The notes beneath the pieces were generated by a model, which was not told the origin of the DNA, searched no databases, and saw nothing but the letters and a program-made list of their open reading frames with translations. Source: Thermoflavimicrobium daqui (GTDB lineage Bacteria > Bacillota > Bacilli > Thermoactinomycetales > Thermoactinomycetaceae). From it: 64,000 bases of DNA. Positions 1-64,000 of this stretch are shown in pieces (position 1 is the first letter of the stretch; each line of letters opens with the position of its first letter). Made by a program: the position numbers and the translations under genes. The DNA lies in the NCBI RefSeq assembly GCF_003313465.1, contig NZ_KZ845674.1, forward strand, positions 1 to 64,000, given 5' to 3'.

Positions 1-366
1 TTTGATTGTTTCACTTGATACATTCCCTGCTGTACTAACGAAGAAAGAGCGTGTCCAAAGACTTGGCAGATGAGACAGGTGTTTAAATTCCTGTCTTAAT
101 CGTCTGGAAGTCACTCCTTTCACTCTTGCCATAATATCTGATGGAGAATTAGAGGGAAGACAATTCAAGAACAAATGACAATGATCAGGCATCACTTCCA
201 TAGCAAGAATGATCCAATCATTCTCTTGGCAAATTTCTTCTACTAACTGTCTGAATCGCTCTTCCACTCTGTTCACTAACACTTTTCTTCGATAACGTGG
301 GCAGAAAACAAAATGATAGTTAATTAAAGATACAGTTGTTTTCGTTCTTCGATATTCTTGTTCCAT
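1..366 (-). mobile_element. tnpA: IS200/IS605-family transposase TnpA, 3' part outside window
   Basis: Reading the minus strand from the ATG at 366 gives MEQEYRRTKTTVSLINYHFV and continues with a CPRYRRKVL segment. The metal-binding HUH motif appears as DHCHLFL, followed by the SDIMARVKGVTSRRLR helix. This is the compact single-domain Y1 transposase that moves single-stranded DNA hairpin-ended elements. 122 codons are visible; the helix carrying the catalytic tyrosine would lie beyond base 1, so activity cannot be judged. No frameshift is seen in the visible part. Structured DNA at 421-503 lies just upstream of its start. Confidence 0.9.
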
Positions 367-420
367 ATTATTAATTGTATCAGTTTAATGGTCATAATGA
401 AACAATTAAAGATAAAAAAT

Positions 421-503
421 TGTTGCTCTAAGCAATCCCATAAAGGGATTACCGAGCAACACCGTCTTTCATCCCACGATTCAAACCGTGGGCTTTCAGA
501 CGG
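421..503. repeat. Two adjacent stem-loops upstream of tnpA (IS left-end or TnpB guide-RNA-like remnant)
   Basis: The first hairpin pairs GTTGCTC (422-428) with GAGCAAC (454-460) and contains an inner stem AATCCC/GGGATT. The second pairs CCGTCT (462-467) with AGACGG (498-503) around an inner stem CCCACG/CGTGGG (473-478, 487-492). Such subterminal palindromes are typical of IS200/IS605 ends, and a short stem with CCCACG/CGTGGG is also common in guide RNA scaffolds of TnpB. No tnpB gene is present here. The cleavage site could not be placed. Confidence 0.6.
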
Positions 504-597
504 CATTTTCTGTAAATAAACACATCTAAAGGCTTCTCGGCGTTTATAGAGGGAAGTCTTTATTTTTTTATTAGCTCTCACTTATTTCACATTTTTG

Positions 598-677
598 ATA
601 AAAATAAATGAACAATCATTGAATTCTGTTCTTTATACACAGAATGACAAAAACTCTACATAATTTTACGTTATAAT
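598..677 (+). promoter_or_regulatory. Upstream block of first GT51 gene, duplicated at 2061-2140
   Basis: This 80-base block aligns without gaps to 2061-2140. Both copies begin ATAAAAAT(A/C)AATGAACAAT, both carry ATGACA at the same offset, and both end in CGTTATAAT, whose TATAAT (672-677) fits a sigma-A -10 box. The spacing from TGACA to TATAAT is 21-22 bases, too long for a normal -35, so an activator site or a second motif is likely. The gene start lies about 185 bases downstream. The remaining DNA between 504 and 860 shows nothing else recognised. Confidence 0.55.
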
Positions 678-860
678 AAGAAAGCATTTATGAAATAAAA
701 ATGGTTCATGACAATCCGACACGCGAAGGCTTTGTATACAAACCCAATGGATATAAATAAAATGTGAAATTGAAAAAATGTATGAATGTCCACATAAAAT
801 AAAGAGAAAGTGTATATATTGATCCTTACTATTAGAGCTTGTTACCAAGGGGGATGATTG

Positions 861-1940
861 ATGACAAATAAGAACCGGGATGATTTTTACTTTGGACCTC
901 CACCGGTACAAAGTGAACTAACCAATCCCCAACTTTTCCGCCAAAGTCAGACATTAGCTGATCAAACTACTTCCCGACTTTTTCACAGAAAGCAGACAGA
1001 GAATAGTTCCAATTTTTTTGATCAGTCACCAGAAATTCCTGTCGGAGCATGGATGAATCAACACCAACCAAGTTCTAACCCCAGTCAAAACCATTCAAAG
1101 AGCCGGGAAATTCCATCACGATTTATAACTATATTTAGAAATAGATGGCTACGTTTTACTACTTTTTCTTTTATTTTTGTGCTGGTATTGCTATTGATTT
1201 TACGATTAAGCATTCCCATGATTGCGAATATATATGCTGAAGATCCGATTCAACTTACACAAACACCCGAGAAAGGTTTTGAACCCATTACGATTCAAGA
1301 GCTACGTAAGCATAATTATTTACTGGTAGAAACGTTTAAAAAGGTTGAAGATGCTCGCTTTAATGAGCATAATGGGGTGGATTATGAAGGTCTAACCCGG
1401 GCTATCTATCACAGTACCTTTAAAGGGAAAAAAGAAGGTGGCGGGACTATTACCATGCAAGTCGCACGAAATGTAGTCCTTGGAGACCTCGATCAAACAT
1501 TAAGCCGTAAACTAAAAGAGATGGGGACTGCTTGGAATTTAGAAAAAAAATATAGTAAAGATCAAATTCTCGAGGCTTATCTCAATGGAATTTCCTTTGG
1601 AAATGGGATTAAAGGAGTACAAATTGCGGCCAAAGTTTATTTTGGTAAGAATTTAAAAACAGAAGCATTAACCATTGGTGAAGTAGCTGTACTCGCTGGT
1701 CTGCCCAAAGCACCTGAGGGATATAACATGTATTTTAAAGATCCAGCTGAATCAGAAAAACGTCGCCAAAAACTGGATAAACGTCAAGCTACAGTTTTAA
1801 TGCTGATGTCACGTAAAGATGATATGCTGCCACTTATTTCGGAAAAAGAAGCCAAGAAATGGGAAGATGCACCATTACCATTACAATCTGAAAAAAAAGT
1901 AAAGAAAGCCCTAAAGAAAAATAAAATCAATTTGATATAG
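861..1940 (+). CDS. Membrane-anchored transglycosylase (GT51), truncated relative to class A PBP
   Basis: Peptidoglycan glycosyltransferase that would polymerise lipid II on the outer face of the membrane. The 359-residue protein has a polar Ser/Gln/Asn-rich cytoplasmic region (1-95), one membrane segment (about 98-118) and a GT51 domain. Visible motifs are VEDARFNEHNGVD with the catalytic Glu near 163, GGGTITMQ, RKLKEMGTAW and ILEAYLNGISFGNG. It ends in a Lys-rich tail just after the linker that in the paralogue at 2297 leads into the transpeptidase, so it probably arose by loss of that domain. The start is ATG 861, 7 bases after AAGGGGG; the upstream in-frame TTG (858) is not favoured. First of four paralogues in tandem. 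Confidence 0.9.
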   Translation: MTNKNRDDFYFGPPPVQSELTNPQLFRQSQTLADQTTSRLFHRKQTENSSNFFDQSPEIPVGAWMNQHQPSSNPSQNHSKSREIPSRFITIFRNRWLRFTTFSFIFVLVLLLILRLSIPMIANIYAEDPIQLTQTPEKGFEPITIQELRKHNYLLVETFKKVEDARFNEHNGVDYEGLTRAIYHSTFKGKKEGGGTITMQVARNVVLGDLDQTLSRKLKEMGTAWNLEKKYSKDQILEAYLNGISFGNGIKGVQIAAKVYFGKNLKTEALTIGEVAVLAGLPKAPEGYNMYFKDPAESEKRRQKLDKRQATVLMLMSRKDDMLPLISEKEAKKWEDAPLPLQSEKKVKKALKKNKINLI

Positions 1941-1981
1941 CCACTAGCCGGCTCATAAATAATTTTTATTTTAGTAAAATG

Positions 1982-2016
1982 GGTTTCTCTAATAAATATA
2001 GAGGAGCCTTATTTTA
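1982..2016 (+). terminator. Probable intrinsic terminator after first GT51 gene
   Basis: GGTTTCTCTA (1982-1991) pairs with TAGAGGAGCC (about 1999-2008), including two G-U pairs, and is followed by a T-rich stretch. Confidence 0.5.
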
Positions 2017-2060
2017 TTACTAATCCGTTCATCCATTTAAGATATTTTTTTACACAATTA

Positions 2061-2140
2061 ATAAAAATCAATGAACAATAAATGAAACATATTACAATTT
2101 GTAAAGATGACACCCATTTTTAGGGGATTTGCGTTATAAT
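2061..2140 (+). promoter_or_regulatory. Upstream block of second GT51 gene, copy of 598-677
   Basis: Second copy of the 80-base promoter block, with TATAAT at 2135-2140 and TGACA at 2108-2112. It precedes the class A PBP gene by about 157 bases. The rest of the gap 1941-2296 holds the terminator at 1982 and no other recognised feature. Confidence 0.55.
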
Positions 2141-2296
2141 GATTAAGTGTTATTGGCCTAGTTGTATTTTCTATTCAGTGATAGAAGAAAGTGGGAGTCC
2201 ATTGCTGGGGGTAAATCAGAATAACTAAAATAGAATATTTGCCATAGTTGGTAATCTTAACATTCACTTTTGATTTTTTACCAAGGGGGATGTTCG

Positions 2297-5011
2297 ATGA
2301 ATGATAAGAATAGGGATGATGTTCATTTCGCTCCAAAGGTACGAAGTGAACGAATCGGTCCCCAGCTTACACGAAGAAAACAGAAGCCAAGTAGTGATAA
2401 TTTCTTCGGTCAGCTGAAAGATAAAGTTTCCGGACTGTTCAGTAGTCAGGGAAAAAAGCAAGATCCGAACCCTCGAGGTTCTGGTGGAGGAGGGCTTGGT
2501 CCTTCTGAACCAAAAGGACCACGGCAAAAAGGCCCAGGAACTTCTAAAAAGCCCGGGGGCAAGTGGGGAAATTTATTTAGTTTAAAGTGGTTCGTCTTAG
2601 TGTTAGTCACTTCGTTTTTATTGATGATTGGATTTGCAGCGACCATTATGGTTAGTTCGAAAGTCCTACCTCTGGAAAACATGGATCAAAAAGATACACC
2701 TGCTATTATATATGGAAAAAATAATGTAGAAATAGCGAAAATGTCCAAAGAAGCTTTTGAACCTATTTCGATGAAAGAATTAAAACAGCATAATCAGCTA
2801 CTAGTTGATACCATCAAAAAAGTAGAGGATGCACGGTTTGATAGTCATAATGGTGTCGACTATGAAGGATTAGCTCGGGCGGTCTTTAATAGTATTTTTA
2901 AAGGAAAAACCGAGGGTGGCGGAACGATTACCATGCAGGTAGCTCGTAATGTCATTTTAAATGATCTTGATCAAACCATGACTCGGAAGTTAAGAGAGAT
3001 GGCAGCAGCTTGGAGTATCGAAGCAAAATATGGTAAGGAACGGATTTTAGAAGCTTATCTTAACGGAATTTCCTTTGGTAATGGGATTAAGGGAGTACAA
3101 CTTGCTGCTAAAGCCTACTTTAATAAAGACTTGAAAAAAGATAAGTTAACAACAGGTGAAGTCGCTATTCTTGCTGGTTTGCCCAAAGCTCCTGAAGGAT
3201 ATAACTCTTATAAAGCCGACCCTGTACAAGCAGCCAAGAGTAAAGAAAGATTAAAGAAGCGACAAGATATTGTACTCATGATTATGGCCCGGGAAGATGA
3301 TATGCAACCTCTTATTTCGCAAGAGGAGAAATCAAAGTGGCAAAACGCTCCTTTACCACTTCAACCCAAATCCAATGTAAAAAAACATGTGAGTAAGAAT
3401 CATTCGACTGTATTTGATGAGTTAATTAAAGAAGAAATTGAAAAGAAATTCCCACAATTTAAAGCTAAGGATCTTCATAAGAATGGGCTAAAAATTTACA
3501 CCAATATTGATCCAAACATGCAAAAAGCGGTGGAGCAGGCACTAAAAGATGATAGTTTATTTGAGGATCGTTTTGGAAAAATACCACCACAAAAAGTGAT
3601 TGATGCAGGAGTAACAGTGGTTAATCCGAAAGATGGTACGATTGTCGCATTGGGTGGTGGACGGAACTATCAGAAAGGGCTAACCTCCAACTGGGCTTTT
3701 ACTAAGATTCAACCCGGTTCGACTATGAAACCCCTCACGGTTTATGGACCAGCCGTTGAGCTAAAGAGATTTGATGAAAATACGATGTTAACAGATGAGC
3801 AAATTAAAGTCCCAGGTAAGGAGAAGCCGATCAAAAACTTTGATAATAAATACTATAATCAAATATCGATGAGTGAAGCACTTAAGAAATCACTTAATGC
3901 TTCAACAATCTGGCTTCTACAAAATCATGTCGGTCTTGATAAAGCATTTGAATATGGGAAGAAATTAGGTTTACCTCTAGTTGATCCACAAGATAAAAAC
4001 TATTCCCCGCTGGGTCTTGGTGGGCTATATAAAGGGGTTTCGACTCTAGATATGGCACAGGCCTACTCTGTCTTCCCGAATAATGGTGCTTATTATGAAG
4101 CCCACTTAATTAAAGAAATAAAAGGTAAATTACCAGAAGAAGATAAAGAAATCTCCGTGAAGGCAGAATATAAGCCTAAACAAGTGTTTAGTAAACAAAC
4201 TGCATGGTATATGACTCGGATGTTACGTAATAACGTCATGGCGAAAGATGGAACGAAGAATGCTAAGCTTGATGATGGGCGTGAAGCGGCTGGTAAAAGT
4301 GGAACAACCCAAGAAGAGCAAGAAGGTTGGTTTGTCGGGTTTACCCCAGATTTGGTTACATCAGTTTCTGTATTTTATATCGATAAACCAAAGGGAGATC
4401 AGAAGTATCACTATACAGGATCAACTGCTCCAGCCAAATTATTTAGTACGATTATGTCTGAGGGACTAAAAGGTACACCAGCCAAGAAATTCGTCAGACC
4501 AGAAGGCGTACAAGATCCGAAAGCACCATTAAAAGATCTAAACATCAAAGCATCGTATAAAGATGGAGCGATTAAGCTTAGCTGGAATAGCGCCGGATCA
4601 GGTGTCAAATATAATGTAGAACGCTCCGAAGACGGTAAGAACTATGAAATGATCGCTCAAGATCTCATTACCACGAGCTACTCTGATCCAGTCGATGTAG
4701 GACTCTTAGATAAAGCACTCTCCTTCTTTGGCAAAGAGAAAAAATATCACTATCGGGTCACTGTGATCGATAAAGAAAATCCTGGTAATAAAAAAGCCGG
4801 AGTAGTAATTGTTAGACTTACTGACGATCAATCTGGCCAAGATCAAGGTAATTCTGGGGAACAACCTGAACCAGGTAATCAAGATCATGACAATGGAAAC
4901 GGGAATGGCAATGGAAATGGTCACGGTAATGGGCGTGGCAATGGAAACGGTAATGGTCGTGGAAATGATGAGTTTGGAGATTTTCTTGATGACTTCTTTA
5001 ATGGTTTTTAA
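2297..5011 (+). CDS. Class A penicillin-binding protein (PBP1-like, GT51 + transpeptidase + FnIII)
   Basis: Bifunctional cell-wall synthase of 904 residues. Order: basic, Gly/Pro-rich cytoplasmic region (1-95), membrane segment (about 98-119), GT51 domain with catalytic Glu near 177 (VEDARFDSHNGVD) and GGGTITMQ, then a transpeptidase domain. The latter has the acyl-acceptor Ser in PGSTMKPL (Ser near 475), SLN near 532 and KSGT near 667. A fibronectin-III-like domain (about 745-840) and a tail of repeated Asn-Gly pairs ending in an acidic-aromatic stretch follow. The FnIII domain and low-complexity tail recall B. subtilis PonA, but the usual recU neighbour is absent. Start: ATG 2297 after AAGGGGG, matching the first paralogue; the in-frame TTG at 2270 is rejected. 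Confidence 0.93.
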   Translation: MNDKNRDDVHFAPKVRSERIGPQLTRRKQKPSSDNFFGQLKDKVSGLFSSQGKKQDPNPRGSGGGGLGPSEPKGPRQKGPGTSKKPGGKWGNLFSLKWFVLVLVTSFLLMIGFAATIMVSSKVLPLENMDQKDTPAIIYGKNNVEIAKMSKEAFEPISMKELKQHNQLLVDTIKKVEDARFDSHNGVDYEGLARAVFNSIFKGKTEGGGTITMQVARNVILNDLDQTMTRKLREMAAAWSIEAKYGKERILEAYLNGISFGNGIKGVQLAAKAYFNKDLKKDKLTTGEVAILAGLPKAPEGYNSYKADPVQAAKSKERLKKRQDIVLMIMAREDDMQPLISQEEKSKWQNAPLPLQPKSNVKKHVSKNHSTVFDELIKEEIEKKFPQFKAKDLHKNGLKIYTNIDPNMQKAVEQALKDDSLFEDRFGKIPPQKVIDAGVTVVNPKDGTIVALGGGRNYQKGLTSNWAFTKIQPGSTMKPLTVYGPAVELKRFDENTMLTDEQIKVPGKEKPIKNFDNKYYNQISMSEALKKSLNASTIWLLQNHVGLDKAFEYGKKLGLPLVDPQDKNYSPLGLGGLYKGVSTLDMAQAYSVFPNNGAYYEAHLIKEIKGKLPEEDKEISVKAEYKPKQVFSKQTAWYMTRMLRNNVMAKDGTKNAKLDDGREAAGKSGTTQEEQEGWFVGFTPDLVTSVSVFYIDKPKGDQKYHYTGSTAPAKLFSTIMSEGLKGTPAKKFVRPEGVQDPKAPLKDLNIKASYKDGAIKLSWNSAGSGVKYNVERSEDGKNYEMIAQDLITTSYSDPVDVGLLDKALSFFGKEKKYHYRVTVIDKENPGNKKAGVVIVRLTDDQSGQDQGNSGEQPEPGNQDHDNGNGNGNGNGHGNGRGNGNGNGRGNDEFGDFLDDFFNGF

Positions 5012-5018
5012 TCGAATG

Positions 5019-5051
5019 AACCCAGTGCAAACTCTGCACTGGGTTTTTTTT
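5019..5051 (+). terminator. Strong intrinsic terminator after class A PBP
   Basis: An 11-bp perfect stem, AACCCAGTGCA/TGCACTGGGTT, is followed by a run of T. Confidence 0.9.
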
Positions 5052-5088
5052 GTCTTCTATAAAGGGTACTTAGATATTAGACACTTTT

Positions 5089-5117
5089 TTGACATAACTT
5101 TAACTTTCATTCATAAG
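5089..5117 (+). promoter_or_regulatory. Sigma-A-type promoter for third GT51 gene
   Basis: TTGACA (5089-5094), a 17-base spacer and CATAAG (5112-5117). It lies between the terminator of the preceding PBP gene and the GTG start at 5167, so this gene has its own promoter. It does not resemble the 80-base blocks of the first two genes. Confidence 0.6.
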
Positions 5118-5166
5118 CTTTAGATTTAGATGGATGGAGCATAGAGAGATGAAAGGAGGGATCAAG

Positions 5167-7677
5167 GTGGATGAACGAAGTATGCCCCCCGATTACTCCA
5201 CAAAAGCAGAAAATAAACGTGAAGATACAGAAGATAATCGAGATAAAGATAAATACCAAATAATCATACATAAATATTCTCAGGTGAAAGCCAAAAAAGA
5301 AACACTAGGATCATCACAGCTTCCAACTGAATCAAGAAATAGAGGGTTTCCTTTAGTAAATTGGAAGTGGTTATCTCTTGTTCTAATAACTTCTTTTTTA
5401 TTGGTATTTGGAATTTTACTAACGGTTATACTTACATCCGAATTTTTACCGATTGAACGTATCACGGAAAAAGATAAACCAACCATCATTTATGATCGAA
5501 ATAATAAAGAGTATGCTAAGCTTCGTAAAAAATTATATGAACCGATTTCTATGGAATCATTACGAAAAAAAAATCCTCTCTTGATTGATACGATCAAAAA
5601 GGTAGAGGATCAGCGCTTTGACCATCACAGTGGGGTAGATTACTATAGTTTGGCTAGGGCCATCTATAAAACTCTCTTTTCCGATAAAACAGAAGGTGGC
5701 GGAACCATTACCATGCAAGTAGCACGAAACGTCATCTTAGAAAATTTGGAACAAACCCTAGGACGGAAATTAAAAGAGATTGTTGTTGCATGGAATTTAG
5801 AACGGAAATACTCCAAAGATCAAATTTTAGAGGCTTATTTTAACCATATCTATTATGGGAATGGTATTTATGGCGTTCAGTTAGCAGCCAAAATCTACTT
5901 TGGGAAAGATTTATCAAAAGATAAGCTTACACCAGGGGAAGTGGCGATCTTAGTTGGAATTCCGAAGGCGCCTTCGGGATACAGTCCTTACCGGTTAACC
6001 AAAGATCAGACAGGAAAAACAGGGATAGAAAGACTAGAGGAACGACAAAAAATCGTGTTATCTATTATGGCTCGAAAAAATGACATGAAACCTCTTATTT
6101 CTGAAAAGGAAAGGCAGTTTTGGAGTCAAGCTCCCATCTCTATCAGACCTAAAACGGACTTGCTAGAGTATAAACGGCAAGTAGCGGCTACCCCTTTTGA
6201 CACCTTAATTGAGGCAGAGATCGAAAAGAAGTTTCCCCAGTTTAAAGTCGATGAGCTAAATGCAAGCGGTTTGAAAATTTATACAAATATTGATCCCAAA
6301 GTACAAACGGCAGTTGAAACTGCGCTACAAAATGATCGTTTATTCACAAGTTACCAAAATCAGTTGATGCCAAGAGAAAAAGTGGAAGCTGGGGTAACCG
6401 TGATTGATCCTCATGATGGTTCCATTGTGGCGATTGGAGGCGGTCGTAATTTTCAGCCTAAGCTCACACGTGTACGTGCCTTGGATAAGCATCAGCCAGG
6501 ATCATCGATTAAGCCTCTGACGGTCTACGGACCTGTCATTCATTTAAGAAAGTTTCATGAGTCTACCCCCCTTCAAGATGAAAGTCTGACTGTCCATGGC
6601 AAGAGGATTCAAAACTTTGAACATGAGTATTATGGTCATGTCAAGATGAAAGATGCAGTAAAGTATTCACTCAATTCAGCTACTGTTTGGTTACTAGAGA
6701 AGCATCTAGGAGTGGATGTTGCCTTTGATTATGGAAAAAAACTAGGTTTACCGTTGATTGCAGATGATAAAAACCCCTCTCCACTTGCGCTTGGAGGGTT
6801 AACACGGGGAGTTTCTACCAAAGATATGGCACAAGCGTATTCAGTCTTTCTGGGGGATGGCAGTTATTATGAAGCGCATATTATTAGAGAGATTCGCGGA
6901 TTTGCTACCGACGAAGAAGAGGAAATTACCGTCAAAGCAGACTATGAACCCATTCAAGTTTTTGATCGACAAACAGCATGGCATATGCTTCAGATATTAC
7001 GAGGGACTGTTATGGATTCGGATGGTATTCGTGCAGCTAGATTAGCAGGTAGAGAAGTAGCGGGAAAAAGTGGTACCACTCAAAATAAGGAAAAAGGTTG
7101 GTTTGTCGGACTGACACCTAATTATGTGACTGCTGTTGTTGTGTTTAATGAGTATCAGAAAGATGAAAAGTTAAATAACAAAAAATATGAAATCATAGGT
7201 GGAGGTGCTCCAGCAAAGCTATTCTATTCCATTATGACAGATGCACTGAAAAATACCCCTCCACAGACATTTGTTAAGCCAAAAGGAATCGAGAATTTAG
7301 AGACACCTATTCAACAAATCGGGATAAGTGGAACTTTTATAGATGGAAAAGTAAAGCTTAGCTGGACCCCTAGTGAAAAAGGTGTGAAATATAAATTGGC
7401 TCGTTCTGATGATGGATATTTTTATCAAGAAATTGCTAAAAACCTAACTACAACAAGCTATGTAGACTCGATCCCGAAAGGCGGAGGTATTTTAGAGAAA
7501 GTATTATCTTTCCTTACTAGAGAAAAAGTGTATTATTATAAAGTAACCGCGCTTTACCCCAATGGTCGAAATGATGAAAAAACAGGAACCGTAAGCGTAA
7601 CGATACCTGATCAATCCACAAACGAAGAAAAACCGAGTGACAATGGTAATGGGATTTTTGATTGGTTAGGCTTCTAG
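5167..7677 (+). CDS. Class A penicillin-binding protein (GT51 + transpeptidase + FnIII), second copy
   Basis: 836-residue bifunctional peptidoglycan synthase paralogous to the preceding gene. Charged cytoplasmic segment (1-65), membrane segment (about 69-90), GT51 with VEDQRFDHHSGVDY (Glu near 147) and GGGTITMQ, transpeptidase with PGSSIKPL (Ser near 446), SLNSAT and GKSGTTQ. A C-terminal FnIII-like domain (about 680-780) is followed by a short polar tail, without the long Gly-Asn repeat of its neighbour. All expected catalytic residues are present. Start is GTG 5167, 7 bases after AAAGGAGG; the earlier ATG at 5134 has no ribosome site. No clear terminator follows, so read-through into the next gene is possible. 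Confidence 0.92.
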   Translation: MDERSMPPDYSTKAENKREDTEDNRDKDKYQIIIHKYSQVKAKKETLGSSQLPTESRNRGFPLVNWKWLSLVLITSFLLVFGILLTVILTSEFLPIERITEKDKPTIIYDRNNKEYAKLRKKLYEPISMESLRKKNPLLIDTIKKVEDQRFDHHSGVDYYSLARAIYKTLFSDKTEGGGTITMQVARNVILENLEQTLGRKLKEIVVAWNLERKYSKDQILEAYFNHIYYGNGIYGVQLAAKIYFGKDLSKDKLTPGEVAILVGIPKAPSGYSPYRLTKDQTGKTGIERLEERQKIVLSIMARKNDMKPLISEKERQFWSQAPISIRPKTDLLEYKRQVAATPFDTLIEAEIEKKFPQFKVDELNASGLKIYTNIDPKVQTAVETALQNDRLFTSYQNQLMPREKVEAGVTVIDPHDGSIVAIGGGRNFQPKLTRVRALDKHQPGSSIKPLTVYGPVIHLRKFHESTPLQDESLTVHGKRIQNFEHEYYGHVKMKDAVKYSLNSATVWLLEKHLGVDVAFDYGKKLGLPLIADDKNPSPLALGGLTRGVSTKDMAQAYSVFLGDGSYYEAHIIREIRGFATDEEEEITVKADYEPIQVFDRQTAWHMLQILRGTVMDSDGIRAARLAGREVAGKSGTTQNKEKGWFVGLTPNYVTAVVVFNEYQKDEKLNNKKYEIIGGGAPAKLFYSIMTDALKNTPPQTFVKPKGIENLETPIQQIGISGTFIDGKVKLSWTPSEKGVKYKLARSDDGYFYQEIAKNLTTTSYVDSIPKGGGILEKVLSFLTREKVYYYKVTALYPNGRNDEKTGTVSVTIPDQSTNEEKPSDNGNGIFDWLGF

Positions 7678-7818
7678 CTTCCAATCCAATTGAATTCTCT
7701 AAACCATGTTCAGTTTGTAAAAAGATCGGGTACTATCAAGATAATTGCCTATTAAAATAGACTTAATCTCTGATTGATTTGAATTTGTAAGTTAGAAAGA
7801 AGCAAAGGGGAACGATCG

Positions 7819-8823
7819 ATGAACGATCTAGATCAGTCCAAAGGAAAATTAGATTTCTCCCCCGAAATTCGAAGTGCACGCCTTCGTGGTCGTTCGTCTG
7901 TTGAGACAGGTAAAGATCAAAAGTCCAAAAAAAGTATGCCACCACCACAAAAAAAGCGTTCTCGTCGAAGAAAAAAAAGGTACTTGTGGCTTCGTTTGTT
8001 TAACTGGAAGTGGTTTATGCTTGTAGGCACTACTTCTTCGCTCCTCATGTTTGGTTTTATCACCTCTCTTTTGTTTGTAGCTAAGTTTCAGCATCTCGAA
8101 AAGATCAACAACATTAAAACACAGTCTGTGGTCATTGCTCGTGATGATCAATTGGGAGCTAAGCAAAAAAAGATATACTACGAATTTATTCCCATTCAAG
8201 AGATTCGTGCTAAGAACCCACTCCTGCTCGACACGTTTGTCAGAGTGGAAGATGTTCGTTTCTATCGGCATAATGGTGTTGATTTTAAGGCCTTATTTCG
8301 AGCAACAGCCAAAACCTTGCTAGGTGATAAGCAAGGCGGTGGTACCATTACCATGCAGGTCGCGCGCAATGTCATTATCGAAAGCCATAAGCAAACCTTA
8401 TCACGTAAACTAAATGAAATGGCAGTAGCTTGGAATCTCAATCGGGAATATAGCAAAAGTCGAATTCTCGAAGCATATGTAAATGGAATCGACTTCGGGA
8501 ATCAGATAAAAGGAGCGCAGCTAGCAGCCAAAGCCTACTTTGGAAAAGACTTACGTAAAGATATACTCAATCCGAATGAAGTGGCCGTCCTTGTCGCCAT
8601 TATCAATGGACCAAGTGTCTATGACCCATATGGAAGCAAGGATACTCAAGAAAATCTAAAAGAAAGACGCGACTTAATTCTGGCGATGATGTCTAAAGAA
8701 GACGATGGGATGAAGGCTCTGATTACGCCAATAGAAAAGGAATCATGGCAGCAAAAACCCATGTTGATCAAAAGCAAGCTATTCAAAGACCGAGTCCTTG
8801 GGAAAATAGGGAAGAAGGAATAA
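7819..8823 (+). CDS. Membrane-anchored transglycosylase (GT51), transpeptidase-less
   Basis: 334-residue paralogue with a strongly basic cytoplasmic tail (Arg/Lys cluster 45-58), a membrane segment (66-88) and a GT51 domain: VEDVRFYRHNGVD (Glu near 144), GGGTITMQ, RKLNEMAVAW and ILEAYVNGIDFGNQ. It stops shortly after the domain in a Lys-rich end, like the gene at 861, so two of the four tandem paralogues lack a transpeptidase. At 334 residues it is longer than typical monofunctional MtgA-type enzymes and has the linker of class A PBPs, which again suggests domain loss. Start ATG 7819 follows AAAGGGGAA at good spacing. Confidence 0.9.
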   Translation: MNDLDQSKGKLDFSPEIRSARLRGRSSVETGKDQKSKKSMPPPQKKRSRRRKKRYLWLRLFNWKWFMLVGTTSSLLMFGFITSLLFVAKFQHLEKINNIKTQSVVIARDDQLGAKQKKIYYEFIPIQEIRAKNPLLLDTFVRVEDVRFYRHNGVDFKALFRATAKTLLGDKQGGGTITMQVARNVIIESHKQTLSRKLNEMAVAWNLNREYSKSRILEAYVNGIDFGNQIKGAQLAAKAYFGKDLRKDILNPNEVAVLVAIINGPSVYDPYGSKDTQENLKERRDLILAMMSKEDDGMKALITPIEKESWQQKPMLIKSKLFKDRVLGKIGKKE

Positions 8824-8827
8824 GATG

Positions 8828-8866
8828 GTAAACCTAGCAAAATGATCTGTTGCTAGGTTTATTTTT
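8828..8866 (+). terminator. Intrinsic terminator closing the GT51 cluster
   Basis: GTAAACCTAGCAA pairs with TTGCTAGGTTTA and is followed by T-rich DNA. Confidence 0.85.
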
Positions 8867-8973
8867 GTATGCGATTTTGATCTTTTAACGTCACTATAGA
8901 AAGGATATATGTGTTCTAACCTTGTCCTCTTACCCATAAACTATTCGTATCTAGACAACAAAGGGGTGACGGG

Positions 8974-10014
8974 ATGAGAGGAAAATGGCGGCTCACTTTT
9001 CAAGTGGGTTTTACTTATATTGGTACGGTGATCGGTGCGGGATTTGCTTCAGGACAAGAAATGTTACAGTTTTTTTCTGTGTATGGTAAGTATAGTTATC
9101 TAGGGATTATGATTAGTACCTTTTTTTTCGCTTGGCTAGGAGTTCGCATGATGGTGATCGGGGCACGGCTTGGTGCAGACTCTTATCAGGAATTTAATCG
9201 ATTTCTGTTTGGGAAACGTTTAGGTGAATGGATGAATCATCTTGTGACGATTATGCTATTTGGTGTAACCGTTGCAATGTTAGCAGGAACAGGTGCACTG
9301 TTCGAAGAACAATTAGGTCTTTCCTTTCACTTGGGAGTTTGGTTATCCATTATTTTTGCTTATTGGTTTAACCTTCGTGGACTAGATGGGATATTATCAG
9401 TCAATACATTCGTTGTGCCTTTTATGCTAGGATTTATGCTATTTGTTGTATGGATGGGATTGCAACAAGGAGAGGTGGGACCACTTTGGGAGAAACTACC
9501 GATCCGTGCAGAACCCCATTGGTTGATAGCGACGATTTCTTATATCGCTTTTAATTTGGTTTTGTCTCAATCGGTGTTGGTACCACTTGGAGCAAGTATT
9601 CGAGATGAAGTGATTTTACGATGGGGTGGATGGATTGGAGCGATTGGGCTAGGGATAATGATGCTTATTGGTAACATGGTGATTCAATGGCACTTAGAGG
9701 AAGTTCTGCTAGCCAAAATTCCTATGGGTTGGGTGATTGCAGAGATTGGAAAAGGGATTCAACTCTTGTTTTTATTGTTAGTCTGGGGTGAAATTCTAAC
9801 CACCCTTATTGGGGATGTATATGGACTAGCAGCCAGTTTAAGAAAATGGGTTTCTATACGAACAACATGGTTAATCACGGGAATTTTTCTATTGGCTTAT
9901 TTATTATCATTTGTCGGCTTCTCCAATCTCGTCCGTTATTTATATCCACTGTTTGGTTACTGTGGTTTGGGAATGGTATTTCTGCTAGTTGTACGTCGAA
10001 TGCCGTCTTATTAA
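8974..10014 (+). CDS. YkvI-family multi-spanning membrane protein (putative transporter)
   Basis: 346 residues with about ten hydrophobic segments. The first (QVGFTYIGTVIGAGFASGQE) carries a GAGFASGQE loop typical of YkvI-type proteins, which are distant relatives of sodium:solute symporters. Substrate is not known for the family, so none is assigned. Start ATG 8974 follows AAAGGGGTGA. The next gene starts 56 bases downstream on the same strand, so the two may be co-transcribed. Confidence 0.75.
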   Translation: MRGKWRLTFQVGFTYIGTVIGAGFASGQEMLQFFSVYGKYSYLGIMISTFFFAWLGVRMMVIGARLGADSYQEFNRFLFGKRLGEWMNHLVTIMLFGVTVAMLAGTGALFEEQLGLSFHLGVWLSIIFAYWFNLRGLDGILSVNTFVVPFMLGFMLFVVWMGLQQGEVGPLWEKLPIRAEPHWLIATISYIAFNLVLSQSVLVPLGASIRDEVILRWGGWIGAIGLGIMMLIGNMVIQWHLEEVLLAKIPMGWVIAEIGKGIQLLFLLLVWGEILTTLIGDVYGLAASLRKWVSIRTTWLITGIFLLAYLLSFVGFSNLVRYLYPLFGYCGLGMVFLLVVRRMPSY

Positions 10015-10070
10015 GCTGAATATTTAGCGATAACTCAGCAGAAGGTGTTAGAGAGAAAGGGGGAAGAAAG

Positions 10071-10601
10071 TTGAAGGGGCTTTTACTCATTGGATTAGCT
10101 TATGTCTTAGGAGCAATTCCCTTGGCTGAATGGATCAAACAAAAGAAAAGATATGTCCCCCATCTGTACTTATCGATGATCTATTTAGCCAAGGGAATGA
10201 TTGCCACAGGAGCAGCGTGGATGATCGGAGGGCTTATGATTGCCCATATGGCTGCTATCGCTGTAGTGATAGGGCAGATGTATTCATTTTTTTATAGTAC
10301 ACGTGGAGAGAAGGGGATGATGGTCGCAGCAGGAGCGATTTTTATTTTAAGTCCAGTCATTATTCTGATTGGGGCATTCATTTATTTATTCAGTTTGCTA
10401 ATCACTAGGTATCTATTTTTATCTACGTTCTTTTCAACCATTGCTGTGATCCTTATTTCACTTGTAGTAGCTAGTCACGCTATGTTATGGTTGGTCACGA
10501 TTACGATTGGACTTATGATCTTATTTCGACAAAAAAAGCATTGGCAACGATATCGCCGAGGGCTTGAGCCACCCTATCACTGGCGTAAGCCATTTAGCTA
10601 A
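10071..10601 (+). CDS. PlsY-like integral membrane protein, catalytic motifs degenerate
   Basis: 176 residues, five or six hydrophobic segments. The N-terminus, LAYVLGAIPLAEW, resembles the first motif of glycerol-3-phosphate acyltransferase PlsY (GSIP). At the position of the PlsY GGKG motif this protein has a GQMYSFFYSTRGEKG segment: the conserved His and one Gly are replaced. It may be a diverged paralogue with altered or no acyltransferase activity; the true plsY would lie elsewhere. Start is TTG 10071, after AAAGGGGGAA. It ends tail-to-tail with the next gene, overlapping by four bases. Confidence 0.55.
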   Translation: MKGLLLIGLAYVLGAIPLAEWIKQKKRYVPHLYLSMIYLAKGMIATGAAWMIGGLMIAHMAAIAVVIGQMYSFFYSTRGEKGMMVAAGAIFILSPVIILIGAFIYLFSLLITRYLFLSTFFSTIAVILISLVVASHAMLWLVTITIGLMILFRQKKHWQRYRRGLEPPYHWRKPFS

Positions 10602-11389
10602 ATATGCCAAGAGACTTTGTAGCCAGTATGCTTACGGATATTAAGGACTCCTTGATCAAAAATTAGATACTGTGCTTTAATTCCCATCAGCTTTGCAGTA
10701 ATCACCGCTTGTTTATCTAAATTGAGTGAAGTGATTTTGTCTGGGACAGATAGATGGGGATAGTTGAATGTATAAGGCTCATTAATGGGAAGTAGATAAG
10801 GATGATATTCTTCGGGAATTTTCTCGACTATTTGTGCTCTAACTTCGATTAAATTCTCATCACGAATGTCATTTTTAAGCATTTTGCGCCAGTTGGTCTT
10901 ATCTTTGATGTATTGTGCAAGGTGGACTTCAAGCTCCCCAGCTATTTTTCGGCTAGGTACTTCCATGATCGGAAGGGCAGCGACGGCTCCTTGGTCAATC
11001 CAACGTTTGAGTGCATTGGGCTTTCGAGTAATTCCTACTTTTACTTCGCTACTTAAAGCGAGATAGACGTAATGAGCTTGCATACAGAATTTTTCACCAA
11101 AGGCAGTATCCCGACATGTTCCTTTATGAAAGTGGCACAGTTCTGGCTTTACAATACATAGGTCATTTTCTGCTAGATTCGTATAACAAGGATAGCAGTA
11201 TCCATTGTTGTATGTTTTTTTTATTTTACGTCCACAATGGCGACATGCTTTTTCACCTAAAAAAGTAAGTTGAATGGTTTCACCAAGAGCTTCATTTAGT
11301 AAAACACGCTCATTACCTACTGGAAGATAGTAGGTAACAGGTGTAGATGGTTCATGTTGTAAAGGTTCGAGATAACCGATTTGTTCCAT
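10598..11389 (-). CDS. DUF2797 domain protein with zinc-ribbon cysteines
   Basis: 263 residues. An N-terminal Cys-rich part (CRHCG near 50, then CYPC, a lone C and CHFHKGTC) suggests a structural zinc site. It is followed by YVYLALSSEVKVGITR, a later Arg and an ELEVHLAQYI segment. This order (Y-V-Y, K-V-G-I-T, R, E) is reminiscent of the GIY-YIG nuclease fold, but that is my inference; the family is officially of unknown function. Start ATG 11389 follows GAGGTGTCGTC. The gene stands alone on the minus strand. Confidence 0.7.
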   Translation of the reverse strand: MEQIGYLEPLQHEPSTPVTYYLPVGNERVLLNEALGETIQLTFLGEKACRHCGRKIKKTYNNGYCYPCYTNLAENDLCIVKPELCHFHKGTCRDTAFGEKFCMQAHYVYLALSSEVKVGITRKPNALKRWIDQGAVAALPIMEVPSRKIAGELEVHLAQYIKDKTNWRKMLKNDIRDENLIEVRAQIVEKIPEEYHPYLLPINEPYTFNYPHLSVPDKITSLNLDKQAVITAKLMGIKAQYLIFDQGVLNIRKHTGYKVSWHI

Positions 11390-11631
11390 GACGACACCTC
11401 ATTGAGAATAAACTATTTCTAGTATAACGATGATTACTAAAGAATCCTATAGCTATTTTTAACCGGTTTGACCAAAAATGTGGAAAATCAGGTAGAGAGG
11501 AAAATAGATTTTAAGCTTGCAACAGCTTTCTGACATATTCAAACAGCAATTTGATTCCTTCAATATTTGCAGTTAAAATAAAATTAATACTATTATAAAA
11601 TAATCTATTCATTAAAGGAGAGATTTGAAAC

Positions 11632-13407
11632 TTGCAGAAAAAGTGGAACCTTGTTGGGGCTGTTCTGACTAGTGGCTTACTATTTTCCACACTAGCTTTA
11701 CCAAACGCTATTGATGCAAAGGCAAAATCCCATGTTGCTAAGAAAAAGAAAAAGCAATCCTATTCTTCGGTTTCGATAGGAAATGCGGGTATGGTCGTGA
11801 CAGCACATCCTCTAGCTTCCAAAATAGGAGCTGATGTTTTGAAGAAAGGGGGAAATGCTGTTGACGCTGCCGTCGCAATCCAGTTTGCACTAAATGTAAC
11901 TGAACCCATGATGTCAGGGATCGGTGGCGGTGGTTTTATGATGGTGTATGATGCCAAAAAGAAAAATGTCTCGATTATTGATAGTCGGGAACGGGCACCT
12001 AAGTCAGCTCATCCTCGGATGTTTTTAGATGAAACTGGTAAAGAAATCCCATTCTCGATCCGATCAACCCAAGGATATGCTGTAGGTGTTCCGGGTACAC
12101 TAAAGGGTTTGGAAGCAGCTCTCGAGCGCTTTGGGACACAACCCCTATCGAAATTAATCAAGCCGTCAATTCAGCTAGCGGAAAAAGGAGTGCCTGTCAA
12201 TCGAGTATTGGCGAAATCGATCGCTGAGAATCAAGAGATGTTAGCAAAAACAGCAGCTAAAGATGTGTTTCTACCAAATGGAAAGCCCTTACAAGAAGGA
12301 GATAAGCTAGTACAAAAGGACTTAGCCAAAACGTTCCGTCTGATACAGAAAAAAGGCTCTAAAGCATTGTATGAAGGGAAAGTAGCAAAGGCACTTGTCG
12401 ATGTAGTCAATCAAAAAGGGGGAAAAATGGCGCTAAGTGACTTGAAAAATTATCATGTTACAACAGATAAGCCCATGATAGCAGAGTATGAAGGACATAA
12501 GATAGTGACTATGCCACCTCCAAGTTCAGGTGGAGTGACTGTCTTACAAATTTTAAAGCTGCTCGAACAAGCTAAAGTAAAGGAAAAAGGTGTTCGTTCT
12601 GCGGATAAGTATCATTTGTTTACGGAAGCGATGCATTTAGCTTATGCTGATCGGGGAGCCTATCTTGGCGATCCTGAGTTTGTAGATATGCCACTTAAAG
12701 GACTTTTGCACCCTAAATATATCGAGGAACGAGCGAAATTGATCGATCCGAAGAAAGCGAACACACGTGTATTAGCTGGAGACCCATGGAAATATGAAGG
12801 TAGAAAACCAGCAAAAAAAGGAGTGCAACAGGAGCATCCGCCCGGACAGACGACCCACTTTACTGTTGCAGATCGATTTGGCAATCTTGTTTCATATACG
12901 ACCACGATTGAACAAGAATTTGGCACAGGAATCATGGTTCCGGGATATGGATTCATGCTAAACAATGAGATGACTGACTTTGATGCAAAACCAGGTGGCC
13001 CAAACGAGGTTCAAGCTGGGAAGCGCCCAAGAAGCAGTATGACTCCAACCATTATTTTTAAAGGTGATAAACCTGTGATGACCGTAGGATCACCTGGTGG
13101 TTCTACCATTATTTCTTCTGTTTACCAAGTGATTTTTAATCGACTAAGTTATGGAATGGATATCAAAAAAGCTGTCGAAGAGCCTCGTATTTTTAGCAGC
13201 CAATATCCGAAAATTCGCTGGGAAAAAGGAGTTCCAGATGCAGTACGTGAGGAATTAATGAAACGTGGGCATAGTTTTGAAGAGGCTCCGAAAGAGATTG
13301 GCAATGCTAACTCGATGTGGATCGATCCGAAAACCGGCTTATATATTGGAGCAGGAGACTCGTCTCGTGAAAGCACAGCGATTGGAATTTGGGATAAGAA
13401 GAGATAA
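11632..13407 (+). CDS. ggt: Gamma-glutamyltranspeptidase precursor
   Basis: Extracellular enzyme that cleaves and transfers the gamma-glutamyl group of glutathione or poly-gamma-glutamate. 591 residues, close to B. subtilis Ggt. A signal peptide (about 1-28, ending LPNAIDAKA) precedes a basic segment. The autocleavage site is visible as GQTTHFTVAD, where the second Thr would become the N-terminal nucleophile of the small subunit. Downstream NNEMTDF and GSPGGSTII fit the glutamyl-binding pocket. Start is TTG 11632 after AAAGGAGAG. A plausible promoter (TTGCAG near 11567, TATTAT near 11591) lies just upstream. Confidence 0.93.
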   Translation: MQKKWNLVGAVLTSGLLFSTLALPNAIDAKAKSHVAKKKKKQSYSSVSIGNAGMVVTAHPLASKIGADVLKKGGNAVDAAVAIQFALNVTEPMMSGIGGGGFMMVYDAKKKNVSIIDSRERAPKSAHPRMFLDETGKEIPFSIRSTQGYAVGVPGTLKGLEAALERFGTQPLSKLIKPSIQLAEKGVPVNRVLAKSIAENQEMLAKTAAKDVFLPNGKPLQEGDKLVQKDLAKTFRLIQKKGSKALYEGKVAKALVDVVNQKGGKMALSDLKNYHVTTDKPMIAEYEGHKIVTMPPPSSGGVTVLQILKLLEQAKVKEKGVRSADKYHLFTEAMHLAYADRGAYLGDPEFVDMPLKGLLHPKYIEERAKLIDPKKANTRVLAGDPWKYEGRKPAKKGVQQEHPPGQTTHFTVADRFGNLVSYTTTIEQEFGTGIMVPGYGFMLNNEMTDFDAKPGGPNEVQAGKRPRSSMTPTIIFKGDKPVMTVGSPGGSTIISSVYQVIFNRLSYGMDIKKAVEEPRIFSSQYPKIRWEKGVPDAVREELMKRGHSFEEAPKEIGNANSMWIDPKTGLYIGAGDSSRESTAIGIWDKKR

Positions 13408-13477
13408 ACGATTCGAAGTCAATTCAACAAGTATAGAGAAAATGTATACCAGTTATCCTAAAATCACAGGAGTGTTG

Positions 13478-13717
13478 AGGTAAGAAAGGGAGGCATTTTT
13501 CGACTAAGTAGACCTCATGATTGTCTTACCTAGCGGAAGTGAATGGAATCCGATGGGCTTTTAGCGCAGTGACTTCCGTGTGTTACTTCCATACGGCTCC
13601 CATAGTTCCATCTGAAGGAATGAGCTGACTCGGACTCATCCTTGCCAGACATCATCAGTCACGTGGCGAAAACATGCCCTCACTCCATTCCAATATGATG
13701 TAAATTAATAGACCTGT
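13478..13717 (+). repeat. RepB intergenic repeat, copy 1
   Basis: Begins AGGTAAGAAAGGGAGGCATT and contains TTTTTCGACTAAGTAGACCT. It ends in CATCAGTCACGTGGCGAAAA, then CATGCCCTC and a short AT-rich tail. The outer ends (GAGGCATTTTTCG and CGAAAACATGCCCTC) can pair. A central hairpin pairs TGGAATCCGATGG with CCATCTGAAGGAA. The same ends and central pairing occur in the copies at 23521 and 37010. Most of the 13408-13886 gap is this repeat plus the terminator at 13763. Confidence 0.8.
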
Positions 13718-13762
13718 TAAAATCATATGATTGGATATAACTTCTAAAGATTTTAAAAAGGT

Positions 13763-13801
13763 GGCAACCTTCTTTTTACGAAAGGTTGCCGTATTTTTTT
13801 G
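13763..13801 (+). terminator. Intrinsic terminator
   Basis: GGCAACCTT (13763-13771) pairs with AAGGTTGCC (13782-13790), followed by GTATTTTTTT. It lies after ggt and RepB. Confidence 0.85.
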
Positions 13802-13886
13802 GATAAATTATATTAAATTGTAAAAATATGTAATTTTATGTTAAACTATCTTTGTGACTCAGATTCATCTTAAAGGGGGTTATTTG

Positions 13887-14498
13887 GTGGACAAGTTTTA
13901 TCGTATTGCCTTTATGACTACAGGAGTAGGACTTTTTGTTCTATCGAGCATGACCAGCGCTGCTACGCTGGCGAAGCAGGTTCCTGTGACTTCCAAAAAG
14001 CCAGACAAAGTAGAGAAAAAAGGGTCTTACATCTATGAATGGTACAATGGTCCTAGCCCTAGTCAATTACCATCAGAAAAAGAAATGGCTAAGAACCGAG
14101 CGAAGAAAAGTATCAATAAAACGACGGGCTCTAAATATGATAATACGGACCCAGTAGCTACAGGTTGTGCCAACGATGTAATTACAGCCAAAAGTGTTAG
14201 AGTCGTTAGGGCTTCGGATAAAGCCGTATTAGGAACTGTTGAGCTCCGCTACAGCAGGACATGTAAAACAGCATGGGCGCGAATGAATGTAAAAAATATA
14301 AGTACACTTCAATATGGTGATGCCAAGTTATACCGGAAGGAAGCGGGACAGTTTACAGGAAAAGGTGCTGCCTATGTCACCCCAGGTGATAGCAACTATA
14401 CCAATCAGTTTGATGACGATGGGACAGTTAGTTATGCTGAAGGAGATATTGTTGAGCGAAGTGGCAAAATACATCGAGCTAAAACGGATTCATACTGA
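13887..14498 (+). CDS. Secreted DUF2690 (YjfA-like) protein, copy 1
   Basis: 203 residues with a cleavable-type signal peptide (about 1-27, ending TSAATLA). The mature part has a basic linker and then a DUF2690-like domain: TGCANDVITAKSV, VELRYSRTCKTAWARM, and a C-terminal TNQFDDDGTVS segment. The two Cys (in GCAND and RTCKT) probably form a disulfide. Function of the family is unknown. Start is GTG 13887, after TAAAGGGGG; the in-frame GTG at 13854 lacks a ribosome site. A close paralogue follows at 14707. Confidence 0.8.
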   Translation: MDKFYRIAFMTTGVGLFVLSSMTSAATLAKQVPVTSKKPDKVEKKGSYIYEWYNGPSPSQLPSEKEMAKNRAKKSINKTTGSKYDNTDPVATGCANDVITAKSVRVVRASDKAVLGTVELRYSRTCKTAWARMNVKNISTLQYGDAKLYRKEAGQFTGKGAAYVTPGDSNYTNQFDDDGTVSYAEGDIVERSGKIHRAKTDSY

Positions 14499-14525
14499 TA
14501 AAAAGATGGTAAAGTCCCATATCTA

Positions 14526-14676
14526 ATAGAGCATGTTGCATAATTGGAATCAAAACCTAGATCATTCCTAGATGAAGCCGCGAATCTTTTTTGTGTAGGA
14601 TCGACTTTTGCGCCAAACCTTTAGCGGGAGTGAGTGGGGAAGCGATGAGCGGCTGATTAAGAGGGCAACCTCTAAT
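14526..14676 (+). repeat. RepA MITE-like repeat, copy 1
   Basis: Runs from AGAGCATGTTGCATAATTGG to GAGGGCAACCTCT, with GTGAGTGGGGAAGCGATGAG inside. It is nearly identical to the inverted copy at 16234-16387 and close to 62842-62995. Ends carry short inverted repeats (AGAG..TTGC against GCAACCTCT). No coding capacity. It abuts the second DUF2690 gene, so its 3' end may form part of that gene's leader. Confidence 0.85.
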
Positions 14677-14706
14677 AGAAAGCAAAAGATAGAAAGGATG
14701 AAGAGT

Positions 14707-15327
14707 GTGAAAAAGCGAGGATCTGTGGCAGCTTTGTCTAGTTTTATCCTCTTAGCAGGGGTTACTAGTACGGTGAATGCATTACCCGTAGATCAATCAA
14801 CCTCTTCTATTGCAAAAAAACCTGTGAAAATCGAAAGAAAAGGGTCTATGACTTATGAGTGGTATAATGGGGCGAGCCCTACAAAACTACCATCTGAACA
14901 AGAAATAGCAAAAAAGAAGGCGAGAAGAGGAGCAGCAAAAACTCTCACTTCCGTGAAAGCTTCCTATGATAATACGGACCCAGCTAGTACAGGTTGTGCC
15001 AACGATGCTATCACAGCCAAAAGTGTCAGAGTTTTAAGAACATCAGATAAGAAAGTACTAGGAACGATCGAACTACGTTATAGTCGGAAATGTAAAACCG
15101 CTTGGTCAAGAATGGGAGTTGAAAAACTAAGTATGATCAAAGAAGGGGAGGCTTTTCTCTATCGTAAGGAGTCAGATAGTTTTGTTTATAAAGGAAGTGC
15201 TGGAGTCTCCCCTGGAACCTCAAACTATACCAATCAATTTAATGATGACAAAACCGTTTCTTTGTCCCATGGGCGTATCCAACTTCGGGACAACCAGTAC
15301 TATGAGGCAGAAACGGAACCTTACTAA
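14707..15327 (+). CDS. Secreted DUF2690 (YjfA-like) protein, copy 2
   Basis: 206 residues with a signal peptide (about 1-26, ending TSTVNALPV). The mature domain matches the preceding paralogue: GSMTYEWYNGASPTKLPSE, TGCANDAITAKSV, IELRYSRKCKTAWSRM and TNQFNDDKTVS. The Cys pair is conserved. Start chosen is GTG 14707, 9 bases after AGAAAGG; ATG 14698 would sit directly on the ribosome site, and the longer frame from 14608 begins inside RepA. The gene lies between two inverted RepA copies. Confidence 0.8.
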   Translation: MKKRGSVAALSSFILLAGVTSTVNALPVDQSTSSIAKKPVKIERKGSMTYEWYNGASPTKLPSEQEIAKKKARRGAAKTLTSVKASYDNTDPASTGCANDAITAKSVRVLRTSDKKVLGTIELRYSRKCKTAWSRMGVEKLSMIKEGEAFLYRKESDSFVYKGSAGVSPGTSNYTNQFNDDKTVSLSHGRIQLRDNQYYEAETEPY

Positions 15328-15336
15328 GAAGAATGA

Positions 15337-15369
15337 GACAGGCTAGCCAAATTTTACGGCTAGCCTGTC
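15337..15369. terminator. Bidirectional terminator between DUF2690 gene and hydrolase
   Basis: A 12-bp perfect stem, GACAGGCTAGCC/GGCTAGCCTGTC, overlaps the stop codon of the minus-strand hydrolase and serves convergent genes. Confidence 0.8.
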
Positions 15370-16205
15370 AATGTCTCCTGAAAAAATTGAACGCTTAAGT
15401 TAATAGCATCATTTAATTGTGGAGTCATACTTGTAAAAGGATGTACTGCTCGAAATGTATGGTTCGCATTTGATATCACCTCAAGCCGTGCTCGAGGGGC
15501 TTGTTGGAAGATTTGTTGAGCCCCTTCCATAAAGCCAGGATGGTCCTGATCTGCTTGAACGATCAAAAGAGGTTGAGTAAGAGTAGAAAGTCGCTTGATA
15601 AAGTTGAAACGTTCCCAATTTCGTTCCAAATCCTCAATCACTTCCAAATCAATGGGCATCTCTTGTTTAGTTCGGGCATTCGTGATATAGACCCGTCCTT
15701 TTTCTTTGATTTCACGAATGAGCTCATCACCAAAGAAGTCTGGACGGGGGATGCTGTTCCAGATCGTCACACTTTTAATTTGAGGATGTTCTAAAGTAAA
15801 GATGAGACTATTGCCACCACCACGGCTGTGTCCCAGAATTCCCAAGCGTTCTTTATCCATCTGTGAACTATAAGGGAGTTGCCCCTGTTGGATCGCTTGA
15901 AGGATCAGAGCAATATCTTCTTGTTCACGACTAAATGTAAGGCGAGCAAATTTCTCAAGCTCACTATAAGTATTTGGATCATCACCTACTCCATTCATTG
16001 AAAAATCAAATGTAATCGCCACAAAGCCTGCATCTGCTAATTTCTCTGCAAGTATCGGGAAAAATCCCCATTCTTTAAAAGCTTTAAAACCATGACAGAT
16101 GATAATAGTTGGAACTGGATTTGATAGATTGGATGGGATAGTGACTTCTCCCCGAATGACTCGCTCTTCTTTTCCTACATCCATTTGAAAAGATTGTTTT
16201 AACAT
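15360..16205 (-). CDS. Alpha/beta hydrolase
   Basis: 281 residues of a cytoplasmic serine hydrolase. The oxyanion-hole segment is IIICHGFKAFKEWG. The nucleophile elbow is GHSRGG (Ser near 148), an acid appears in QADQDHPG and the His in NANHTFR. The size and arrangement fit dienelactone hydrolase/acyl-esterase-like enzymes; the substrate cannot be inferred. No signal peptide. Start ATG 16205 lies after GGAAAGGATGA. A RepA copy lies immediately upstream, so expression may start from or beyond that element. Confidence 0.85.
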   Translation of the reverse strand: MLKQSFQMDVGKEERVIRGEVTIPSNLSNPVPTIIICHGFKAFKEWGFFPILAEKLADAGFVAITFDFSMNGVGDDPNTYSELEKFARLTFSREQEDIALILQAIQQGQLPYSSQMDKERLGILGHSRGGGNSLIFTLEHPQIKSVTIWNSIPRPDFFGDELIREIKEKGRVYITNARTKQEMPIDLEVIEDLERNWERFNFIKRLSTLTQPLLIVQADQDHPGFMEGAQQIFQQAPRARLEVISNANHTFRAVHPFTSMTPQLNDAINLSVQFFQETLTG

Positions 16206-16233
16206 TTCAGTTCATCCTTTCCGTTTTAACTTT

Positions 16234-16387
16234 CTTAAGAGGTTGCCTTCTTAATCAGCCGCTCATCGCTTCCCCACTCACTCCCGCTAAAGGTTTGGCG
16301 CAAAAGTCGATCCTACACAAAAAAGATTCGTGGCTTCATCTAGGAATGATCTAGGTTTTGGTTCCAATTATGCAACATGCTCTCTTA
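16234..16387 (-). repeat. RepA MITE-like repeat, copy 2 (inverted relative to copy 1)
   Basis: On the minus strand it reads TTAAGAGAGCATGTTGCATA to GGCAACCTCTTAA, almost identical to 14526-14676 in reverse orientation. TTAA flanks both ends and may be a target duplication. Together the two copies bracket the second DUF2690 gene and the hydrolase. Confidence 0.85.
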
Positions 16388-16580
16388 AGTATAAAAACCT
16401 CTTTGGATCAGATCGACTTTTTCTTCAAATGTTAATGGGATTATGTTATGAAAATGGTGAACAGCTGAACTAAAGGGAACTTCCTCTTCTACATCGTAAC
16501 ATGTTAGCAAAATTCTTACGTATCTCTTATAATATGGTTGAACACATATGCAAGAAAAAAATACGAAAGAGGTGAGAAGC

Positions 16581-17516
16581 ATGCGAAATCGAAAGAGCTG
16601 GTGCTCAATGCTTAATTTGGTACTTATTCTTAGCATCTTTATACTCGCAGGCTGTTCAACGAAGTCAGGAGTTAATACACCATCACCAGTAAATCCTTCA
16701 TCGGTTAACTATCCACTTACTCTAACGGATCAAGCTGGAAATAAAGTTACACTCGATAAGCAGCCAAAGCGCATTGTTTCCTTGGCGCCTAGTGCTACTG
16801 AAATTGCGTTTGCTTTGGGATTAAATAAAGAAGTAGTGGGTGTTACTACGAATGATGATTATCCTGCGGAAGTTAAAAAGTTACCCAAAGTGGGCGATAT
16901 GAATATTAATCCTGAAAAAGTTTTAGAATTAAAGCCTGATTTAGTCTTAGCTGCGAAACTAAATGGAAAAGAAACCTTGGATAAGTTGAAAAAGTTAGGC
17001 TTAAAAGTATTGGTATTAGATGCGAATAATTATAAAGATGTATATCGTTCCATTGCTCTAGCTGGAAGCGCAACGAATAGAGCTTTTGAGTCAGATGAAA
17101 TCATTAAAAATATGGAGCAAGAAAAGCTAGCTTTATATCGGACGGTAGGACAGATCCCTGAAAATCAGCGTGTGAAAGTATGGATTGAGATTTCACCACA
17201 ATTACATACAACGGGAAAAGGAACATTTATTGATGAGTTGGTCACTTTAGCAAGTGGAAAAAATGTAGCCAACGGACAGCAAGGATGGCCACAGATTTCT
17301 GCTGAGCAAGTGGTAAAGTGGAATCCGGATGTAATTATCTCCACTTATGGAGATACGCAGGGAATTTTAAAACGTAAAGGCTTTGAAAATGTTACAGCAG
17401 TAAAAAATAAACGGGTTGTGGCTGTAGACCAAAATTTAATTAGCAGACCTGGACCGCGAATTTGGAAAGGATATAAAGAAATTATCAAAGCATTATATCC
17501 AGACAAGGTAAAGTAG
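16581..17516 (+). CDS. btuF: ABC transporter substrate-binding lipoprotein, BtuF-like
   Basis: 311 residues. Signal peptide with lipobox LAGC (Cys 25), then a Thr/Ser/Pro linker and a periplasmic-binding-protein-2 fold: KQPKRIVSLAPSATEIAFAL, two lobes joined by a helix, and a VKWNPDVIIS segment. It is the first gene of a btuFCD-adenosyltransferase operon, so it most likely captures cobalamin or cobinamide. Siderophore or haem remains possible from the fold alone. Start ATG 16581 follows AGAGGTGAGAAGC; the longer frame from 16548 has no ribosome site. No B12 riboswitch was recognised upstream. Confidence 0.82.
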   Translation: MRNRKSWCSMLNLVLILSIFILAGCSTKSGVNTPSPVNPSSVNYPLTLTDQAGNKVTLDKQPKRIVSLAPSATEIAFALGLNKEVVGVTTNDDYPAEVKKLPKVGDMNINPEKVLELKPDLVLAAKLNGKETLDKLKKLGLKVLVLDANNYKDVYRSIALAGSATNRAFESDEIIKNMEQEKLALYRTVGQIPENQRVKVWIEISPQLHTTGKGTFIDELVTLASGKNVANGQQGWPQISAEQVVKWNPDVIISTYGDTQGILKRKGFENVTAVKNKRVVAVDQNLISRPGPRIWKGYKEIIKALYPDKVK

Positions 17517-17526
17517 GGAGAGATGG

Positions 17527-18549
17527 ATGAAAGAACTTCGTTTACTTTGGTGGAGTGGAGGATTATTCCTCTGCTTTCTTTTTTCTATCAGTGCGACAGT
17601 GACTTGGGGAAGTGCACACATTGAAATGGGGATGGTCTGGAAAATTATATTTTCCCACCTGTGGGGAGGAACTACTCTTCCGGCTGGAATCGATTCAGCA
17701 ACTGATGCGATTGTTTGGCAACTTCGATTTCCGCGGGTAATTTTAGCCGCAGTAGTTGGTGCTACTCTTGCGATTGCAGGGGTTATATTTCAAGGTCTAC
17801 TTAAAAACTCTCTCGCCGATCCATATGTACTGGGAGTTTCGTCAGGAGCAGCTACTGGAGCCGTCTTATCCATGCTGACAGGATGGGGTAGCATTTTACT
17901 TGGTAAATGGACTGTTCCTATTTTTGCTTTTGGTGGAGCATGCTTAGCTCTTTTTTTGGTTTTACGGATTGTTGATCGACACTTACGTGCAGAATCACTA
18001 ATCTTATCAGGTGTGGTGATTCAAGCCTTTTTTGGGGCCATTCTTACATTTGCGATTTCGATATCCGAACAAGAAATGCAGCGAATTCAGTTTTGGTTAA
18101 TGGGTAGTTTTGTACTACGTGACTGGGAACATGTATGGATTTTGTTGCCTATACTTGTGATCGGTCTAGTGGTTGCTTGGGGATTTAGTCGAGAGTTAAA
18201 TGTTCTTGTACTAGGAGATCGCTCTGCAAGTCATTTAGGAATGAATGTTGCACGAGTACGTCTTTTCTTACTCTTATTAGCTTCATTTGTTACAGCAGTA
18301 GCTGTTTCCGTCTCAGGAACGATTGGTTTTGTTGGATTGGTAATCCCACACATTATTCGGATGCTAACTGGTGCCGATCACCGTAGTTTGATTCCGTTAT
18401 CAGCTTTAGCTGGAGCTATTTTAATGATGTGGAGTGACTGTCTAGCACGTGTTATTTTTGATCCGCGTGAATTGCCAGTCGGCGTAATTACAGCTTTTAT
18501 CGGAGCGCCATTTTTTGCTATGATCCTAAAGAAACGTCAGAAGAGATAA
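17527..18549 (+). CDS. btuC: ABC transporter permease, FecCD/BtuC type
   Basis: 340 residues with about ten membrane segments. The motif LRFPRVILAAVVGATLAIAG is the typical FecCD entry, and SGTIGFVGLVIPHIIRMLTG is the coupling region that contacts the ATPase. Starts 10 bases after the binding-protein gene and ends 14 bases before the ATPase gene. Inferred substrate is a corrinoid because of the adenosyltransferase at the end of the operon. Confidence 0.87.
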   Translation: MKELRLLWWSGGLFLCFLFSISATVTWGSAHIEMGMVWKIIFSHLWGGTTLPAGIDSATDAIVWQLRFPRVILAAVVGATLAIAGVIFQGLLKNSLADPYVLGVSSGAATGAVLSMLTGWGSILLGKWTVPIFAFGGACLALFLVLRIVDRHLRAESLILSGVVIQAFFGAILTFAISISEQEMQRIQFWLMGSFVLRDWEHVWILLPILVIGLVVAWGFSRELNVLVLGDRSASHLGMNVARVRLFLLLLASFVTAVAVSVSGTIGFVGLVIPHIIRMLTGADHRSLIPLSALAGAILMMWSDCLARVIFDPRELPVGVITAFIGAPFFAMILKKRQKR

Positions 18550-18563
18550 AGGAGGAGAAGTGT

Positions 18564-19367
18564 TTGCTTAAAGCACAAGGGTTAGCAAAGTCGTATGGAT
18601 CAGAGCAGATTCTACATCAAGTGGAATTGGAAGTAAAGCGTGGAGAAAGTTTTGGGATCTTAGGACCCAATGGGAGCGGGAAAAGTACCTTAGTTAAAAT
18701 ATTAATTGGAGAAGAGTCTCCTGATTCAGGGAAGGTTTGGCTAGAAGGGAAAGAGATAGCTAGCTATGATTCCAAAGAACGTGCCCGAAAGATTGCTGTA
18801 TTAGCCCAAGAGACGATGGAGGAGATCGATTTTACTGTCGGGCAAGTGGTCGAGATGGGGCGTTATCCCTATCTAAAAAAATGGACAGGAATGACCCGAC
18901 AAGATCAAGAAATCATCGAACAAGTGATGGAGCTAACAGGGGTATCCATTTACCGAGACCGCCGTTTTAGTGATCTTAGCGGGGGAGAAAAGCAGCGCGT
19001 TGCGATTGCCAAAGCATTGGCACAAGAACCAGAGCTATTATTTTTAGACGAACCAACCACTTACTTAGATATTCATTATCAGTTGTTGATTCTGGATTTA
19101 ATTCACCGATATCGGCAGGAGCATCAGTTAACGATTGTGATGGTACTACATGATTTAAATTTAGCCGCCCAGTATTGCGATCAACTGCTTCTTCTTTCTA
19201 AAGGAAAGGTCAAAGCCGCCGGAAATCCTCAGCAGATAATTCAACCCAGTCTAATAGACGAAGTCTTTCACGTAAAGCCTATCGTTCTTTCACATCCCAA
19301 ATGGCAAGTGCCACAATTACTTTTGTCTGCAAAAAGGGATTCTTGTTCTTCAGGCGAATGTTCCTAA
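18564..19367 (+). CDS. btuD: ABC transporter ATP-binding protein, BtuD-like
   Basis: 267 residues. Walker A is GPNGSGKST, the Q-loop LAQE, the signature LSGGEKQRVAIAKAL, Walker B LLFLDEPTTYLD, and the H-loop VLHDLN. A C-terminal extension ends in a Cys/Ser-rich SCSSGECS. Start is TTG 18564, after AAAGGAGGAG. It powers the permease at 17527. Confidence 0.87.
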   Translation: MLKAQGLAKSYGSEQILHQVELEVKRGESFGILGPNGSGKSTLVKILIGEESPDSGKVWLEGKEIASYDSKERARKIAVLAQETMEEIDFTVGQVVEMGRYPYLKKWTGMTRQDQEIIEQVMELTGVSIYRDRRFSDLSGGEKQRVAIAKALAQEPELLFLDEPTTYLDIHYQLLILDLIHRYRQEHQLTIVMVLHDLNLAAQYCDQLLLLSKGKVKAAGNPQQIIQPSLIDEVFHVKPIVLSHPKWQVPQLLLSAKRDSCSSGECS

Positions 19368-19394
19368 AGAGGAACATAAAAAGGAGGTTTTTGA

Positions 19395-19952
19395 GTGAAG
19401 ATTTATACTCGTACTGGTGATCAAGGAACAACAGGTGTATTGGGTGGTCGGATCGATAAAGATGATATTCGTGTGGAAGCTTATGGGACGATCGATGAGC
19501 TCAATGCTTTTATTGGCGAGGCAATGGCCCGTATGGATCAAAAAAGCCATGCTGATCTTATCGCTGATTTAACAGAAATACAACATGAATTATTTGATGC
19601 GGGTGGAGATTTGGCCCAAGTAGGAAAGAATAGAAACTATAAAGTGGTAGCTGAAATGGTAAGTAGGCTGGAAGAATGGATCGATAAATATGACGCAGAA
19701 TGCCCACCACTCAAAAGATTTATCTTGCCCGGAGGATCTCCACTTGCTGCAAGCCTTCATATATGTCGTGTTATAGCACGCCGAGCTGAACGACTAGTAG
19801 TGACATTAACGCGAAACCAAGAAACAAATGAAGAAGTACGTCGCTATCTGAATCGGCTATCCGATTTCTTTTTTATAGCGGCTCGTGTCGCTAATGTACG
19901 CGCTCAAATTCCTGATGTTGAATATAAACGGGGTGGACAAGTATTTAATTAA
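19395..19952 (+). CDS. Cob(I)yrinic acid a,c-diamide adenosyltransferase, PduO type
   Basis: 185 residues. Attaches the adenosyl group of ATP to cob(I)alamin. Motifs: TRTGDQGTTGVLGG (ATP site), YGTIDELNAFIGEAMA, RRAERLVV, and NRLSDFFFIAARVAN. The start is GTG 19395, preceded by AAAGGAGG at good spacing. Its position directly after the transporter matches the yvrABC-yvqK order of B. subtilis and supports corrinoid uptake as the operon's job. Confidence 0.92.
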   Translation: MKIYTRTGDQGTTGVLGGRIDKDDIRVEAYGTIDELNAFIGEAMARMDQKSHADLIADLTEIQHELFDAGGDLAQVGKNRNYKVVAEMVSRLEEWIDKYDAECPPLKRFILPGGSPLAASLHICRVIARRAERLVVTLTRNQETNEEVRRYLNRLSDFFFIAARVANVRAQIPDVEYKRGGQVFN

Positions 19953-20033
19953 GAGTGTGCGGTGTCATTCAGTATTCTAAATTAAGTCAATCTACTTAGG
20001 GGTATTCAAGATCTTATATTGGAGGTATATACC

Positions 20034-20393
20034 ATGAGTTTGATTATGTATCAATATCCAAAGTGTGGAACCTGTCGAAAAGCGATGAAATATCTTACCG
20101 ATCATGGAGTTTCTTTTACTGCTAAACACATTGTTGAAGAACCGCCATCCAAAGAAGAGCTTGCTAAGCTCATTAAAAAAAGTGGGCTACCCATCCAGAA
20201 GTTTTTTAATACAAGTGGAAAAAAATATCGTGAGTTGGGGCTTTCACAGAAATTAAAAGAGATGAGCGATGAAAAAAAATTAGAACTGCTAGCCTCAGAT
20301 GGAATGCTAATCAAACGTCCAATTGTTACCGATAACGAAAAAGTGACAGTAGGTTTTAAAGAAGATGACTTTGCGAAGACTTGGGTGAAATAA
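20034..20393 (+). CDS. ArsC/Spx-family protein (YusI-like)
   Basis: 119 residues with the thioredoxin-like ArsC fold. An N-terminal CGTC pair (in YPKCGTCRKA) and a C-terminal LIKRPIV segment are present, as in YusI/YffB-type proteins. The CxxC is as in Spx, but the protein lacks an obvious Spx RPI-R interaction region. Whether it is a reductase or a regulator cannot be said. Start ATG 20034, after GGAGGTATATACC; the in-frame TTG at 20019 is less likely. Confidence 0.8.
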   Translation: MSLIMYQYPKCGTCRKAMKYLTDHGVSFTAKHIVEEPPSKEELAKLIKKSGLPIQKFFNTSGKKYRELGLSQKLKEMSDEKKLELLASDGMLIKRPIVTDNEKVTVGFKEDDFAKTWVK

Positions 20394-20504
20394 TTCGATT
20401 GCCCTCATGAATAGAATTGTCTCTAAGAATCTGTCTACTAATAATAGGAAAAAGTGAGAAGAAAAAATAGCAGCACTCATCAATGAGATAGTTATAATCA
20501 AATG

Positions 20505-20541
20505 CCCGTACCACTTAGCGTGTGATACGGGAGCTTTTTTA
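20505..20541. terminator. Bidirectional terminator
   Basis: CCCGTACCAC pairs with GTGATACGGG (one mismatch), followed by AGCTTTTTT. It lies between convergent genes. Confidence 0.75.
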
Positions 20542-20544
20542 TGA

Positions 20545-21606
20545 CTAGCTCTTGGATGACCATTGCGCATAGACAAGATGTAATATTTCATTGATCTGTT
20601 CGATCTGAGTACGAGCACCATTTTTTTGTAGCCAATCAAGTAATTGACTGCGATCTGCATAGAATTCATCTTCGATTTGTTTGATAATATCTTTCCGACC
20701 TCGCTGTTTCCACTGTTCTAAGTAACTAGCACGCTCCTGTTCGTCTATAAACATCAAATCAGCAATACAAAGTCTACCACCAGGCTTTAGAACTCTTTGC
20801 ATTTCTTCAAGAGCAAGGATCTTTTGTTCAGGGGTTAAGTGGTGCAAAGCATAGCTAGTCACAATAAAGTCGAAACAGTGGTCAGTAAAGGGAATCGCTA
20901 GGAAATTGCCGATCCTTGTTTCAATCTCAGGGTACTTTTGTTTACATTGCTTCAGCATTTCTTTGGATTGATCGATCCCTTTGATTTGGATCCCACGTCC
21001 CAAAAAGCGTCCAGCTAAGTTCCCTGTACCAATCCCGATTTCCAATCCAATTTCATGGTTTTGTGGACGAATCCATTCAAGCACTTTATCCAATACCTTG
21101 TCATAATCTTTATGTACATGGAAAGATTCTTGTACTGTTTGAACCTGTTGATCATAGCTTGCCGCTTGTTTATCAAAATTCCATCGATCCATCCAATTCG
21201 TTCGTTCCAGTTCCGTCCGCTTACATTGAGCAGCGAGTTCCCATAAGCTTTCCCAAGAACAACTACTTTCGCTTTTATAATGATTAATCATATGATCTAA
21301 TGTGTTAATAACTTGTTTGAGTCGAACCTGTTCTGCAAAGATAACAGCACGCTGTAGTTCAAGATAGTACAATACTTCTTCGGAATCACCTTCATCCATT
21401 TCTGCTAATACTTGTTCAATTTGTTGGATGGACATACCTACTTCACGCAGCGAGATAATGGTTTGTAAACGCCACGCTTCTTTATCTGTAAAAACACGAT
21501 ATTGATTTTCGTCATTTTTGTCGGGTGATATAAGACCTTTCTCTTCATAAAATCGGATGGTTCTTGGAGAGACCTTTAGTTTATCTGCGATTTCTTTGAT
21601 ATGCAT
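20545..21606 (-). CDS. MerR-family regulator fused to a SAM methyltransferase
   Basis: 353 residues in two parts. Residues 1-70 are a MerR winged helix-turn-helix (MHIKEIADKLKVSPRTIRFY, with YEEKGLI and a YRVFTDKE wing), followed by a coiled dimerisation helix (about 80-115). Residues 140-330 are a class I methyltransferase: motif I GLEIGIGTGNLAG, an acidic GIDQSKEML, and a YALHHLTPEQK motif. Effector-binding domains in MerR proteins are usually C-terminal, so the methyltransferase may act as sensor or the protein may couple control and catalysis. A MerR-type promoter lies directly upstream (21658-21688). Start ATG 21606 follows AAAGGGGAG. Confidence 0.85.
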   Translation of the reverse strand: MHIKEIADKLKVSPRTIRFYEEKGLISPDKNDENQYRVFTDKEAWRLQTIISLREVGMSIQQIEQVLAEMDEGDSEEVLYYLELQRAVIFAEQVRLKQVINTLDHMINHYKSESSCSWESLWELAAQCKRTELERTNWMDRWNFDKQAASYDQQVQTVQESFHVHKDYDKVLDKVLEWIRPQNHEIGLEIGIGTGNLAGRFLGRGIQIKGIDQSKEMLKQCKQKYPEIETRIGNFLAIPFTDHCFDFIVTSYALHHLTPEQKILALEEMQRVLKPGGRLCIADLMFIDEQERASYLEQWKQRGRKDIIKQIEDEFYADRSQLLDWLQKNGARTQIEQINEILHLVYAQWSSKS

Positions 21607-21657
21607 AGTTAAAGTACTACTCCCCTTTCAACTGATGATATCTTCCTTACTATTCAG

Positions 21658-21688
21658 ATTCTAAGGGTTAACGTTACGGAAAGGTCAA
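21658..21688 (-). promoter_or_regulatory. MerR-type promoter of the fusion gene (19-bp spacer)
   Basis: On the minus strand: TTGACC (-35, 21683-21688), a 19-base spacer (21664-21682) and TAGAAT (-10, 21658-21663). The spacer contains GTAACGTTAAC, a near-perfect dyad. A 19-bp spacer with a dyad is the hallmark of MerR-regulated promoters, so autoregulation is likely. The rest of 21607-22075 is AT-rich DNA apart from the cre site. Confidence 0.7.
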
Positions 21689-22012
21689 TACTAAATAATC
21701 AGAGCTGTGATGGAAATGATTAAAACGGACAGTATTATATGATCGTAGGGAGCCGATAGGAACACGAAATACCTATATTTGATAAATCAACCGCCATGAT
21801 TATAAATCAACTAGATCCTAATTTTTATTAATAAAATTATATTTATATCGAATCGGTGATGAAGTTAGATAACTGATTAAATAAGATCCCAAACAAAATG
21901 ACCTTAGCAAGTATTTCCCTTTCTTATTTTTATTTTATATGTAGATTTCTATTTCTTTTTTTAATATAATAAATAAACAAGTTTCCATATATAAGTAGGG
22001 GAGAACATAAAC

Positions 22013-22026
22013 TGAAAACGCTTACA
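22013..22026 (+). promoter_or_regulatory. CcpA cre site upstream of amino-acid permease
   Basis: TGAAAACGCTTACA matches the cre consensus TGWAANCGNTNNCA at every position. It lies 50 bases before the permease start and downstream of a TATAAT (21965-21970), a position suited to a CcpA roadblock. Confidence 0.7.
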
Positions 22027-22075
22027 GATTTATGCCACAGAAAAGCTCAGTTTTCGGAGAGGAAGGAGCAACTAC

Positions 22076-23467
22076 ATGGCAGAAAAACAGATAGCAAACT
22101 CTGAGCAAAATCAAAACAGTGTATTTGAACGCGAAAATGTTTTAGAGCGAAAATTGGGCACTAAGCAGCTTTCGATGGTGGTCATTGGTACTGCAGTGGG
22201 AACAGGCTTGTTTATGGGATCAGGTTTATCGATCAGCTATGCAGGTCCAAGTGTAATTTTAAGTTATGCCGTAGCAGCTTTAATTGCTTTTTTTATGATG
22301 ATGTGCCTAGCAGAAATGACGGTAAAACATCCGACAGCAGGTTCATTTGGAACACATGCTGAGTATTATTTAGGTCCTTGGTCTGGCTTTATGGTTCGTA
22401 CTACTTATTGGATTGCAAACGTGATTGCAGTAGGTGGAGAAGTAACAGCAGTTGCTTTGTATATGCACTATTGGCTCCCTTCCATACCTAAATGGGTTTG
22501 GGTTATTCTCTTTTCGATCATTATTATTTTCTTAAATGCACGTTCTGTATCGAATTTTGGTACAATGGAATACTGGTTTTCAATTATTAAAATCACAGCG
22601 ATTATTGGTTTTATTCTTATAGGAGCAGCAGTTCTTTTCGGAATAGGGACAAAACCGGTTGGGTTTTCTAACTATGTGGCTCATGGTGGATTTATGCCAA
22701 ATGGCTGGTATGGTCTCTGGTTAGGAACCACGACGGCGATGTTTAGTTATATTGGTTCGGAAATGATCGCAGTAACCGCTGGGGAAAGTAAAAACCCGAG
22801 TGAAAGCATTCCTAAATCTATGCGTTTATCAGCCTTTCGCTTAATTATTTTCTATGTGTTATCTTTAGCCATTATGGTGGCTGTCATCCCATGGAATCAA
22901 GCTGGTTCACAAGAAATTACACAAAGTCCTTTTGTAAAGGTATTCGCGGCTCTAGGTATTCCGCTTGCAGACCATATTATGAACTTTGTGGTACTTGTCG
23001 CAGCTTTATCAGCAATGAATGCCCAAGTTTATGCTTCTACACGAATGGTTTTCTCATTAGCCAAAGGCAACTATGTTCCCAAAGCATTGGGTAAGCTAAG
23101 TGAACGAGGTGTCCCGATCAATGCTCTACTTATTTCAAGTATCGGGTTAGTATTGGCTACTGTATTAAATGTTGCTGTACCCGATGCGTATAGCATTTTG
23201 ATAGGGTTAGCTACAATTGGTGCGCTCGTATCATGGTTTATGATCTTTATGACTTACTTCCGGTTTAAGAAGCAAAATCAAGAGAAGCTCAGTTATCATG
23301 CTCCACTTTACCCCGTGATTCCTATTGTGGGAACACTTCTACTTGGAGGAACGATTGTTACTTTAGGAATTGATCCAAATTGGCGCTTTACGTGGTATGC
23401 TGGAGCAGGTTGGCTTGCTTTAATTTCGATTATCTACTTGGTGTGGATTAAGAAAAAAAAGCAATGA
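22076..23467 (+). CDS. Amino-acid permease (APC superfamily, AAT family)
   Basis: 463 residues, about twelve membrane segments. Segment 1 holds GTAVGTGLFMGSG, the substrate-binding unwound helix of the APC fold, followed by SYAGPSVILSY. Another hallmark is AEMTVKHPTAGSFGTHAE. Members carry amino acids in with protons; which one is not evident. Start ATG 22076 follows GAGGAAGGAGCAACTAC. A perfect cre site just upstream suggests repression by preferred sugars. A paralogue follows at 25037. Confidence 0.88.
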   Translation: MAEKQIANSEQNQNSVFERENVLERKLGTKQLSMVVIGTAVGTGLFMGSGLSISYAGPSVILSYAVAALIAFFMMMCLAEMTVKHPTAGSFGTHAEYYLGPWSGFMVRTTYWIANVIAVGGEVTAVALYMHYWLPSIPKWVWVILFSIIIIFLNARSVSNFGTMEYWFSIIKITAIIGFILIGAAVLFGIGTKPVGFSNYVAHGGFMPNGWYGLWLGTTTAMFSYIGSEMIAVTAGESKNPSESIPKSMRLSAFRLIIFYVLSLAIMVAVIPWNQAGSQEITQSPFVKVFAALGIPLADHIMNFVVLVAALSAMNAQVYASTRMVFSLAKGNYVPKALGKLSERGVPINALLISSIGLVLATVLNVAVPDAYSILIGLATIGALVSWFMIFMTYFRFKKQNQEKLSYHAPLYPVIPIVGTLLLGGTIVTLGIDPNWRFTWYAGAGWLALISIIYLVWIKKKKQ

Positions 23468-23520
23468 TATAAACGTCTAATATAGGAAAATATCACGAAC
23501 TATATCTATAAAAACATCCA

Positions 23521-23750
23521 GTAGTGTCCATTAACCAAAAATAGGTAAGATGGAGAGGCATTTTTCGACTAAGTCGACCTCATGCCCCGCTCTACGGGAT
23601 AAGAAGTTAAAGCCTATAAGAACTTCTAAAATGTCTTACCTAGCGGAATGAACGGAAACGGACTCGGACTCATCTTTGTAAGACATCATCAGTCACGTGA
23701 CGAAAATATGCCCTCCAGAAAACCTATTATTATACAAATCAACAGCCGTG
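23521..23750 (+). repeat. RepB intergenic repeat, copy 2
   Basis: Starts GTAGTGTCCATTAACC, includes GGAGAGGCATTTTTCGACTA and AGTCGACCTCATG, and ends with CATCAGTCACGTGACGAAAA, then TATGCCCTCC and a short tail. GGAGAGGCATTTTTCG pairs with CGAAAATATGCCCTCC. It sits between the permease and the O-methyltransferase. Confidence 0.8.
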
Positions 23751-23792
23751 AAAAACATCCCTTTCCAGTTTCGAGTGGTTTGGGATGTTTTT
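23751..23792. terminator. Bidirectional terminator
   Basis: AAAAACATCCC (23751-23761) pairs perfectly with GGGATGTTTTT (23782-23792) between convergent genes. Confidence 0.8.
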
Positions 23793-23825
23793 ATTCTTTA
23801 ACCTGATTTACCTTCTCTGGTAATC

Positions 23826-24500
23826 CTAATCGATGACAAGGGCGATGGCAAAGCCGTCATACCCTTTGCTACCGACAGTTTGAATTGCTGTAGCACTTAC
23901 TCGTGGTTCATCAGCAAGCATTTCCATGAAGCGTCGGACTCCTTGAACGCTGGGGTCTGTAGAGGATTCATCGATGACGGAGCCTTTACGAACGACATTA
24001 TCGGCGATGATTAGGCTACCACAACGTGATAATTTTAAAGCCCATTCAAAGTAATAAGGATTGTTCGGCTTATCAGCGTCAATAAATATGATATCAAAAG
24101 GCTCAGTCTTTTCTTTTGCAAGCTGTGCTAAGGAGTCAAGAGCATTTCCTACTCGTATTTCTACCTTTTCTAATAGATTAGCCCGGGCGATATTAGACTG
24201 GGCTATTTCTGCATGAAAAGGGTCTAGTTCTAAGCTAATCAGGTGTCCATCAGGTGGTAATGCACGAGCAAACCAGATGGTACTATAACCACCTAGTGTT
24301 CCGATTTCCAGTATTCTTCGTGCTCCTTTTATCTGTGCAAGTAGATGGAGTAGCTTTCCTTGGTTAGGAGCCACATCGATTGCAGGTAAGCCAGCAGCTT
24401 TGTTTGCTTCTAGGGTTTCTTCAAGTACAGGGTCAGATGGAACAAGTAAGTCTGTAATGTATTGATCGACATGTGCCCAGTTGTTATTAAAATTGCTCAT
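23826..24500 (-). CDS. Class I SAM-dependent O-methyltransferase
   Basis: 224 residues of the caffeoyl-CoA/catechol O-methyltransferase family. Motif I is ARRILEIGTLGGYSTIWFA; the metal and SAM-binding acid is in IIFIDADKPNNP; IIADNVVRKG supplies further metal ligands. The substrate is unknown; tRNA (TrmR-like) or a catechol is possible. Start ATG 24500 (MSNFNNN) has AAAGGGTG 8 bases upstream; the alternative ATG at 24506 is too close to it. Confidence 0.85.
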   Translation of the reverse strand: MSNFNNNWAHVDQYITDLLVPSDPVLEETLEANKAAGLPAIDVAPNQGKLLHLLAQIKGARRILEIGTLGGYSTIWFARALPPDGHLISLELDPFHAEIAQSNIARANLLEKVEIRVGNALDSLAQLAKEKTEPFDIIFIDADKPNNPYYFEWALKLSRCGSLIIADNVVRKGSVIDESSTDPSVQGVRRFMEMLADEPRVSATAIQTVGSKGYDGFAIALVID

Positions 24501-25036
24501 GTACATGACACCCTTTCAGATTAGGTTAATCAATTTTTACTATACATCCGATTGTGTGATTAATTATAATTGCGATTTTTCCAAGAGATACAAAAGTCCT
24601 AGGAGTTTCTATGGAGTAGAATTAGGAGAGGATGAGGTGGGAAACGATGCGTGATTCATTTGTCAATATCACCTGAATGTAATAGAAAATTGTAACTATT
24701 ATACTCCACTAAAACAAATCACGCAATTAAAACAAAACCTCCGTTTTTTTTAGATTACCATTTTTAAGATATAGATTTTTTATTTTATATAGATATAATA
24801 TATAAAAATAGTAATATATATTTTAAGACTTTACCTTACGGTTTTGCTGTTTATGTCTAATGTTTACTTCTCATTCTAAGAAACATTAAAAATTCTCATT
24901 GGAGATTAAAGGGAACCAGTACGATTAAACATTGAATGCGTTATCGTTTTTATTTTATTTTTAATACTTTAATACAGAGCAGCATATAAGCGTCATAGTC
25001 TTAAAGCAAAATGTAGTAGAGAAAGGACAACCTAGA
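24501..25036. other. AT-rich intergenic region, possible weak cre site
   Basis: No gene or repeat recognised. TGAATGCGTTATCG at about 24935-24948 matches cre at all but two positions, about 90 bases before the second permease. It is noted because the paralogous permease has a perfect cre. The AAAGGA ribosome site of that gene is at its end. Confidence 0.3.
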
Positions 25037-26419
25037 ATGGCAAAACAGCAGGTATCGCTCTTTGAGCGAGAAAATGTACTTGAAAGAAAGCTAACGGCCA
25101 AACAATTAACGATGGTAGCGATTGGCTCTGCGGTTGGAACTGGTTTATTTATGGGATCGGGTCTTGTCATTAGTTATGCAGGGCCAGGAGCAATTCTTAG
25201 TTATGCCGTAGCAGCTTTGCTTACTTTTATTATGCTAATCTGTTTAGCAGAAATGACGGTCAAACATCCAACAGCTGGTTCTTTTGGAACTCATGCGGAA
25301 CATTATTTAGGAGCTTGGTCTGGCTATCTAGTACGTTGGAGTTATTGGCTTATCAATGTACTAGCCATCGGAAGCGAAGTAACGGCCATCGCTTTGTATA
25401 TGAATTTCTGGTTTTCAGGGGTTCCCAAATGGGTTTGGATTATATTATTTTCTTTGGTCATTATTTATTTTAATGCACGTTCGGTAAATAGCTTTGGTAC
25501 ATTGGAATATTGGTTTTCATTCATTAAGGTAGTTGCTATTATTGGATTTATCATGATAGGGTTGGCGATGATATTTGGACTAGGAACCAAGCCTGTCGGT
25601 TTTTCGAACTATGTTAGCCATGGTGGATTTTTACCTTTTGGTTGGGGTGGTATTTGGCTTGGGATTGGGATGGCGAGTTTTAGTTATTTTGGCTCCGAGT
25701 TAATTGCTGTTACGGCAGGTGAAAGTAAAGATCCAGCAAATACAATTCCAAAAACGATGCGTTTGACCGCTTTTCGTCTCATTATTTTTTATGTGCTATC
25801 TATGATTGTTATGTTGGCGGTTGTACCGTGGAGTCAATCAGGGGCAAAAGAGATCGTACAAAGTCCATTTGTAAAAGTATTTTCGATCTTGGGCATACCT
25901 GGGGCAGATCATGTAATGAATTTCGTGGTGTTGATCGCTGCACTTTCTGCCATGAATGCACAAGTTTATGGGGCGACACGGATGCTATTTTCGCTCTCCA
26001 AAGGCGGTTATGCACCTACCATTTTAGGTAGACTTAATTCACAACAAGTCCCTGTTTATGCTCTTTTACTTTCATGTGTCGGATTGTTCTTAGCCATTAT
26101 TCTAAATATAGCTGTACCTGATGCTTATAATATTTTGTTTGGAATCGTGATTTTTGGTGGTTTATTCTGTTGGAGTATCATTTTTGTGACCTATTTTTCC
26201 TTTCGCAAAGCGAATGCTTCATCTAAATTAGTGTATCGGGCACCTTTGTATCCGCTCTTACCTGTGATTGGACTTCTTTTAGTTTTGGGTATTTTAATAA
26301 CGTTATGGTTTATGCCTGAATGGCGGTTTGTCTGGTATGTTGGTGTTTCTTGGCTTGTGCTCTTATCCATTTTATACTTTCTACGTTATCAAAAGAAAAT
26401 AGTGAAAGTAGATAAGTAA
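25037..26419 (+). CDS. Amino-acid permease (APC superfamily, AAT family), second copy
   Basis: 460 residues, about twelve membrane segments, clearly paralogous to the gene at 22076: GSAVGTGLFMGSG, SYAGPGAILSY and AEMTVKHPTAGSFGTHAEHY. The shared beginning VFERENVLERKL / LFERENVLERKL suggests a local duplication later separated by the O-methyltransferase and RepB. Substrate not determinable. Start ATG 25037 follows GAGAAAGGAC. Confidence 0.88.
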   Translation: MAKQQVSLFERENVLERKLTAKQLTMVAIGSAVGTGLFMGSGLVISYAGPGAILSYAVAALLTFIMLICLAEMTVKHPTAGSFGTHAEHYLGAWSGYLVRWSYWLINVLAIGSEVTAIALYMNFWFSGVPKWVWIILFSLVIIYFNARSVNSFGTLEYWFSFIKVVAIIGFIMIGLAMIFGLGTKPVGFSNYVSHGGFLPFGWGGIWLGIGMASFSYFGSELIAVTAGESKDPANTIPKTMRLTAFRLIIFYVLSMIVMLAVVPWSQSGAKEIVQSPFVKVFSILGIPGADHVMNFVVLIAALSAMNAQVYGATRMLFSLSKGGYAPTILGRLNSQQVPVYALLLSCVGLFLAIILNIAVPDAYNILFGIVIFGGLFCWSIIFVTYFSFRKANASSKLVYRAPLYPLLPVIGLLLVLGILITLWFMPEWRFVWYVGVSWLVLLSILYFLRYQKKIVKVDK

Positions 26420-26482
26420 ATTAAGAAACTTGGGTTGAAGTAATGGACTCAACAGCCAGTAAAATGAAATATAATCTATCGA

Positions 26483-26522
26483 AAAAGCTCTACGCTAAAG
26501 TAAAAATGCGTAGAGCTTTTCT
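26483..26522 (+). terminator. Intrinsic terminator after second permease
   Basis: AAAAGCTCTACGC (26483-26495) pairs perfectly with GCGTAGAGCTTTT (26508-26520). Confidence 0.85.
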
Positions 26523-26626
26523 TGTAAACGAATAACAATATACATAAGCTTGAATGAGATTGAATCGAATCGTAAAAAATAGCTTAAAGGCATTTATGAG
26601 AAGGATAGGTGATAAGTATTTTCAAA

Positions 26627-26641
26627 TTATACTTAGTATAA
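26627..26641. promoter_or_regulatory. PerR-box-like palindrome upstream of peroxiredoxin
   Basis: TTATACTTAGTATAA is a perfect 7-1-7 palindrome and matches the Per box TTATAATNATTATAA at 12 of 14 informative positions with two symmetrical changes. It lies 7 bases upstream of a -35 element. Confidence 0.45.
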
Positions 26642-26648
26642 ACTAGAA

Positions 26649-26677
26649 TTGACTTTAATCTATAGGCGTGATATCTT
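26649..26677 (+). promoter_or_regulatory. Sigma-A-type promoter of the peroxiredoxin gene
   Basis: TTGACT (26649-26654), 17-base spacer, TATCTT (26672-26677). Leader of about 110 bases before the ATG. The rest of 26420-26796 holds the preceding terminator and no gene. Confidence 0.5.
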
Positions 26678-26796
26678 ATTCATGTCAATAACTCAGCAAC
26701 TTGTTTACAAACCACCCACTTTGGGAAAAGTAAACAGGTACATAATCCCAACACATACTTACTAATCTCTTAACATCTCATGAGGAGGAATGGACC

Positions 26797-27333
26797 ATGT
26801 CCAGTCTTGTAGGTAAACCAGCCCCAGATTTTGATATGGAAAGTACTAAAAATCTAGAAACCCTAGATGAAAATGTTAAACTTTCCGATTATAAAGGAAA
26901 ATGGCTCGTTCTTTTCTTCTATCCAATGGACTTTACTTTTGTTTGTCCAACAGAGATTACTGCTCTTAGTGATAACTATCATGAGTTCCAAGCAAACGAT
27001 TGCGAAATTATCGGTGTAAGCACAGATAGCAAATTTGTGCATCGTGCATGGATTAACACCCCACGTTCTGAAAATGGATTGGGTGAACTCAACTATCCAT
27101 TAGGTGCTGACCCAGCTCATAAAGTAAGCCGTGACTACGGTGTACTTATTGAGGAAAAAGGTGTTGCTAACCGTGGTCTATTCATCATTGATCCAGAAGG
27201 TATTGTCCGCTACCAAGTAGTAACCGACTTGAACGTAGGTCGTAGCGTAGATGAAACCTTACGTGTTCTCCAAGCTCTCCAAAGCGGTGGTCGTTGCCCA
27301 GCTGACTGGAAACCAGGTGCAAAACACGTTTAA
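26797..27333 (+). CDS. ykuU: Typical 2-Cys peroxiredoxin (YkuU-like)
   Basis: 178 residues. Reduces hydrogen peroxide and organic peroxides using a thiol donor. The peroxidatic Cys is in DFTFVCPTE (Cys near 50) and the resolving Cys in GGRCPADW near the C-terminus. The AhpC/Prx1 arrangement is complete. Start ATG 26797 after GAGGAGGAATGGACC. The next gene encodes a YkuV-like thioredoxin, the same pair as ykuU-ykuV, which would supply electrons. A terminator between them suggests partial uncoupling. Confidence 0.92.
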   Translation: MSSLVGKPAPDFDMESTKNLETLDENVKLSDYKGKWLVLFFYPMDFTFVCPTEITALSDNYHEFQANDCEIIGVSTDSKFVHRAWINTPRSENGLGELNYPLGADPAHKVSRDYGVLIEEKGVANRGLFIIDPEGIVRYQVVTDLNVGRSVDETLRVLQALQSGGRCPADWKPGAKHV

Positions 27334-27346
27334 TTAACCAAAGAGG

Positions 27347-27378
27347 AGGACCTAACTACTTGGTTAGGTCCTTTTTTT
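27347..27378 (+). terminator. Intrinsic terminator after peroxiredoxin gene
   Basis: AGGACCTAAC pairs with GTTAGGTCCT, followed by a T run. Confidence 0.88.
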
Positions 27379-27408
27379 ACCAGATCTTAAATAAGGAGGT
27401 TGAGGTTC

Positions 27409-27861
27409 ATGCCATTACGTTTACGTACAGAGATGCCTGAGATCAAAGGAATTACAGAATGGGTAAATAGTGAAGTAAGTAATGAGGATCTAAAAGGAAA
27501 GCCTGTTCTTGTTCATTTTTGGTCCATTAGCTGTCATATGTGTAAAGTTAGTTTACCTGATGTGAATAAAATCAAAGAAGAATATCCAGAACTAGCTGTT
27601 GTAGGAATTCATATGCCTCGTTCTGAAAAAGATTTAGAGATCGAGCCAGTCAAAGAAACCATTGAAAAATATGAACTGAAACATCCACAAGGCATTGATA
27701 ATACACATAGTGTAGTGGATGCTTTTGAAAACGAGTATGTTCCTGCTTTTTATCTATTTGATCCAGAAGGAAAACTCAGACATCGTTCAGCAGGAGAAAA
27801 AGCATTATCTATGCTAAAAACACCTTTAGAGAGAGTTATGAATGAAATTCGTCAAGCTTAG
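27409..27861 (+). CDS. ykuV: Thioredoxin-fold thiol-disulfide oxidoreductase (YkuV-like)
   Basis: 150 residues, no signal peptide. The redox motif is [13 protein letters not shown] (CHMC), as in YkuV, followed by [14 protein letters not shown] and [19 protein letters not shown] with the cis-Pro equivalent. Likely reductant for the peroxiredoxin upstream. Start ATG 27409, nine bases after AAGGAGG; the in-frame TTG at 27400 overlaps the spacer. Confidence 0.9.
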
Positions 27862-27875
27862 TTGGAGGGAATAAG

Positions 27876-28259
27876 ATGAATTTACCACAAGAGCTGAAGT
27901 ATTCCAAAGAGCACGAATGGGTAAAAACAGAGGGCAACCAAGTAAGAATCGGAATTACCGATTTTGCTCAATCAGAGCTGGGGGACATTGTTTTTGTTGA
28001 GCTCCCAGAAGTTGGAGCAGAGATCGCTGTTGGTGAACCATTTGGTAGTGTAGAATCTGTTAAAACAGTCTCAGAACTTTATGCACCAGTCAGTGGAAAA
28101 GTGATTGAAGTGAATGGTGATTTAGAAGAGTCTCCGGAAAATGTGAACAACTCTCCTTATGAAGACGGTTGGATGATTGTAGTCGAAATGGCTGATGCAT
28201 CAGAGTTAGAAAAACTTCTGACTGCAGAAGGATATAGCAAAGAGATTGAACAAGACTAA
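27876..28259 (+). CDS. gcvH: Glycine cleavage system H protein
   Basis: 127 residues. Carries the lipoyl arm that shuttles the aminomethyl group between GcvP, GcvT and Lpd. The lipoylated Lys is in [11 protein letters not shown] (near 64); the N-terminus [12 protein letters not shown] and C-terminal SPYEDGWM are typical. Start ATG 27876 after TTGGAGGGAATAAG, 14 bases downstream of the ykuV-like gene. No other gcv gene is here, as usual in Bacillales. In this organism it may also serve lipoate relay to other complexes, such as the PDH at 42-47 kb. Confidence 0.95.
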
Positions 28260-28286
28260 AGGGTTAAGCTGCAAAAGGGGCTTAGT

Positions 28287-28331
28287 GAAATCCTCTGAAA
28301 TCCAATAATTGGATTTCAGAGGATTTCTTTG
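28287..28331 (+). terminator. Very long perfect hairpin terminator after gcvH
   Basis: GAAATCCTCTGAAATCCAA pairs with TTGGATTTCAGAGGATTTC over 19 bp with a minimal loop, then CTTTGTTTTG. Confidence 0.8.
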
Positions 28332-28445
28332 TTTTGAGGTTTAAATGAACGGATTGAGTGGTAAATAAACAATACTAACTAAATCAGTTTTTAAAAACTC
28401 TATCGGATGTTTGTTTTGGATCAGGGGAAGGGGAGGGGAAACGCT

Positions 28446-28868
28446 ATGAGTTTCTGCTGTGGAGCTAGTATGATCGGTATGGTAGGTACATTAAGTCATC
28501 AGCATGTAAAAGTTCATCATGTTCCGTTGCTTTGTTGCCCGGTTTGCCAAAATGTGGTAGTGCATCCAGCTATAAAAGAGGAATTTGACTTGGTGGTGGA
28601 GTATGCTAAAGAAGACCAAGTCAAAGAAATAACCCTCCGCGAATCGATTAACCCCGAAATGCTTATTGAATGGAAAGAAATTTGTGTAAGTTTTCAAGAA
28701 GATGATATAGATCACGTGCTTCGTGAGCAGATTGATCATTCACTCGACTTATTAAGTGTTGCTAAGCTACTATCAGACTCAGAATGGGAAGAAGATTTAA
28801 AAAACCGTTTGCGAGTGCTTAGCCTTCGTCTACGGAAACTAGAGGAAAATAAAGAGAGTAGTAGATAA
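28446..28868 (+). CDS. Conserved-type hypothetical protein with CxxC zinc knuckle
   Basis: 140 residues, not recognised. The N-terminus has CCG and a CCPVCQNVVVHPAIK segment (CxxC near 34-37) that resembles a YgiT-type zinc finger. The rest is a highly charged, probably helical region (about 50-140) rich in Glu, Leu and Lys. No signal peptide. Start ATG 28446 follows GGGGAGGGGAAACGCT; the longer frame from 28407 has no ribosome site. Single gene between two terminators. Confidence 0.6.
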   Translation: MSFCCGASMIGMVGTLSHQHVKVHHVPLLCCPVCQNVVVHPAIKEEFDLVVEYAKEDQVKEITLRESINPEMLIEWKEICVSFQEDDIDHVLREQIDHSLDLLSVAKLLSDSEWEEDLKNRLRVLSLRLRKLEENKESSR

Positions 28869-28883
28869 ATAGAACCAGCGAAA

Positions 28884-28913
28884 AAGCCAGCTTTTAGGTA
28901 AGCTGGTTTTTTT
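28884..28913 (+). terminator. Intrinsic terminator
   Basis: CCAGCTT/AAGCTGG stem followed by TTTTTTT, directly downstream of the zinc-knuckle gene. Confidence 0.8.
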
Positions 28914-28983
28914 AATGGGCTTATGTATGATAGGATGGTTGGAATGGAAAACTATGGACAAAAATTGGAGCGGAGGTTTTTTT

Positions 28984-29412
28984 ATGATTCAAGAATACTT
29001 ATCTGAAGAGCTCATTCAACTAGATATACAGGTCGAGATGAGAGAAGAAGTGATTGATCGATTAGCAGAATTAATGGAAGCAAAGGGGATAATGGCAAGA
29101 AATGAAGATTTTCTATATAACGTATTTGAGCGAGAGAGAAATGGAACGACATCGATGGGTTCAGAAATAGCTATTCCCTATGGTACTTCTAAAGATGTTA
29201 ATCGTTCTGCAATAGCTGTTGCTCGTTTGATTAAGCCGATCTATTGGGATGATGGAAATCCGGTATCTTATGTATTTTTAATCGCAGCATTAAAAGGGGA
29301 GGAGACTGTACTTTACTCTTCATTAAAGGAGAAATTAATGGATCAAAAAGTAAGAGAGCAGTTAAAGATAGCAAGTACACCAGTCCAAGTTGTATCAGCT
29401 TTACAGATATAA
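28984..29412 (+). CDS. PTS EIIA type-2-like protein with phospho-histidine replaced by tyrosine
   Basis: 142 residues matching the fructose/mannitol-type EIIA fold along its length: MREEVIDRLAELMEAKG, a REAxxx-like FERERNGTTSMGSEIAIPYG, and a C-terminal SLKEKLMDQKVREQL region. In active EIIA proteins the segment ends IPHG, and the His accepts phosphate from HPr. Here the codon is TAT (Tyr), one base from CAT, so canonical phosphotransfer should be lost. No EIIB, EIIC or PRD regulator is nearby. A regulatory or scaffold role is possible but is inference. Start ATG 28984 after GAGCGGAGG. Confidence 0.75.
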   Translation: MIQEYLSEELIQLDIQVEMREEVIDRLAELMEAKGIMARNEDFLYNVFERERNGTTSMGSEIAIPYGTSKDVNRSAIAVARLIKPIYWDDGNPVSYVFLIAALKGEETVLYSSLKEKLMDQKVREQLKIASTPVQVVSALQI

Positions 29413-29480
29413 ACAGATTTATGAAATATGCCTTTAGTCTATTCCAATATGATGCAAATCAACAGGAATTAAGGTCTTAC

Positions 29481-29518
29481 AAAAAAGGTCTTGAAGCAAA
29501 ACTCCAAGACCTTTTTTG
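29481..29518. terminator. Bidirectional terminator between EIIA-like gene and pckA
   Basis: AAAAAAGGTCTTG (29481-29493) pairs with CAAGACCTTTTTT (29505-29517). A RepB-like tail fragment (about 29437-29470) lies beside it. Confidence 0.88.
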
Positions 29519-29530
29519 TAAAATGATATT

Positions 29531-31105
29531 TTATTTTTTAGGACCTGCCATCTGAATTGCTTCCGATACACCACTAAATTTACTAAAGTTTTTATGGAAA
29601 AGCTGTGCCAACTCTTGTGCTTTTTGATCATAGGCATCTTGATTAGTCCAAGTGTTGCGTGGATTGAGTATATCCGATGGAACCTCCGGACATGTGACGG
29701 GTATATGCAAGCCGAAGATTGGATCCGTTGTATAATCTACTTCTTTCAATTTTCCTTCGATAGCAGCACGAACCATTGCCCGTGTATAACCTAAATGGAT
29801 ACGTTTTCCTACCCCATACGGACCACCAGTCCAACCCGTATTCACGAGATAAACAGCAACGTCATGTTTAGCGATTTTTTCTCCCAGCATTTCAGCATAA
29901 ACATTGGCAGGGCGTGGTAAGAATGGCGCACCAAAACAAGTAGAGAAAGTAGCTTCTGGTTCGGTAATACCACGCTCTGTGCCCGCTAATTTACTAGTAT
30001 AACCGGATAAGAAATGGTACATCGCTTGTTCTGGAGTTAAGCGAGAGATTGGTGGCAGTACACCAAAAGCATCAGCCGTTAAAAATAAGATGACATTTGG
30101 ATGACCTGCCGTTCCAGGAATGACTGCGCCTGGAATATAATCAATTGGATATGCTGCACGAGTGTTTTCGGTCCATGAACTATCATCGTAGTTTGGTTGT
30201 CTATCCTCGTTTAGAACTACGTTTTCAAGCACAGAACCAAATCGAATGGCTCCCCAAATCTGAGGCTCTTTTTCTTGGCTTAGTCCGATACATTTTGCAT
30301 AGCATCCACCTTCAAAATTAAAGATCCCTTGATCAGACCAGCCATGTTCATCATCTCCGATCAGGCGACGGTGAGGATCAGCAGACAACGTTGTCTTACC
30401 AGTTCCTGATAAACCGAAGAATAAAGCAACATCCCCTTGTTCTCCAACATTAGCAGAACAGTGCATGGGTAAGACATCTTTCTCAGGTAAGAGGTAGTTC
30501 ATAACGCTAAAGATGGACTTTTTCATTTCTCCTGCATAGTGTGTACCAGCAATAACGACCACCTTATGCGTAAAGCTTACAGCAATTAATGTTTCTGAGC
30601 GTGTTCCATCTTCTTCAGGATTAATTTTAAAATTGGGTACACAGATCACGGTGAATTCTGGGGTATGATTAACTAATTCTTCTTTAGTTGGTCGGATAAA
30701 AAGTTGATGAACAAATAGATTCTGCCACGCGTATTCATTAATTACACGAATAGGCAGACGATAAGTCTGATCAGCACCAGCAAAACCATCAAAGATAAAA
30801 AGTTCTTTGTCTCGTAAATACGCCAGCAAGCGTTGATAAATTTTTTCAAAAACAGCCGGTTCGATCGGTTGGTTTACACTACCCCAATCAACTGTAGCTT
30901 CGACCGAATGATCTTTTACAATAAATTTATCTTTAGGAGAACGACCTGTAAATTTACCAGTTGTTGCACGAAGAGCTCCATTATATGCTAAAGTTGCTTC
31001 ATTTCTTTGTAATGCTTTCTCTATTAGTTCAGTTACACTTAGATTTGCATGAACTTTTCCTTCGAATTGGAGCAAAGGTGTTTGTTCGGTGAGGATTATA
31101 CTCAT
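29531..31105 (-). CDS. pckA: Phosphoenolpyruvate carboxykinase (ATP)
   Basis: 524 residues, close to the B. subtilis enzyme. Converts oxaloacetate and ATP to phosphoenolpyruvate, the first gluconeogenic step. Motifs: P-loop [14 protein letters not shown], metal and ATP site [20 protein letters not shown], and RSPKDKFIV in the N-terminal lobe. Start ATG 31105 (MSIILTEQT) lies 8 bases after AAGGATGG; the ATG at 31117 overlaps that site. Upstream region 31106-31431 is shared with the divergent S1 gene and contains no recognised operator. Confidence 0.95.
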
Positions 31106-31368
31106 TTTCTCAACCATCCTTAAACATGTTATTCAAATTCGTCCGAGCGATCTTAAATGTATGTTTCATTCGGTAAATAATATAACATATTTAAGAGGAT
31201 GGGTGAACTATTTCTTATAAAAAAATGTTATAGTCGAGGAAAACGTTACAGTAAGAAAGAGTTTTTGCCATACTAAAAGGTGAAAGAGGATAATTTAGAG
31301 ATATTCTCTACATGATTATTTTGATGGAAAAAACATATTGCTAAATAGAGGATTTGACCTTTTATTCA

Positions 31369-31397
31369 TTGACATAATAAAAAATAAATGATACCAT
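31369..31397 (+). promoter_or_regulatory. Sigma-A promoter of the S1-domain gene
   Basis: TTGACA (31369-31374), 17-base spacer, TACCAT (31392-31397), then a short leader to the ATG at 31432. Confidence 0.65.
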
Positions 31398-31431
31398 CTT
31401 ACAGAATGAATACCATTTCGGGAGTGTTAGA

Positions 31432-31818
31432 ATGAGTCAGTTAAAAGAAGGGGCCATTATTACAGGAGAAGTCATCTCGACGAAGCCCTTTGGTGCATTT
31501 GTGAAATTAGAGTCGGGAGAAACCGGATTAGTTCACATTTCTCAACTTTCCGCGAAATATGTAGAGAAAGTAGAAGATGTGGTTCAAGTAGGTGCAAAGG
31601 TTAAAGTAAAAGTACTTTCCATTGATGAAAATGGTAAAATCTCTTTATCGATGAAAGCACTTAGTGAAGATCGACCTCCTCGTGAGCGTAAAGGCGGAGA
31701 TCGTCGAGGTGGACGAAGAGGAGCTCCTACTGATTTTGAAGATATGATGAAAAAATGGTTAAAGAGTAGTGAGGAAAGATTGAGTGCCCTTGCTGCCAAA
31801 CAGAAAAGAAATCGTTAA
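31432..31818 (+). CDS. S1 RNA-binding domain protein (YugI/YabR type, general stress protein 13-like)
   Basis: 128 residues. One S1 OB-fold domain (about 3-75: KEGAIITGEVISTKPFGAFV, GLVHISQLS, KVKVKVLSIDENGKISLSMK). A basic Arg/Gly linker and an amphipathic tail, FEDMMKKWLKSSEERLSALA, follow, as in YugI/YabR. Such proteins associate with ribosomes or RNA. Start ATG 31432 after GGGAGTG. Confidence 0.9.
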   Translation: MSQLKEGAIITGEVISTKPFGAFVKLESGETGLVHISQLSAKYVEKVEDVVQVGAKVKVKVLSIDENGKISLSMKALSEDRPPRERKGGDRRGGRRGAPTDFEDMMKKWLKSSEERLSALAAKQKRNR

Positions 31819-31955
31819 GTCTGATCAAAGATGCACTGACGATTGATATAGATGCGAAAAGCTAAATAACCAAGAGTAAAGGTTGAAGTACCTTTTTGCT
31901 TTTGCTGATTGTGAAGCTTTAAGCAAGTTTGGATAGCTCTATCTTTCGATAATAA

Positions 31956-31987
31956 AAGGCTGGCATATCAATGCCAACCTTTTTTTG
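31956..31987. terminator. Bidirectional terminator
   Basis: AAGGCTGGCAT pairs with ATGCCAACCTT (one G-U pair), followed by TTTTT, between convergent genes. Confidence 0.8.
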
Positions 31988-31991
31988 TCGT

Positions 31992-33014
31992 CTATGAACC
32001 ACCACCGCAACCACCACCACCGCAGCCGCCTCCACAGCCACCACCGCCATCGCCACTACCGCCATCGCCACTACCACCATCACTGCTACAGCCACCGTCG
32101 CTTCCACAGTCAATACTCATGTTACTACCAGCGTCACCACTATAGCCGATCAATGATGATGAATCTTTTTGCTTAAAAGCTTGTTCGATATGAATATGCA
32201 GTAACTTTAATTCATTCGTAAAGTGTATTGGATGGAAAATTGATAAATAAAACATTCCAGAAAGTAAGGCGAGTGACTTTGTATTTGATTTTGAGTTGGG
32301 TATATAGGTCTTTTTATAGCTTTTTACCGTTGTTCCATGTAATTGTACATGATGATCCAAACTTTGAATTTCAGATTTTATATATTGGATGATAAATGAG
32401 ATAAGATAAGAAACACTAGAGACGTGTTGAGCAGTATAGGCATTAAAGTACTTTTGAGTTAGCTCTTCCTCTGATAAACTGCGGAAGTCTTCTGCTATTT
32501 GTGATGATAACGGATTTCTTAAAAATGGCCCCCACAATGTAAAGCTATATTTAGTTGGTCGGAATAAGATAAAATAGACAGTATCAAACCATGCTCGGTC
32601 CTCAGGTGCAGGTTTATAGCCGGGAGCATGAGGAATATGGTGTAATTTGGTTTTCAAAAAATTATCACAAAATTCGTCATATTCTCTAGTGAACATTAAC
32701 ATTTCATGCCAGATTTCATCGACTTCGTTACTATACATGGATACTTTTTTGAGAATCGCCACCATAATCAAATAGCGTTGCCATTCAAACCAGCGACTTT
32801 TCCAAGTATTCTCATCTAATTTATATTTCCCCATTACTCTACCTTTTACTGCTTCTATATATGAATGGGGAAGAGAATTCTCTAAGTGTTGGATGAGTGA
32901 ATGTATCTCTTGGATAAACGTTTCATGATGAGGTTGAATTCCTAAAAAGGGTTGTTCATAAGAAATACGAGCGATCTTCTTCTTTTTGTTATTTTTCCAG
33001 AAAAAGAATCCCAT
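31992..33014 (-). CDS. Glycine-rich domain (GRDP-like) protein with Cys/Gly tail
   Basis: 340 residues. The central region has VDEIWHEMLMFTREYDEFC and LHHIPH near 100-130. This VD-x-IWH / Y-x-x-FC / HH pattern is that of the glycine-rich domain-containing protein family, first known in plants (DUF1399-like). A second helical segment (about 180-275) follows. The last 35-40 residues are almost only Gly, Ser, Asp and Cys, with three Cys in C-GGG-C-GGGG-C spacing, which could bind metal or stay disordered. No signal peptide or confident membrane segment. Function unknown. Start ATG 33014 after AGAGGTGGAATCAGC. Confidence 0.6.
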   Translation of the reverse strand: MGFFFWKNNKKKKIARISYEQPFLGIQPHHETFIQEIHSLIQHLENSLPHSYIEAVKGRVMGKYKLDENTWKSRWFEWQRYLIMVAILKKVSMYSNEVDEIWHEMLMFTREYDEFCDNFLKTKLHHIPHAPGYKPAPEDRAWFDTVYFILFRPTKYSFTLWGPFLRNPLSSQIAEDFRSLSEEELTQKYFNAYTAQHVSSVSYLISFIIQYIKSEIQSLDHHVQLHGTTVKSYKKTYIPNSKSNTKSLALLSGMFYLSIFHPIHFTNELKLLHIHIEQAFKQKDSSSLIGYSGDAGSNMSIDCGSDGGCSSDGGSGDGGSGDGGGGCGGGCGGGGCGGGS

Positions 33015-33211
33015 GCTGATTCCACCTCTCGCTGACTGAATGACTTTAATTCTATTATAAATGATTATTTATTAATACGTTAGAAATATATCTTTTCTTT
33101 TCATAAAAAGAACTTCTAAGAAGGTGATCTTAGAAGTTCTATGGACTGATTACTTTCAGCAAATAAGTGACTGAGTTACTTCTAATCTGAAGTGTTATGC
33201 CTGCAAGGCTT

Positions 33212-33799
33212 CTATTTTTTTTCAATCACTACCAATGAAGGAGCGTGGTTTCTGTTTAATATTTGCTGCCACATTACTTGAAATGACTTCGCTGGAAGAG
33301 AAGTAGCCCATTTGATTACACTAGCTGCTTCTTCTTGTCCCCCAGGATGCCCTGTATAAAGAGCGAGGGTAATGATTCCCCCTGAAGCCAGCCAATGGGT
33401 CATCTTAGATAAAGCAGCGATGGTGGTAGATGGTTGAGTGATAATCGACGGGTCACCGTGAGGTAAATAGCCTAAATTAAACATAACCGCTTGTATATGT
33501 CCGAGATGTACCTTAGGCAATACCTCATCAAAGCGATCATGACTTAGCCTGTACAACTCTACGATCGGCAAGAGGTTAGCCGCTTGTAGTCGTGATCTTG
33601 TCGCTGTGATCGCGTCGTTTTGTATGTCAAAACCATATACTTTCCCATTTGGTTGCACCTGTTCGGCTAAGAATAAGGTATCATGCCCATTGCCGATTGT
33701 TGCATCGATGACTACACAAGTTTCAACCGTTGAAGAAGCCTTTGTCAAATGGGAAGAAAGGAATTTCCGAGCGCTGCTTAGAGTGGAAGGAATATGCAT
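33212..33799 (-). CDS. mnmM: SAM-dependent tRNA-modifying methyltransferase, YtqB/MnmM-like
   Basis: 195 residues. Class I methyltransferase: motif I VVIDATIGNGHDTLFLAEQV, acidic YGFDIQNDAI, and the family-typical AVMFNLGYLPHGDPSI and LALYTGHPGGQEEA. YtqB was reported to methylate 5-aminomethyl-2-thiouridine at tRNA position 34 (MnmM). The neighbour at 33812 is YtqA-like, and the pair order matches B. subtilis ytqA-ytqB, which supports the call. The two genes are 12 bases apart. Start ATG 33799 after GGAAGATCAT. Confidence 0.82.
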   Translation of the reverse strand: MHIPSTLSSARKFLSSHLTKASSTVETCVVIDATIGNGHDTLFLAEQVQPNGKVYGFDIQNDAITATRSRLQAANLLPIVELYRLSHDRFDEVLPKVHLGHIQAVMFNLGYLPHGDPSIITQPSTTIAALSKMTHWLASGGIITLALYTGHPGGQEEAASVIKWATSLPAKSFQVMWQQILNRNHAPSLVVIEKK

Positions 33800-33811
33800 A
33801 TGATCTTCCTT

Positions 33812-34795
33812 TTATTTTAGTAGTGTCCATGGTTGGCGAGGTTTTGCTTTTTTACCTTGCCACGTGTTACGTTTTTGGAGTTCATCATCAATCGCATTGA
33901 GAACTTCCCATTTTTTTCGGCTCCACATAGGTCCGATCAATAAATCTGGAGGTCCATCACCAGTAATTCGATGAATAACGATATCGGGTGGTAACATCTC
34001 GAGTGAATCAACAACCAAACGGACATAGGATTCTTTATCTAAAAACTGTAAAAGCCCTGCTTCATACTGTTTAACCATCGGGGTATTCTTCAATAAATGA
34101 AGAAGATGAATTTTGATTCCTTGAATGTCCATATTGGCACAAGCTTCCACAGTTTGTAACATCATCTCTTCAGTTTCTCCAGGTAGCCCATGGATAATAT
34201 GGGCACAAGTACGAATACCATGCTGTCGAAGCTTTTCGACCGCTTCGACAAAACAAGCAAAGTCGTGTCCACGATTAATTAACTCACCTGTTTGATCATG
34301 CATGGTTTGAAGACCTAGCTCTACCCATAGATAGGTACGCTGATTTAGCTCGGCGAGATACTCAACGACATCATCGGGCAAACAGTCGGGGCGAGTCGCA
34401 ATGGATAGACCAACCACTCCTTCTTGTTCCAAAATGACTTCATACATCTCCCGGAGTTCTGCCACTGGAGCGTAAGTGTTACTAAATGCTTGAAAGTAAC
34501 CAATATATTTGGCATCTGGCCATTTTTGATGCATACGCTCTTTTACATCATTAAACTGTTTAATTAAATCATCACGGCGATTTCCAGCAAAATCTCCAGA
34601 TCCCCGAGCACTACAAAAAGTACAGCCACCAATTGCTACTTTTCCGTCACGGTTAGGGCAGGTAAAGCCTCCATCCAATGCTACTTTAAATATCTTTTGC
34701 CCATAAAGCTGACGTAAATGAGAGTTCCATGTATGATAACGTTTATCTCCCCAGAGTAGGGGAGTTTCATTGATTTCGATTACTTGTTTATCCAT
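33812..34795 (-). CDS. ytqA: Radical SAM protein, TIGR01212/YtqA family
   Basis: 327 residues. A cluster motif GFTCPNRDGKVAIGGCTFCS carries three Cys that would hold the 4Fe-4S cluster; SIATRPDCLPDD and ELGLQTMHDQT resemble the Elp3/YtqA fold. The substrate is not established; the companion methyltransferase gene suggests a tRNA role. Start ATG 34795 (MDKQVIE) lies after AAAAGGATGATTTCT; longer starts at 34804 and 34834 fit the ribosome site less well. Confidence 0.88.
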   Translation of the reverse strand: MDKQVIEINETPLLWGDKRYHTWNSHLRQLYGQKIFKVALDGGFTCPNRDGKVAIGGCTFCSARGSGDFAGNRRDDLIKQFNDVKERMHQKWPDAKYIGYFQAFSNTYAPVAELREMYEVILEQEGVVGLSIATRPDCLPDDVVEYLAELNQRTYLWVELGLQTMHDQTGELINRGHDFACFVEAVEKLRQHGIRTCAHIIHGLPGETEEMMLQTVEACANMDIQGIKIHLLHLLKNTPMVKQYEAGLLQFLDKESYVRLVVDSLEMLPPDIVIHRITGDGPPDLLIGPMWSRKKWEVLNAIDDELQKRNTWQGKKAKPRQPWTLLK

Positions 34796-34957
34796 AGAAA
34801 TCATCCTTTTATCAAAGCTGTTTCTATTATACATGATTTATCAATCGATTTCAGATATAGCTTTGGGTTACTAACCAAATACACGACCCGTTTTAGTTTG
34901 GATTAAGCTTTCGTCTACGTTACATAAAAAGGTATTAGGATTTTTCATCGTTATAGT

Positions 34958-34996
34958 AAAACCAACCATCCACATATTTTGGATGGTTAGTTTTAT
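34958..34996 (-). terminator. Terminator for the small anchored protein gene
   Basis: ACCAACCATCC pairs with GGATGGTTAGT, with a U tract on the minus-strand side. Confidence 0.75.
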
Positions 34997-34998
34997 CC

Positions 34999-35283
34999 CT
35001 ATCCTCCAGTAGAACTTTTGGAGTTAGATGGGCTAGGAATATGAAGTTTTTTTCCCTCAGTTACTTTAGGAGGATTTTTCACTTGATTATTACTTTTTCT
35101 TACTTTATTCACTTTATCCTCTTGATCATTGGTATTCGTAATCGTTGTCGGTTTCGGTTTTTCTTCTGCTTCTTTTTGTTTGTCTGTTTTTTTACCTGAA
35201 TTACCTTGTATGCCTATCGCTGCAAAAACTGATAATGAAGCTAAAAAGAGTATCACAAGCTTTCCCTTTTTTTTCTTTTTCAT
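34999..35283 (-). CDS. Small membrane-anchored, charged hypothetical protein
   Basis: 94 residues. Basic N-terminus (MKKKKKG), one hydrophobic segment (about 9-26, LVILFLASLSVFAAIGI), then a highly charged Lys/Glu/Asn/Thr-rich region and a Ser/Gly-rich end. It looks like a secreted or anchored low-complexity protein; no family recognised. Start ATG 35283 after AGAGGAAGATGA; the longer frame from 35373 has no ribosome site. Confidence 0.55.
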   Translation of the reverse strand: MKKKKKGKLVILFLASLSVFAAIGIQGNSGKKTDKQKEAEEKPKPTTITNTNDQEDKVNKVRKSNNQVKNPPKVTEGKKLHIPSPSNSKSSTGG

Positions 35284-35396
35284 TTCATCTTCCTCTTTCA
35301 GCATAAAGTTTTCCAGCTTAGTAGTGCAGAGGTCACTCAGAAATTCAAACTGTGATATTTGTTTTATACTCATATCACAGGAAGAGTCATGCAGTT

Positions 35397-36704
35397 TTAG
35401 GGAAGATGAATTAGATATCTAAGATAAATATAAAGATGGGCAATCGCAATTGAAACTAGAGTAATTGGAGCTCCGATTTTTAGGAATTGCATATAACTAA
35501 ATCCTTTACCTTCCCGTGATGCCAAACCAGCAACGATTACGTTAGCAGAAGCACCTAGTAGCGTCCCATTCCCTCCTAAACAAGCTCCAAGTGCTAAGGA
35601 CCACCATAACGTATTGATTTCAGGAGTGTTTAAAGCGAGACCTAGCCCAGTAGCCATTTCTTTAATCAAAGGGATCATGGTTGCGACAAATGGGATATTA
35701 TCAATCGTAGCTGAAGCGATCCCCGAACCCCAAAGTATCAAAATAGCAGTTAATGAGGCATCACCATTTGTGAAATCTAACATTTGTTGAGCGAGATATT
35801 TAATAACCCCCACTTCTTGTAATCCTCCAACTAGAGAGAAGAGTCCAGCAAAGAAGAAAATGGTTCCCCATTCTACAGAAGCAAAAGCTTCTTCTATATC
35901 AGACTCTTTTAAACCAATCAGCATCAGGAGTGTAGCCCCAAAAATAGCGATAACTGAGGCTTCCAAGTGAAGTACAGAATGAAGCGCAAAACCTAATATG
36001 GTTAAACCAAGGATGAATAATGATTTCTTCATTAATTTGGGATCTTTAATCGTTTCAGACTCGTCGAGCTCCATTAAACCTTGAATCGCATCTTTTTTTA
36101 CAGATAAATCTTTACGATATATGAAATAGATCATAACTAATGTGACCAGCATAATGACAAAAGTAACGGGTGCTAAATTAATGAGGAATTCATTAAATGT
36201 TAAATGCTTATTGGCGGAGCCGATCATGATATTCGGAGGGTCTCCGATTAATGTAGCTGTTCCTCCGACATTTGAGAAGATAACTTCGGATATAAGATAA
36301 GGAACAGGATTAAGATGAAGGATTTTGGTAACAGAAAAGGTAACAGGTACCATTAATAATACGGTGGTTACATTATCTAAAAATGCAGAACCTACTGCAG
36401 TTAAAATAGATAAGATCATTAATAAACGAATGGGATCTCCTTTTACACTTTTCGCTGCTTTTAAAGCGACCCATTGGAAAACTCCCGTTTGATTAGTAAT
36501 GGTAACAAGGAGCATCATTCCAATCAGTAAGGTTATTGTATTCCACTCAATATATTGCGAAAAGACCTTATGAATATCTAAAATCCCCAGGATGACCATC
36601 AAGGATGCTCCGAAAATAGCAATGACAGCACGATTCACTTTTTCGGAAATAATGAGCGCATAGGTAACTAAAAAGATACTTACAGCGATAAATACAGAGT
36701 TCAA
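35397..36704 (-). CDS. Ion transporter of ArsB/NhaD type
   Basis: 435 residues, about ten to eleven membrane segments. Signature stretches include LGILDIHKVFSQYIEWNT, VGSAFLDNVTTVLLMVPV, GGTATLIGDPPNIMIGS, WGSGIASATIDNIPFVATM and GGNGTLLGASANVI, as in NhaD/ArsB and DASS-related carriers. Likely a sodium/proton or anion transporter; substrate is not certain. Start is TTG 36704, after AAAGGGATGAGGGAAT. A structured leader lies just upstream (36734-36814). Confidence 0.85.
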   Translation of the reverse strand: MNSVFIAVSIFLVTYALIISEKVNRAVIAIFGASLMVILGILDIHKVFSQYIEWNTITLLIGMMLLVTITNQTGVFQWVALKAAKSVKGDPIRLLMILSILTAVGSAFLDNVTTVLLMVPVTFSVTKILHLNPVPYLISEVIFSNVGGTATLIGDPPNIMIGSANKHLTFNEFLINLAPVTFVIMLVTLVMIYFIYRKDLSVKKDAIQGLMELDESETIKDPKLMKKSLFILGLTILGFALHSVLHLEASVIAIFGATLLMLIGLKESDIEEAFASVEWGTIFFFAGLFSLVGGLQEVGVIKYLAQQMLDFTNGDASLTAILILWGSGIASATIDNIPFVATMIPLIKEMATGLGLALNTPEINTLWWSLALGACLGGNGTLLGASANVIVAGLASREGKGFSYMQFLKIGAPITLVSIAIAHLYIYLRYLIHLP

Positions 36705-36733
36705 ATTCCCTCATCCCTTTCTATGTACGCAAA

Positions 36734-36814
36734 GAAGGAGCCTTTACCCATGGCTCCTTCTCGTATCCTTGTCTAAAAAAAGATAGAAGGAGCCCATAGA
36801 TGACAGGCTCCTCC
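36734..36814 (-). promoter_or_regulatory. Two-hairpin leader (attenuator) of the ArsB/NhaD-type gene
   Basis: On the minus strand, hairpin B (36786-36814) pairs GGAGGAGCC with GGGCTCCTTC and is followed by a U tract (36773-36781), an intrinsic terminator. Hairpin A (36734-36760) pairs GAAGGAGCC with GGCTCCTTC. Because both use the same GGAGCC core, their halves could exchange partners. A terminator upstream of the coding start suggests regulated read-through. No known riboswitch consensus was identified. Confidence 0.55.
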
Positions 36815-37009
36815 ATTATTGCGTATGTATTTTATTAAGTAAATTATACACGATTAATCAATAATTGCCAAGTGAAAGTTTTTAATTTGTGATTTGGTAT
36901 ATTTTTATATTTTTTAGCATATCATGATCAACTACTAAAATGGAAAAGAAAAGACGAAAAAAATTTTGTATAATACGACATTCCTGATATTAGGGTGACT
37001 TTTTTCATG

Positions 37010-37260
37010 AGTATGGATTAACTAAAAATAGGTAGGAAAAGAGGCATTTTTCGACTAGGTCGACCTCATGCCCCGTCGACAAGTGATAAAGTCTTAGGTA
37101 TTTCTATCATGCTTTGACTCTAGGGAAGATTATGGAATCAGATGGGCTCCTAGCGTTCCATCTGATGGAATATTCTGTTGGCGCCATCTCCCGCAGACAT
37201 CATCAATCATGTGGCGATGCCCCCAGTCTATTCAATAGGATGAAAAACGATACGACCGTG
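37010..37260 (+). repeat. RepB intergenic repeat, copy 3
   Basis: Contains GTATGGATTAACTAAAAATA, GAGGCATTTTTCGACTAGGT and CGACCTCATGCCCCG. A central hairpin TGGAATCAGATGG/CCATCTGATGGAA is followed by GACATCATCAATCATGTGGC and GATGCCCCC. The stretch 36815-37009 between the leader and this repeat shows no gene. Confidence 0.8.
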
Positions 37261-37358
37261 ATTTTCCATATAATTGGCGATATCTAACAATATTATAGAC
37301 ATATATGTTAGAATCTGGTATAGTTTGACTTATCATAATATTACATAGGGGTGAAACA

Positions 37359-38198
37359 ATGAGAAAATTGAGTCTCATCATGTCGGTTTTACTTAGTGCT
37401 TTTCTCTTTGTCGGTTGTAACAATCAATCAAAACCGACAAATGCTGACCAACCGAAGACAAGCACCAATGAACAAAATTTATCGGCGAGTGAAGTGTTAA
37501 AAAAAGCAGCAGAAGCGATGAACAAAGAGAAAGGATTTATTGCCGAAAGTAAGCAAGAACAACAGATTAACGATGGAAAAGTTGACAAGAAAGTTGCCAC
37601 TAACATGGAAGTCAAAATTACTAACCAACCTCTCGCAATGCATATGAAAGGTACCACTACCGCAGATGGGGCACAAACACCTGTGGAAATGATTATGGTA
37701 AATGGAAAAAGCTATATCAAGCTAGGACAAAAATGGATCAAAGGTCCTGAATCAAAAAAAGAACAGGCAGATAATCCAGCTGAACAACTAAAGAAAGCAC
37801 AAAAAGCTATTGATGCTTTGGGTGGAAATGGACAAGATGGTACTAGAGTAACCAAGGAAGGCGATCTCTATGTTGTAGAGATCACCAAATCAGCCATTGA
37901 AAATCAACAGTTTAAATCAATGCTGATCGAAGAAGTGAAAGAAGCATTGAAGGAATCATTAGCGAAGAATAATCAAAATGGAGAATTCCAGGTAGATCAA
38001 CTACAATTCGATCAATACCAGCAAAAAATCTGGGTTAATGCAAAAACATTTCAGTATGAAAAACAATGGATCGAATATAGTATGACAATCCCTTCAAAAA
38101 AATCACCACTTAAGATTAACTTGAAATTAGATATGAAGGTAAAAGGTCCTTTTGAAGGAAAAATTGAACTACCAGCGGAAGTGGATAAATCTAAATAA
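37359..38198 (+). CDS. Lipoprotein of the DUF6612 type
   Basis: 279 residues. Signal peptide with lipobox LFVGC (Cys 20), a Thr/Asn/Pro linker, then a curved beta-sheet protein: ASEVLKKAAEAMNK, a PLAMHMKGTTTADG strand pair, MIMVNGKSYIKLGQKWIKG, and a C-terminal KINLKLDMKVKGP strand. This resembles the Gram-positive lipoproteins related to LppX/LprG folds (DUF6612). A lipid- or ligand-carrier role is possible. Start ATG 37359 after AGGGGTGAAACA. Confidence 0.7.
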   Translation: MRKLSLIMSVLLSAFLFVGCNNQSKPTNADQPKTSTNEQNLSASEVLKKAAEAMNKEKGFIAESKQEQQINDGKVDKKVATNMEVKITNQPLAMHMKGTTTADGAQTPVEMIMVNGKSYIKLGQKWIKGPESKKEQADNPAEQLKKAQKAIDALGGNGQDGTRVTKEGDLYVVEITKSAIENQQFKSMLIEEVKEALKESLAKNNQNGEFQVDQLQFDQYQQKIWVNAKTFQYEKQWIEYSMTIPSKKSPLKINLKLDMKVKGPFEGKIELPAEVDKSK

Positions 38199-38210
38199 TT
38201 TGAATACATA

Positions 38211-38247
38211 GGCCTATTCTCTATCAGATAAGGAGAATAGGCTTTCT
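38211..38247 (+). terminator. Intrinsic terminator after lipoprotein gene
   Basis: GCCTATTCTC pairs with GGAGAATAGGC, followed by TTTCTT. Confidence 0.8.
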
Positions 38248-38273
38248 TAATATAAATGCGAACAGATCCAGGC

Positions 38274-38325
38274 AGTAGTGTCGATTAACTAGAAATAGGG
38301 AACAAAGGGAGATATTTTTCGGTTT
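38274..38325 (+). repeat. RepB 5' fragment
   Basis: GTAGTGTCGATTAACTAGAA followed by ATAGGGAACAAAGGGAGATA and TTTTTCGG matches the start of RepB. A similar fragment occurs in reverse at 52966-53011. Confidence 0.65.
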
Positions 38326-38387
38326 AGCCGGTTTCTATAATTAAGAAGGGAGACTCAAATAAGAATAATGATTTAGGTAAATACTAT

Positions 38388-38411
38388 GAGGGAATTTCAT
38401 CCCTCTTTTTT
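38388..38411 (+). terminator. Terminator/attenuator just upstream of aldehyde dehydrogenase
   Basis: GAGGGA (38388-38393) pairs with TCCCTC (38400-38405), followed by TTTTTT. It sits 26 bases before the coding start, inside the leader. Confidence 0.55.
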
Positions 38412-38436
38412 AATGGGTAAAGGTGGTTATTTGGTG

Positions 38437-39894
38437 ATGGCAAAGTTTCAACAATGGAATAAACAATGGATTGGTGGACAATGGAAAATTGGATTAAGTC
38501 AAAAGAATTACATCAATAAGAATCCGTATAATGATGAAGTCCTTGTAGAAATACCACTCGCAAACATGGATGATGTTGATCAAGCATATGAATCATCCCA
38601 AGCTGCGCAAAGGGAATGGGAAAAAGTAAATCCCTATAAAAGATCAGCTATTATGGAAAAGGCAGCTGAGCTACTAGCCGCAAGAAGAGAGGAAATGGTC
38701 GAATTACTCGTAGCGGAATCAGGAAGTACTCGAATCAAAGCGAATACAGAGATTGATTTTGCGATAGCAATTATTAAAGAGGCAGCCTCTTTTCCTATTC
38801 GCATGCAAGGAATGATTCTTCCATCGCTTGTACCTGGAAAAGAAAATCGAATTTATCGTTATCCTGCTGGTGTAGTTGGAGTGATTAGTCCTTTTAACTT
38901 TCCTTTTTATTTATCGATGCGTTCAGTAGCTCCAGCACTTGCAACAGGAAATGGTGTAGTACTTAAGCCTGATCGGCAAACGATGATTACAGGTGGTTTG
39001 GCGATAGCGAAACTATTTGACGATGCAGGAATCCCCAAAGGATTATTCAATGTAACGGTGGTGGATACCAAAGAAATCGGTGACGCTTTTGTCGAGCATC
39101 CTATTCCACGGATTATTTCTTTCACAGGTTCAACTGAGGTTGGACGTCATATTGGTGAATTATGTGGTAAAAATTTAAAACGAGTCGCTTTAGAACTGGG
39201 TGGAAATAATGCTTTAATTGTTTTGCAGGATGCAGATATTGAAAAAGCAGCTCATTCTGCCGCTTTTGGTAAGTTTATGCATCAAGGTCAAATCTGTATG
39301 GCCATTAACCGAATTATCGTTGATCGTAACCGATACGATGAATTTTTAGAGCGATTTAAAGAGAGAGTTTCCAAAATTAAAGCAGGAGATCCATCCAATC
39401 CAGATACTTTTGTCGGACCTCTAATTAATCGAAAGCAAGTCGATCGAATTTTGGATTTGATCGATAAAAGTGTAAGGCAAGGAGCCAAAGTGGTTTTAGA
39501 AGGGAAAGTACAAGGGAATGTAATGGAGCCTTTTATCCTTGCAGATGTTACGAATGATATGCCGATCGCACAAAATGAGATTTTTGGTCCAGTTGCTGGA
39601 GTTATTGCAGTCGATGGGGAGGAAGAAGCGATCCGTGTAGCCAATGATAGCCCTTATGGTTTAAGTGGTGCTGTATATGCAGGCTCGGTAGAACATGGCG
39701 TAGAAGTGGCTAAGAAAATCGAAACAGGAATGATTCATGTCAATGATCAAAGCGTAAATGATGAGCCAATTATTGCCTTTGGGGGAGAAAAAGCATCCGG
39801 TCTTGGTCGTTATGGTGGAATGTGGGCTTTAGATGAATTTACAACAGTGAAATGGATTTCTGTACAAGTTCATCCAAGAGAATATCCAGTATGA
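38437..39894 (+). CDS. NAD(P)-dependent aldehyde dehydrogenase
   Basis: 485 residues. Oxidises aldehydes to carboxylic acids. Motifs: GVISPFNFPFYLSMR, FTGSTEVG (cofactor), ELGGNNALIV (catalytic Glu), and HQGQICMAINR, with the catalytic Cys. The length and these motifs resemble aromatic-aldehyde enzymes such as YfmT, but specificity is not evident. Start ATG 38437, 10 bases after AAAGGTGG; a GTG at 38434 is an equally good start. The long frame from 38386 crosses a hairpin and is not favoured. Confidence 0.92.
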   Translation: MAKFQQWNKQWIGGQWKIGLSQKNYINKNPYNDEVLVEIPLANMDDVDQAYESSQAAQREWEKVNPYKRSAIMEKAAELLAARREEMVELLVAESGSTRIKANTEIDFAIAIIKEAASFPIRMQGMILPSLVPGKENRIYRYPAGVVGVISPFNFPFYLSMRSVAPALATGNGVVLKPDRQTMITGGLAIAKLFDDAGIPKGLFNVTVVDTKEIGDAFVEHPIPRIISFTGSTEVGRHIGELCGKNLKRVALELGGNNALIVLQDADIEKAAHSAAFGKFMHQGQICMAINRIIVDRNRYDEFLERFKERVSKIKAGDPSNPDTFVGPLINRKQVDRILDLIDKSVRQGAKVVLEGKVQGNVMEPFILADVTNDMPIAQNEIFGPVAGVIAVDGEEEAIRVANDSPYGLSGAVYAGSVEHGVEVAKKIETGMIHVNDQSVNDEPIIAFGGEKASGLGRYGGMWALDEFTTVKWISVQVHPREYPV

Positions 39895-39904
39895 ATAAAT
39901 TGTT

Positions 39905-39941
39905 GATCCCCCCAATTTTTTTAAAGGGGGGATCGTTTTTT
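39905..39941. terminator. Bidirectional terminator
   Basis: GATCCCCCC pairs with GGGGGGATC and is followed by GTTTTTT. It overlaps the end of the minus-strand MerR gene, as convergent genes often do. Confidence 0.82.
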
Positions 39942-40679
39942 AGTTCTGCTGGATTGCCGTTGATTCTGATCATAAATTTCAAAGGCTTTATCCAATAGCT
40001 GGATAATATTCTCTTTAATAGGATAATATCGATAGCTATAATGTGGATTTTTCCTCATTTCCCATGCTTTTTTCATTAATGCTTCATCACCTTGATACAA
40101 TTCTTCTGATTTCTTACTAATTTGTTCGATAATCTGCTGGATTTCATCTGATTCAGGAGGTAAATGTTGAAGATCATTTAACTTTCTCAAAAGCTCTCTC
40201 CATTCTTCTGTATTTGGATCATCTGCTTCCAATTTAGGACCTCTCTTAAGTACTTCTTGTTCGAGTCGTGTAAGGGAAGCTAATTGATTTTCCTTAGCTT
40301 CCCGCGAATGGTCATATAACTCGAATAATATATCCCAATCGATGGTTTTTTCTACTTCGTAAGATCGAATAACGGCTTGGATTCCCAGCTCCATTTGCTC
40401 AATGCGCTTTTTTTCTTGTTGGAGATATTTAGCTTGCTGGTTAAGTAATTGTATCCATTCATGATTGGATTGCGTTAAAAGGCACGAAATGGTTTTTAAT
40501 GGTAAACCGAGGTCTTTGAGAAAAATAATTTGCTGCAATTTGATTAAATCTTGCTTGGAGTAGAGTCTATGCTTCCCTTCTGTAAAAGAAGACGGTTTTA
40601 GTAATCCAATTTCATCATAATAGCGTAAAGAACGAATACTTAGACTAGTTCGCTTAGATACTTCTCCAATCGTTAACAT
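39921..40679 (-). CDS. MerR-family regulator with long effector-type C-terminus
   Basis: 252 residues. Residues 1-70 are the winged helix-turn-helix: MLTIGEVSKRTSLSIRSLRY, then YDEIGLL. A coiled helix (about 75-115) leads to a helical C-terminal domain (about 130-245) with WEMRKNPHYSYRYYPI, reminiscent of TipAS-like drug-binding domains. Directly upstream is a divergent gene whose promoter has a 19-bp spacer and a dyad, the probable target. Start ATG 40679 after GGAGGAATTTA. Confidence 0.85.
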   Translation of the reverse strand: MLTIGEVSKRTSLSIRSLRYYDEIGLLKPSSFTEGKHRLYSKQDLIKLQQIIFLKDLGLPLKTISCLLTQSNHEWIQLLNQQAKYLQQEKKRIEQMELGIQAVIRSYEVEKTIDWDILFELYDHSREAKENQLASLTRLEQEVLKRGPKLEADDPNTEEWRELLRKLNDLQHLPPESDEIQQIIEQISKKSEELYQGDEALMKKAWEMRKNPHYSYRYYPIKENIIQLLDKAFEIYDQNQRQSSRTKKRSPL

Positions 40680-40709
40680 TTAAATTCCTCCTTTTCGAGA
40701 AAAATGGGG

Positions 40710-40740
40710 TTGAATCTCACGTTATGTGAGGTTTTACAAT
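40710..40740 (+). promoter_or_regulatory. MerR-type promoter with dyad, target of the adjacent regulator
   Basis: TTGAAT (-35, 40710-40715), a 19-base spacer containing CTCACGTTATGTGAG, and TACAAT (-10, 40735-40740). The arms CTCAC/GTGAG are perfect, and the wider dyad matches 7 of 8. Transcription would run into the CPBP gene at 40778. Confidence 0.75.
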
Positions 40741-40777
40741 AGGGATTAACTCCATATACGAAAGGATGCATTTTAAA

Positions 40778-41455
40778 ATGAATCAAGTGAAATCCAAAGA
40801 TATCTTACTCTTTTCTCTGTTAATGATATTAACCTTTATCTTTGTGCCTATTATGGTAAAGGATAAATTAAATCAATTATTGATTCACTTTGGTTTGAGT
40901 GCATTTGTAGCGAGTGTGTATGTAGGATTATGTATAGCTATCATTTTGGTAGTAGGTGGCTATTTCCTATTGGTAAAACCTTACCACACAACATGGTCTG
41001 AAGTAGGATTTAAATCATTTTCTATCAAGAAAGTTCCTTGGCTATTACTCATGACCATTATTTGCTTCGGTGCCTCCGTCTTAAGTTATATCATATCTGT
41101 TTATTTGGGAGCTCCTGAAAGTAATACTAAAACACCCATACTGCAAGAGGTGGATACATGGTATTCTTATTTCGTAGTTTTTATAATGGCAGTCATTGTG
41201 TCACCACTCTACGAGGAAATTTTTTATCGCGGAATGATCTACGGATTCTTAAGAAAAAGGATCAATCGTACTATTAGTTTATCCATTAATGCTGTACTAT
41301 TTTCGATAGCGCACTGGCCGAATTGGAATATTTTACTCCTCAATCTGATTAATGGACTTTTGTTTGGATATGTGTATGAAAAAACAAATTCAGTATATGC
41401 CAGCTTTATTGTTCATGGCTTAATCAATTTATGTGTATTACTCGTCGCTGTTTAG
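40778..41455 (+). CDS. CPBP-family intramembrane metalloprotease
   Basis: 225 residues, six to seven membrane segments. Conserved motifs of the CAAX-protease/bacteriocin-processing (Abi) family are present: EEIFYRGMIYG (EExxxR), FSIAHWPN (FxxxH) and a C-terminal IVHGLINL (HxxxN). These hold the catalytic Glu and His residues. Members process membrane peptides or confer bacteriocin immunity; the substrate is unknown. Start ATG 40778 (MNQVKSKD), 12 bases after GAAAGG; ATG 40766 touches the ribosome site. Probably controlled by the divergent MerR regulator. Confidence 0.85.
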   Translation: MNQVKSKDILLFSLLMILTFIFVPIMVKDKLNQLLIHFGLSAFVASVYVGLCIAIILVVGGYFLLVKPYHTTWSEVGFKSFSIKKVPWLLLMTIICFGASVLSYIISVYLGAPESNTKTPILQEVDTWYSYFVVFIMAVIVSPLYEEIFYRGMIYGFLRKRINRTISLSINAVLFSIAHWPNWNILLLNLINGLLFGYVYEKTNSVYASFIVHGLINLCVLLVAV

Positions 41456-41566
41456 AAGCTTTTGCATGAATCAATGGCTCCTTAGTCAAAAGTTGATCTT
41501 ACGCCAAATTGGTCTGGGATAAATGAGGAAGCGATAAGCGGCTGATTTAAAAGGGTACTTCGCTAT
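41456..41566 (+). repeat. Eroded RepA-like fragment
   Basis: GAGGAAGCGATAAGCGGCTG with ACGCCAAATTGG upstream resembles the 3' half of RepA at roughly 70 percent by eye. The region 41456-42047 otherwise holds the terminator at 41595 and AT-rich DNA before pdhA. Confidence 0.5.
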
Positions 41567-41594
41567 AATATACAAAGACAAATATGAACATTCC

Positions 41595-41633
41595 AAAGAG
41601 AGCCATAACACCAATCATATGGCTCTCTTTATT
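41595..41633. terminator. Terminator after CPBP gene
   Basis: AAAGAGAGCCATA pairs with TATGGCTCTCTTT. Confidence 0.75.
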
Positions 41634-42047
41634 TATGGGAACATTGAGATGCGGTAGCTGCGAAATAGGGATCGAATCAAAAATGAGATGATAAAAAATC
41701 GAATGGTACAGATGGAACAGATTATAACAATTTGCCAATTAATATATAACAGATTTGATCTTGAAACTATAACACCATTCAATTGTGTCTAACTATAGAT
41801 ATGTCATATTCATCTGAAAAATATTGAAAATGCTTGGTGTCAAAGGGATTGTGCGATATGTTATTTTTTGGTTCGTAAAAAAATGTGTCAATATATCTTT
41901 ACATTGTACTTATTGACTAGTAATCTCTATATTATAAGAAGGAATATTGTAGGTATGTTGACGGGAAAATGGGCTGAGTGGGAATCCTTTTTTCTTTATA
42001 AGGAGATTCTAAAGTTAAAATGAATTTTTATGATTGGGGTGAATCAT

Positions 42048-43127
42048 GTGGCATTAAATATGGAAAAGGAATTTAAAATGCTACAAATTCTAGATACAGA
42101 AGGTAAGCTTGTCAAAGGACAAAAAGCACCAAACCTAAGTGATGATGAATTAAAAGATATATATCGTTGGATGTTGCGGTTACGGGTATATGATGCGCTT
42201 TCCATTAAATTAAATCGACAAGGTCGCCTTGGTTTCTATGCACCGTTAGGTGGACAAGAGGCATGTCAAATTGGGTCAATGGCAGCTTTACGCAAAACCG
42301 ATTGGCTATTCCCAAGTTACCGTGATTTAGGAGCATCACTCTATCATGGATGGTCTATTAAAGATACTTATCTCTGGTCTCGTGGACAAATTAATGGAAT
42401 GAAAATTCCTGACGATGTTAATCTTTTCCCACCACAAATCATTATTGCATCCCAATGTATCCATGCAGCTGGTGCAGGATGGAAATTTAACTTAAAAAAT
42501 GAGGATCATGTAGCTATTACATTTTTTGGTGATGGTGCTACCTCTCAAGGTGATTTCCACGAAGGACTTAACTTTGCAGCCGTTTACAATGCACCTGTTA
42601 TTTTCTTTAACCAAAACAACGGATATGCGATTAGTGTTCCGCTTCATAAACAAACTAAATCTGAAACGATCGCTCAGAAAGCGCTTGCTTACGGCATGAA
42701 AGGAATTCGGATCGACGGAAACGATATTCTAGCAGTATATAAAGCAGTTTCTGAGGCAGCAGAACGTGCACGGAATGGTGAAGGACCAACGTTAATCGAA
42801 GCAGTTACCTATCGCTTAGGACCTCACAGTATGTCTGGGGATGACCCGACTCGCTATCGTCCAAAATCAGAGGAAGAAGAGTGGAAAGAAGGCAAAGATC
42901 CTGTAACTCGCTTCCGTCTCTATCTTGAGAGCAAAAACCTTTGGACAGAAGAATGGGAGAATGAAATCGAGAAAGAAATGAAAGATGAAATTAGTGTAGC
43001 CATTAAAGAAGTACAAAAAGCTCCGATTGGTGAAGTTGAAGAGATTATGGAATATGTTTATGAAGAAATGCCAGTCGAATTAAAGAAACAACATGCGGAA
43101 GTACTTTCTTGGAAGGGGGCAAAATAA
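42048..43127 (+). CDS. pdhA: Pyruvate dehydrogenase E1 component, alpha subunit
   Basis: 359 residues. With PdhB forms the thiamine-diphosphate enzyme that decarboxylates pyruvate. The ThDP motif runs from FFGDGATSQGDFHEG to a FFNQNNGYAI segment, and phosphorylation-loop-like RLGPHSMSGDDPTRY follows. First of four genes for the whole complex. Start is GTG 42048, 5 bases after GGGGTGA; an ATG at 42030 lacks a ribosome site, and an internal ATG (42060) is also possible. Confidence 0.96.
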   Translation: MALNMEKEFKMLQILDTEGKLVKGQKAPNLSDDELKDIYRWMLRLRVYDALSIKLNRQGRLGFYAPLGGQEACQIGSMAALRKTDWLFPSYRDLGASLYHGWSIKDTYLWSRGQINGMKIPDDVNLFPPQIIIASQCIHAAGAGWKFNLKNEDHVAITFFGDGATSQGDFHEGLNFAAVYNAPVIFFNQNNGYAISVPLHKQTKSETIAQKALAYGMKGIRIDGNDILAVYKAVSEAAERARNGEGPTLIEAVTYRLGPHSMSGDDPTRYRPKSEEEEWKEGKDPVTRFRLYLESKNLWTEEWENEIEKEMKDEISVAIKEVQKAPIGEVEEIMEYVYEEMPVELKKQHAEVLSWKGAK

Positions 43128-43129
43128 GA

Positions 43130-44110
43130 ATGGCAGTCATGACCATGATTCAAGCAATTACGGATGCGATGCGTGTAGAAATGGAAAGAGATGAAAACAT
43201 CATCGTTCTTGGTGAGGACGTTGGTGTAAACGGTGGGGTTTTCCGTGCAACAGATGGTTTGCAAGAAAAATTCGGGGAAAATCGTGTATTTGATACCCCA
43301 CTTGCTGAGTCTGGTATCGTTGGAACTGCAGTAACGATGGCAGCCCTTGGAATGAGACCAATTGCTGAAATTCAGTTCGGTGGATTTGTTTATGAGTGTA
43401 TGGACCAAATTGCTACACAAGCGGGTCGGTTACGCTTCCGTACCGGTGGGCGCTTCCAAGTTCCGTTGGTTGTTCGTACCCCTTATGGTGGTGGAGCTAA
43501 AACGCCAGAAATGCACTCGGATAGCTTTGAAGCTTATTTTCTTCACACCCCAGGGGTAAAAGTAGTCGTTCCAAGTAATCCATATGATGCAAAAGGACTT
43601 CTAATTTCGGCTATTCGTGATAATGATCCTGTCATTTTCTATGAAAATATGCCATTGTATCGCTCGGTTAAACAAGAAGTACCAGAAGATGCTTATACAG
43701 TGCCTATCGGCAAAGCCAACGTAGTAAAAGAAGGAACGGATGTAACGGTTATCGCCTACGGAAATATGGTTCGTCTGTCCCAAGATGCGATTGCAGCAGT
43801 TGAAAAAGAGCGTGGAGTAAACATTGAGTTGATTGACTTACGTACTATTTCTCCACTTGATATGGATACCATTTTTGAATCAGTAGATAAAACAGGTCGT
43901 GTCGTAGTGGTCCATGAAGCTGTTCGCACAGGTGGTGTAGGAGCTGAAATCATCGCTCGTATCAATGAAGAAAAAATCTTAAAGCTTGAAGCACCATGTG
44001 TTCGTGTGACTGCACCAGACACTCCATATCCACCGACATTAGTTGAAGATAAGTGGTTGCCAAGCAAAGGACGTATTGCGGCGGGAATTAAGAAAGTACT
44101 TGACTTTTAA
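43130..44110 (+). CDS. pdhB: Pyruvate dehydrogenase E1 component, beta subunit
   Basis: 326 residues. Completes the E1 heterotetramer: VLGEDVGVNGGVFRATDGL binds ThDP, and GGGAKTPEMHSDS lies in the active site region. Two bases after pdhA. Start ATG 43130 after GGAAGGGGGCAAAATAAG. About 80 bases separate it from pdhC, and a RepA-like fragment lies there. Confidence 0.96.
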   Translation: MAVMTMIQAITDAMRVEMERDENIIVLGEDVGVNGGVFRATDGLQEKFGENRVFDTPLAESGIVGTAVTMAALGMRPIAEIQFGGFVYECMDQIATQAGRLRFRTGGRFQVPLVVRTPYGGGAKTPEMHSDSFEAYFLHTPGVKVVVPSNPYDAKGLLISAIRDNDPVIFYENMPLYRSVKQEVPEDAYTVPIGKANVVKEGTDVTVIAYGNMVRLSQDAIAAVEKERGVNIELIDLRTISPLDMDTIFESVDKTGRVVVVHEAVRTGGVGAEIIARINEEKILKLEAPCVRVTAPDTPYPPTLVEDKWLPSKGRIAAGIKKVLDF

Positions 44111-44162
44111 TGATCATATTGCATGACTTGATCCAAAAACTTAGATCATACCATGTAACAAC
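44110..44162 (+). repeat. RepA 5' fragment between pdhB and pdhC
   Basis: ATCATATTGCATGACTTGAT and CCAAAAACTTAGATCAT resemble the RepA left end (GCATGTTGCATAATTGG, CCAAAACCTAGATCAT). Confidence 0.5.
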
Positions 44163-44191
44163 CTCGAAATTGAACAAGGGAGGAACAACAG

Positions 44192-45481
44192 ATGGCAGCA
44201 TTTGAGTTTAAGTTGCCAGATGTGGGTGAAGGTATCCACGAAGGTGAAGTCGTCAAATTATATGTAAAAGAAGGCGATTCAATCGAAGAATTTGACACCT
44301 TTGCTGAAATCCAAACGGATAAAGCGGTGGTGGAAATTCCAGCTCCAGTTTCTGGTACAGTGAAAGAGTTACGGGCTAAAGAAGGAGAAATAGCGATTGT
44401 CGGTTCCGTCATCGCAGTATTTGAAGTAGAGGGCGAAGCTGGAGAAGCATCAGAAGAAGCAGAGGTCAAAGAAGAAGGTCAACCGGTCCAAGAGGAAGGT
44501 AAGCAAGCTGCAGTAGGGACAGCTCCGACGATGGACGCTGGAAAACGGAAAAATGTCTTAGCGATGCCATCTGTGCGGAAATTAGCACGTGACTTAGGTG
44601 TTGACATTACTCAAATTGCAGGAACTGGTAAACATGGTCGGATTACAGCTGAAGATGTTCACGCTTTTAAAACGGGTGGACAAGTAGCTACACAAACAGC
44701 TGTACAAGCGGATCATCAACCAACTCCAAACAAAGCTAAAGAAGTGGTTATCGAGAAAACGAAGATCGAAATCGAAGGTACAGAAGAGCGTATTCCGCTT
44801 CGTGGTATTCGTCGTACGATTTCTAAACGGATGGTGGAAAGCAAGCATACAGCACCACATGTTACCATCATGGATGAAGTCGATGCGACTGAATTAATCG
44901 CTTTACGTAAATGGGGTAAAGACTTAGCAGCTGAGCGTGATACGAAACTTACTTATTTACCTTTTATTATGAAAGCAGTTATTGCTGGACTTCGCGAATT
45001 CCCGACCTTAAATGCATCCATTGATGATGAAAATGAGGAAATCATCTTAAAGCACTACTATCACATGGGTCTAGCTGCAGCCACGGATAATGGCTTAATG
45101 GTTCCTGTTATCAAAGATGCTGATCGTAAATCTATCTTTGACTTAGCGGATGAAATTACGGATAAAGCGACTCGCGCTCGTCAAATGAAATTGGATCCAA
45201 GTGAGCTGAAAGGTAGTACATTTACCATTACCAATATTGGTTCCTTTGGTGGTATGTTCTTTACACCAATTATCAACTATCCTGAAGTGGCGATTTTAGG
45301 GGTTGGAACGATTAAAGAAAAACCAGTGGCGGTTAATGGTGAAGTTGTCATACGTCCACAAATGTTTGTATCTCTCAGCTTTGATCATCGTTTGATCGAC
45401 GGGGATGTTGCAGCTCGTTTCCTCAGCCGAGTTAAACAGCTTTTAGAAAACCCGAAATTATTAATGATGGAGATGAGATGA
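44192..45481 (+). CDS. pdhC: Dihydrolipoamide acetyltransferase (E2) of pyruvate dehydrogenase
   Basis: 429 residues. One lipoyl domain (1-80) with the lipoyl Lys in [12 protein letters not shown], an acidic/Gln linker, a subunit-binding domain (about 115-150; [26 protein letters not shown]), a second linker and a catalytic acyltransferase domain ending in [12 protein letters not shown], with the catalytic His. Forms the core of the complex. Start ATG 44192 after AGGGAGGAACAACAG. Confidence 0.96.
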
Positions 45482-45482
45482 G

Positions 45483-46901
45483 ATGGTAGTAGGAGATTTC
45501 GCTAAGGAAGTCGATGTGCTTGTCGTTGGCGCAGGACCTGGTGGTTATGTAGCTGCGATCCGTGCGGCTCAGTTAGGTCGTAGTGTAGCGATTGTAGACA
45601 AAGATGAATTGGGCGGCGTGTGTCTAAACCGTGGTTGTATCCCATCAAAAGCGATCATCAGTGCAGCAGATCGTTATGAGCATATGAAAGACTCAGCGCA
45701 TATGGGATTAGAGTTAAACGGCGAAGTTAACATTAATATGCCTCAGCTCATTTCTTGGAAAGATTCTGTCGTGAAAAAGTTAACCAGTGGCGTTAAATCC
45801 TTACTCAAAGGGAATAAAATCGAAATTATTTCTGGTGAAGTATACTTTAGTCATCCAAATACTGTTCGTGTTTCGACAGAGAATGCAAGCCAAACCTATC
45901 AATTTAATGATTGTATCATTGCAACTGGGGCTCGCCCAGCAGAGCTTCCTATCCTTCCTTTTGATGGAAAACGCGTTCTCTCATCAACAGAAGCATTAAA
46001 CTTACAAGAGGTACCAAAGCGCTTGATCGTTGTCGGTGGAGGATATATTGGCTTAGAATTAGGAACAGCTTTTGCCAAATTAGGTACACAAGTAACGATT
46101 TTAGAAGGAACGAAGTCGCTCTTACCAGGTACAGATGCTGCTTTGACCCGGATGGTAACACGTAAGTTGAAAAAATTAGGTGTTACTGTTGTGACAGATG
46201 CGTTGGTACAAGGCGGAGAAGTGAATGGTGATGAAGTAACTGTCAATGCGGAAGTAAAAGGTGAAGTGAAAAGCTTTACGGGTGACTATTGCCTCGTCTC
46301 TGTGGGTAGAAAGCCAAATACGAATGACATTGGTTTAGAGGATATTGGTATCGAGCTTGATGAACGTGGCTTTATTAAAATCGATAACCAATGTCGTACC
46401 AATATGGAGCATATTTATGCGATTGGTGACTGTGCAGGTGGAGCATTACTTGCACATAAAGCTAGCTATGAAGGAAAAGTAGCAGCAGAGGCAATGTGTG
46501 GACATAATAGTGTGATCGATTATCAAGCGATGCCGTATGTCATCTTTAGTGATCCTGAAATCGCTTATACTGGGTTAACTGAAGCGGAGGCAAAAGAAGA
46601 AGGTTATACTCCAGTTGTTAGTCGCTTTGCTTTCGGAGCGAATGGTCGTGCTTTATCGCTCGGTAATGCTGATGGCTATGCACAAATTGTAGCTGATCAA
46701 GAAACCAAACGGATTCTTGGAGCACAAATCGTAGGACCAGAAGCTTCCAGTTTAATCAGTGAAATTGTATTAGCAATTGAAATGGGTGCTAATGCAGAAG
46801 ATATTGCTTTAACTATTCATGCCCATCCAACCTTACCTGAAACGATTATGGAAGCAGCAGAAGGAGTACTCGGTCACGCTATCCATATGGTAAATAAATA
46901 A
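45483..46901 (+). CDS. pdhD: Dihydrolipoamide dehydrogenase (E3)
   Basis: 472 residues. FAD- and NAD-binding domains: VVGAGPGGYVAAIRAAQLG (FAD), redox Cys pair in GGVCLNRGCIPSKA, VVGGGYIGLELG (NAD), and catalytic HAHPTLPE near the end. Reoxidises the lipoyl arms of PdhC and probably of GcvH. One base after pdhC; the ribosome site lies in the end of that gene. Confidence 0.96.
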   Translation: MVVGDFAKEVDVLVVGAGPGGYVAAIRAAQLGRSVAIVDKDELGGVCLNRGCIPSKAIISAADRYEHMKDSAHMGLELNGEVNINMPQLISWKDSVVKKLTSGVKSLLKGNKIEIISGEVYFSHPNTVRVSTENASQTYQFNDCIIATGARPAELPILPFDGKRVLSSTEALNLQEVPKRLIVVGGGYIGLELGTAFAKLGTQVTILEGTKSLLPGTDAALTRMVTRKLKKLGVTVVTDALVQGGEVNGDEVTVNAEVKGEVKSFTGDYCLVSVGRKPNTNDIGLEDIGIELDERGFIKIDNQCRTNMEHIYAIGDCAGGALLAHKASYEGKVAAEAMCGHNSVIDYQAMPYVIFSDPEIAYTGLTEAEAKEEGYTPVVSRFAFGANGRALSLGNADGYAQIVADQETKRILGAQIVGPEASSLISEIVLAIEMGANAEDIALTIHAHPTLPETIMEAAEGVLGHAIHMVNK

Positions 46902-46934
46902 TTACTAAGTCAAGCATATAAAAAAGAATATCAA

Positions 46935-46995
46935 TAAGGCATGTTGTATCATTCGATTTAACCTTAAAATTAGAGTGAATCGCTTTTGAAACGAT
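46935..46995 (+). repeat. Eroded RepA-like fragment
   Basis: AGGCATGTTGTATCATTCGA and AAAATTAGAGTGAATCGCTT recall RepA left-end and middle segments. Confidence 0.4.
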
Positions 46996-47000
46996 AAATA

Positions 47001-47038
47001 AAAGCCTAATTCCTAAATATCGGGGATTAGGCTTTTTT
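47001..47038 (+). terminator. Terminator of the pdh operon
   Basis: AAAGCCTAATTCC pairs with GGGGATTAGGCTTT, followed by TTTT. Confidence 0.85.
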
Positions 47039-47068
47039 GCTTGGAAACAAATTTAAATGAAGATGATG

Positions 47069-47086
47069 TTTGTCACTTTCGACAAA
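47069..47086. promoter_or_regulatory. Possible operator palindrome upstream of exporter operon
   Basis: TTTGTC-N6-GACAAA is a perfect inverted repeat, about 120 bases before the gene at 47207. No factor can be named. Confidence 0.3.
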
Positions 47087-47206
47087 TATTACTTTTTTAA
47101 ATAGAGTTATATTAATATGATAATAGGAGTGATGATAGATGGGACCTCTTTATGAAATCCAATTCAGAAGTTGTTTTATATATAAAGTGAAGGCGGTGAA
47201 AAAAGG

Positions 47207-49123
47207 ATGAAAGTTTTTAGATGGGGTTTTGTCTGGCTTGGGTTTTCCTTGCTGTTCCTTTCCCATTTCTTTTTTAGTCATACATATGCGACCAAGCCAA
47301 TCCCACCAGCCAAGGTAAATATGGAAGTGAAAGTGGGATGGAATGGGGGCTATAAATGGGATCAAGTTCCAGTAAAAGTAATGCTAACGAGTCGTGATGG
47401 ACAATCAGCTATAGGTGATTTAATCATAACGAATACCAATCCATATAAGTTTATGGAAAGCGACTCGGAAGGTATTCCAGTGAAGAAAAGTGTACATGTT
47501 TCACCTGATAAACCAACAGAAGTATCACTACTTGTTCGTAGTAATCAAATTTCATCTGAATTTTATCTAGTATTTCAAGATCGTTCTTCTAAAACGAGTC
47601 CTGCGTTTTTTACGTTGAACGGATATCGAATTTCTGAGGTAGATATCATGGTAGGGGTACTAAGCGATAACTCTAATCTCCATAAAAAGTTTCAAGATTG
47701 GCTGTACTCTAGTAAAAATCAGCGACCGATTCGTACATATCCATTACAAGTTAGTGATATTCCCAATCAAGCAAAAATGTTAGCAGGACTTGATATTTTA
47801 GTTATTGATCCATCGACTAAAGCCAAGCTATCCTCTGCTCAAGTAGATGCACTCCGCTTATGGGTCTCAAGTGGAGGGACATTGGTTGTTGGGGGTGGAA
47901 AATCGGCTAATAACATGAGTAAAGAATTAGAAAGTTTATTACCGATTACGCTAAAGAGATCAACGACAACAATCCATGATTTAAAGAATATAGCACGCTG
48001 GGGTATGCCACCACAATCACTAGAGATTAGTCAAGTTCAGTTAAAGGAAAATAGTAAGTTACTTTTGTCAAGCGGTAGTGATCCAATCCTAGTTAGTAGA
48101 GAATTGGGGAAAGGTTATGTGAAGTTTGCAACTTATGAACTTTTTTCTTCACCGATGATAAACTGGGTAGGAAATAATGATCTTTGGCAACAACATCTAA
48201 TCAAAGAAGGCATAGAGTTTACTTATGATTCGGGTTTAAGGGATCTCGCAGAGGAAGGGATTATTAAGCAAGATATTCAAAAAAAGTTACCCATTCTCCG
48301 AAACATCATGATCATCCTGATTATTTATTTCTTCATCATTGGACCCATATTATACTTTGGATTAGCTCACTTGAAAAAGCGGATCTGGGCTTGGGTTGCT
48401 GTTCCCTGTTTGAGTTTGATTCTTTCCTCTAGCTTATATTTTTATGGTGTTTCTTTACGAGGAGATATGATCGAACAGTGGAACTATGGTTTTATTGAAA
48501 TGGATGAATCAGGAAAAGCGATTTTACATGGAGAGAGCACCTTTTTATCGCAAGAAGATGATCCTTATCATGTACGACTCCCCAAAGGATTTGCCTGGCC
48601 GATAGATAGTGACAGTAAAGTCAGTGTGCAAATTGGAGAAGGAGCGGATCTGATCTATCCACATGTAGGACAATGGACTCGAAAAGAGTTCTATACAGAA
48701 ATGACAAAGCCAGTCCATGGAGGATTTACGGCGAAGGTACGTCAAGAGAATGATCGCCTAGTTGGATCCATTACCAATCAAACCAATCTTCCACTGAAAA
48801 ATATCCACCTGACTATTCAAGGAAAAACCTATTTCGTTTTAAGTCAGCTAGCACCTAAGAGTACAAGAGAGATTAACATTGCTCCAGCCAGCGCGAAAAG
48901 GAATCTTGATTTAAGTAACTCTGAGAAAGCTTTGTACCAACAATTTCGTGATGAACATCACTTGATGAGAACTTCTGAAGGAGTCGCTGTTCTCAAGGAG
49001 AAAAACGATATAATTGGATTTACCCAAGTTGACTTTACCCATTCTACCATTGTCGATCGGAAAATAAAAAAGAATCATCTTTATTTGGTTTCAGGATCGG
49101 TTGATATAGAAAATAAGAAATAG
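47207..49123 (+). CDS. GldG-like membrane-anchored accessory protein of an ABC-2 exporter
   Basis: 638 residues. Signal-type N-terminus (1-29), an extracytoplasmic region (30-360) whose part at about 195-250 has LDILVIDPSTKAKLSSAQVD and WVSSGGTLVVGGG, like the GATase-like fold of GldG and related accessory proteins. Two membrane segments (about 363-388 and 395-418) follow, then a second extracytoplasmic beta-rich region (420-638). The next two genes encode an ABC ATPase and ABC-2 permease, so the protein probably works with them. Exact family not recognised. Start ATG 47207 after AAGGCGGTGAAAAAAGG. Confidence 0.55.
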   Translation: MKVFRWGFVWLGFSLLFLSHFFFSHTYATKPIPPAKVNMEVKVGWNGGYKWDQVPVKVMLTSRDGQSAIGDLIITNTNPYKFMESDSEGIPVKKSVHVSPDKPTEVSLLVRSNQISSEFYLVFQDRSSKTSPAFFTLNGYRISEVDIMVGVLSDNSNLHKKFQDWLYSSKNQRPIRTYPLQVSDIPNQAKMLAGLDILVIDPSTKAKLSSAQVDALRLWVSSGGTLVVGGGKSANNMSKELESLLPITLKRSTTTIHDLKNIARWGMPPQSLEISQVQLKENSKLLLSSGSDPILVSRELGKGYVKFATYELFSSPMINWVGNNDLWQQHLIKEGIEFTYDSGLRDLAEEGIIKQDIQKKLPILRNIMIILIIYFFIIGPILYFGLAHLKKRIWAWVAVPCLSLILSSSLYFYGVSLRGDMIEQWNYGFIEMDESGKAILHGESTFLSQEDDPYHVRLPKGFAWPIDSDSKVSVQIGEGADLIYPHVGQWTRKEFYTEMTKPVHGGFTAKVRQENDRLVGSITNQTNLPLKNIHLTIQGKTYFVLSQLAPKSTREINIAPASAKRNLDLSNSEKALYQQFRDEHHLMRTSEGVAVLKEKNDIIGFTQVDFTHSTIVDRKIKKNHLYLVSGSVDIENKK

Positions 49124-49190
49124 AGATTAGGAATGAAATTTAATCAAGATATCCCGAAATCATTGGTTTGGGATTGAGGGGAAGGTTTCG

Positions 49191-50120
49191 ATGATTCAAA
49201 TAGAAAATTTATGTAAGACCTATCAGCAAGTACCTGCTGTAAATAACTTAAATTTACAGATAGAGCCTGGGTCGGTCTTTGGCTTTATTGGACCGAATGG
49301 TTCAGGTAAGACAACGACCATGCAGATTTTAGCGACTTTATTAAAGCCATCTTCTGGTAAGGCGTGGGTGGGGGGATATGATGTCCAAACAGAAGCAGAA
49401 GAAGTAAGGCGGATGATTGGTTATATGCCAGATTTCTTCGGAGTCTACGACTATTTAACAGTGATGGAATATATGGAATTTTACGGTGCTTGTTATCAAA
49501 TCGAGCCCAGTCAAAGTCGGAAAGTAGCCAAAGAGCTATTAGAATTGGTTAAGCTATCAGAGAAACAAAATCATTATGTTGATGAACTGTCACGTGGTAT
49601 GCAACAAAGACTAGGGCTAGCTCGTTGTTTGATCCATGATCCTAAGGTTTTAATCTTAGATGAACCAGCTTCTGGTCTTGATCCTAGAGCTCGGATCGAG
49701 TTTCGTGAAATTTTAAAGAAGCTACAACAAATGGGTAAAACGATTATGATTAGTTCGCACATATTACCAGAGCTGGCTGATCTTTGCGATACGATTGGTG
49801 TGATCGAAGCGGGAAAATTGGTTACGAGCGGAGCCGTTTCCGATATGCTAGTACCAAAGAATCAGGCGCGAACGTTGGAAGTACATGTGCTAGAGGAAGT
49901 TAAAGAGGCAGAGGAGTTGCTTCAACAGTCAGAATATGTCCAATCCATCCGAGTGGAGAAAAATTGTTTATATGTAAAGTTTACAGGAGATTCGACTAAA
50001 CAAGTCCAGTTGGTTCAACAGTTAGCCAAAGCGAACGTACCGGTCCTACAAATTTTTGAAAGTAAATTAAATATAGAAGATGTCTTTATGAAAGTGACAG
50101 ATAAGGAGGGGAACTCATGA
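49191..50120 (+). CDS. ABC-2-type exporter ATP-binding protein (GldA-like)
   Basis: 309 residues. Walker A GPNGSGKTTTMQIL, Q-loop IGYMPDFFGVYDYLTV (Asp at the usual Gln position), signature LSRGMQQRLGLARCL, Walker B VLILDEPASGLDPRA, H-loop MISSHIL. A C-terminal domain (about 220-309) is as in drug- or polysaccharide-exporting ATPases. Start ATG 49191 after GAGGGGAAGGTTTCG. The stop overlaps the start of the permease gene by four bases. Confidence 0.9.
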   Translation: MIQIENLCKTYQQVPAVNNLNLQIEPGSVFGFIGPNGSGKTTTMQILATLLKPSSGKAWVGGYDVQTEAEEVRRMIGYMPDFFGVYDYLTVMEYMEFYGACYQIEPSQSRKVAKELLELVKLSEKQNHYVDELSRGMQQRLGLARCLIHDPKVLILDEPASGLDPRARIEFREILKKLQQMGKTIMISSHILPELADLCDTIGVIEAGKLVTSGAVSDMLVPKNQARTLEVHVLEEVKEAEELLQQSEYVQSIRVEKNCLYVKFTGDSTKQVQLVQQLAKANVPVLQIFESKLNIEDVFMKVTDKEGNS

Positions 50121-50980
50121 AGCGATGGTTTACTTTTTGGACAAACCCCATCCTAATGAAAGAGCTACAAATGCGAATGAGAACAAAACGGACACCTTGG
50201 ATTATTTTCGCCTATTTAGGGATTATGGGTGGTATTGTCTTATCCGTGCTATCTCTCTATGAAGACAATATTAACCTAGGTCATACAGATAGTGGTTCCA
50301 TGCTTTTCCTACTCCTTGCTTTTCTCCAATTATTACTCATGTCCTTTGTACTTCCTGGAGTCACTTCGGGATTGATCAGCGGAGAGAGAGAAAGACAAAC
50401 ATTAGATATCCTTCTAACGACCAGTCTATCATCTAGACAAATTGTCTTTAGTAAATGGTTGGCTTCACTCAGCTTTATCTTGTTACTTTTTATCTCTTCC
50501 TTTCCAATTTACGTGATTGTGTTTTTATATGGAGGGATTCCTACTGATTATTTATGGAAAGTCATTCTTCATTTCTTAGTTACCATTATTTTTATGGGAA
50601 GTCTAGGGATGTTCTGTTCAGCATTTTTTAAACGTACTGGAATAGCCACAGTGGTTACCTATGTAACCGTTGCAGTAATCGGAATCGGTCTGCTTATTCT
50701 TCTATATTTATTAGTGCTTTTCCAAGAGCCAAATTTACACAAAGATGAGATTCCAATCTGGATAGAAATCATATGCGGGCTCCATCCAGTCATCTCTTTA
50801 TATCTTGGATTGGTGCCGAATATGTTCGACCTAAATGATTTTATTTGGAAAATCCATCCTTACCCCTTTTATCTACTCATATATGTTGTGTTCTCTGTCC
50901 TTTTATTGTTTGGAGCGACCTATTATTTGTCGCCTGTACGTTTTCGTCTTTGGAAGACAGCGAAAAAGAAACAAATCTAA
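50117..50980 (+). CDS. ABC-2-type permease
   Basis: 287 residues, six membrane segments. NPILMKELQMRMRTKR at the N-terminus and SGLISGERERQTLDILLTTS are typical of ABC-2 permeases such as GldF/NatB. Translationally coupled to the ATPase (ATGA overlap). Cargo unknown. Confidence 0.87.
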   Translation: MKRWFTFWTNPILMKELQMRMRTKRTPWIIFAYLGIMGGIVLSVLSLYEDNINLGHTDSGSMLFLLLAFLQLLLMSFVLPGVTSGLISGERERQTLDILLTTSLSSRQIVFSKWLASLSFILLLFISSFPIYVIVFLYGGIPTDYLWKVILHFLVTIIFMGSLGMFCSAFFKRTGIATVVTYVTVAVIGIGLLILLYLLVLFQEPNLHKDEIPIWIEIICGLHPVISLYLGLVPNMFDLNDFIWKIHPYPFYLLIYVVFSVLLLFGATYYLSPVRFRLWKTAKKKQI

Positions 50981-50993
50981 GAATAGATAACTA

Positions 50994-51048
50994 AAAAGGC
51001 TTCTCTTTTCTAAGTGAAAACACTTGAAAGAGAAGCTCTTTTATTTTT
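50994..51048. terminator. Bidirectional terminator
   Basis: GCTTCTCTTTTC..AAGTG pairs with CACTTGAAAGAGAAGC between convergent genes, with flanking A and T tracts. Confidence 0.82.
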
Positions 51049-51073
51049 AGGAAGCTACTTCTAGATCGGATGA

Positions 51074-51889
51074 TCAATCTTTTAATTTATTGAAGAACCC
51101 CATGACTTCCACGGTTTCCATAATATTTACAAATGCTCGTGGGTCTGTTTCTGTAATGAGCCGCTTTACTTCGCCAAGTTCATGTCGGGTGATAATCATA
51201 AAGAGAACTTTTCTCTTCTCTTTGGTATACGCTCCTTCACCTTCAACAATGGTAATACCCCGTACAGAATGAGAGAGTAAAACTTCGCGGATCTCTTCAC
51301 CGCGATTGGTAATAATCATCAGTGTCAATTTGAGATGTCGCGTGTGAATCGCATCGATCACTTTACCAGTGATAAAGATGGAGAGCAAGGTATATAAAGC
51401 AACATCCCAGCTAAATAGAAATCCAGAAATAAATACGATGACTGCATTCATACCAAAAAGTAATGTACCTAAGGGGATATCTTTCTTGCGTGTCAATAAT
51501 AGACCGATAATATCAAATCCACCTGTTGAAGCAGAAAATCGAAAGATCAGACCACTCGATACGCCAACCAATACGCCACCAAAGACCGAGGAGAGAATCG
51601 GATCTGTAGAGAGTGGTTGGATAGGAATAAGGATAAGGGCGATTGAATTGGTGATAACAACAAAAATGGTATAGGTCATCAATCTTTTTCCTAACTTCAA
51701 AAAGCCAAGAATAAAAAGAGGCAGATTGAGTAGGAGATTAACGATCCCTGTATTAATCGGGGTTAGTAATCCAATCATCATCGCAATCCCAGAAATTCCT
51801 GTACTTAATATCTTATGAGGAAGTAAGAACCAATTATAACCGATAGCTAGTAAAATGGATGAAAGGAAAATAATAACGATTCGTAACAT
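51074..51889 (-). CDS. YitT-family membrane protein (DUF161 + DUF2179)
   Basis: 271 residues: five to six membrane segments (1-175) with ILSTGISGIAMMIGLLTP and FRFSASTGGFDIIGLLLTRK, then a cytoplasmic DUF2179 domain (about 185-265; GITIVEGEGAYTKEKRKVLF). The family is common in Bacillales and of unknown transport activity. Start ATG 51889. The gap 51890-52211 holds a RepA fragment and nothing else recognised. Confidence 0.9.
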   Translation of the reverse strand: MLRIVIIFLSSILLAIGYNWFLLPHKILSTGISGIAMMIGLLTPINTGIVNLLLNLPLFILGFLKLGKRLMTYTIFVVITNSIALILIPIQPLSTDPILSSVFGGVLVGVSSGLIFRFSASTGGFDIIGLLLTRKKDIPLGTLLFGMNAVIVFISGFLFSWDVALYTLLSIFITGKVIDAIHTRHLKLTLMIITNRGEEIREVLLSHSVRGITIVEGEGAYTKEKRKVLFMIITRHELGEVKRLITETDPRAFVNIMETVEVMGFFNKLKD

Positions 51890-51924
51890 CTATACATCAC
51901 CTATCACTGAAATAAGGATTTTTG

Positions 51925-52010
51925 TTTTCCATGAAGCATGTTGTACCATGCGGTCACAAACCTAGAGCGTTCTTAGAATTAGAGCGATGAGCGACTGATT
52001 TCGAAGATAA
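51925..52010 (+). repeat. Eroded RepA-like fragment with internal deletion
   Basis: GCATGTTGTACCATGCG, CAAACCTAGAGCGTTCTTAG and GAGCGATGAGCGACTGATTT match left and right parts of RepA, with the centre missing. Confidence 0.5.
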
Positions 52011-52211
52011 ACCATGTATTTTGAGCCTATATAAATATACATGAAATGATCAGAGAGAAAAAGATATATTAGGTCATATATAGAATATCCAAATCGTGGA
52101 AAAACATCAGATAAAGAAAGAGACTAGACATCGAATTATAAGCTTAATGGTTTGTTTAGAGATAGTGGATAGGGGTATAGGTGTATTGATGATGGAAGGG
52201 AGGAGCGCCAT

Positions 52212-52949
52212 ATGAATCATGAACCGAGATCAATCGAATGGTCAGAAGATGAATCAAACCAATTTTTAAAATATGGTCATTTATTTGTACCTGAAAGAGA
52301 ACAATTAGCTAAAGTATTTTGCGATTTAATCCCAGCACAACATCATGATACTTTTACTGTGGTAGATGTAGGTGTTGGTGGGGGATGGCTAACTGAAGCG
52401 ATATTAAAACACTTTCCGAATGCTTCTGTGATTGCCTTAGATGGATCACAAACCATGCTTAAAGCGACACAAAATCGTTTACAAGAATTTGCAGATCGCA
52501 TAGAGTTTCAATCATTTAACTTATTTGATAAAGAATGGTATCTTCCTTTTCGACATAAAGTAAAATGCTTTGTAAGTAGCTTAGTTCTTCACCACTTAGA
52601 CCAAACTGAGAGAGCCGAACTATTCGAAGGATTCTATCAAACATTAGTACCTGGTGGTGCACTTATTTATATGGATTTAGTAAAAGAGAAGAGCGAATAT
52701 GGGCGGAGGCACATGGCACGAGCATGGAATGAAGAAACAGCACGTCGTTCACTGCAATTTTTGGGAGACTTGTCTGCATATGAAGCTTTTCAAGAATTAC
52801 AGTGGAATCCGTATGTTTATTCATGGGATCATATCGATCGTCCATCTAGTTTGCTGGAACAGCTAAAAATGATTGAACAAGCAGGATTTCAAGGAGTGGA
52901 TGCGTTTTGGGTGAAGGCAGGTCATGCAGTGATGGGAGGATATAAGTAG
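52212..52949 (+). CDS. Class I SAM-dependent methyltransferase
   Basis: 245 residues. Motif I is VVDVGVGGGWLTEAI, the acidic residue is in VIALDGSQTML, and VSSLVLHHLDQTERA and VPGGALIYMDLVKEK follow. Resembles small-molecule (UbiE/BioC-like) methyltransferases; target unknown. Start ATG 52212 after GGAAGGGAGGAGCGCCAT. Single gene. Confidence 0.82.
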   Translation: MNHEPRSIEWSEDESNQFLKYGHLFVPEREQLAKVFCDLIPAQHHDTFTVVDVGVGGGWLTEAILKHFPNASVIALDGSQTMLKATQNRLQEFADRIEFQSFNLFDKEWYLPFRHKVKCFVSSLVLHHLDQTERAELFEGFYQTLVPGGALIYMDLVKEKSEYGRRHMARAWNEETARRSLQFLGDLSAYEAFQELQWNPYVYSWDHIDRPSSLLEQLKMIEQAGFQGVDAFWVKAGHAVMGGYK

Positions 52950-52965
52950 GAAGAAGAGAAGTAGA

Positions 52966-53011
52966 AAAACACCCCTTTTTGTTACCTATTTAAGGTTAAT
53001 CGACACTACTG
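52966..53011 (-). repeat. RepB 5' fragment, reverse orientation
   Basis: On the minus strand it reads GGCAGTAGTGTCGATTAACC, then TTAAATAGGTAAC, the RepB left end as at 38271. Confidence 0.6.
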
Positions 53012-53055
53012 CCTAAATCTAGGTTTTGGATCAAACTGGATAATATGCATTTCTC
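53012..53055 (-). repeat. RepA left-end fragment
   Basis: On the minus strand: GCATATTATCCAGTTTGATC then CAAAACCTAGATTTA, directly joined to the RepB fragment. Confidence 0.45.
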
Positions 53056-53086
53056 ATATAACATCATTACATAAAACGAAAATCAC

Positions 53087-53128
53087 ACTTTCCTTCGAGT
53101 TATTTTTATTAAGAGGGGAAGTTTTTTT
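53087..53128 (+). terminator. Probable terminator for the methyltransferase gene
   Basis: ACTTTCCTTC pairs with GAGGGGAAGT (with G-U pairs), followed by TTTTTTT. Confidence 0.6.
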
Positions 53129-53145
53129 ATTTTAGTTATATAGCG

Positions 53146-53205
53146 ATTCACAGGTTCATCTAGGAATAATTTAGGTTTTGGTTCGAATTACGCAACATGC
53201 GCGTA
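53146..53205 (-). repeat. RepA left-end fragment
   Basis: On the minus strand: GCGCATGTTGCGTAATTCGA, then ACCAAAACCTAAATTATTCC and TAGATGAACC. It is close to RepA copy 1 and adjoins the CDF terminator. Confidence 0.65.
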
Positions 53206-53207
53206 AG

Positions 53208-53248
53208 AGAAAAAGAAAAGAGGCATCTTTCTATAAAAATGCCCCTCA
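53208..53248 (-). terminator. Terminator of the CDF/ArsR unit
   Basis: On the minus strand GAGGGGCAT pairs with ATGCCTC, followed by TTTTCTTTTT. Confidence 0.7.
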
Positions 53249-53269
53249 TATTTTATATAGAAGTTGAGG

Positions 53270-54211
53270 TTAATCCTGACGATGTAAGATTTCGCAGTCA
53301 GGGTGTTGGAAGTCTTCAGTTTCAATTTGGATGGTAGTATGCTTAATTTTAAAATGTTCTTCAATTTTATGGATCGATTCTCGTAAAATTTTTTGACTAT
53401 CTTGGGCATCTTGGATAACCAGATGACAGCTTAATGAGTCTAAACCAGAGGTAATCGTCCATATATGCAAATCATGAACATGCTTAACACCGGGAATGTT
53501 GTTTAAAACTTCTTCGACTTTGTGTCGATCGATAGTAAGAGGAGAGCCTTCCATCAAGATGTGGATAGCATGATTGATGATACCCCAAGCACTTTTGAGG
53601 ATAAGGATCGCGACTATTACACTAATAATCGGATCAGCGATATACCAATTGAAAAAATACATGAGAAGTCCGGCGACAATAGCACCTACTGAGCCTAAAG
53701 CATCTCCTAAAACATGCAAATAAGCGCTACGTAAATTGATGTTATCTTTAACATCTCCTTTTTTCATAAGAGCCCAAGCACTGGCTAAATTAGCGAAGAG
53801 CCCGATGGCTGCAATGAACATCATGGTAAGACTAGATACTTGTTGAGGATCTAATAAACGTTCATAAGCTTCAAAGATGATCCATCCTGCAATTAAAAAC
53901 AAGGTGAGTCCATTAAAGAGAGCAGCTAGAATTTCAAAACGATAATAGCCAAAAGTCTTATTAGCAGATGCAGGGCGACTAGCAAACCAAATGGCCACTA
54001 AACTTAGGATCAGGGAGCTGGAGTCACTTAACATATGACCTGAATCTGATAATAATGCCAAGCTATTGGTAAAAAGACCTCCAAAAAACTCTAGTAGCAT
54101 GATCCCAAAGGTAATTGATAAAGCAATCATTAATCCTTTGCGATTACCAGACCGTGTTACATCATGATGATGGTGACCATGACTATGATCATGATGGTGA
54201 TGATGATGCAT
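53270..54211 (-). CDS. czcD: Cation diffusion facilitator, CzcD/ZitB type
   Basis: 313 residues. Exports Zn(II), Co(II) or similar in exchange for protons. A His-rich N-terminus (MHHHHHHDHSHGHHHH) is followed by six membrane segments; HMLSDSSSL and HVLGDALGS hold the His and Asp of the transport site. A C-terminal cytoplasmic domain (about 215-300) has VKHVHDLHIWTITSG. Directly downstream of an ArsR-family gene, so zinc-induced expression is likely. Start ATG 54211 after AGGAGGTTATCTT. Confidence 0.92.
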   Translation of the reverse strand: MHHHHHHDHSHGHHHHDVTRSGNRKGLMIALSITFGIMLLEFFGGLFTNSLALLSDSGHMLSDSSSLILSLVAIWFASRPASANKTFGYYRFEILAALFNGLTLFLIAGWIIFEAYERLLDPQQVSSLTMMFIAAIGLFANLASAWALMKKGDVKDNINLRSAYLHVLGDALGSVGAIVAGLLMYFFNWYIADPIISVIVAILILKSAWGIINHAIHILMEGSPLTIDRHKVEEVLNNIPGVKHVHDLHIWTITSGLDSLSCHLVIQDAQDSQKILRESIHKIEEHFKIKHTTIQIETEDFQHPDCEILHRQD

Positions 54212-54240
54212 AAGATAACCTCCTGTATGAATCGATCCTT

Positions 54241-54549
54241 TTACTTATGTTCGATATGGTCAATGGTCATTTGAAGTAACTCAATCACATGTTCATCATC
54301 ACAGGAATAATAGATAGTTTTACCTTCTCGCCTTGATTTAACTAATCGGTGGCTTTTAAGAAAAGAGAGTTGATGTGAAACAGCAGATTGAGATATATCT
54401 AATACTTCAGCGATATGATTGACATTACACTCTTCTTGAGATAATAAATAAAGAATTTTGATTCGGGTTGGGTCAGAGAGCGCTTTAAATGTTCGCGAAA
54501 CTTCCTCTACAGTTAGTTCTTCCAAGAAGTGATGTTGACTCTTGTGCAA
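54241..54549 (-). CDS. czrA: ArsR-family metal-responsive repressor (CzrA-like)
   Basis: 102 residues. Winged helix-turn-helix with [16 protein letters not shown] and [20 protein letters not shown]. The last helix has [19 protein letters not shown], the Asp/His pattern of the alpha-5 zinc site in SmtB/CzrA. 29 bases upstream of the CDF gene. Start TTG 54549, 8 bases after GGAGGG; ATG 54567 lies before the ribosome site and is less likely. A matching palindromic operator lies at 54581-54602. Confidence 0.88.
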
Positions 54550-54580
54550 AAAAACATCCCTCCACATACAATCATTTTCT

Positions 54581-54602
54581 CATATGAGCAATCGTTCATA
54601 TG
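54581..54602. promoter_or_regulatory. ArsR/CzrA-type operator
   Basis: CATATGAGCAATCGTTCATATG is an imperfect dyad (9 of 11 positions), with the ATATGA..TTCATAT core typical of SmtB/ArsR sites. It lies just upstream of the repressor gene. Confidence 0.7.
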
Positions 54603-54654
54603 TTTAGTTTTTATTATATGCAGAAAAGTGTATAGAAACAAGGGGTTTTTAGAT

Positions 54655-54722
54655 ATAAAAAAACATGGTTCTTCATCTCTAGGTTATGGGTAGATGATGT
54701 AGAATAGAACCATGATTTTGTA
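54655..54722 (-). terminator. Terminator after small membrane protein gene
   Basis: ACATGGTTCT pairs with AGAACCATG around an inner TCATCT/AGATGA stem; an A tract on the plus strand gives a U tract for the minus strand. Confidence 0.65.
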
Positions 54723-54743
54723 TAAACGGAGAAGTTCAGTCAT

Positions 54744-55052
54744 TTATGGTGTCCATAATAGATAAGAAGTAAAGATAGCTATAAAAGAAAGAATCAGATA
54801 AAGTACCGATCCTATATAAATCCCATTGTGTTTAAGTGGAACAGGTTTAACATCTTCTTTAACCCGTTTACCTTTGAATAAACGAGTAATTGCTTGTGGC
54901 TTAATGGCGATAAATAGAATTCCGGTACAAATAAAACCAATAAAGAAAGTAATTTCAAGAAAAGTATAATCAAGCCAAATAGATATGATAAAAGAAAGGA
55001 CTGCTTCTATAGCGATCGTTATGATGGCAGATAATATAAACTTTTTGTTCAT
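54744..55052 (-). CDS. Small three-span membrane protein, unknown
   Basis: 102 residues with three hydrophobic segments (about 5-24, 29-48 and 77-98) and a short Lys/Arg loop (FKGKRVKEDVKP). Not recognised. Start ATG 55052 (MNKKFIL) after GGAGTTACACAA; the longer frame from 55097 has no ribosome site. Confidence 0.55.
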   Translation of the reverse strand: MNKKFILSAIITIAIEAVLSFIISIWLDYTFLEITFFIGFICTGILFIAIKPQAITRLFKGKRVKEDVKPVPLKHNGIYIGSVLYLILSFIAIFTSYLLWTP

Positions 55053-55344
55053 TTGTGTAACTCCATTCTGTAACCGCTTTACTCTATAGAATAGCATACA
55101 AAAGGGTAAGGAGTATACACAGGGGTAGAAACAGAGTAGGAAAATGCTTTAGCCTCTCTGAATCAAATTTCGTAACAAATATCCACATACCAAAAATAAA
55201 ATCCAATGCTTAAAGAGAGAAGTGTTCATTTACATTGCTAAAGGAATATTTTCGTAATGTCTGTCGAGGAAAAAATGTATAATATACAATTATTTCAAAG
55301 AGATATAGTTGCACTATTAAAATTTCACTTTCTTCCCTGTGTGT

Positions 55345-55674
55345 TTAATAAAGGTCAATATGAACCACTTTTGCTAGGCTAATTTGTTTGCTTAAGGAGC
55401 CATTGATGAGTTGAATCCATCTTTCATGTTGATCCAAGTGACCCATATAACCTGCAAAATGATGATCACCATCAGGCATTTGATAAATGACCACAAGAGG
55501 TCTTTCCTGTTCATAGGCTAGCTGTATTTTGGTACTAAATTGAAGAACTTGTTCTGGATTTAAAGTAGATTGTCTATAATCAATTCGAGTGCTTTTAGCT
55601 ATACGATGCTTATCTTTTGCTTCTGATAGGATGATAGGATGTGGTTGGAGTGATTCTTTATAAGATAAGTTCAT
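55345..55674 (-). CDS. YolD-like protein
   Basis: 109 residues. The C-terminal half follows the YolD-like pattern: NPEQVLQFSTKIQLAYEQER, VVIYQMPDGDHHFAGYMGHL, and a final ISLAKVVHIDLY strand. In Bacillus such genes accompany DNA polymerase V-type genes (yqjX-yqjW, yolD-uvrX) and are SOS-induced. Here no polymerase gene is adjacent, but two LexA-like boxes lie directly upstream. Start ATG 55674, 6 bases after GAGGAGG; earlier in-frame starts are not favoured. Confidence 0.65.
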   Translation of the reverse strand: MNLSYKESLQPHPIILSEAKDKHRIAKSTRIDYRQSTLNPEQVLQFSTKIQLAYEQERPLVVIYQMPDGDHHFAGYMGHLDQHERWIQLINGSLSKQISLAKVVHIDLY

Positions 55675-55694
55675 TTTCATCCTCCTCATTGAGA

Positions 55695-55733
55695 CGAACG
55701 TACTTTCTTCTATTTTATACAAATATATGTTCG
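55695..55733 (-). promoter_or_regulatory. Two LexA (SOS)-box-like sites upstream of yolD-like gene
   Basis: CGAACATATATTTG (minus strand, 55720-55733) matches the Bacillus LexA box CGAACRNRYGTTYG at 13 of 14 positions. CGAACGTACTTTCT (plus strand, 55695-55708) matches at 12 of 14. They flank the probable start of transcription. Confidence 0.55.
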
Positions 55734-55909
55734 TGTCAAGAGGCTTTATTCTATACATCATTTTATTCGCTATGAAATATAAATATATTTACAACAAATA
55801 CGGAAAGATAAAAAACTGAACTTAACTGCTCATCTTTTTAGAACTAAGGTAAAATAGAAAGTATATAGTTTAGAATTAGAAACCTTTGAAAGAAAAGAGG
55901 TCAGGCTAG

Positions 55910-56311
55910 GTGGAGACATCGATTCAAATCGAGGTACGTTCGACAGAGATTGATGTATTAGGACATGTGAATAATGCAAAGTACTTAGAGTATTTAGAGT
56001 GGGGGAGAGAAGATTGGTATAACCAAATTGGACTTCCTTTTGATTTGTTTGAGGAATTGGGGATGGGAACAGTTACCGTAAATATTAATATTAATTATCG
56101 AAAAGAAGCCCGTTTAGGGCAAAAGCTGGTGATTTCTACCAAGCCGATTCGCCGTGGGAGAAGTAGCTTTGTATTAAAACAAGAAATTATCAATGAAAAT
56201 CAAGAGCTTGTAGCAGATGCAGAGGTAATTAGCTGTACGATGTCCTTGGCAGAAAGAAAATCAGTGCCATTACCAGATGTATTGGCTAAATATTTTCCCA
56301 CTCTTTCATAG
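55910..56311 (+). CDS. Acyl-CoA thioesterase, hotdog fold (4HBT family)
   Basis: 133 residues. VRSTEIDVLGHVNNAKYLEY, with Asp, His and Asn of the 4-hydroxybenzoyl-CoA-thioesterase active site, then the long hotdog helix EYLEWGREDWYNQIG and NININYRKEARLGQKL strands. Hydrolyses acyl thioesters; the chain is not known. Start GTG 55910 after AGAGGTCAGGCTAG. Confidence 0.88.
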   Translation: METSIQIEVRSTEIDVLGHVNNAKYLEYLEWGREDWYNQIGLPFDLFEELGMGTVTVNININYRKEARLGQKLVISTKPIRRGRSSFVLKQEIINENQELVADAEVISCTMSLAERKSVPLPDVLAKYFPTLS

Positions 56312-56316
56312 AACAC

Positions 56317-56352
56317 GAAACGACGTGCAAACTTATTACACGTCGTTTCTTA
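56317..56352. terminator. Bidirectional terminator
   Basis: GAAACGACGTG pairs perfectly with CACGTCGTTTC between convergent genes. Confidence 0.85.
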
Positions 56353-56355
56353 TCC

Positions 56356-56592
56356 TTAAGATCTATGTGCTTTACGTAACTCGCCCAGTTCCTCTAAAAT
56401 GCCTTCGATCTCCATCATGGTAAGTCGGCCTTGTTTTTTCTGAATTAATTGGTATATCTCTAACAGATCTTCATAGTCACTGATACGAAAATCTTCTGGA
56501 CTAATTAATGCGGCATTAACAATTTTAAGGTGTCCTTTAATTTCTTTGACCAGAAACTCTAAGTTAGCTTGGTTTGCTACTTCTAAGTTCAC
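56356..56592 (-). CDS. DUF1128 family protein (YfkK-like)
   Basis: 78 residues, all-helical: NLEFLVKEIKGHLKIVNAAL, EDFRISDYEDLLEIYQLIQK and MEIEGILEELGELR are typical of DUF1128. Function unknown. Start chosen is GTG 56592, 9 bases after GGAGAGG; an ATG at 56601 touches that site and one at 56628 has none. Confidence 0.8.
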   Translation of the reverse strand: MNLEVANQANLEFLVKEIKGHLKIVNAALISPEDFRISDYEDLLEIYQLIQKKQGRLTMMEIEGILEELGELRKAHRS

Positions 56593-56674
56593 TTCATCCA
56601 TCCTCTCCAAGTTATCCCTTCTTTTCATTGTAACGGATCACTGGTGAAAAACCTAGTAGAAAGGAATAAAGAAA

Positions 56675-57067
56675 TTGGTACAAGTGTATCCTGATCTTTA
56701 TGTTAAATTTCTATATTATTTTAATCAGAAAAGAGATTATTATGAATGTCATGAAGTATTAGAGGAGCTTTGGCTTGAAGAAGGAAGAGATATATTTTAT
56801 CAGGGATTACTACAGGTAGCTGTAGGATTGTATCATTTTGAAAACCATAACTTAGGTGGCGCGATCAAAATGATGCGATCAGCTCTTGCTAAATTAGAGG
56901 TCTATCCAGATCGCTGGATGGGGATCAACCTTTTACAATTAAAGGAGGAGGTACAGAACTATTTAGAACGATTACTCGCAATTCAAGATCAACCATTTCC
57001 CTTTACGCCACTATATATAACGGTAATCGATTCAAAGCTAGAAGAATTGATATTACGTAAACAGTAG
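56675..57067 (+). CDS. DUF309 domain protein
   Basis: 130 residues, helical. YFNQKRDYYECHEVLEELWL, followed by FYQGLLQVAVGLYHFENHNL and GAIKMMRSALAKLE, holds the DUF309 signature with conserved His/Glu residues that may bind metal. Function unknown. Start is TTG 56675 after AGAAAGGAATAAAGAAA. Confidence 0.85.
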   Translation: MVQVYPDLYVKFLYYFNQKRDYYECHEVLEELWLEEGRDIFYQGLLQVAVGLYHFENHNLGGAIKMMRSALAKLEVYPDRWMGINLLQLKEEVQNYLERLLAIQDQPFPFTPLYITVIDSKLEELILRKQ

Positions 57068-57101
57068 GGCAAGAGTATTGCTGTTGTATGATGAATCGAT
57101 C

Positions 57102-57138
57102 AAGGTCGTTATCCTTTAAGGGATAATGACCTTATTTT
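57102..57138. terminator. Bidirectional terminator
   Basis: AAGGTCGTTATCC pairs with GGGATAATGACCTT between convergent genes. Confidence 0.82.
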
Positions 57139-57141
57139 ACC

Positions 57142-57741
57142 TTATGAATCAAAAAGATTAAGCTTAACCAATGCGAAGCATTCACGAGATTTATGATAAG
57201 GCATAAACAGAACCTTTGAGTGGACAGGACTAGGAGCAGCAGTGATTCCTGCATGCTCAGCATACTGAAGCGAACGATGCATATGATAGTCGTGAGTAAT
57301 TAAGTAAAGCTGATCGAGTTTACGTTTTTCAAGCAATAGCTTCGTGTTTTTAAGATTTTCTCTGGTATTAGTAGATTGATCTTCCAAAATTAGATGTTCT
57401 TCTTGTACTCCTTGCTGAACTAAATAGTCCTTCATGACCATTGCTTCTGATTTTAGTTTGAGTGTTCCTTTTCCACCTGAAAGAATAAGGTATTGAACCC
57501 ATCCCTTTTTGTATAATTCAGCACCTTTATCTAGACGCTCTTTTAGTGCAGGACTAGGCTGGTCTTTCCACACAGCAGCACCGAGAATAATCGCTGCATC
57601 TCGTTTTTCTTCATTTGTCTCTACCTCGTCAAAGCGTGAAACCTGACTCCAAAAAAAGAGAAGCGTAAAGATTCCTACTACGATTAAACCAATGACAACA
57701 TAGATAAGCCATTTATGTTCAGCTAATTTTGCAATAAACAA
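57142..57741 (-). CDS. YdcF-like DUF218 protein
   Basis: 199 residues: one N-terminal membrane segment (about 10-30), then a DUF218 domain outside or at the membrane: AAIILGAAVWKDQPSPALKE, YLILSGGKGTLKLKSEA, LILEDQSTNTRENL and LITHDYHMHR. SanA/YdcF relatives act at the envelope. Start TTG 57741 after GGGAGGCATTAAGAG. Confidence 0.87.
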   Translation of the reverse strand: MFIAKLAEHKWLIYVVIGLIVVGIFTLLFFWSQVSRFDEVETNEEKRDAAIILGAAVWKDQPSPALKERLDKGAELYKKGWVQYLILSGGKGTLKLKSEAMVMKDYLVQQGVQEEHLILEDQSTNTRENLKNTKLLLEKRKLDQLYLITHDYHMHRSLQYAEHAGITAAPSPVHSKVLFMPYHKSRECFALVKLNLFDS

Positions 57742-57859
57742 CTCTTAATGCCTCCCTAAGATGTAATTCATATATAAAATAAGCCTTTGCCTTAAAAACC
57801 TACATAATTTCTGGAATAACCACCTCTTAGGATCAGTTTGCTAAATAACGAGTTTACAT

Positions 57860-58174
57860 CTAAGTATCAAGTTGACAATCGGACATAAAAGGGGGATTTG
57901 GATGGAAAATAGAAAATTTACCATTCTCACGATTGAGCTCAATAACTAAACCATCCATCCAAGCATCTTCATGAGGTAGCCAAGCAAAGTCGATACCTTG
58001 TTCGTTTTGTATTTTAAACTCAGGCCGAATTTCGGTGAGTTCAATAGCAAAGGAAGGTGTACTGCAGCCAGATGTGAGAGGGATGATGCGAACCGCTAAG
58101 GGCTGATCTCCCTTTTCATCAAGCAAAATAAGCTTTAATTTTGCTGCAGCGAGCGGTGAAAGTTGGATGTTCAT
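57860..58174 (-). CDS. HesB/IscA-fold protein without the C-terminal Cys pair
   Basis: 104 residues with the A-type Fe-S carrier fold: MNIQLSPLAAAKLKLILLDE, VRIIPLTSGCSTPSFAIEL and GLVIELN. One Cys aligns with the first ligand (SGCS), but the usual CGC near the end is missing; only a single Cys (SDCQ) is present. This matches YneR/YqkB-type proteins, whose function is unclear. Start ATG 58174. Confidence 0.75.
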   Translation of the reverse strand: MNIQLSPLAAAKLKLILLDEKGDQPLAVRIIPLTSGCSTPSFAIELTEIRPEFKIQNEQGIDFAWLPHEDAWMDGLVIELNRENGKFSIFHPNPPFMSDCQLDT

Positions 58175-58912
58175 TATTCGTCAGCTCCGTTTTATCATGA
58201 TGAGCTTATAGTCTAATCAAAGGAAAAATAGATTTCATCTGATGTTAAGAGTTTGATTGACAATAAGCTCAAAGTCATGAAAAGTATTCCCTGTTTAAAG
58301 ATGCTAAAACAGGCTTCTAATAAAATACTGATTTCAAAAGAAAATATAACAGAAATAAGGAAACTGTGAAACCATGAAATAGGTTATATATAAAAAATTT
58401 TATGTGATAACGTAATAATTGAGTTTCTTCGTTAAATATTCGTCCAAATGTAAGATGCTCTATAGGTGGATCATGGACAACGTATATTATGGATGTTACT
58501 AATTATACTTATTTATTTTATCACGATGGGATGCATGTAGTAGATACGATGATTAGAAAAGTTGTTACTCGAAAGTACTCCTAGTGTATCGTCTATTTTT
58601 TAAAAAATATTATTATTTTTTAATATTATATAACTAGAGAGAGACTATCTGAAATTTATCGATAAATAGCGGAATATTCCATCTATTGGAAATTGGTTAT
58701 TGAAGAACTAAATCAAAGTAGATACTAGCCTATCATTGCGAAAAATGGGGATAAGTATCTACAATAAGGACTATTTATAGAAATATTTTTTGTATATGAT
58801 CTATCAATTTTATATACTTAATCTTTATTTAATTTATCTGTTTACTTTAATAAATGTTAAAAATGAATAGTTTCATTTTAATAAAAATTAAAAAATAATA
58901 CAATAATTCCAC
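58175..58912. other. Long AT-rich gene-free region
   Basis: About 740 bases without a convincing ORF, hairpin with T run, repeat of either family, or riboswitch consensus. It ends at the promoter of the lipoprotein gene. Confidence 0.5.
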
Positions 58913-58941
58913 TTGTCAACAATTATTTCATCTACTATAAT
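58913..58941 (+). promoter_or_regulatory. Sigma-A promoter of the DUF4430 lipoprotein gene
   Basis: TTGTCA (58913-58918), 17-base spacer, TATAAT (58936-58941), 46 bases before the start codon. Confidence 0.75.
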
Positions 58942-58986
58942 TCAAAGCATAAACACTCAAAAATATTGATGATGGAGAGGTTTAAC

Positions 58987-59514
58987 ATGAATACTAAAAA
59001 GATGGCACTGTCGATTGTGGTAGCATCGATGATGCTTATTACTACAGCATGTGGAAACTTAAATGGTGGTTCAGGAGTATCACCCCAACCAACGAAACCA
59101 ACGAAAGATAAACATATGACTTCGACAACGAACCAAAGTGATCCTACAAATGCAGTGAAAGCGGATAATTCGGCAATCGTAGACTTGGATGTGAAAGCGG
59201 ATGCAAAAGCCGAAGCAGGTAAAGCTCAAATGGGAGCCCATATCAATACCGGTTTACAAGTAAAAATCGATGGAAAACAACTAACTGATGATCTTAAAAG
59301 GGCATTAACTGTCAAAGTGAGAAAAGGGTTGACACTTTCTGAAGCATTAAAAGAAACCAATGTTGTAGAAATGGATAGCAAAAATAAAATTAAGGCTGTT
59401 GAAGGCGTCAAAGGGAATTGGAAGTTAAAAGTCAATGGACAAGCAATTCATAAAGCCAATTTAGATTTAAAAGTTAAAAATGGTGATAAAGTCGAGTTGT
59501 TGCTTAGTAAGTAG
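58987..59514 (+). CDS. DUF4430-type (transcobalamin C-terminal-like) lipoprotein
   Basis: 175 residues. Signal peptide with lipobox LITTAC, a Thr/Pro/Ser linker, an Asp/Ala/Lys-rich segment, then a beta-grasp domain (about 105-175): LTVKVRKGLTLSEALKETN, VKGNWKLKVNGQAIHKANLD and VKNGDKVELLLSK. DUF4430 domains resemble the C-terminal part of transcobalamin and occur in surface lipoproteins of Firmicutes. Ligand unknown. Start ATG 58987 after GGAGAGGTTTAAC. Confidence 0.7.
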   Translation: MNTKKMALSIVVASMMLITTACGNLNGGSGVSPQPTKPTKDKHMTSTTNQSDPTNAVKADNSAIVDLDVKADAKAEAGKAQMGAHINTGLQVKIDGKQLTDDLKRALTVKVRKGLTLSEALKETNVVEMDSKNKIKAVEGVKGNWKLKVNGQAIHKANLDLKVKNGDKVELLLSK

Positions 59515-59576
59515 CCTTTAATTATCTATTGCTATCGAATTTTAAATTATCAGATTGGGATATGGAGATTATTTAA

Positions 59577-59626
59577 GGGGATGACCCAATAGGCACTTTA
59601 GTGTCCTTTGAGGCACCCCCTTTTTT
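59577..59626. terminator. Possible terminator between lipoprotein gene and thiC
   Basis: AAGGGG and CCCCTT flank an inner GGCACTTTAGTGTCC hairpin, then TTTTTTATT. The outer stem is short. Confidence 0.45.
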
Positions 59627-59628
59627 AT

Positions 59629-61449
<1,821 letters not shown>

Positions 61450-61451
61450 TT

Positions 61452-61485
61452 AAAAAAAGCCGTACGTATGCTGGCGTACGGCTTT
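61452..61485 (-). terminator. Riboswitch-controlled terminator of thiC
   Basis: On the minus strand AAAGCCGTACG pairs with CGTACGGCTTT and is followed by a U run. It lies between the TPP aptamer and the thiC start, so it is the likely expression platform. Confidence 0.88.
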
Positions 61486-61526
61486 CGAATATCTAAGAGG
61501 ATAGATATGGTTAGAACGAAAGCAAA

Positions 61527-61618
61527 GTCATTCCCTACGCTGGCATTACCCAGATCAGGTTTACGGTCGGTGGCAGAGTTCTCCACCCTCTCAGCCCGGC
61601 TATCTCCAAGCTCCCGTG
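61527..61618 (-). ncRNA. TPP riboswitch (THI element)
   Basis: On the minus strand the aptamer contains GGGAGC near its start, GGGCTGAGAGGG, ACCTGATCTGGGTAATGCCA and GCGTAGGGA at the end, the conserved THI-box segments. It precedes thiC and its terminator. TPP binding would favour the terminator and switch thiC off. Confidence 0.95.
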
Positions 61619-61992
61619 TTTTATGTAGTTGCTATATCTCAACCGTATCATAGATTAAGAATGATATCAATCCTATTTCTGCAAATGTATTCGATTTATC
61701 TACTATCGCTAGTAAAAAATAAGTACAAGTCGTTTAAATGCAAGAGGAAAGCCCTATAGAGCAGCCTTAGTTCTATCGAAATATGACATGACGACCTAAA
61801 ATAATAAAAAAAGGATTGGTTGCTAATATTTGGATACATGTTAATATATTGGAAGGGAGTTTTGTTGTCACTAATCTGAATTTTTCGCCGCCGCATATTT
61901 AGCTCCTAAATAATGCTCATGCCACGACATGAAGCGAATGATATTTGTCTAAAAAAGAGAAAAAAGAGGGTTAAGAAAGGATGGCGTTACTA

Positions 61993-62808
61993 ATGTGGAT
62001 CGAATGGGCTCATGTAACAAAAATTTATCAATCTGATATGGAATATAAGGAAGATCATATGGAAAATTGGGCTCGAAATATCGGTTTACTTGATTTTTCG
62101 GCTTCTTTACAAAGTGGCGTTACGGTTATCTTAGGTCCTAAAGGTTCAGGAAAAAGTACTTTACTCAAATTAACGGCTACTCTTATGCTTCCAGATGATG
62201 GAAGGATTACATTTCATACGGCTACTGGAAGTTATAATTGGTCAACCGGAAGTATGATGTCATCTAAAGCGACAGCAGAGTTTGGTTGGTTAAAAAAAAG
62301 AATAGCTTTTCTGCCTATGTTAAACCAGCTTCATCAAGATACAACGGTAGAGCTTTCATTACTCCATATGGCCCAGATATACTGTCTTACTGATCCACGT
62401 AAAAAGAGCTGCGAGATCATGATGCGTTGGGGATTAACTGCTTATCGACAAACACCACTCCATAAATTAAGAGGCGGTATTTTAAAGAGATTTGTACTAG
62501 CTCAAAGTCTATTAATTCGTCCTATTATTTGGATTTTAGATGAACCGACCAAAGGGCTAGATCCTTTAGGGAAGAAATTGTTATGGGAAGAATTAAAAAA
62601 TCGCTCCCATGAACGTATTACTTTAATTGCTACTCATGATATGAAATTAGCCGAATGTGCAGATAATCTTATGCTATTAGAAGCTGGATCGTGTCGTCGT
62701 TTAGGTAAGCGAAGTCTACTCACTGCTGGTGTTGCTGAAGGTACAGTTGCTGCTTGGTATCAAACTATGCAAGTGTTCTCCGAAATGAAAAATTCATTTA
62801 AAATGTAA
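61993..62808 (+). CDS. Orphan ABC-type ATPase with degenerate Q-loop and signature
   Basis: 271 residues. Walker A is GPKGSGKST and Walker B IIWILDEPTKGLD, with an ATHD H-loop, so ATP should bind. The Q-loop reads IAFLPMLNQL, where Gln is usual after Pro, and the signature reads LRGGILKRF instead of LSGGQ. No permease gene is nearby. It resembles exporter-type ATPases (like DrrA/CcmA) in layout. Start ATG 61993 (MWIEW) after AAAGGATGG; ATG 61981 overlaps that site. Confidence 0.75.
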   Translation: MWIEWAHVTKIYQSDMEYKEDHMENWARNIGLLDFSASLQSGVTVILGPKGSGKSTLLKLTATLMLPDDGRITFHTATGSYNWSTGSMMSSKATAEFGWLKKRIAFLPMLNQLHQDTTVELSLLHMAQIYCLTDPRKKSCEIMMRWGLTAYRQTPLHKLRGGILKRFVLAQSLLIRPIIWILDEPTKGLDPLGKKLLWEELKNRSHERITLIATHDMKLAECADNLMLLEAGSCRRLGKRSLLTAGVAEGTVAAWYQTMQVFSEMKNSFKM

Positions 62809-62841
62809 ATATATTATGGCTGATTGATACTTAGTTTTTTT

Positions 62842-62995
62842 ATTAGAGGTTGCCCTCATAATCAGCCGCTCATCGCTTCCCCACTCACTCCCGCTAAAGG
62901 TTTGGAGCAAAAGTCGATCCTATACAAAAACGATTCGCTCTAATTCTAGGAATGATCTGGGTTTTGGTTCCAATTATGCAATATGCTCTTATTAG
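62842..62995 (-). repeat. RepA MITE-like repeat, copy 3
   Basis: On the minus strand it runs AAGAGCATATTGCATAATTG to GGGCAACCTCTAATA, including GTGAGTGGGGAAGCGATGAG. The middle (TTAGAGCGAATCG) differs from copies 1 and 2. It ends directly before the GNAT gene. Confidence 0.85.
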
Positions 62996-62998
62996 TTA

Positions 62999-63547
62999 AT
63001 GAAAGTAGTGATCAACATGACTAACATCGAGGAAATTCAGATTCGGCCATGTAACACTCAAGCTGATCGAGACTGGCTTATTCAGCTATGGCAGCGAGAG
63101 TGGGGCGGTACAACCATGGTTACTTGTGGAGTCTCACATTCTCTTACTGATCTAGAAGCGTTTATAGCTTGGGAAAAAAATGAACGAGTTGGCGCTGTTA
63201 CCTACCGGAAAGATGAAGATGAAGCGGAACTAATGAGTATTAATGCAATAGTGAAGGGGAAAGGAATCGGCTCGAAACTTTTACAAGTTTTAGAAGAAAA
63301 GTTAGGAAAACAAGGTTATCGAAAACTATGGCTAATTACTACGAATGATAACTTAGATGCATTACGGTTTTACCAGTGTCGAGGATATCGTTTTGTCTCT
63401 ATTTATCCAGGAGCTGTTGATGAAGCTAGAAAAGTGAAACAGACGATCCCGCTAATTGGTGAATATGGGATTCCTCTTCATGATGAGCTAAAGTTAGAAA
63501 AGGTGATCGATGACGATTATACTAGGGAGAGAGACTTAAAGATATAA
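62999..63547 (+). CDS. GNAT-family N-acetyltransferase
   Basis: 182 residues from ATG 62999. IQIRPCNTQADRDWL begins the fold; the acetyl-CoA loop is VKGKGIGSKLLQVLEE, and LDALRFYQCRGY is motif B. Substrate unknown. No good ribosome site precedes 62999, because RepA ends there; ATG 63017 is an alternative start, preceded by GAAAGTAGTG. Confidence 0.82.
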   Translation: MKVVINMTNIEEIQIRPCNTQADRDWLIQLWQREWGGTTMVTCGVSHSLTDLEAFIAWEKNERVGAVTYRKDEDEAELMSINAIVKGKGIGSKLLQVLEEKLGKQGYRKLWLITTNDNLDALRFYQCRGYRFVSIYPGAVDEARKVKQTIPLIGEYGIPLHDELKLEKVIDDDYTRERDLKI

Positions 63548-63591
63548 GGGAATAACGTCAATCAAGAAAGCTAAACAAGCGATCCAGAGAT

Positions 63592-63628
63592 AAACCCGTA
63601 TCACACTGATAGTGGTACGGGTTTCTTA
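63592..63628. terminator. Bidirectional terminator
   Basis: AAACCCGTATCAC pairs with GTGGTACGGGTTT (one mismatch or wobble) between convergent genes. Confidence 0.8.
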
Positions 63629-63666
63629 TATTTCGCTTCATTTTAAGTGCTTTAGGTGATTCTTTT

Positions 63667-64000
63667 TCATATTTTTTGAATCAGCTCGACTCGATTGCCA
63701 AATGGATCACGGAATTCAAAGCGATCATAGCCAGGAATGGGAACCGATTCAAGTACTTTAATTCCATGGTCAGTCAGTACTTTCCGCCAAGAAGAACAAT
63801 CATCTACAAGATATGCAATGTGAGCTTTAGTGGTATGACGATGGGCATGATCTTCTGTACCAACATGCACTTCTTTTGATCCGACTTGTAACCAAAAGCC
63901 ACCTCTTTCTTGTAGGGATGCAGGTTTCATGATTTCTGGTATTCCTAATAGCTCACAATAAAATGCACGTGCTTTACTTTCTTCGCCTATAGGGATGGTG
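63667..64000 (-). CDS. VOC/glyoxalase-family protein, N-terminus outside window
   Basis: The last 110 residues are visible: EESKARAFYCELLGIPEIMK, GGFWLQVGSKEVHVGTED, TTKAHIAYLVDDCSSWRKVL and YDRFEFRDPFGNRVELIQ, with His and Glu at positions typical of the vicinal-oxygen-chelate fold. Could be a glyoxalase-, dioxygenase- or antibiotic-resistance-like protein; specificity unknown. Confidence 0.85.
   Translation of the reverse strand, partial: TIPIGEESKARAFYCELLGIPEIMKPASLQERGGFWLQVGSKEVHVGTEDHAHRHTTKAHIAYLVDDCSSWRKVLTDHGIKVLESVPIPGYDRFEFRDPFGNRVELIQKI

Follow-up and report, generated by a model that had tools for sequence, protein, structure and literature searches.

A tandem array of class A PBP genes in Thermoflavimicrobium daqui with two GT51-only members, and the co-occurrence of such genes with elongasome loss in the Thermoactinomycetaceae

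The first 64,000 nucleotides of a Thermoflavimicrobium daqui contig (genome G000), referred to here as the window, open on part of a tandem array of class A PBP genes in which two members, S1 and E, have separately lost the transpeptidase (TP) and keep intact GT51 motifs. The array genes have a common origin, and sequence comparison revealed signs of purifying selection on the GT51 part. We lean, at slightly better than even probability, towards a reading in which the array expanded in place by tandem duplication after the elongasome had been lost, and in which E and S1, having shed the TP, would serve as GT-only polymerases whose strands are crosslinked in trans.

The four array genes of the window are all transcribed from the forward strand and follow one another in the order short, long, long, short, as a sequence-only reading had proposed. 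S1 (861..1940, 359 aa) carries a membrane anchor recognized by eye and PF00912 (164 bits), C (2297..5011, 904 aa) and D (5167..7677, 836 aa) are bifunctional class A PBPs with both PF00912 (162 and 167 bits, respectively) and PF00905 (127 and 89 bits, respectively), and E (7819..8823, 334 aa) again carries PF00912 (165 bits); PF00905 is absent from S1 and E. All four genes lie above the PF00912 cut-off of 27, and the starts at 861, 2297, 5167 and 7819 represent a by-eye reading of ribosome-binding sites. The catalytic Glu and the GGGTITMQ sequence ascribed to all four proteins were indeed present, both Glu motifs being intact in 4/4. Testing for the motifs of a bifunctional class A PBP showed SxxK, SxN and K[ST]G to be complete in C and D, confirming the intact transpeptidase of the long genes, and absent from S1 and E, whose products stop in the linker directly past the GT51 domain as had been described. 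Lys-rich tails, which had been attributed to the short proteins, are found in S1 and in the E protein of the window but not in the E orthologue of the congener G022, which ends in LKAFAD. By eye, C also possesses an FN3-like part and a Gly/Asn-rich tail.

In architecture and motifs C and D correspond to the PBP1A-family class A PBPs (TIGR02074, PF00912/PF00905), with scores of 424 and 404 bits, respectively, that are both below the TIGR02074 cut-off of 509 bits; S1 and E belong to the same clade but differ in being without a transpeptidase. With respect to membrane anchor and GT51 domain, S1 and E resemble the MtgA/MGT proteins (TIGR02070). The predicted structure of E, the only product modelled (mean pLDDT 70, pTM 0.65), found its best solved match in 3vmq, the membrane-bound transglycosylase of S. 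aureus (E 6e-10, target TM 0.73, rmsd 9.2), and also matched 2oqo (E 2e-9, target TM 0.83, rmsd 3.4), and on this model E is predicted to have the GT51 fold. Assignment of S1 and E to the MtgA family was rejected, as their TIGR02070 scores of 102.5 and 105.1 bits, respectively, compare with a cut-off of 182.65 bits, and as the GT51 tree places both in the class A PBP clade, with L015, L020 and L025, the other short GT51 genes of these genomes, in a separate clade (100/98 and 99/96).

Two GT51-domain trees were calculated, one with 94 genes from 15 of the 23 family genomes, the bootstrap of which had not settled (correlation 0.981), and one with 57 rows, representing 57 of the 127 GT51 genes of the family and including all 15 TP-less ones. 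Grouping of the paralogues in such a tree had been suggested as a check on their relatedness, and all 16 cluster genes of three congeners (G000, G021 and G022) formed one clade, supported by 96/94 in the 94-gene tree and 98/97 in the 57-row tree. Within this clade the sister of S1 is the T. daqui C gene (100/97 in both trees) and that of E is B, an array gene outside the window (92/95 in the 94-gene and 99/94 in the 57-row tree). The grouping of the three D genes is weak, being open in the 94-gene tree and reaching 86/62 in the 57-row tree. The trees thus bear out duplication followed by domain loss, as had been supposed, in the form of two events in the window at different times. The position of E next to B and of S1 next to C indicates, judging from the GT51 sequences, that E lost its TP in the ancestor of the genus, before the split of the three congeners, and that S1 arose from C by a later duplication and was truncated separately.

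The window is the start of contig C12, and its first gene, encoding an IS200-like TnpA (Y1_Tnp; 1..384, reverse strand; PF01797, 127 bits), is open at the contig start. Near the end of the neighbouring contig C13 (66,995 bases) two further class A PBP genes were located, namely A (L013 8500-11139, 879 aa) and B (L013 11324-13771, 815 aa), together with an IS605-type TnpB gene at the contig end (L013:13940-14812, reverse strand; PF07282 and PF01385). The TnpA and TnpB genes lie on the same strand and probably form one IS200/IS605 element between B and S1, and no overlap was found between the ends of C12 and C13. As both congeners show an unbroken A-B-C-D-E array, from which S1 is absent, the simplest reading for T. 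daqui is probably a six-gene array, A-B-IS-S1-C-D-E, inferred across the contig gap and not assembled. The 'four-gene cluster' of the sequence-only reading did not hold up, since a window beginning at a contig end gives a cut view of what is a five-gene array in two congeners and probably a six-gene array in T. daqui. Of the four-gene order, which had been proposed as something to search for in relatives, C-D-E was recovered in the congeners, whereas S1 occurs in T. daqui alone among the three.

That the short genes might be products of misassembly or frameshift is extremely improbable. Such an origin is brought to mind by the position of the window at a contig end and at an IS element, and the family provides a precedent in L045 of G010, a short GT51 gene which was rejected as GT-only because it is frameshifted and has the TP and its motifs in another frame, and which was counted as TP-bearing. 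The same frame test, however, showed no TP after S1, nor after E in three genomes. TP remnants downstream, which would have betrayed an artefact, gave no match at E 1 or better in the 356 nt after S1, in the 150 nt after E or in the noncoding stretch after E in both congeners, these stretches being so short that little of a TP remnant could survive there; the one match in slices that included coding ends (E 7e-4, linker region) starts inside E of G021 and runs a few codons past its stop. Furthermore, three separate assemblies all yield a GT-only E, the orthologues of the congeners (L018:16526-17524 and L023:3596-4534) being 55-60% identical to E of the window, and the GT parts of S1 and C share only 62% identity, so that S1 is not a misassembled copy of C. 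The corresponding dN/dS of ∼0.11 is a rough value, as dS is near saturation. Considering the motifs, the dN/dS, the lack of a downstream TP and the conservation of E as GT-only, we rejected both an artefact and a pseudogene as the nature of S1 and E.

In other genera the place of the array is usually occupied by one gene. In ten genomes from outside the genus, of which 19-kb stretches were compared, the place could be located nine times; eight of these genomes had a single class A PBP gene, with an open frame of 873-940 codons, and one, G001, had two. Neighbours at this place are RluD-, SDR-, YkvI- and PlsY-like genes and a DUF2797 gene, with LigA further left where in range; some of them are missing in G016, G013, G006 and G001, and in G016 the contig stops shortly after the PBP gene. 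By this synteny, the conserved right-hand neighbours in the window are the genes for a presumably YkvI-like membrane protein (8974..10014, forward strand), with no Pfam or NCBIfam match, a PlsY-like protein (10071..10601, forward strand; PF02660, 49.6 bits) and a DUF2797 protein (10598..11389, reverse strand; PF10977, 319 bits). The names RluD-, SDR-, YkvI-like and LigA are presumptive ones, read from the sequences, and only PlsY-like and DUF2797 were assigned by family search. The place was not found in G010 or in another two stretches of G001, where the fetched GT51 genes were without these neighbours. GT51 relatives from a wider genome scan were 30-45% identical (best 80 of 569), one of these 80 being from Paludifilum halophilum. 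The absence of recU near the array, as remarked earlier, agrees with the ORFs seen.

Loss of the TP is not confined to the array. A motif survey of 23 family genomes detected 127 GT51 genes, 15 of which are TP-less: E in three genomes, S1, the short genes L015, L020 and L025, a clade present in G000, G021, G022, G013 and G015 whose motifs have decayed, a similarly decayed pair (G001 and G002), and gene B of G022, in which SxxK has changed to SILA and KTG to RSA. The whole TP domain is lost in E and S1, motif decay accounts for L017, L022, L027, L048, L150, L029, L034 and gene B of G022, and the stretches fetched around L015, L020 and L025 contain no TP in any frame. The 57-row tree requires six TP losses, all forced by supported branches, one of which presupposes that a TP was once present in the L015/L020/L025 lineage. 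The GT51 Glu motifs are retained in 15/15 TP-less proteins.

The genomes of the family also differ in their elongasome genes. MreB (PF06723, 478-497 bits, E < 1e-140) was detected in nine of the 23 genomes (G004, G006-G009 and G017-G020), all other PF06723 matches in the 23 reaching at most 79 bits, mostly on much longer frames. Those in the genus of T. daqui score up to 76 bits on frames of 419-622 codons, above the Pfam cut-off of 27, and we take them to be other actin/Hsp70-fold proteins. MreC exceeded its cut-off in the same nine genomes; in the genus none did, the one match below the cut-off being that of G022 with 19.7 bits. A third SEDS protein was likewise present in these nine genomes, the genus having two. 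In G004, the one genome tested, its best model is RodA (TIGR02210, 379 bits, cut-off 337), and the two SEDS proteins of T. daqui have SpoVE as best model, lying above the FtsW cut-off and below the RodA cut-off (306 and 330 bits). The RodA cut-off alone separates poorly, as G004 has a SpoVE-like protein scoring 337.1 and 5/5 tested proteins pass the RodA_shape model NF037961. Among the matches listed, these nine genomes alone also have a class B PBP whose TP match spans 1032-1038 bases; the one tested, that of G004, scores best against pbp2_mrdA, at 399 bits and so short of the cut-off of 455, and pbp2_mrdA is also the best model, with 275 bits, of another class B PBP kept in T. daqui. The 14 other genomes, including the genus, are without this set of MreB, MreC, third SEDS protein and class B PBP, and exclusion of G005, only 68% complete, left 13 near-complete MreB-less genomes. 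Both outgroups, Paludifilum halophilum (Thermoactinomycetaceae, RpoB 86% identical to that of T. daqui) and Thalassobacillus devorans, carry MreB, so its absence is most simply a loss, which needs two to three changes on RpoB trees, a single origin not being rejected (AU p 0.12).

Genomes with and without MreB differ in GT51 number and in the fate of the TP. The GT51 count is four in 9/9 MreB genomes and 4-12 in the 13 near-complete genomes without it, exceeding four in 11 of these (Fisher p 0.0002, kinship ignored). None of the 36 GT51 genes in MreB genomes has lost a TP motif, compared with 15 TP-less genes among the 91 in MreB-less genomes. TP-less genes occur in 0/9 genomes with MreB versus 7/13 without (Fisher p 0.017, kinship ignored) and, counted by genus, in 0/7 versus 4/7 (p 0.07, not significant, kinship ignored); with L045 taken as TP-less, the figures were 16 genes, seven losses and 8/13 genomes, with p 0.006 by genome and 0.02 by genus. 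When MreB loss was compared with TP loss or GT51 number in a paired test, using the count that included L045 as TP-less, one supported independent pair was found (two in all), so that a test corrected for kinship has no power here. Three MreB-less genomes from three genera (G010, G011 and G012) have no TP-less gene: G011 and G012 hold only four GT51 genes, and G010 shows expansion with the TP kept. As one to three elongasome losses underlie the correlation, a causal link is put forward as a hypothesis, and we regard the association as a lead and not as proof. An expansion of L,D-transpeptidases in replacement of the lost TPs was considered and rejected, as YkuD matches (6, 2 and 2 in the genus, 2-4 in the nine MreB genomes) followed no consistent pattern in the 23 genomes. 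As a separate observation, two TP-intact genes of G012 have Asp in place of the second Glu.

In the reading that we favour, a single ancestral class A PBP gene would have given rise in place to tandem copies, five in the congeners and probably six in T. daqui, among which E, the older, and S1, the younger, independently shed the transpeptidase and would now act as membrane-anchored, GT51-only glycan polymerases. Most likely, S1 and E would turn lipid II into glycan strands that lack crosslinks, and the crosslinks would then be supplied in trans by A-D, by class B PBPs or by L,D-transpeptidases. Expansion and TP stripping would have come after the loss of MreB, MreC, RodA and the class B PBP, when a larger share of wall synthesis may have fallen to class A PBPs and the two FtsW/SpoVE-type SEDS proteins, and when class A PBP crosslinking, being uncoordinated, may have turned into a burden. 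It is likely that the GT-only polymerases arose after elongasome loss. Extended to all Thermoactinomycetaceae without MreB, MreC and RodA, the proposal would be that class A PBPs multiplied and were repeatedly stripped of the TP as compensation, the wall being built by a mix of bifunctional and GT-only enzymes; in this general form it is tentative, and we hold it to be rather unlikely.

Two known systems invite comparison. In the Rhizobiales, which are without the Rod complex, polar growth is reported to require an essential class A PBP (PMC8546619). MreB, MreC, RodA and the class B PBP are likewise absent from the genus of T. daqui, in which class A PBPs are candidates for the main synthases. 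The differences are that the genus has 7-8 TP-intact class A PBPs plus 3-4 TP-less ones per genome and that, in place of many L,D-transpeptidases, it shows no consistent expansion of these enzymes. In P. fluorescens (PMC11957537), crosslinking rose when mreB was deleted, and fitness was restored by pbp1A mutations that reduced crosslinking; deletion of pbp1A rescued as well, the cells were still spherical, and penicillin (Bocillin) binding was abolished in one rescuing mutant and little changed in another. The common point would be, by analogy, that class A PBPs crosslink less once MreB is missing. Since a full pbp1A deletion rescues, Bocillin binding is little changed in one mutant and the cells remain spherical, the case as reported there is no proof that keeping the GT matters. 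It further concerns point mutations and deletion of one gene in the laboratory, in contrast to the natural and repeated truncation or decay in the family, where GT51 is kept and intact paralogues stand beside.

If the general proposal for the family is true, it would provide a natural counterpart of the laboratory rescue of mreB mutants with glycan polymerisation kept. On the favoured reading, the present case would join the P. fluorescens and Rhizobiales ones through more class A PBP polymerase and less class A PBP crosslinking. It would bear on the open question of which enzymes build the wall without an elongasome and of why fusion of polymerase and crosslinker is so common, and may show how wall growth is rewired once bacteria lose shape control. 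Class A PBP number and TP fate differ between sister genera that have MreB, MreC and RodA and those that do not, so that the proposed trade-off is testable in relatives of Bacillus. GT51 enzymes, class A PBPs, monofunctional GT51 enzymes and Rod-less growth are already known; new to us are the array, its GT-only members inside the class A PBP clade and apart from MtgA, and their co-occurrence with elongasome loss. No earlier report on PBPs or MreB of Thermoactinomycetaceae, on GT-only or inactive-TP class A PBPs or on tandem PBP paralogues was found in the openly licensed literature.

The same observations could also result from ordinary birth and death of duplicates, with unequal crossing over producing copies whose superfluous TPs decay neutrally. 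We consider this somewhat unlikely. The different routes of TP loss, by removal of the domain in E and S1 and by motif decay elsewhere, would suit neutral decay, as would the presence of S1 in T. daqui and its absence from the congeners, but the Glu motifs would not then be expected whole in every TP-less protein, nor E GT-only in 3/3 genomes of the genus at 55-60% identity, nor S1 and C to differ with a dN/dS as low as the one estimated, even from near-saturated dS. Protection against β-lactams or other TP-directed antibiotics of soil competitors, with GT-only and pseudo-TP proteins continuing to polymerise while TPs are blocked, is quite improbable; S1 and E do lack a TP active site that could be acylated, and cooperation of GT and TP in trans is established for PBP2 and PBP2a of S. 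aureus.

In place of expansion following elongasome loss, the paralogues might constitute a developmental set switched on at different stages (septation, aerial growth and sporulation), the TP being lost according to the needs of a stage and not because of elongasome loss; we judge this unlikely, and nothing was found that speaks for the part in septation or sporulation suggested by the sequence-only reading. Spore formers do exist in the family, Shimazuella soli being described as having no hyphae, cells of 1.0 x 1.2 μm and spores of about the same size (PMC9774768); yet G016, probably this very spore former, has one gene at the place of the array. The intergenic gaps S1-C, C-D and D-E (356, 155 and 141 nt, respectively) leave space for separate promoters, and upstream of C a noncoding block of 93 nt (2060..2152, forward strand), which contains TATAAT, is conserved with the congener G021, being 83% identical to its B-C gap (blastn E 6e-24). 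A 16-base motif of this block has no second exact copy in the window, the one site with three mismatches being at chance level. A 42-nt piece (2045-2086) recurs upstream of S1 at 582-623 with 79% identity (E 3e-6).

Gene B of the congener G022 (L023:10435-12453, minus strand) encodes an intact GT51 domain followed by a transpeptidase (TP) domain in which motif reading revealed the decayed motifs SILA and RSA, and its C-terminus is shortened. Judged from its sequence, this gene is a middle stage in the passage from bifunctional to GT-only forms. In two class A PBPs of G012 (L054:1222-3999 and L055:742-3114), Asp replaces the second GT51 catalytic Glu while the TP motifs, read in the same manner, are intact in both, possibly representing decay in the opposite direction. 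In G010, a frameshift, either real or a sequencing error, separates the GT51 part of a class A PBP gene (L045:1444-3421) from its TP part.

Alignment of the cluster proteins revealed a short cytoplasmic N-terminal motif, approximately F-x-P-x-[VI]-R-S-x-R, common to most of them and located in C and E of the window, in B, C, D and E of L018 (the array locus of congener G021) and in B of L013 (the contig end carrying A and B in the window's genome). S1 and the D protein of the window either lack it or have an altered version. This motif could serve as a candidate docking site. The N-terminus of gene A is Ser-Arg-rich (L013:8500-8580; L018:5452-5530) and presumably resembles the GpsB-binding motif of PBP1.

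A noncoding block upstream of C (window 2060-2152) is conserved with G021, showing 83% identity over 93 nt despite a difference of ∼30% between the GT domains. The membrane protein adjoining the array (window 8974-10014), which had no match in Pfam or NCBIfam, is retained at the same place in other genera.

The window's genome contains 12 GT51 genes in total. Three of its bifunctional class A PBPs lie in tandem at L014 (G000:C3:97-110 kb), forming another array of this kind. Pairs or triples of bifunctional class A PBP genes were likewise observed in many genomes of the family, as listed by their GT51 genes.
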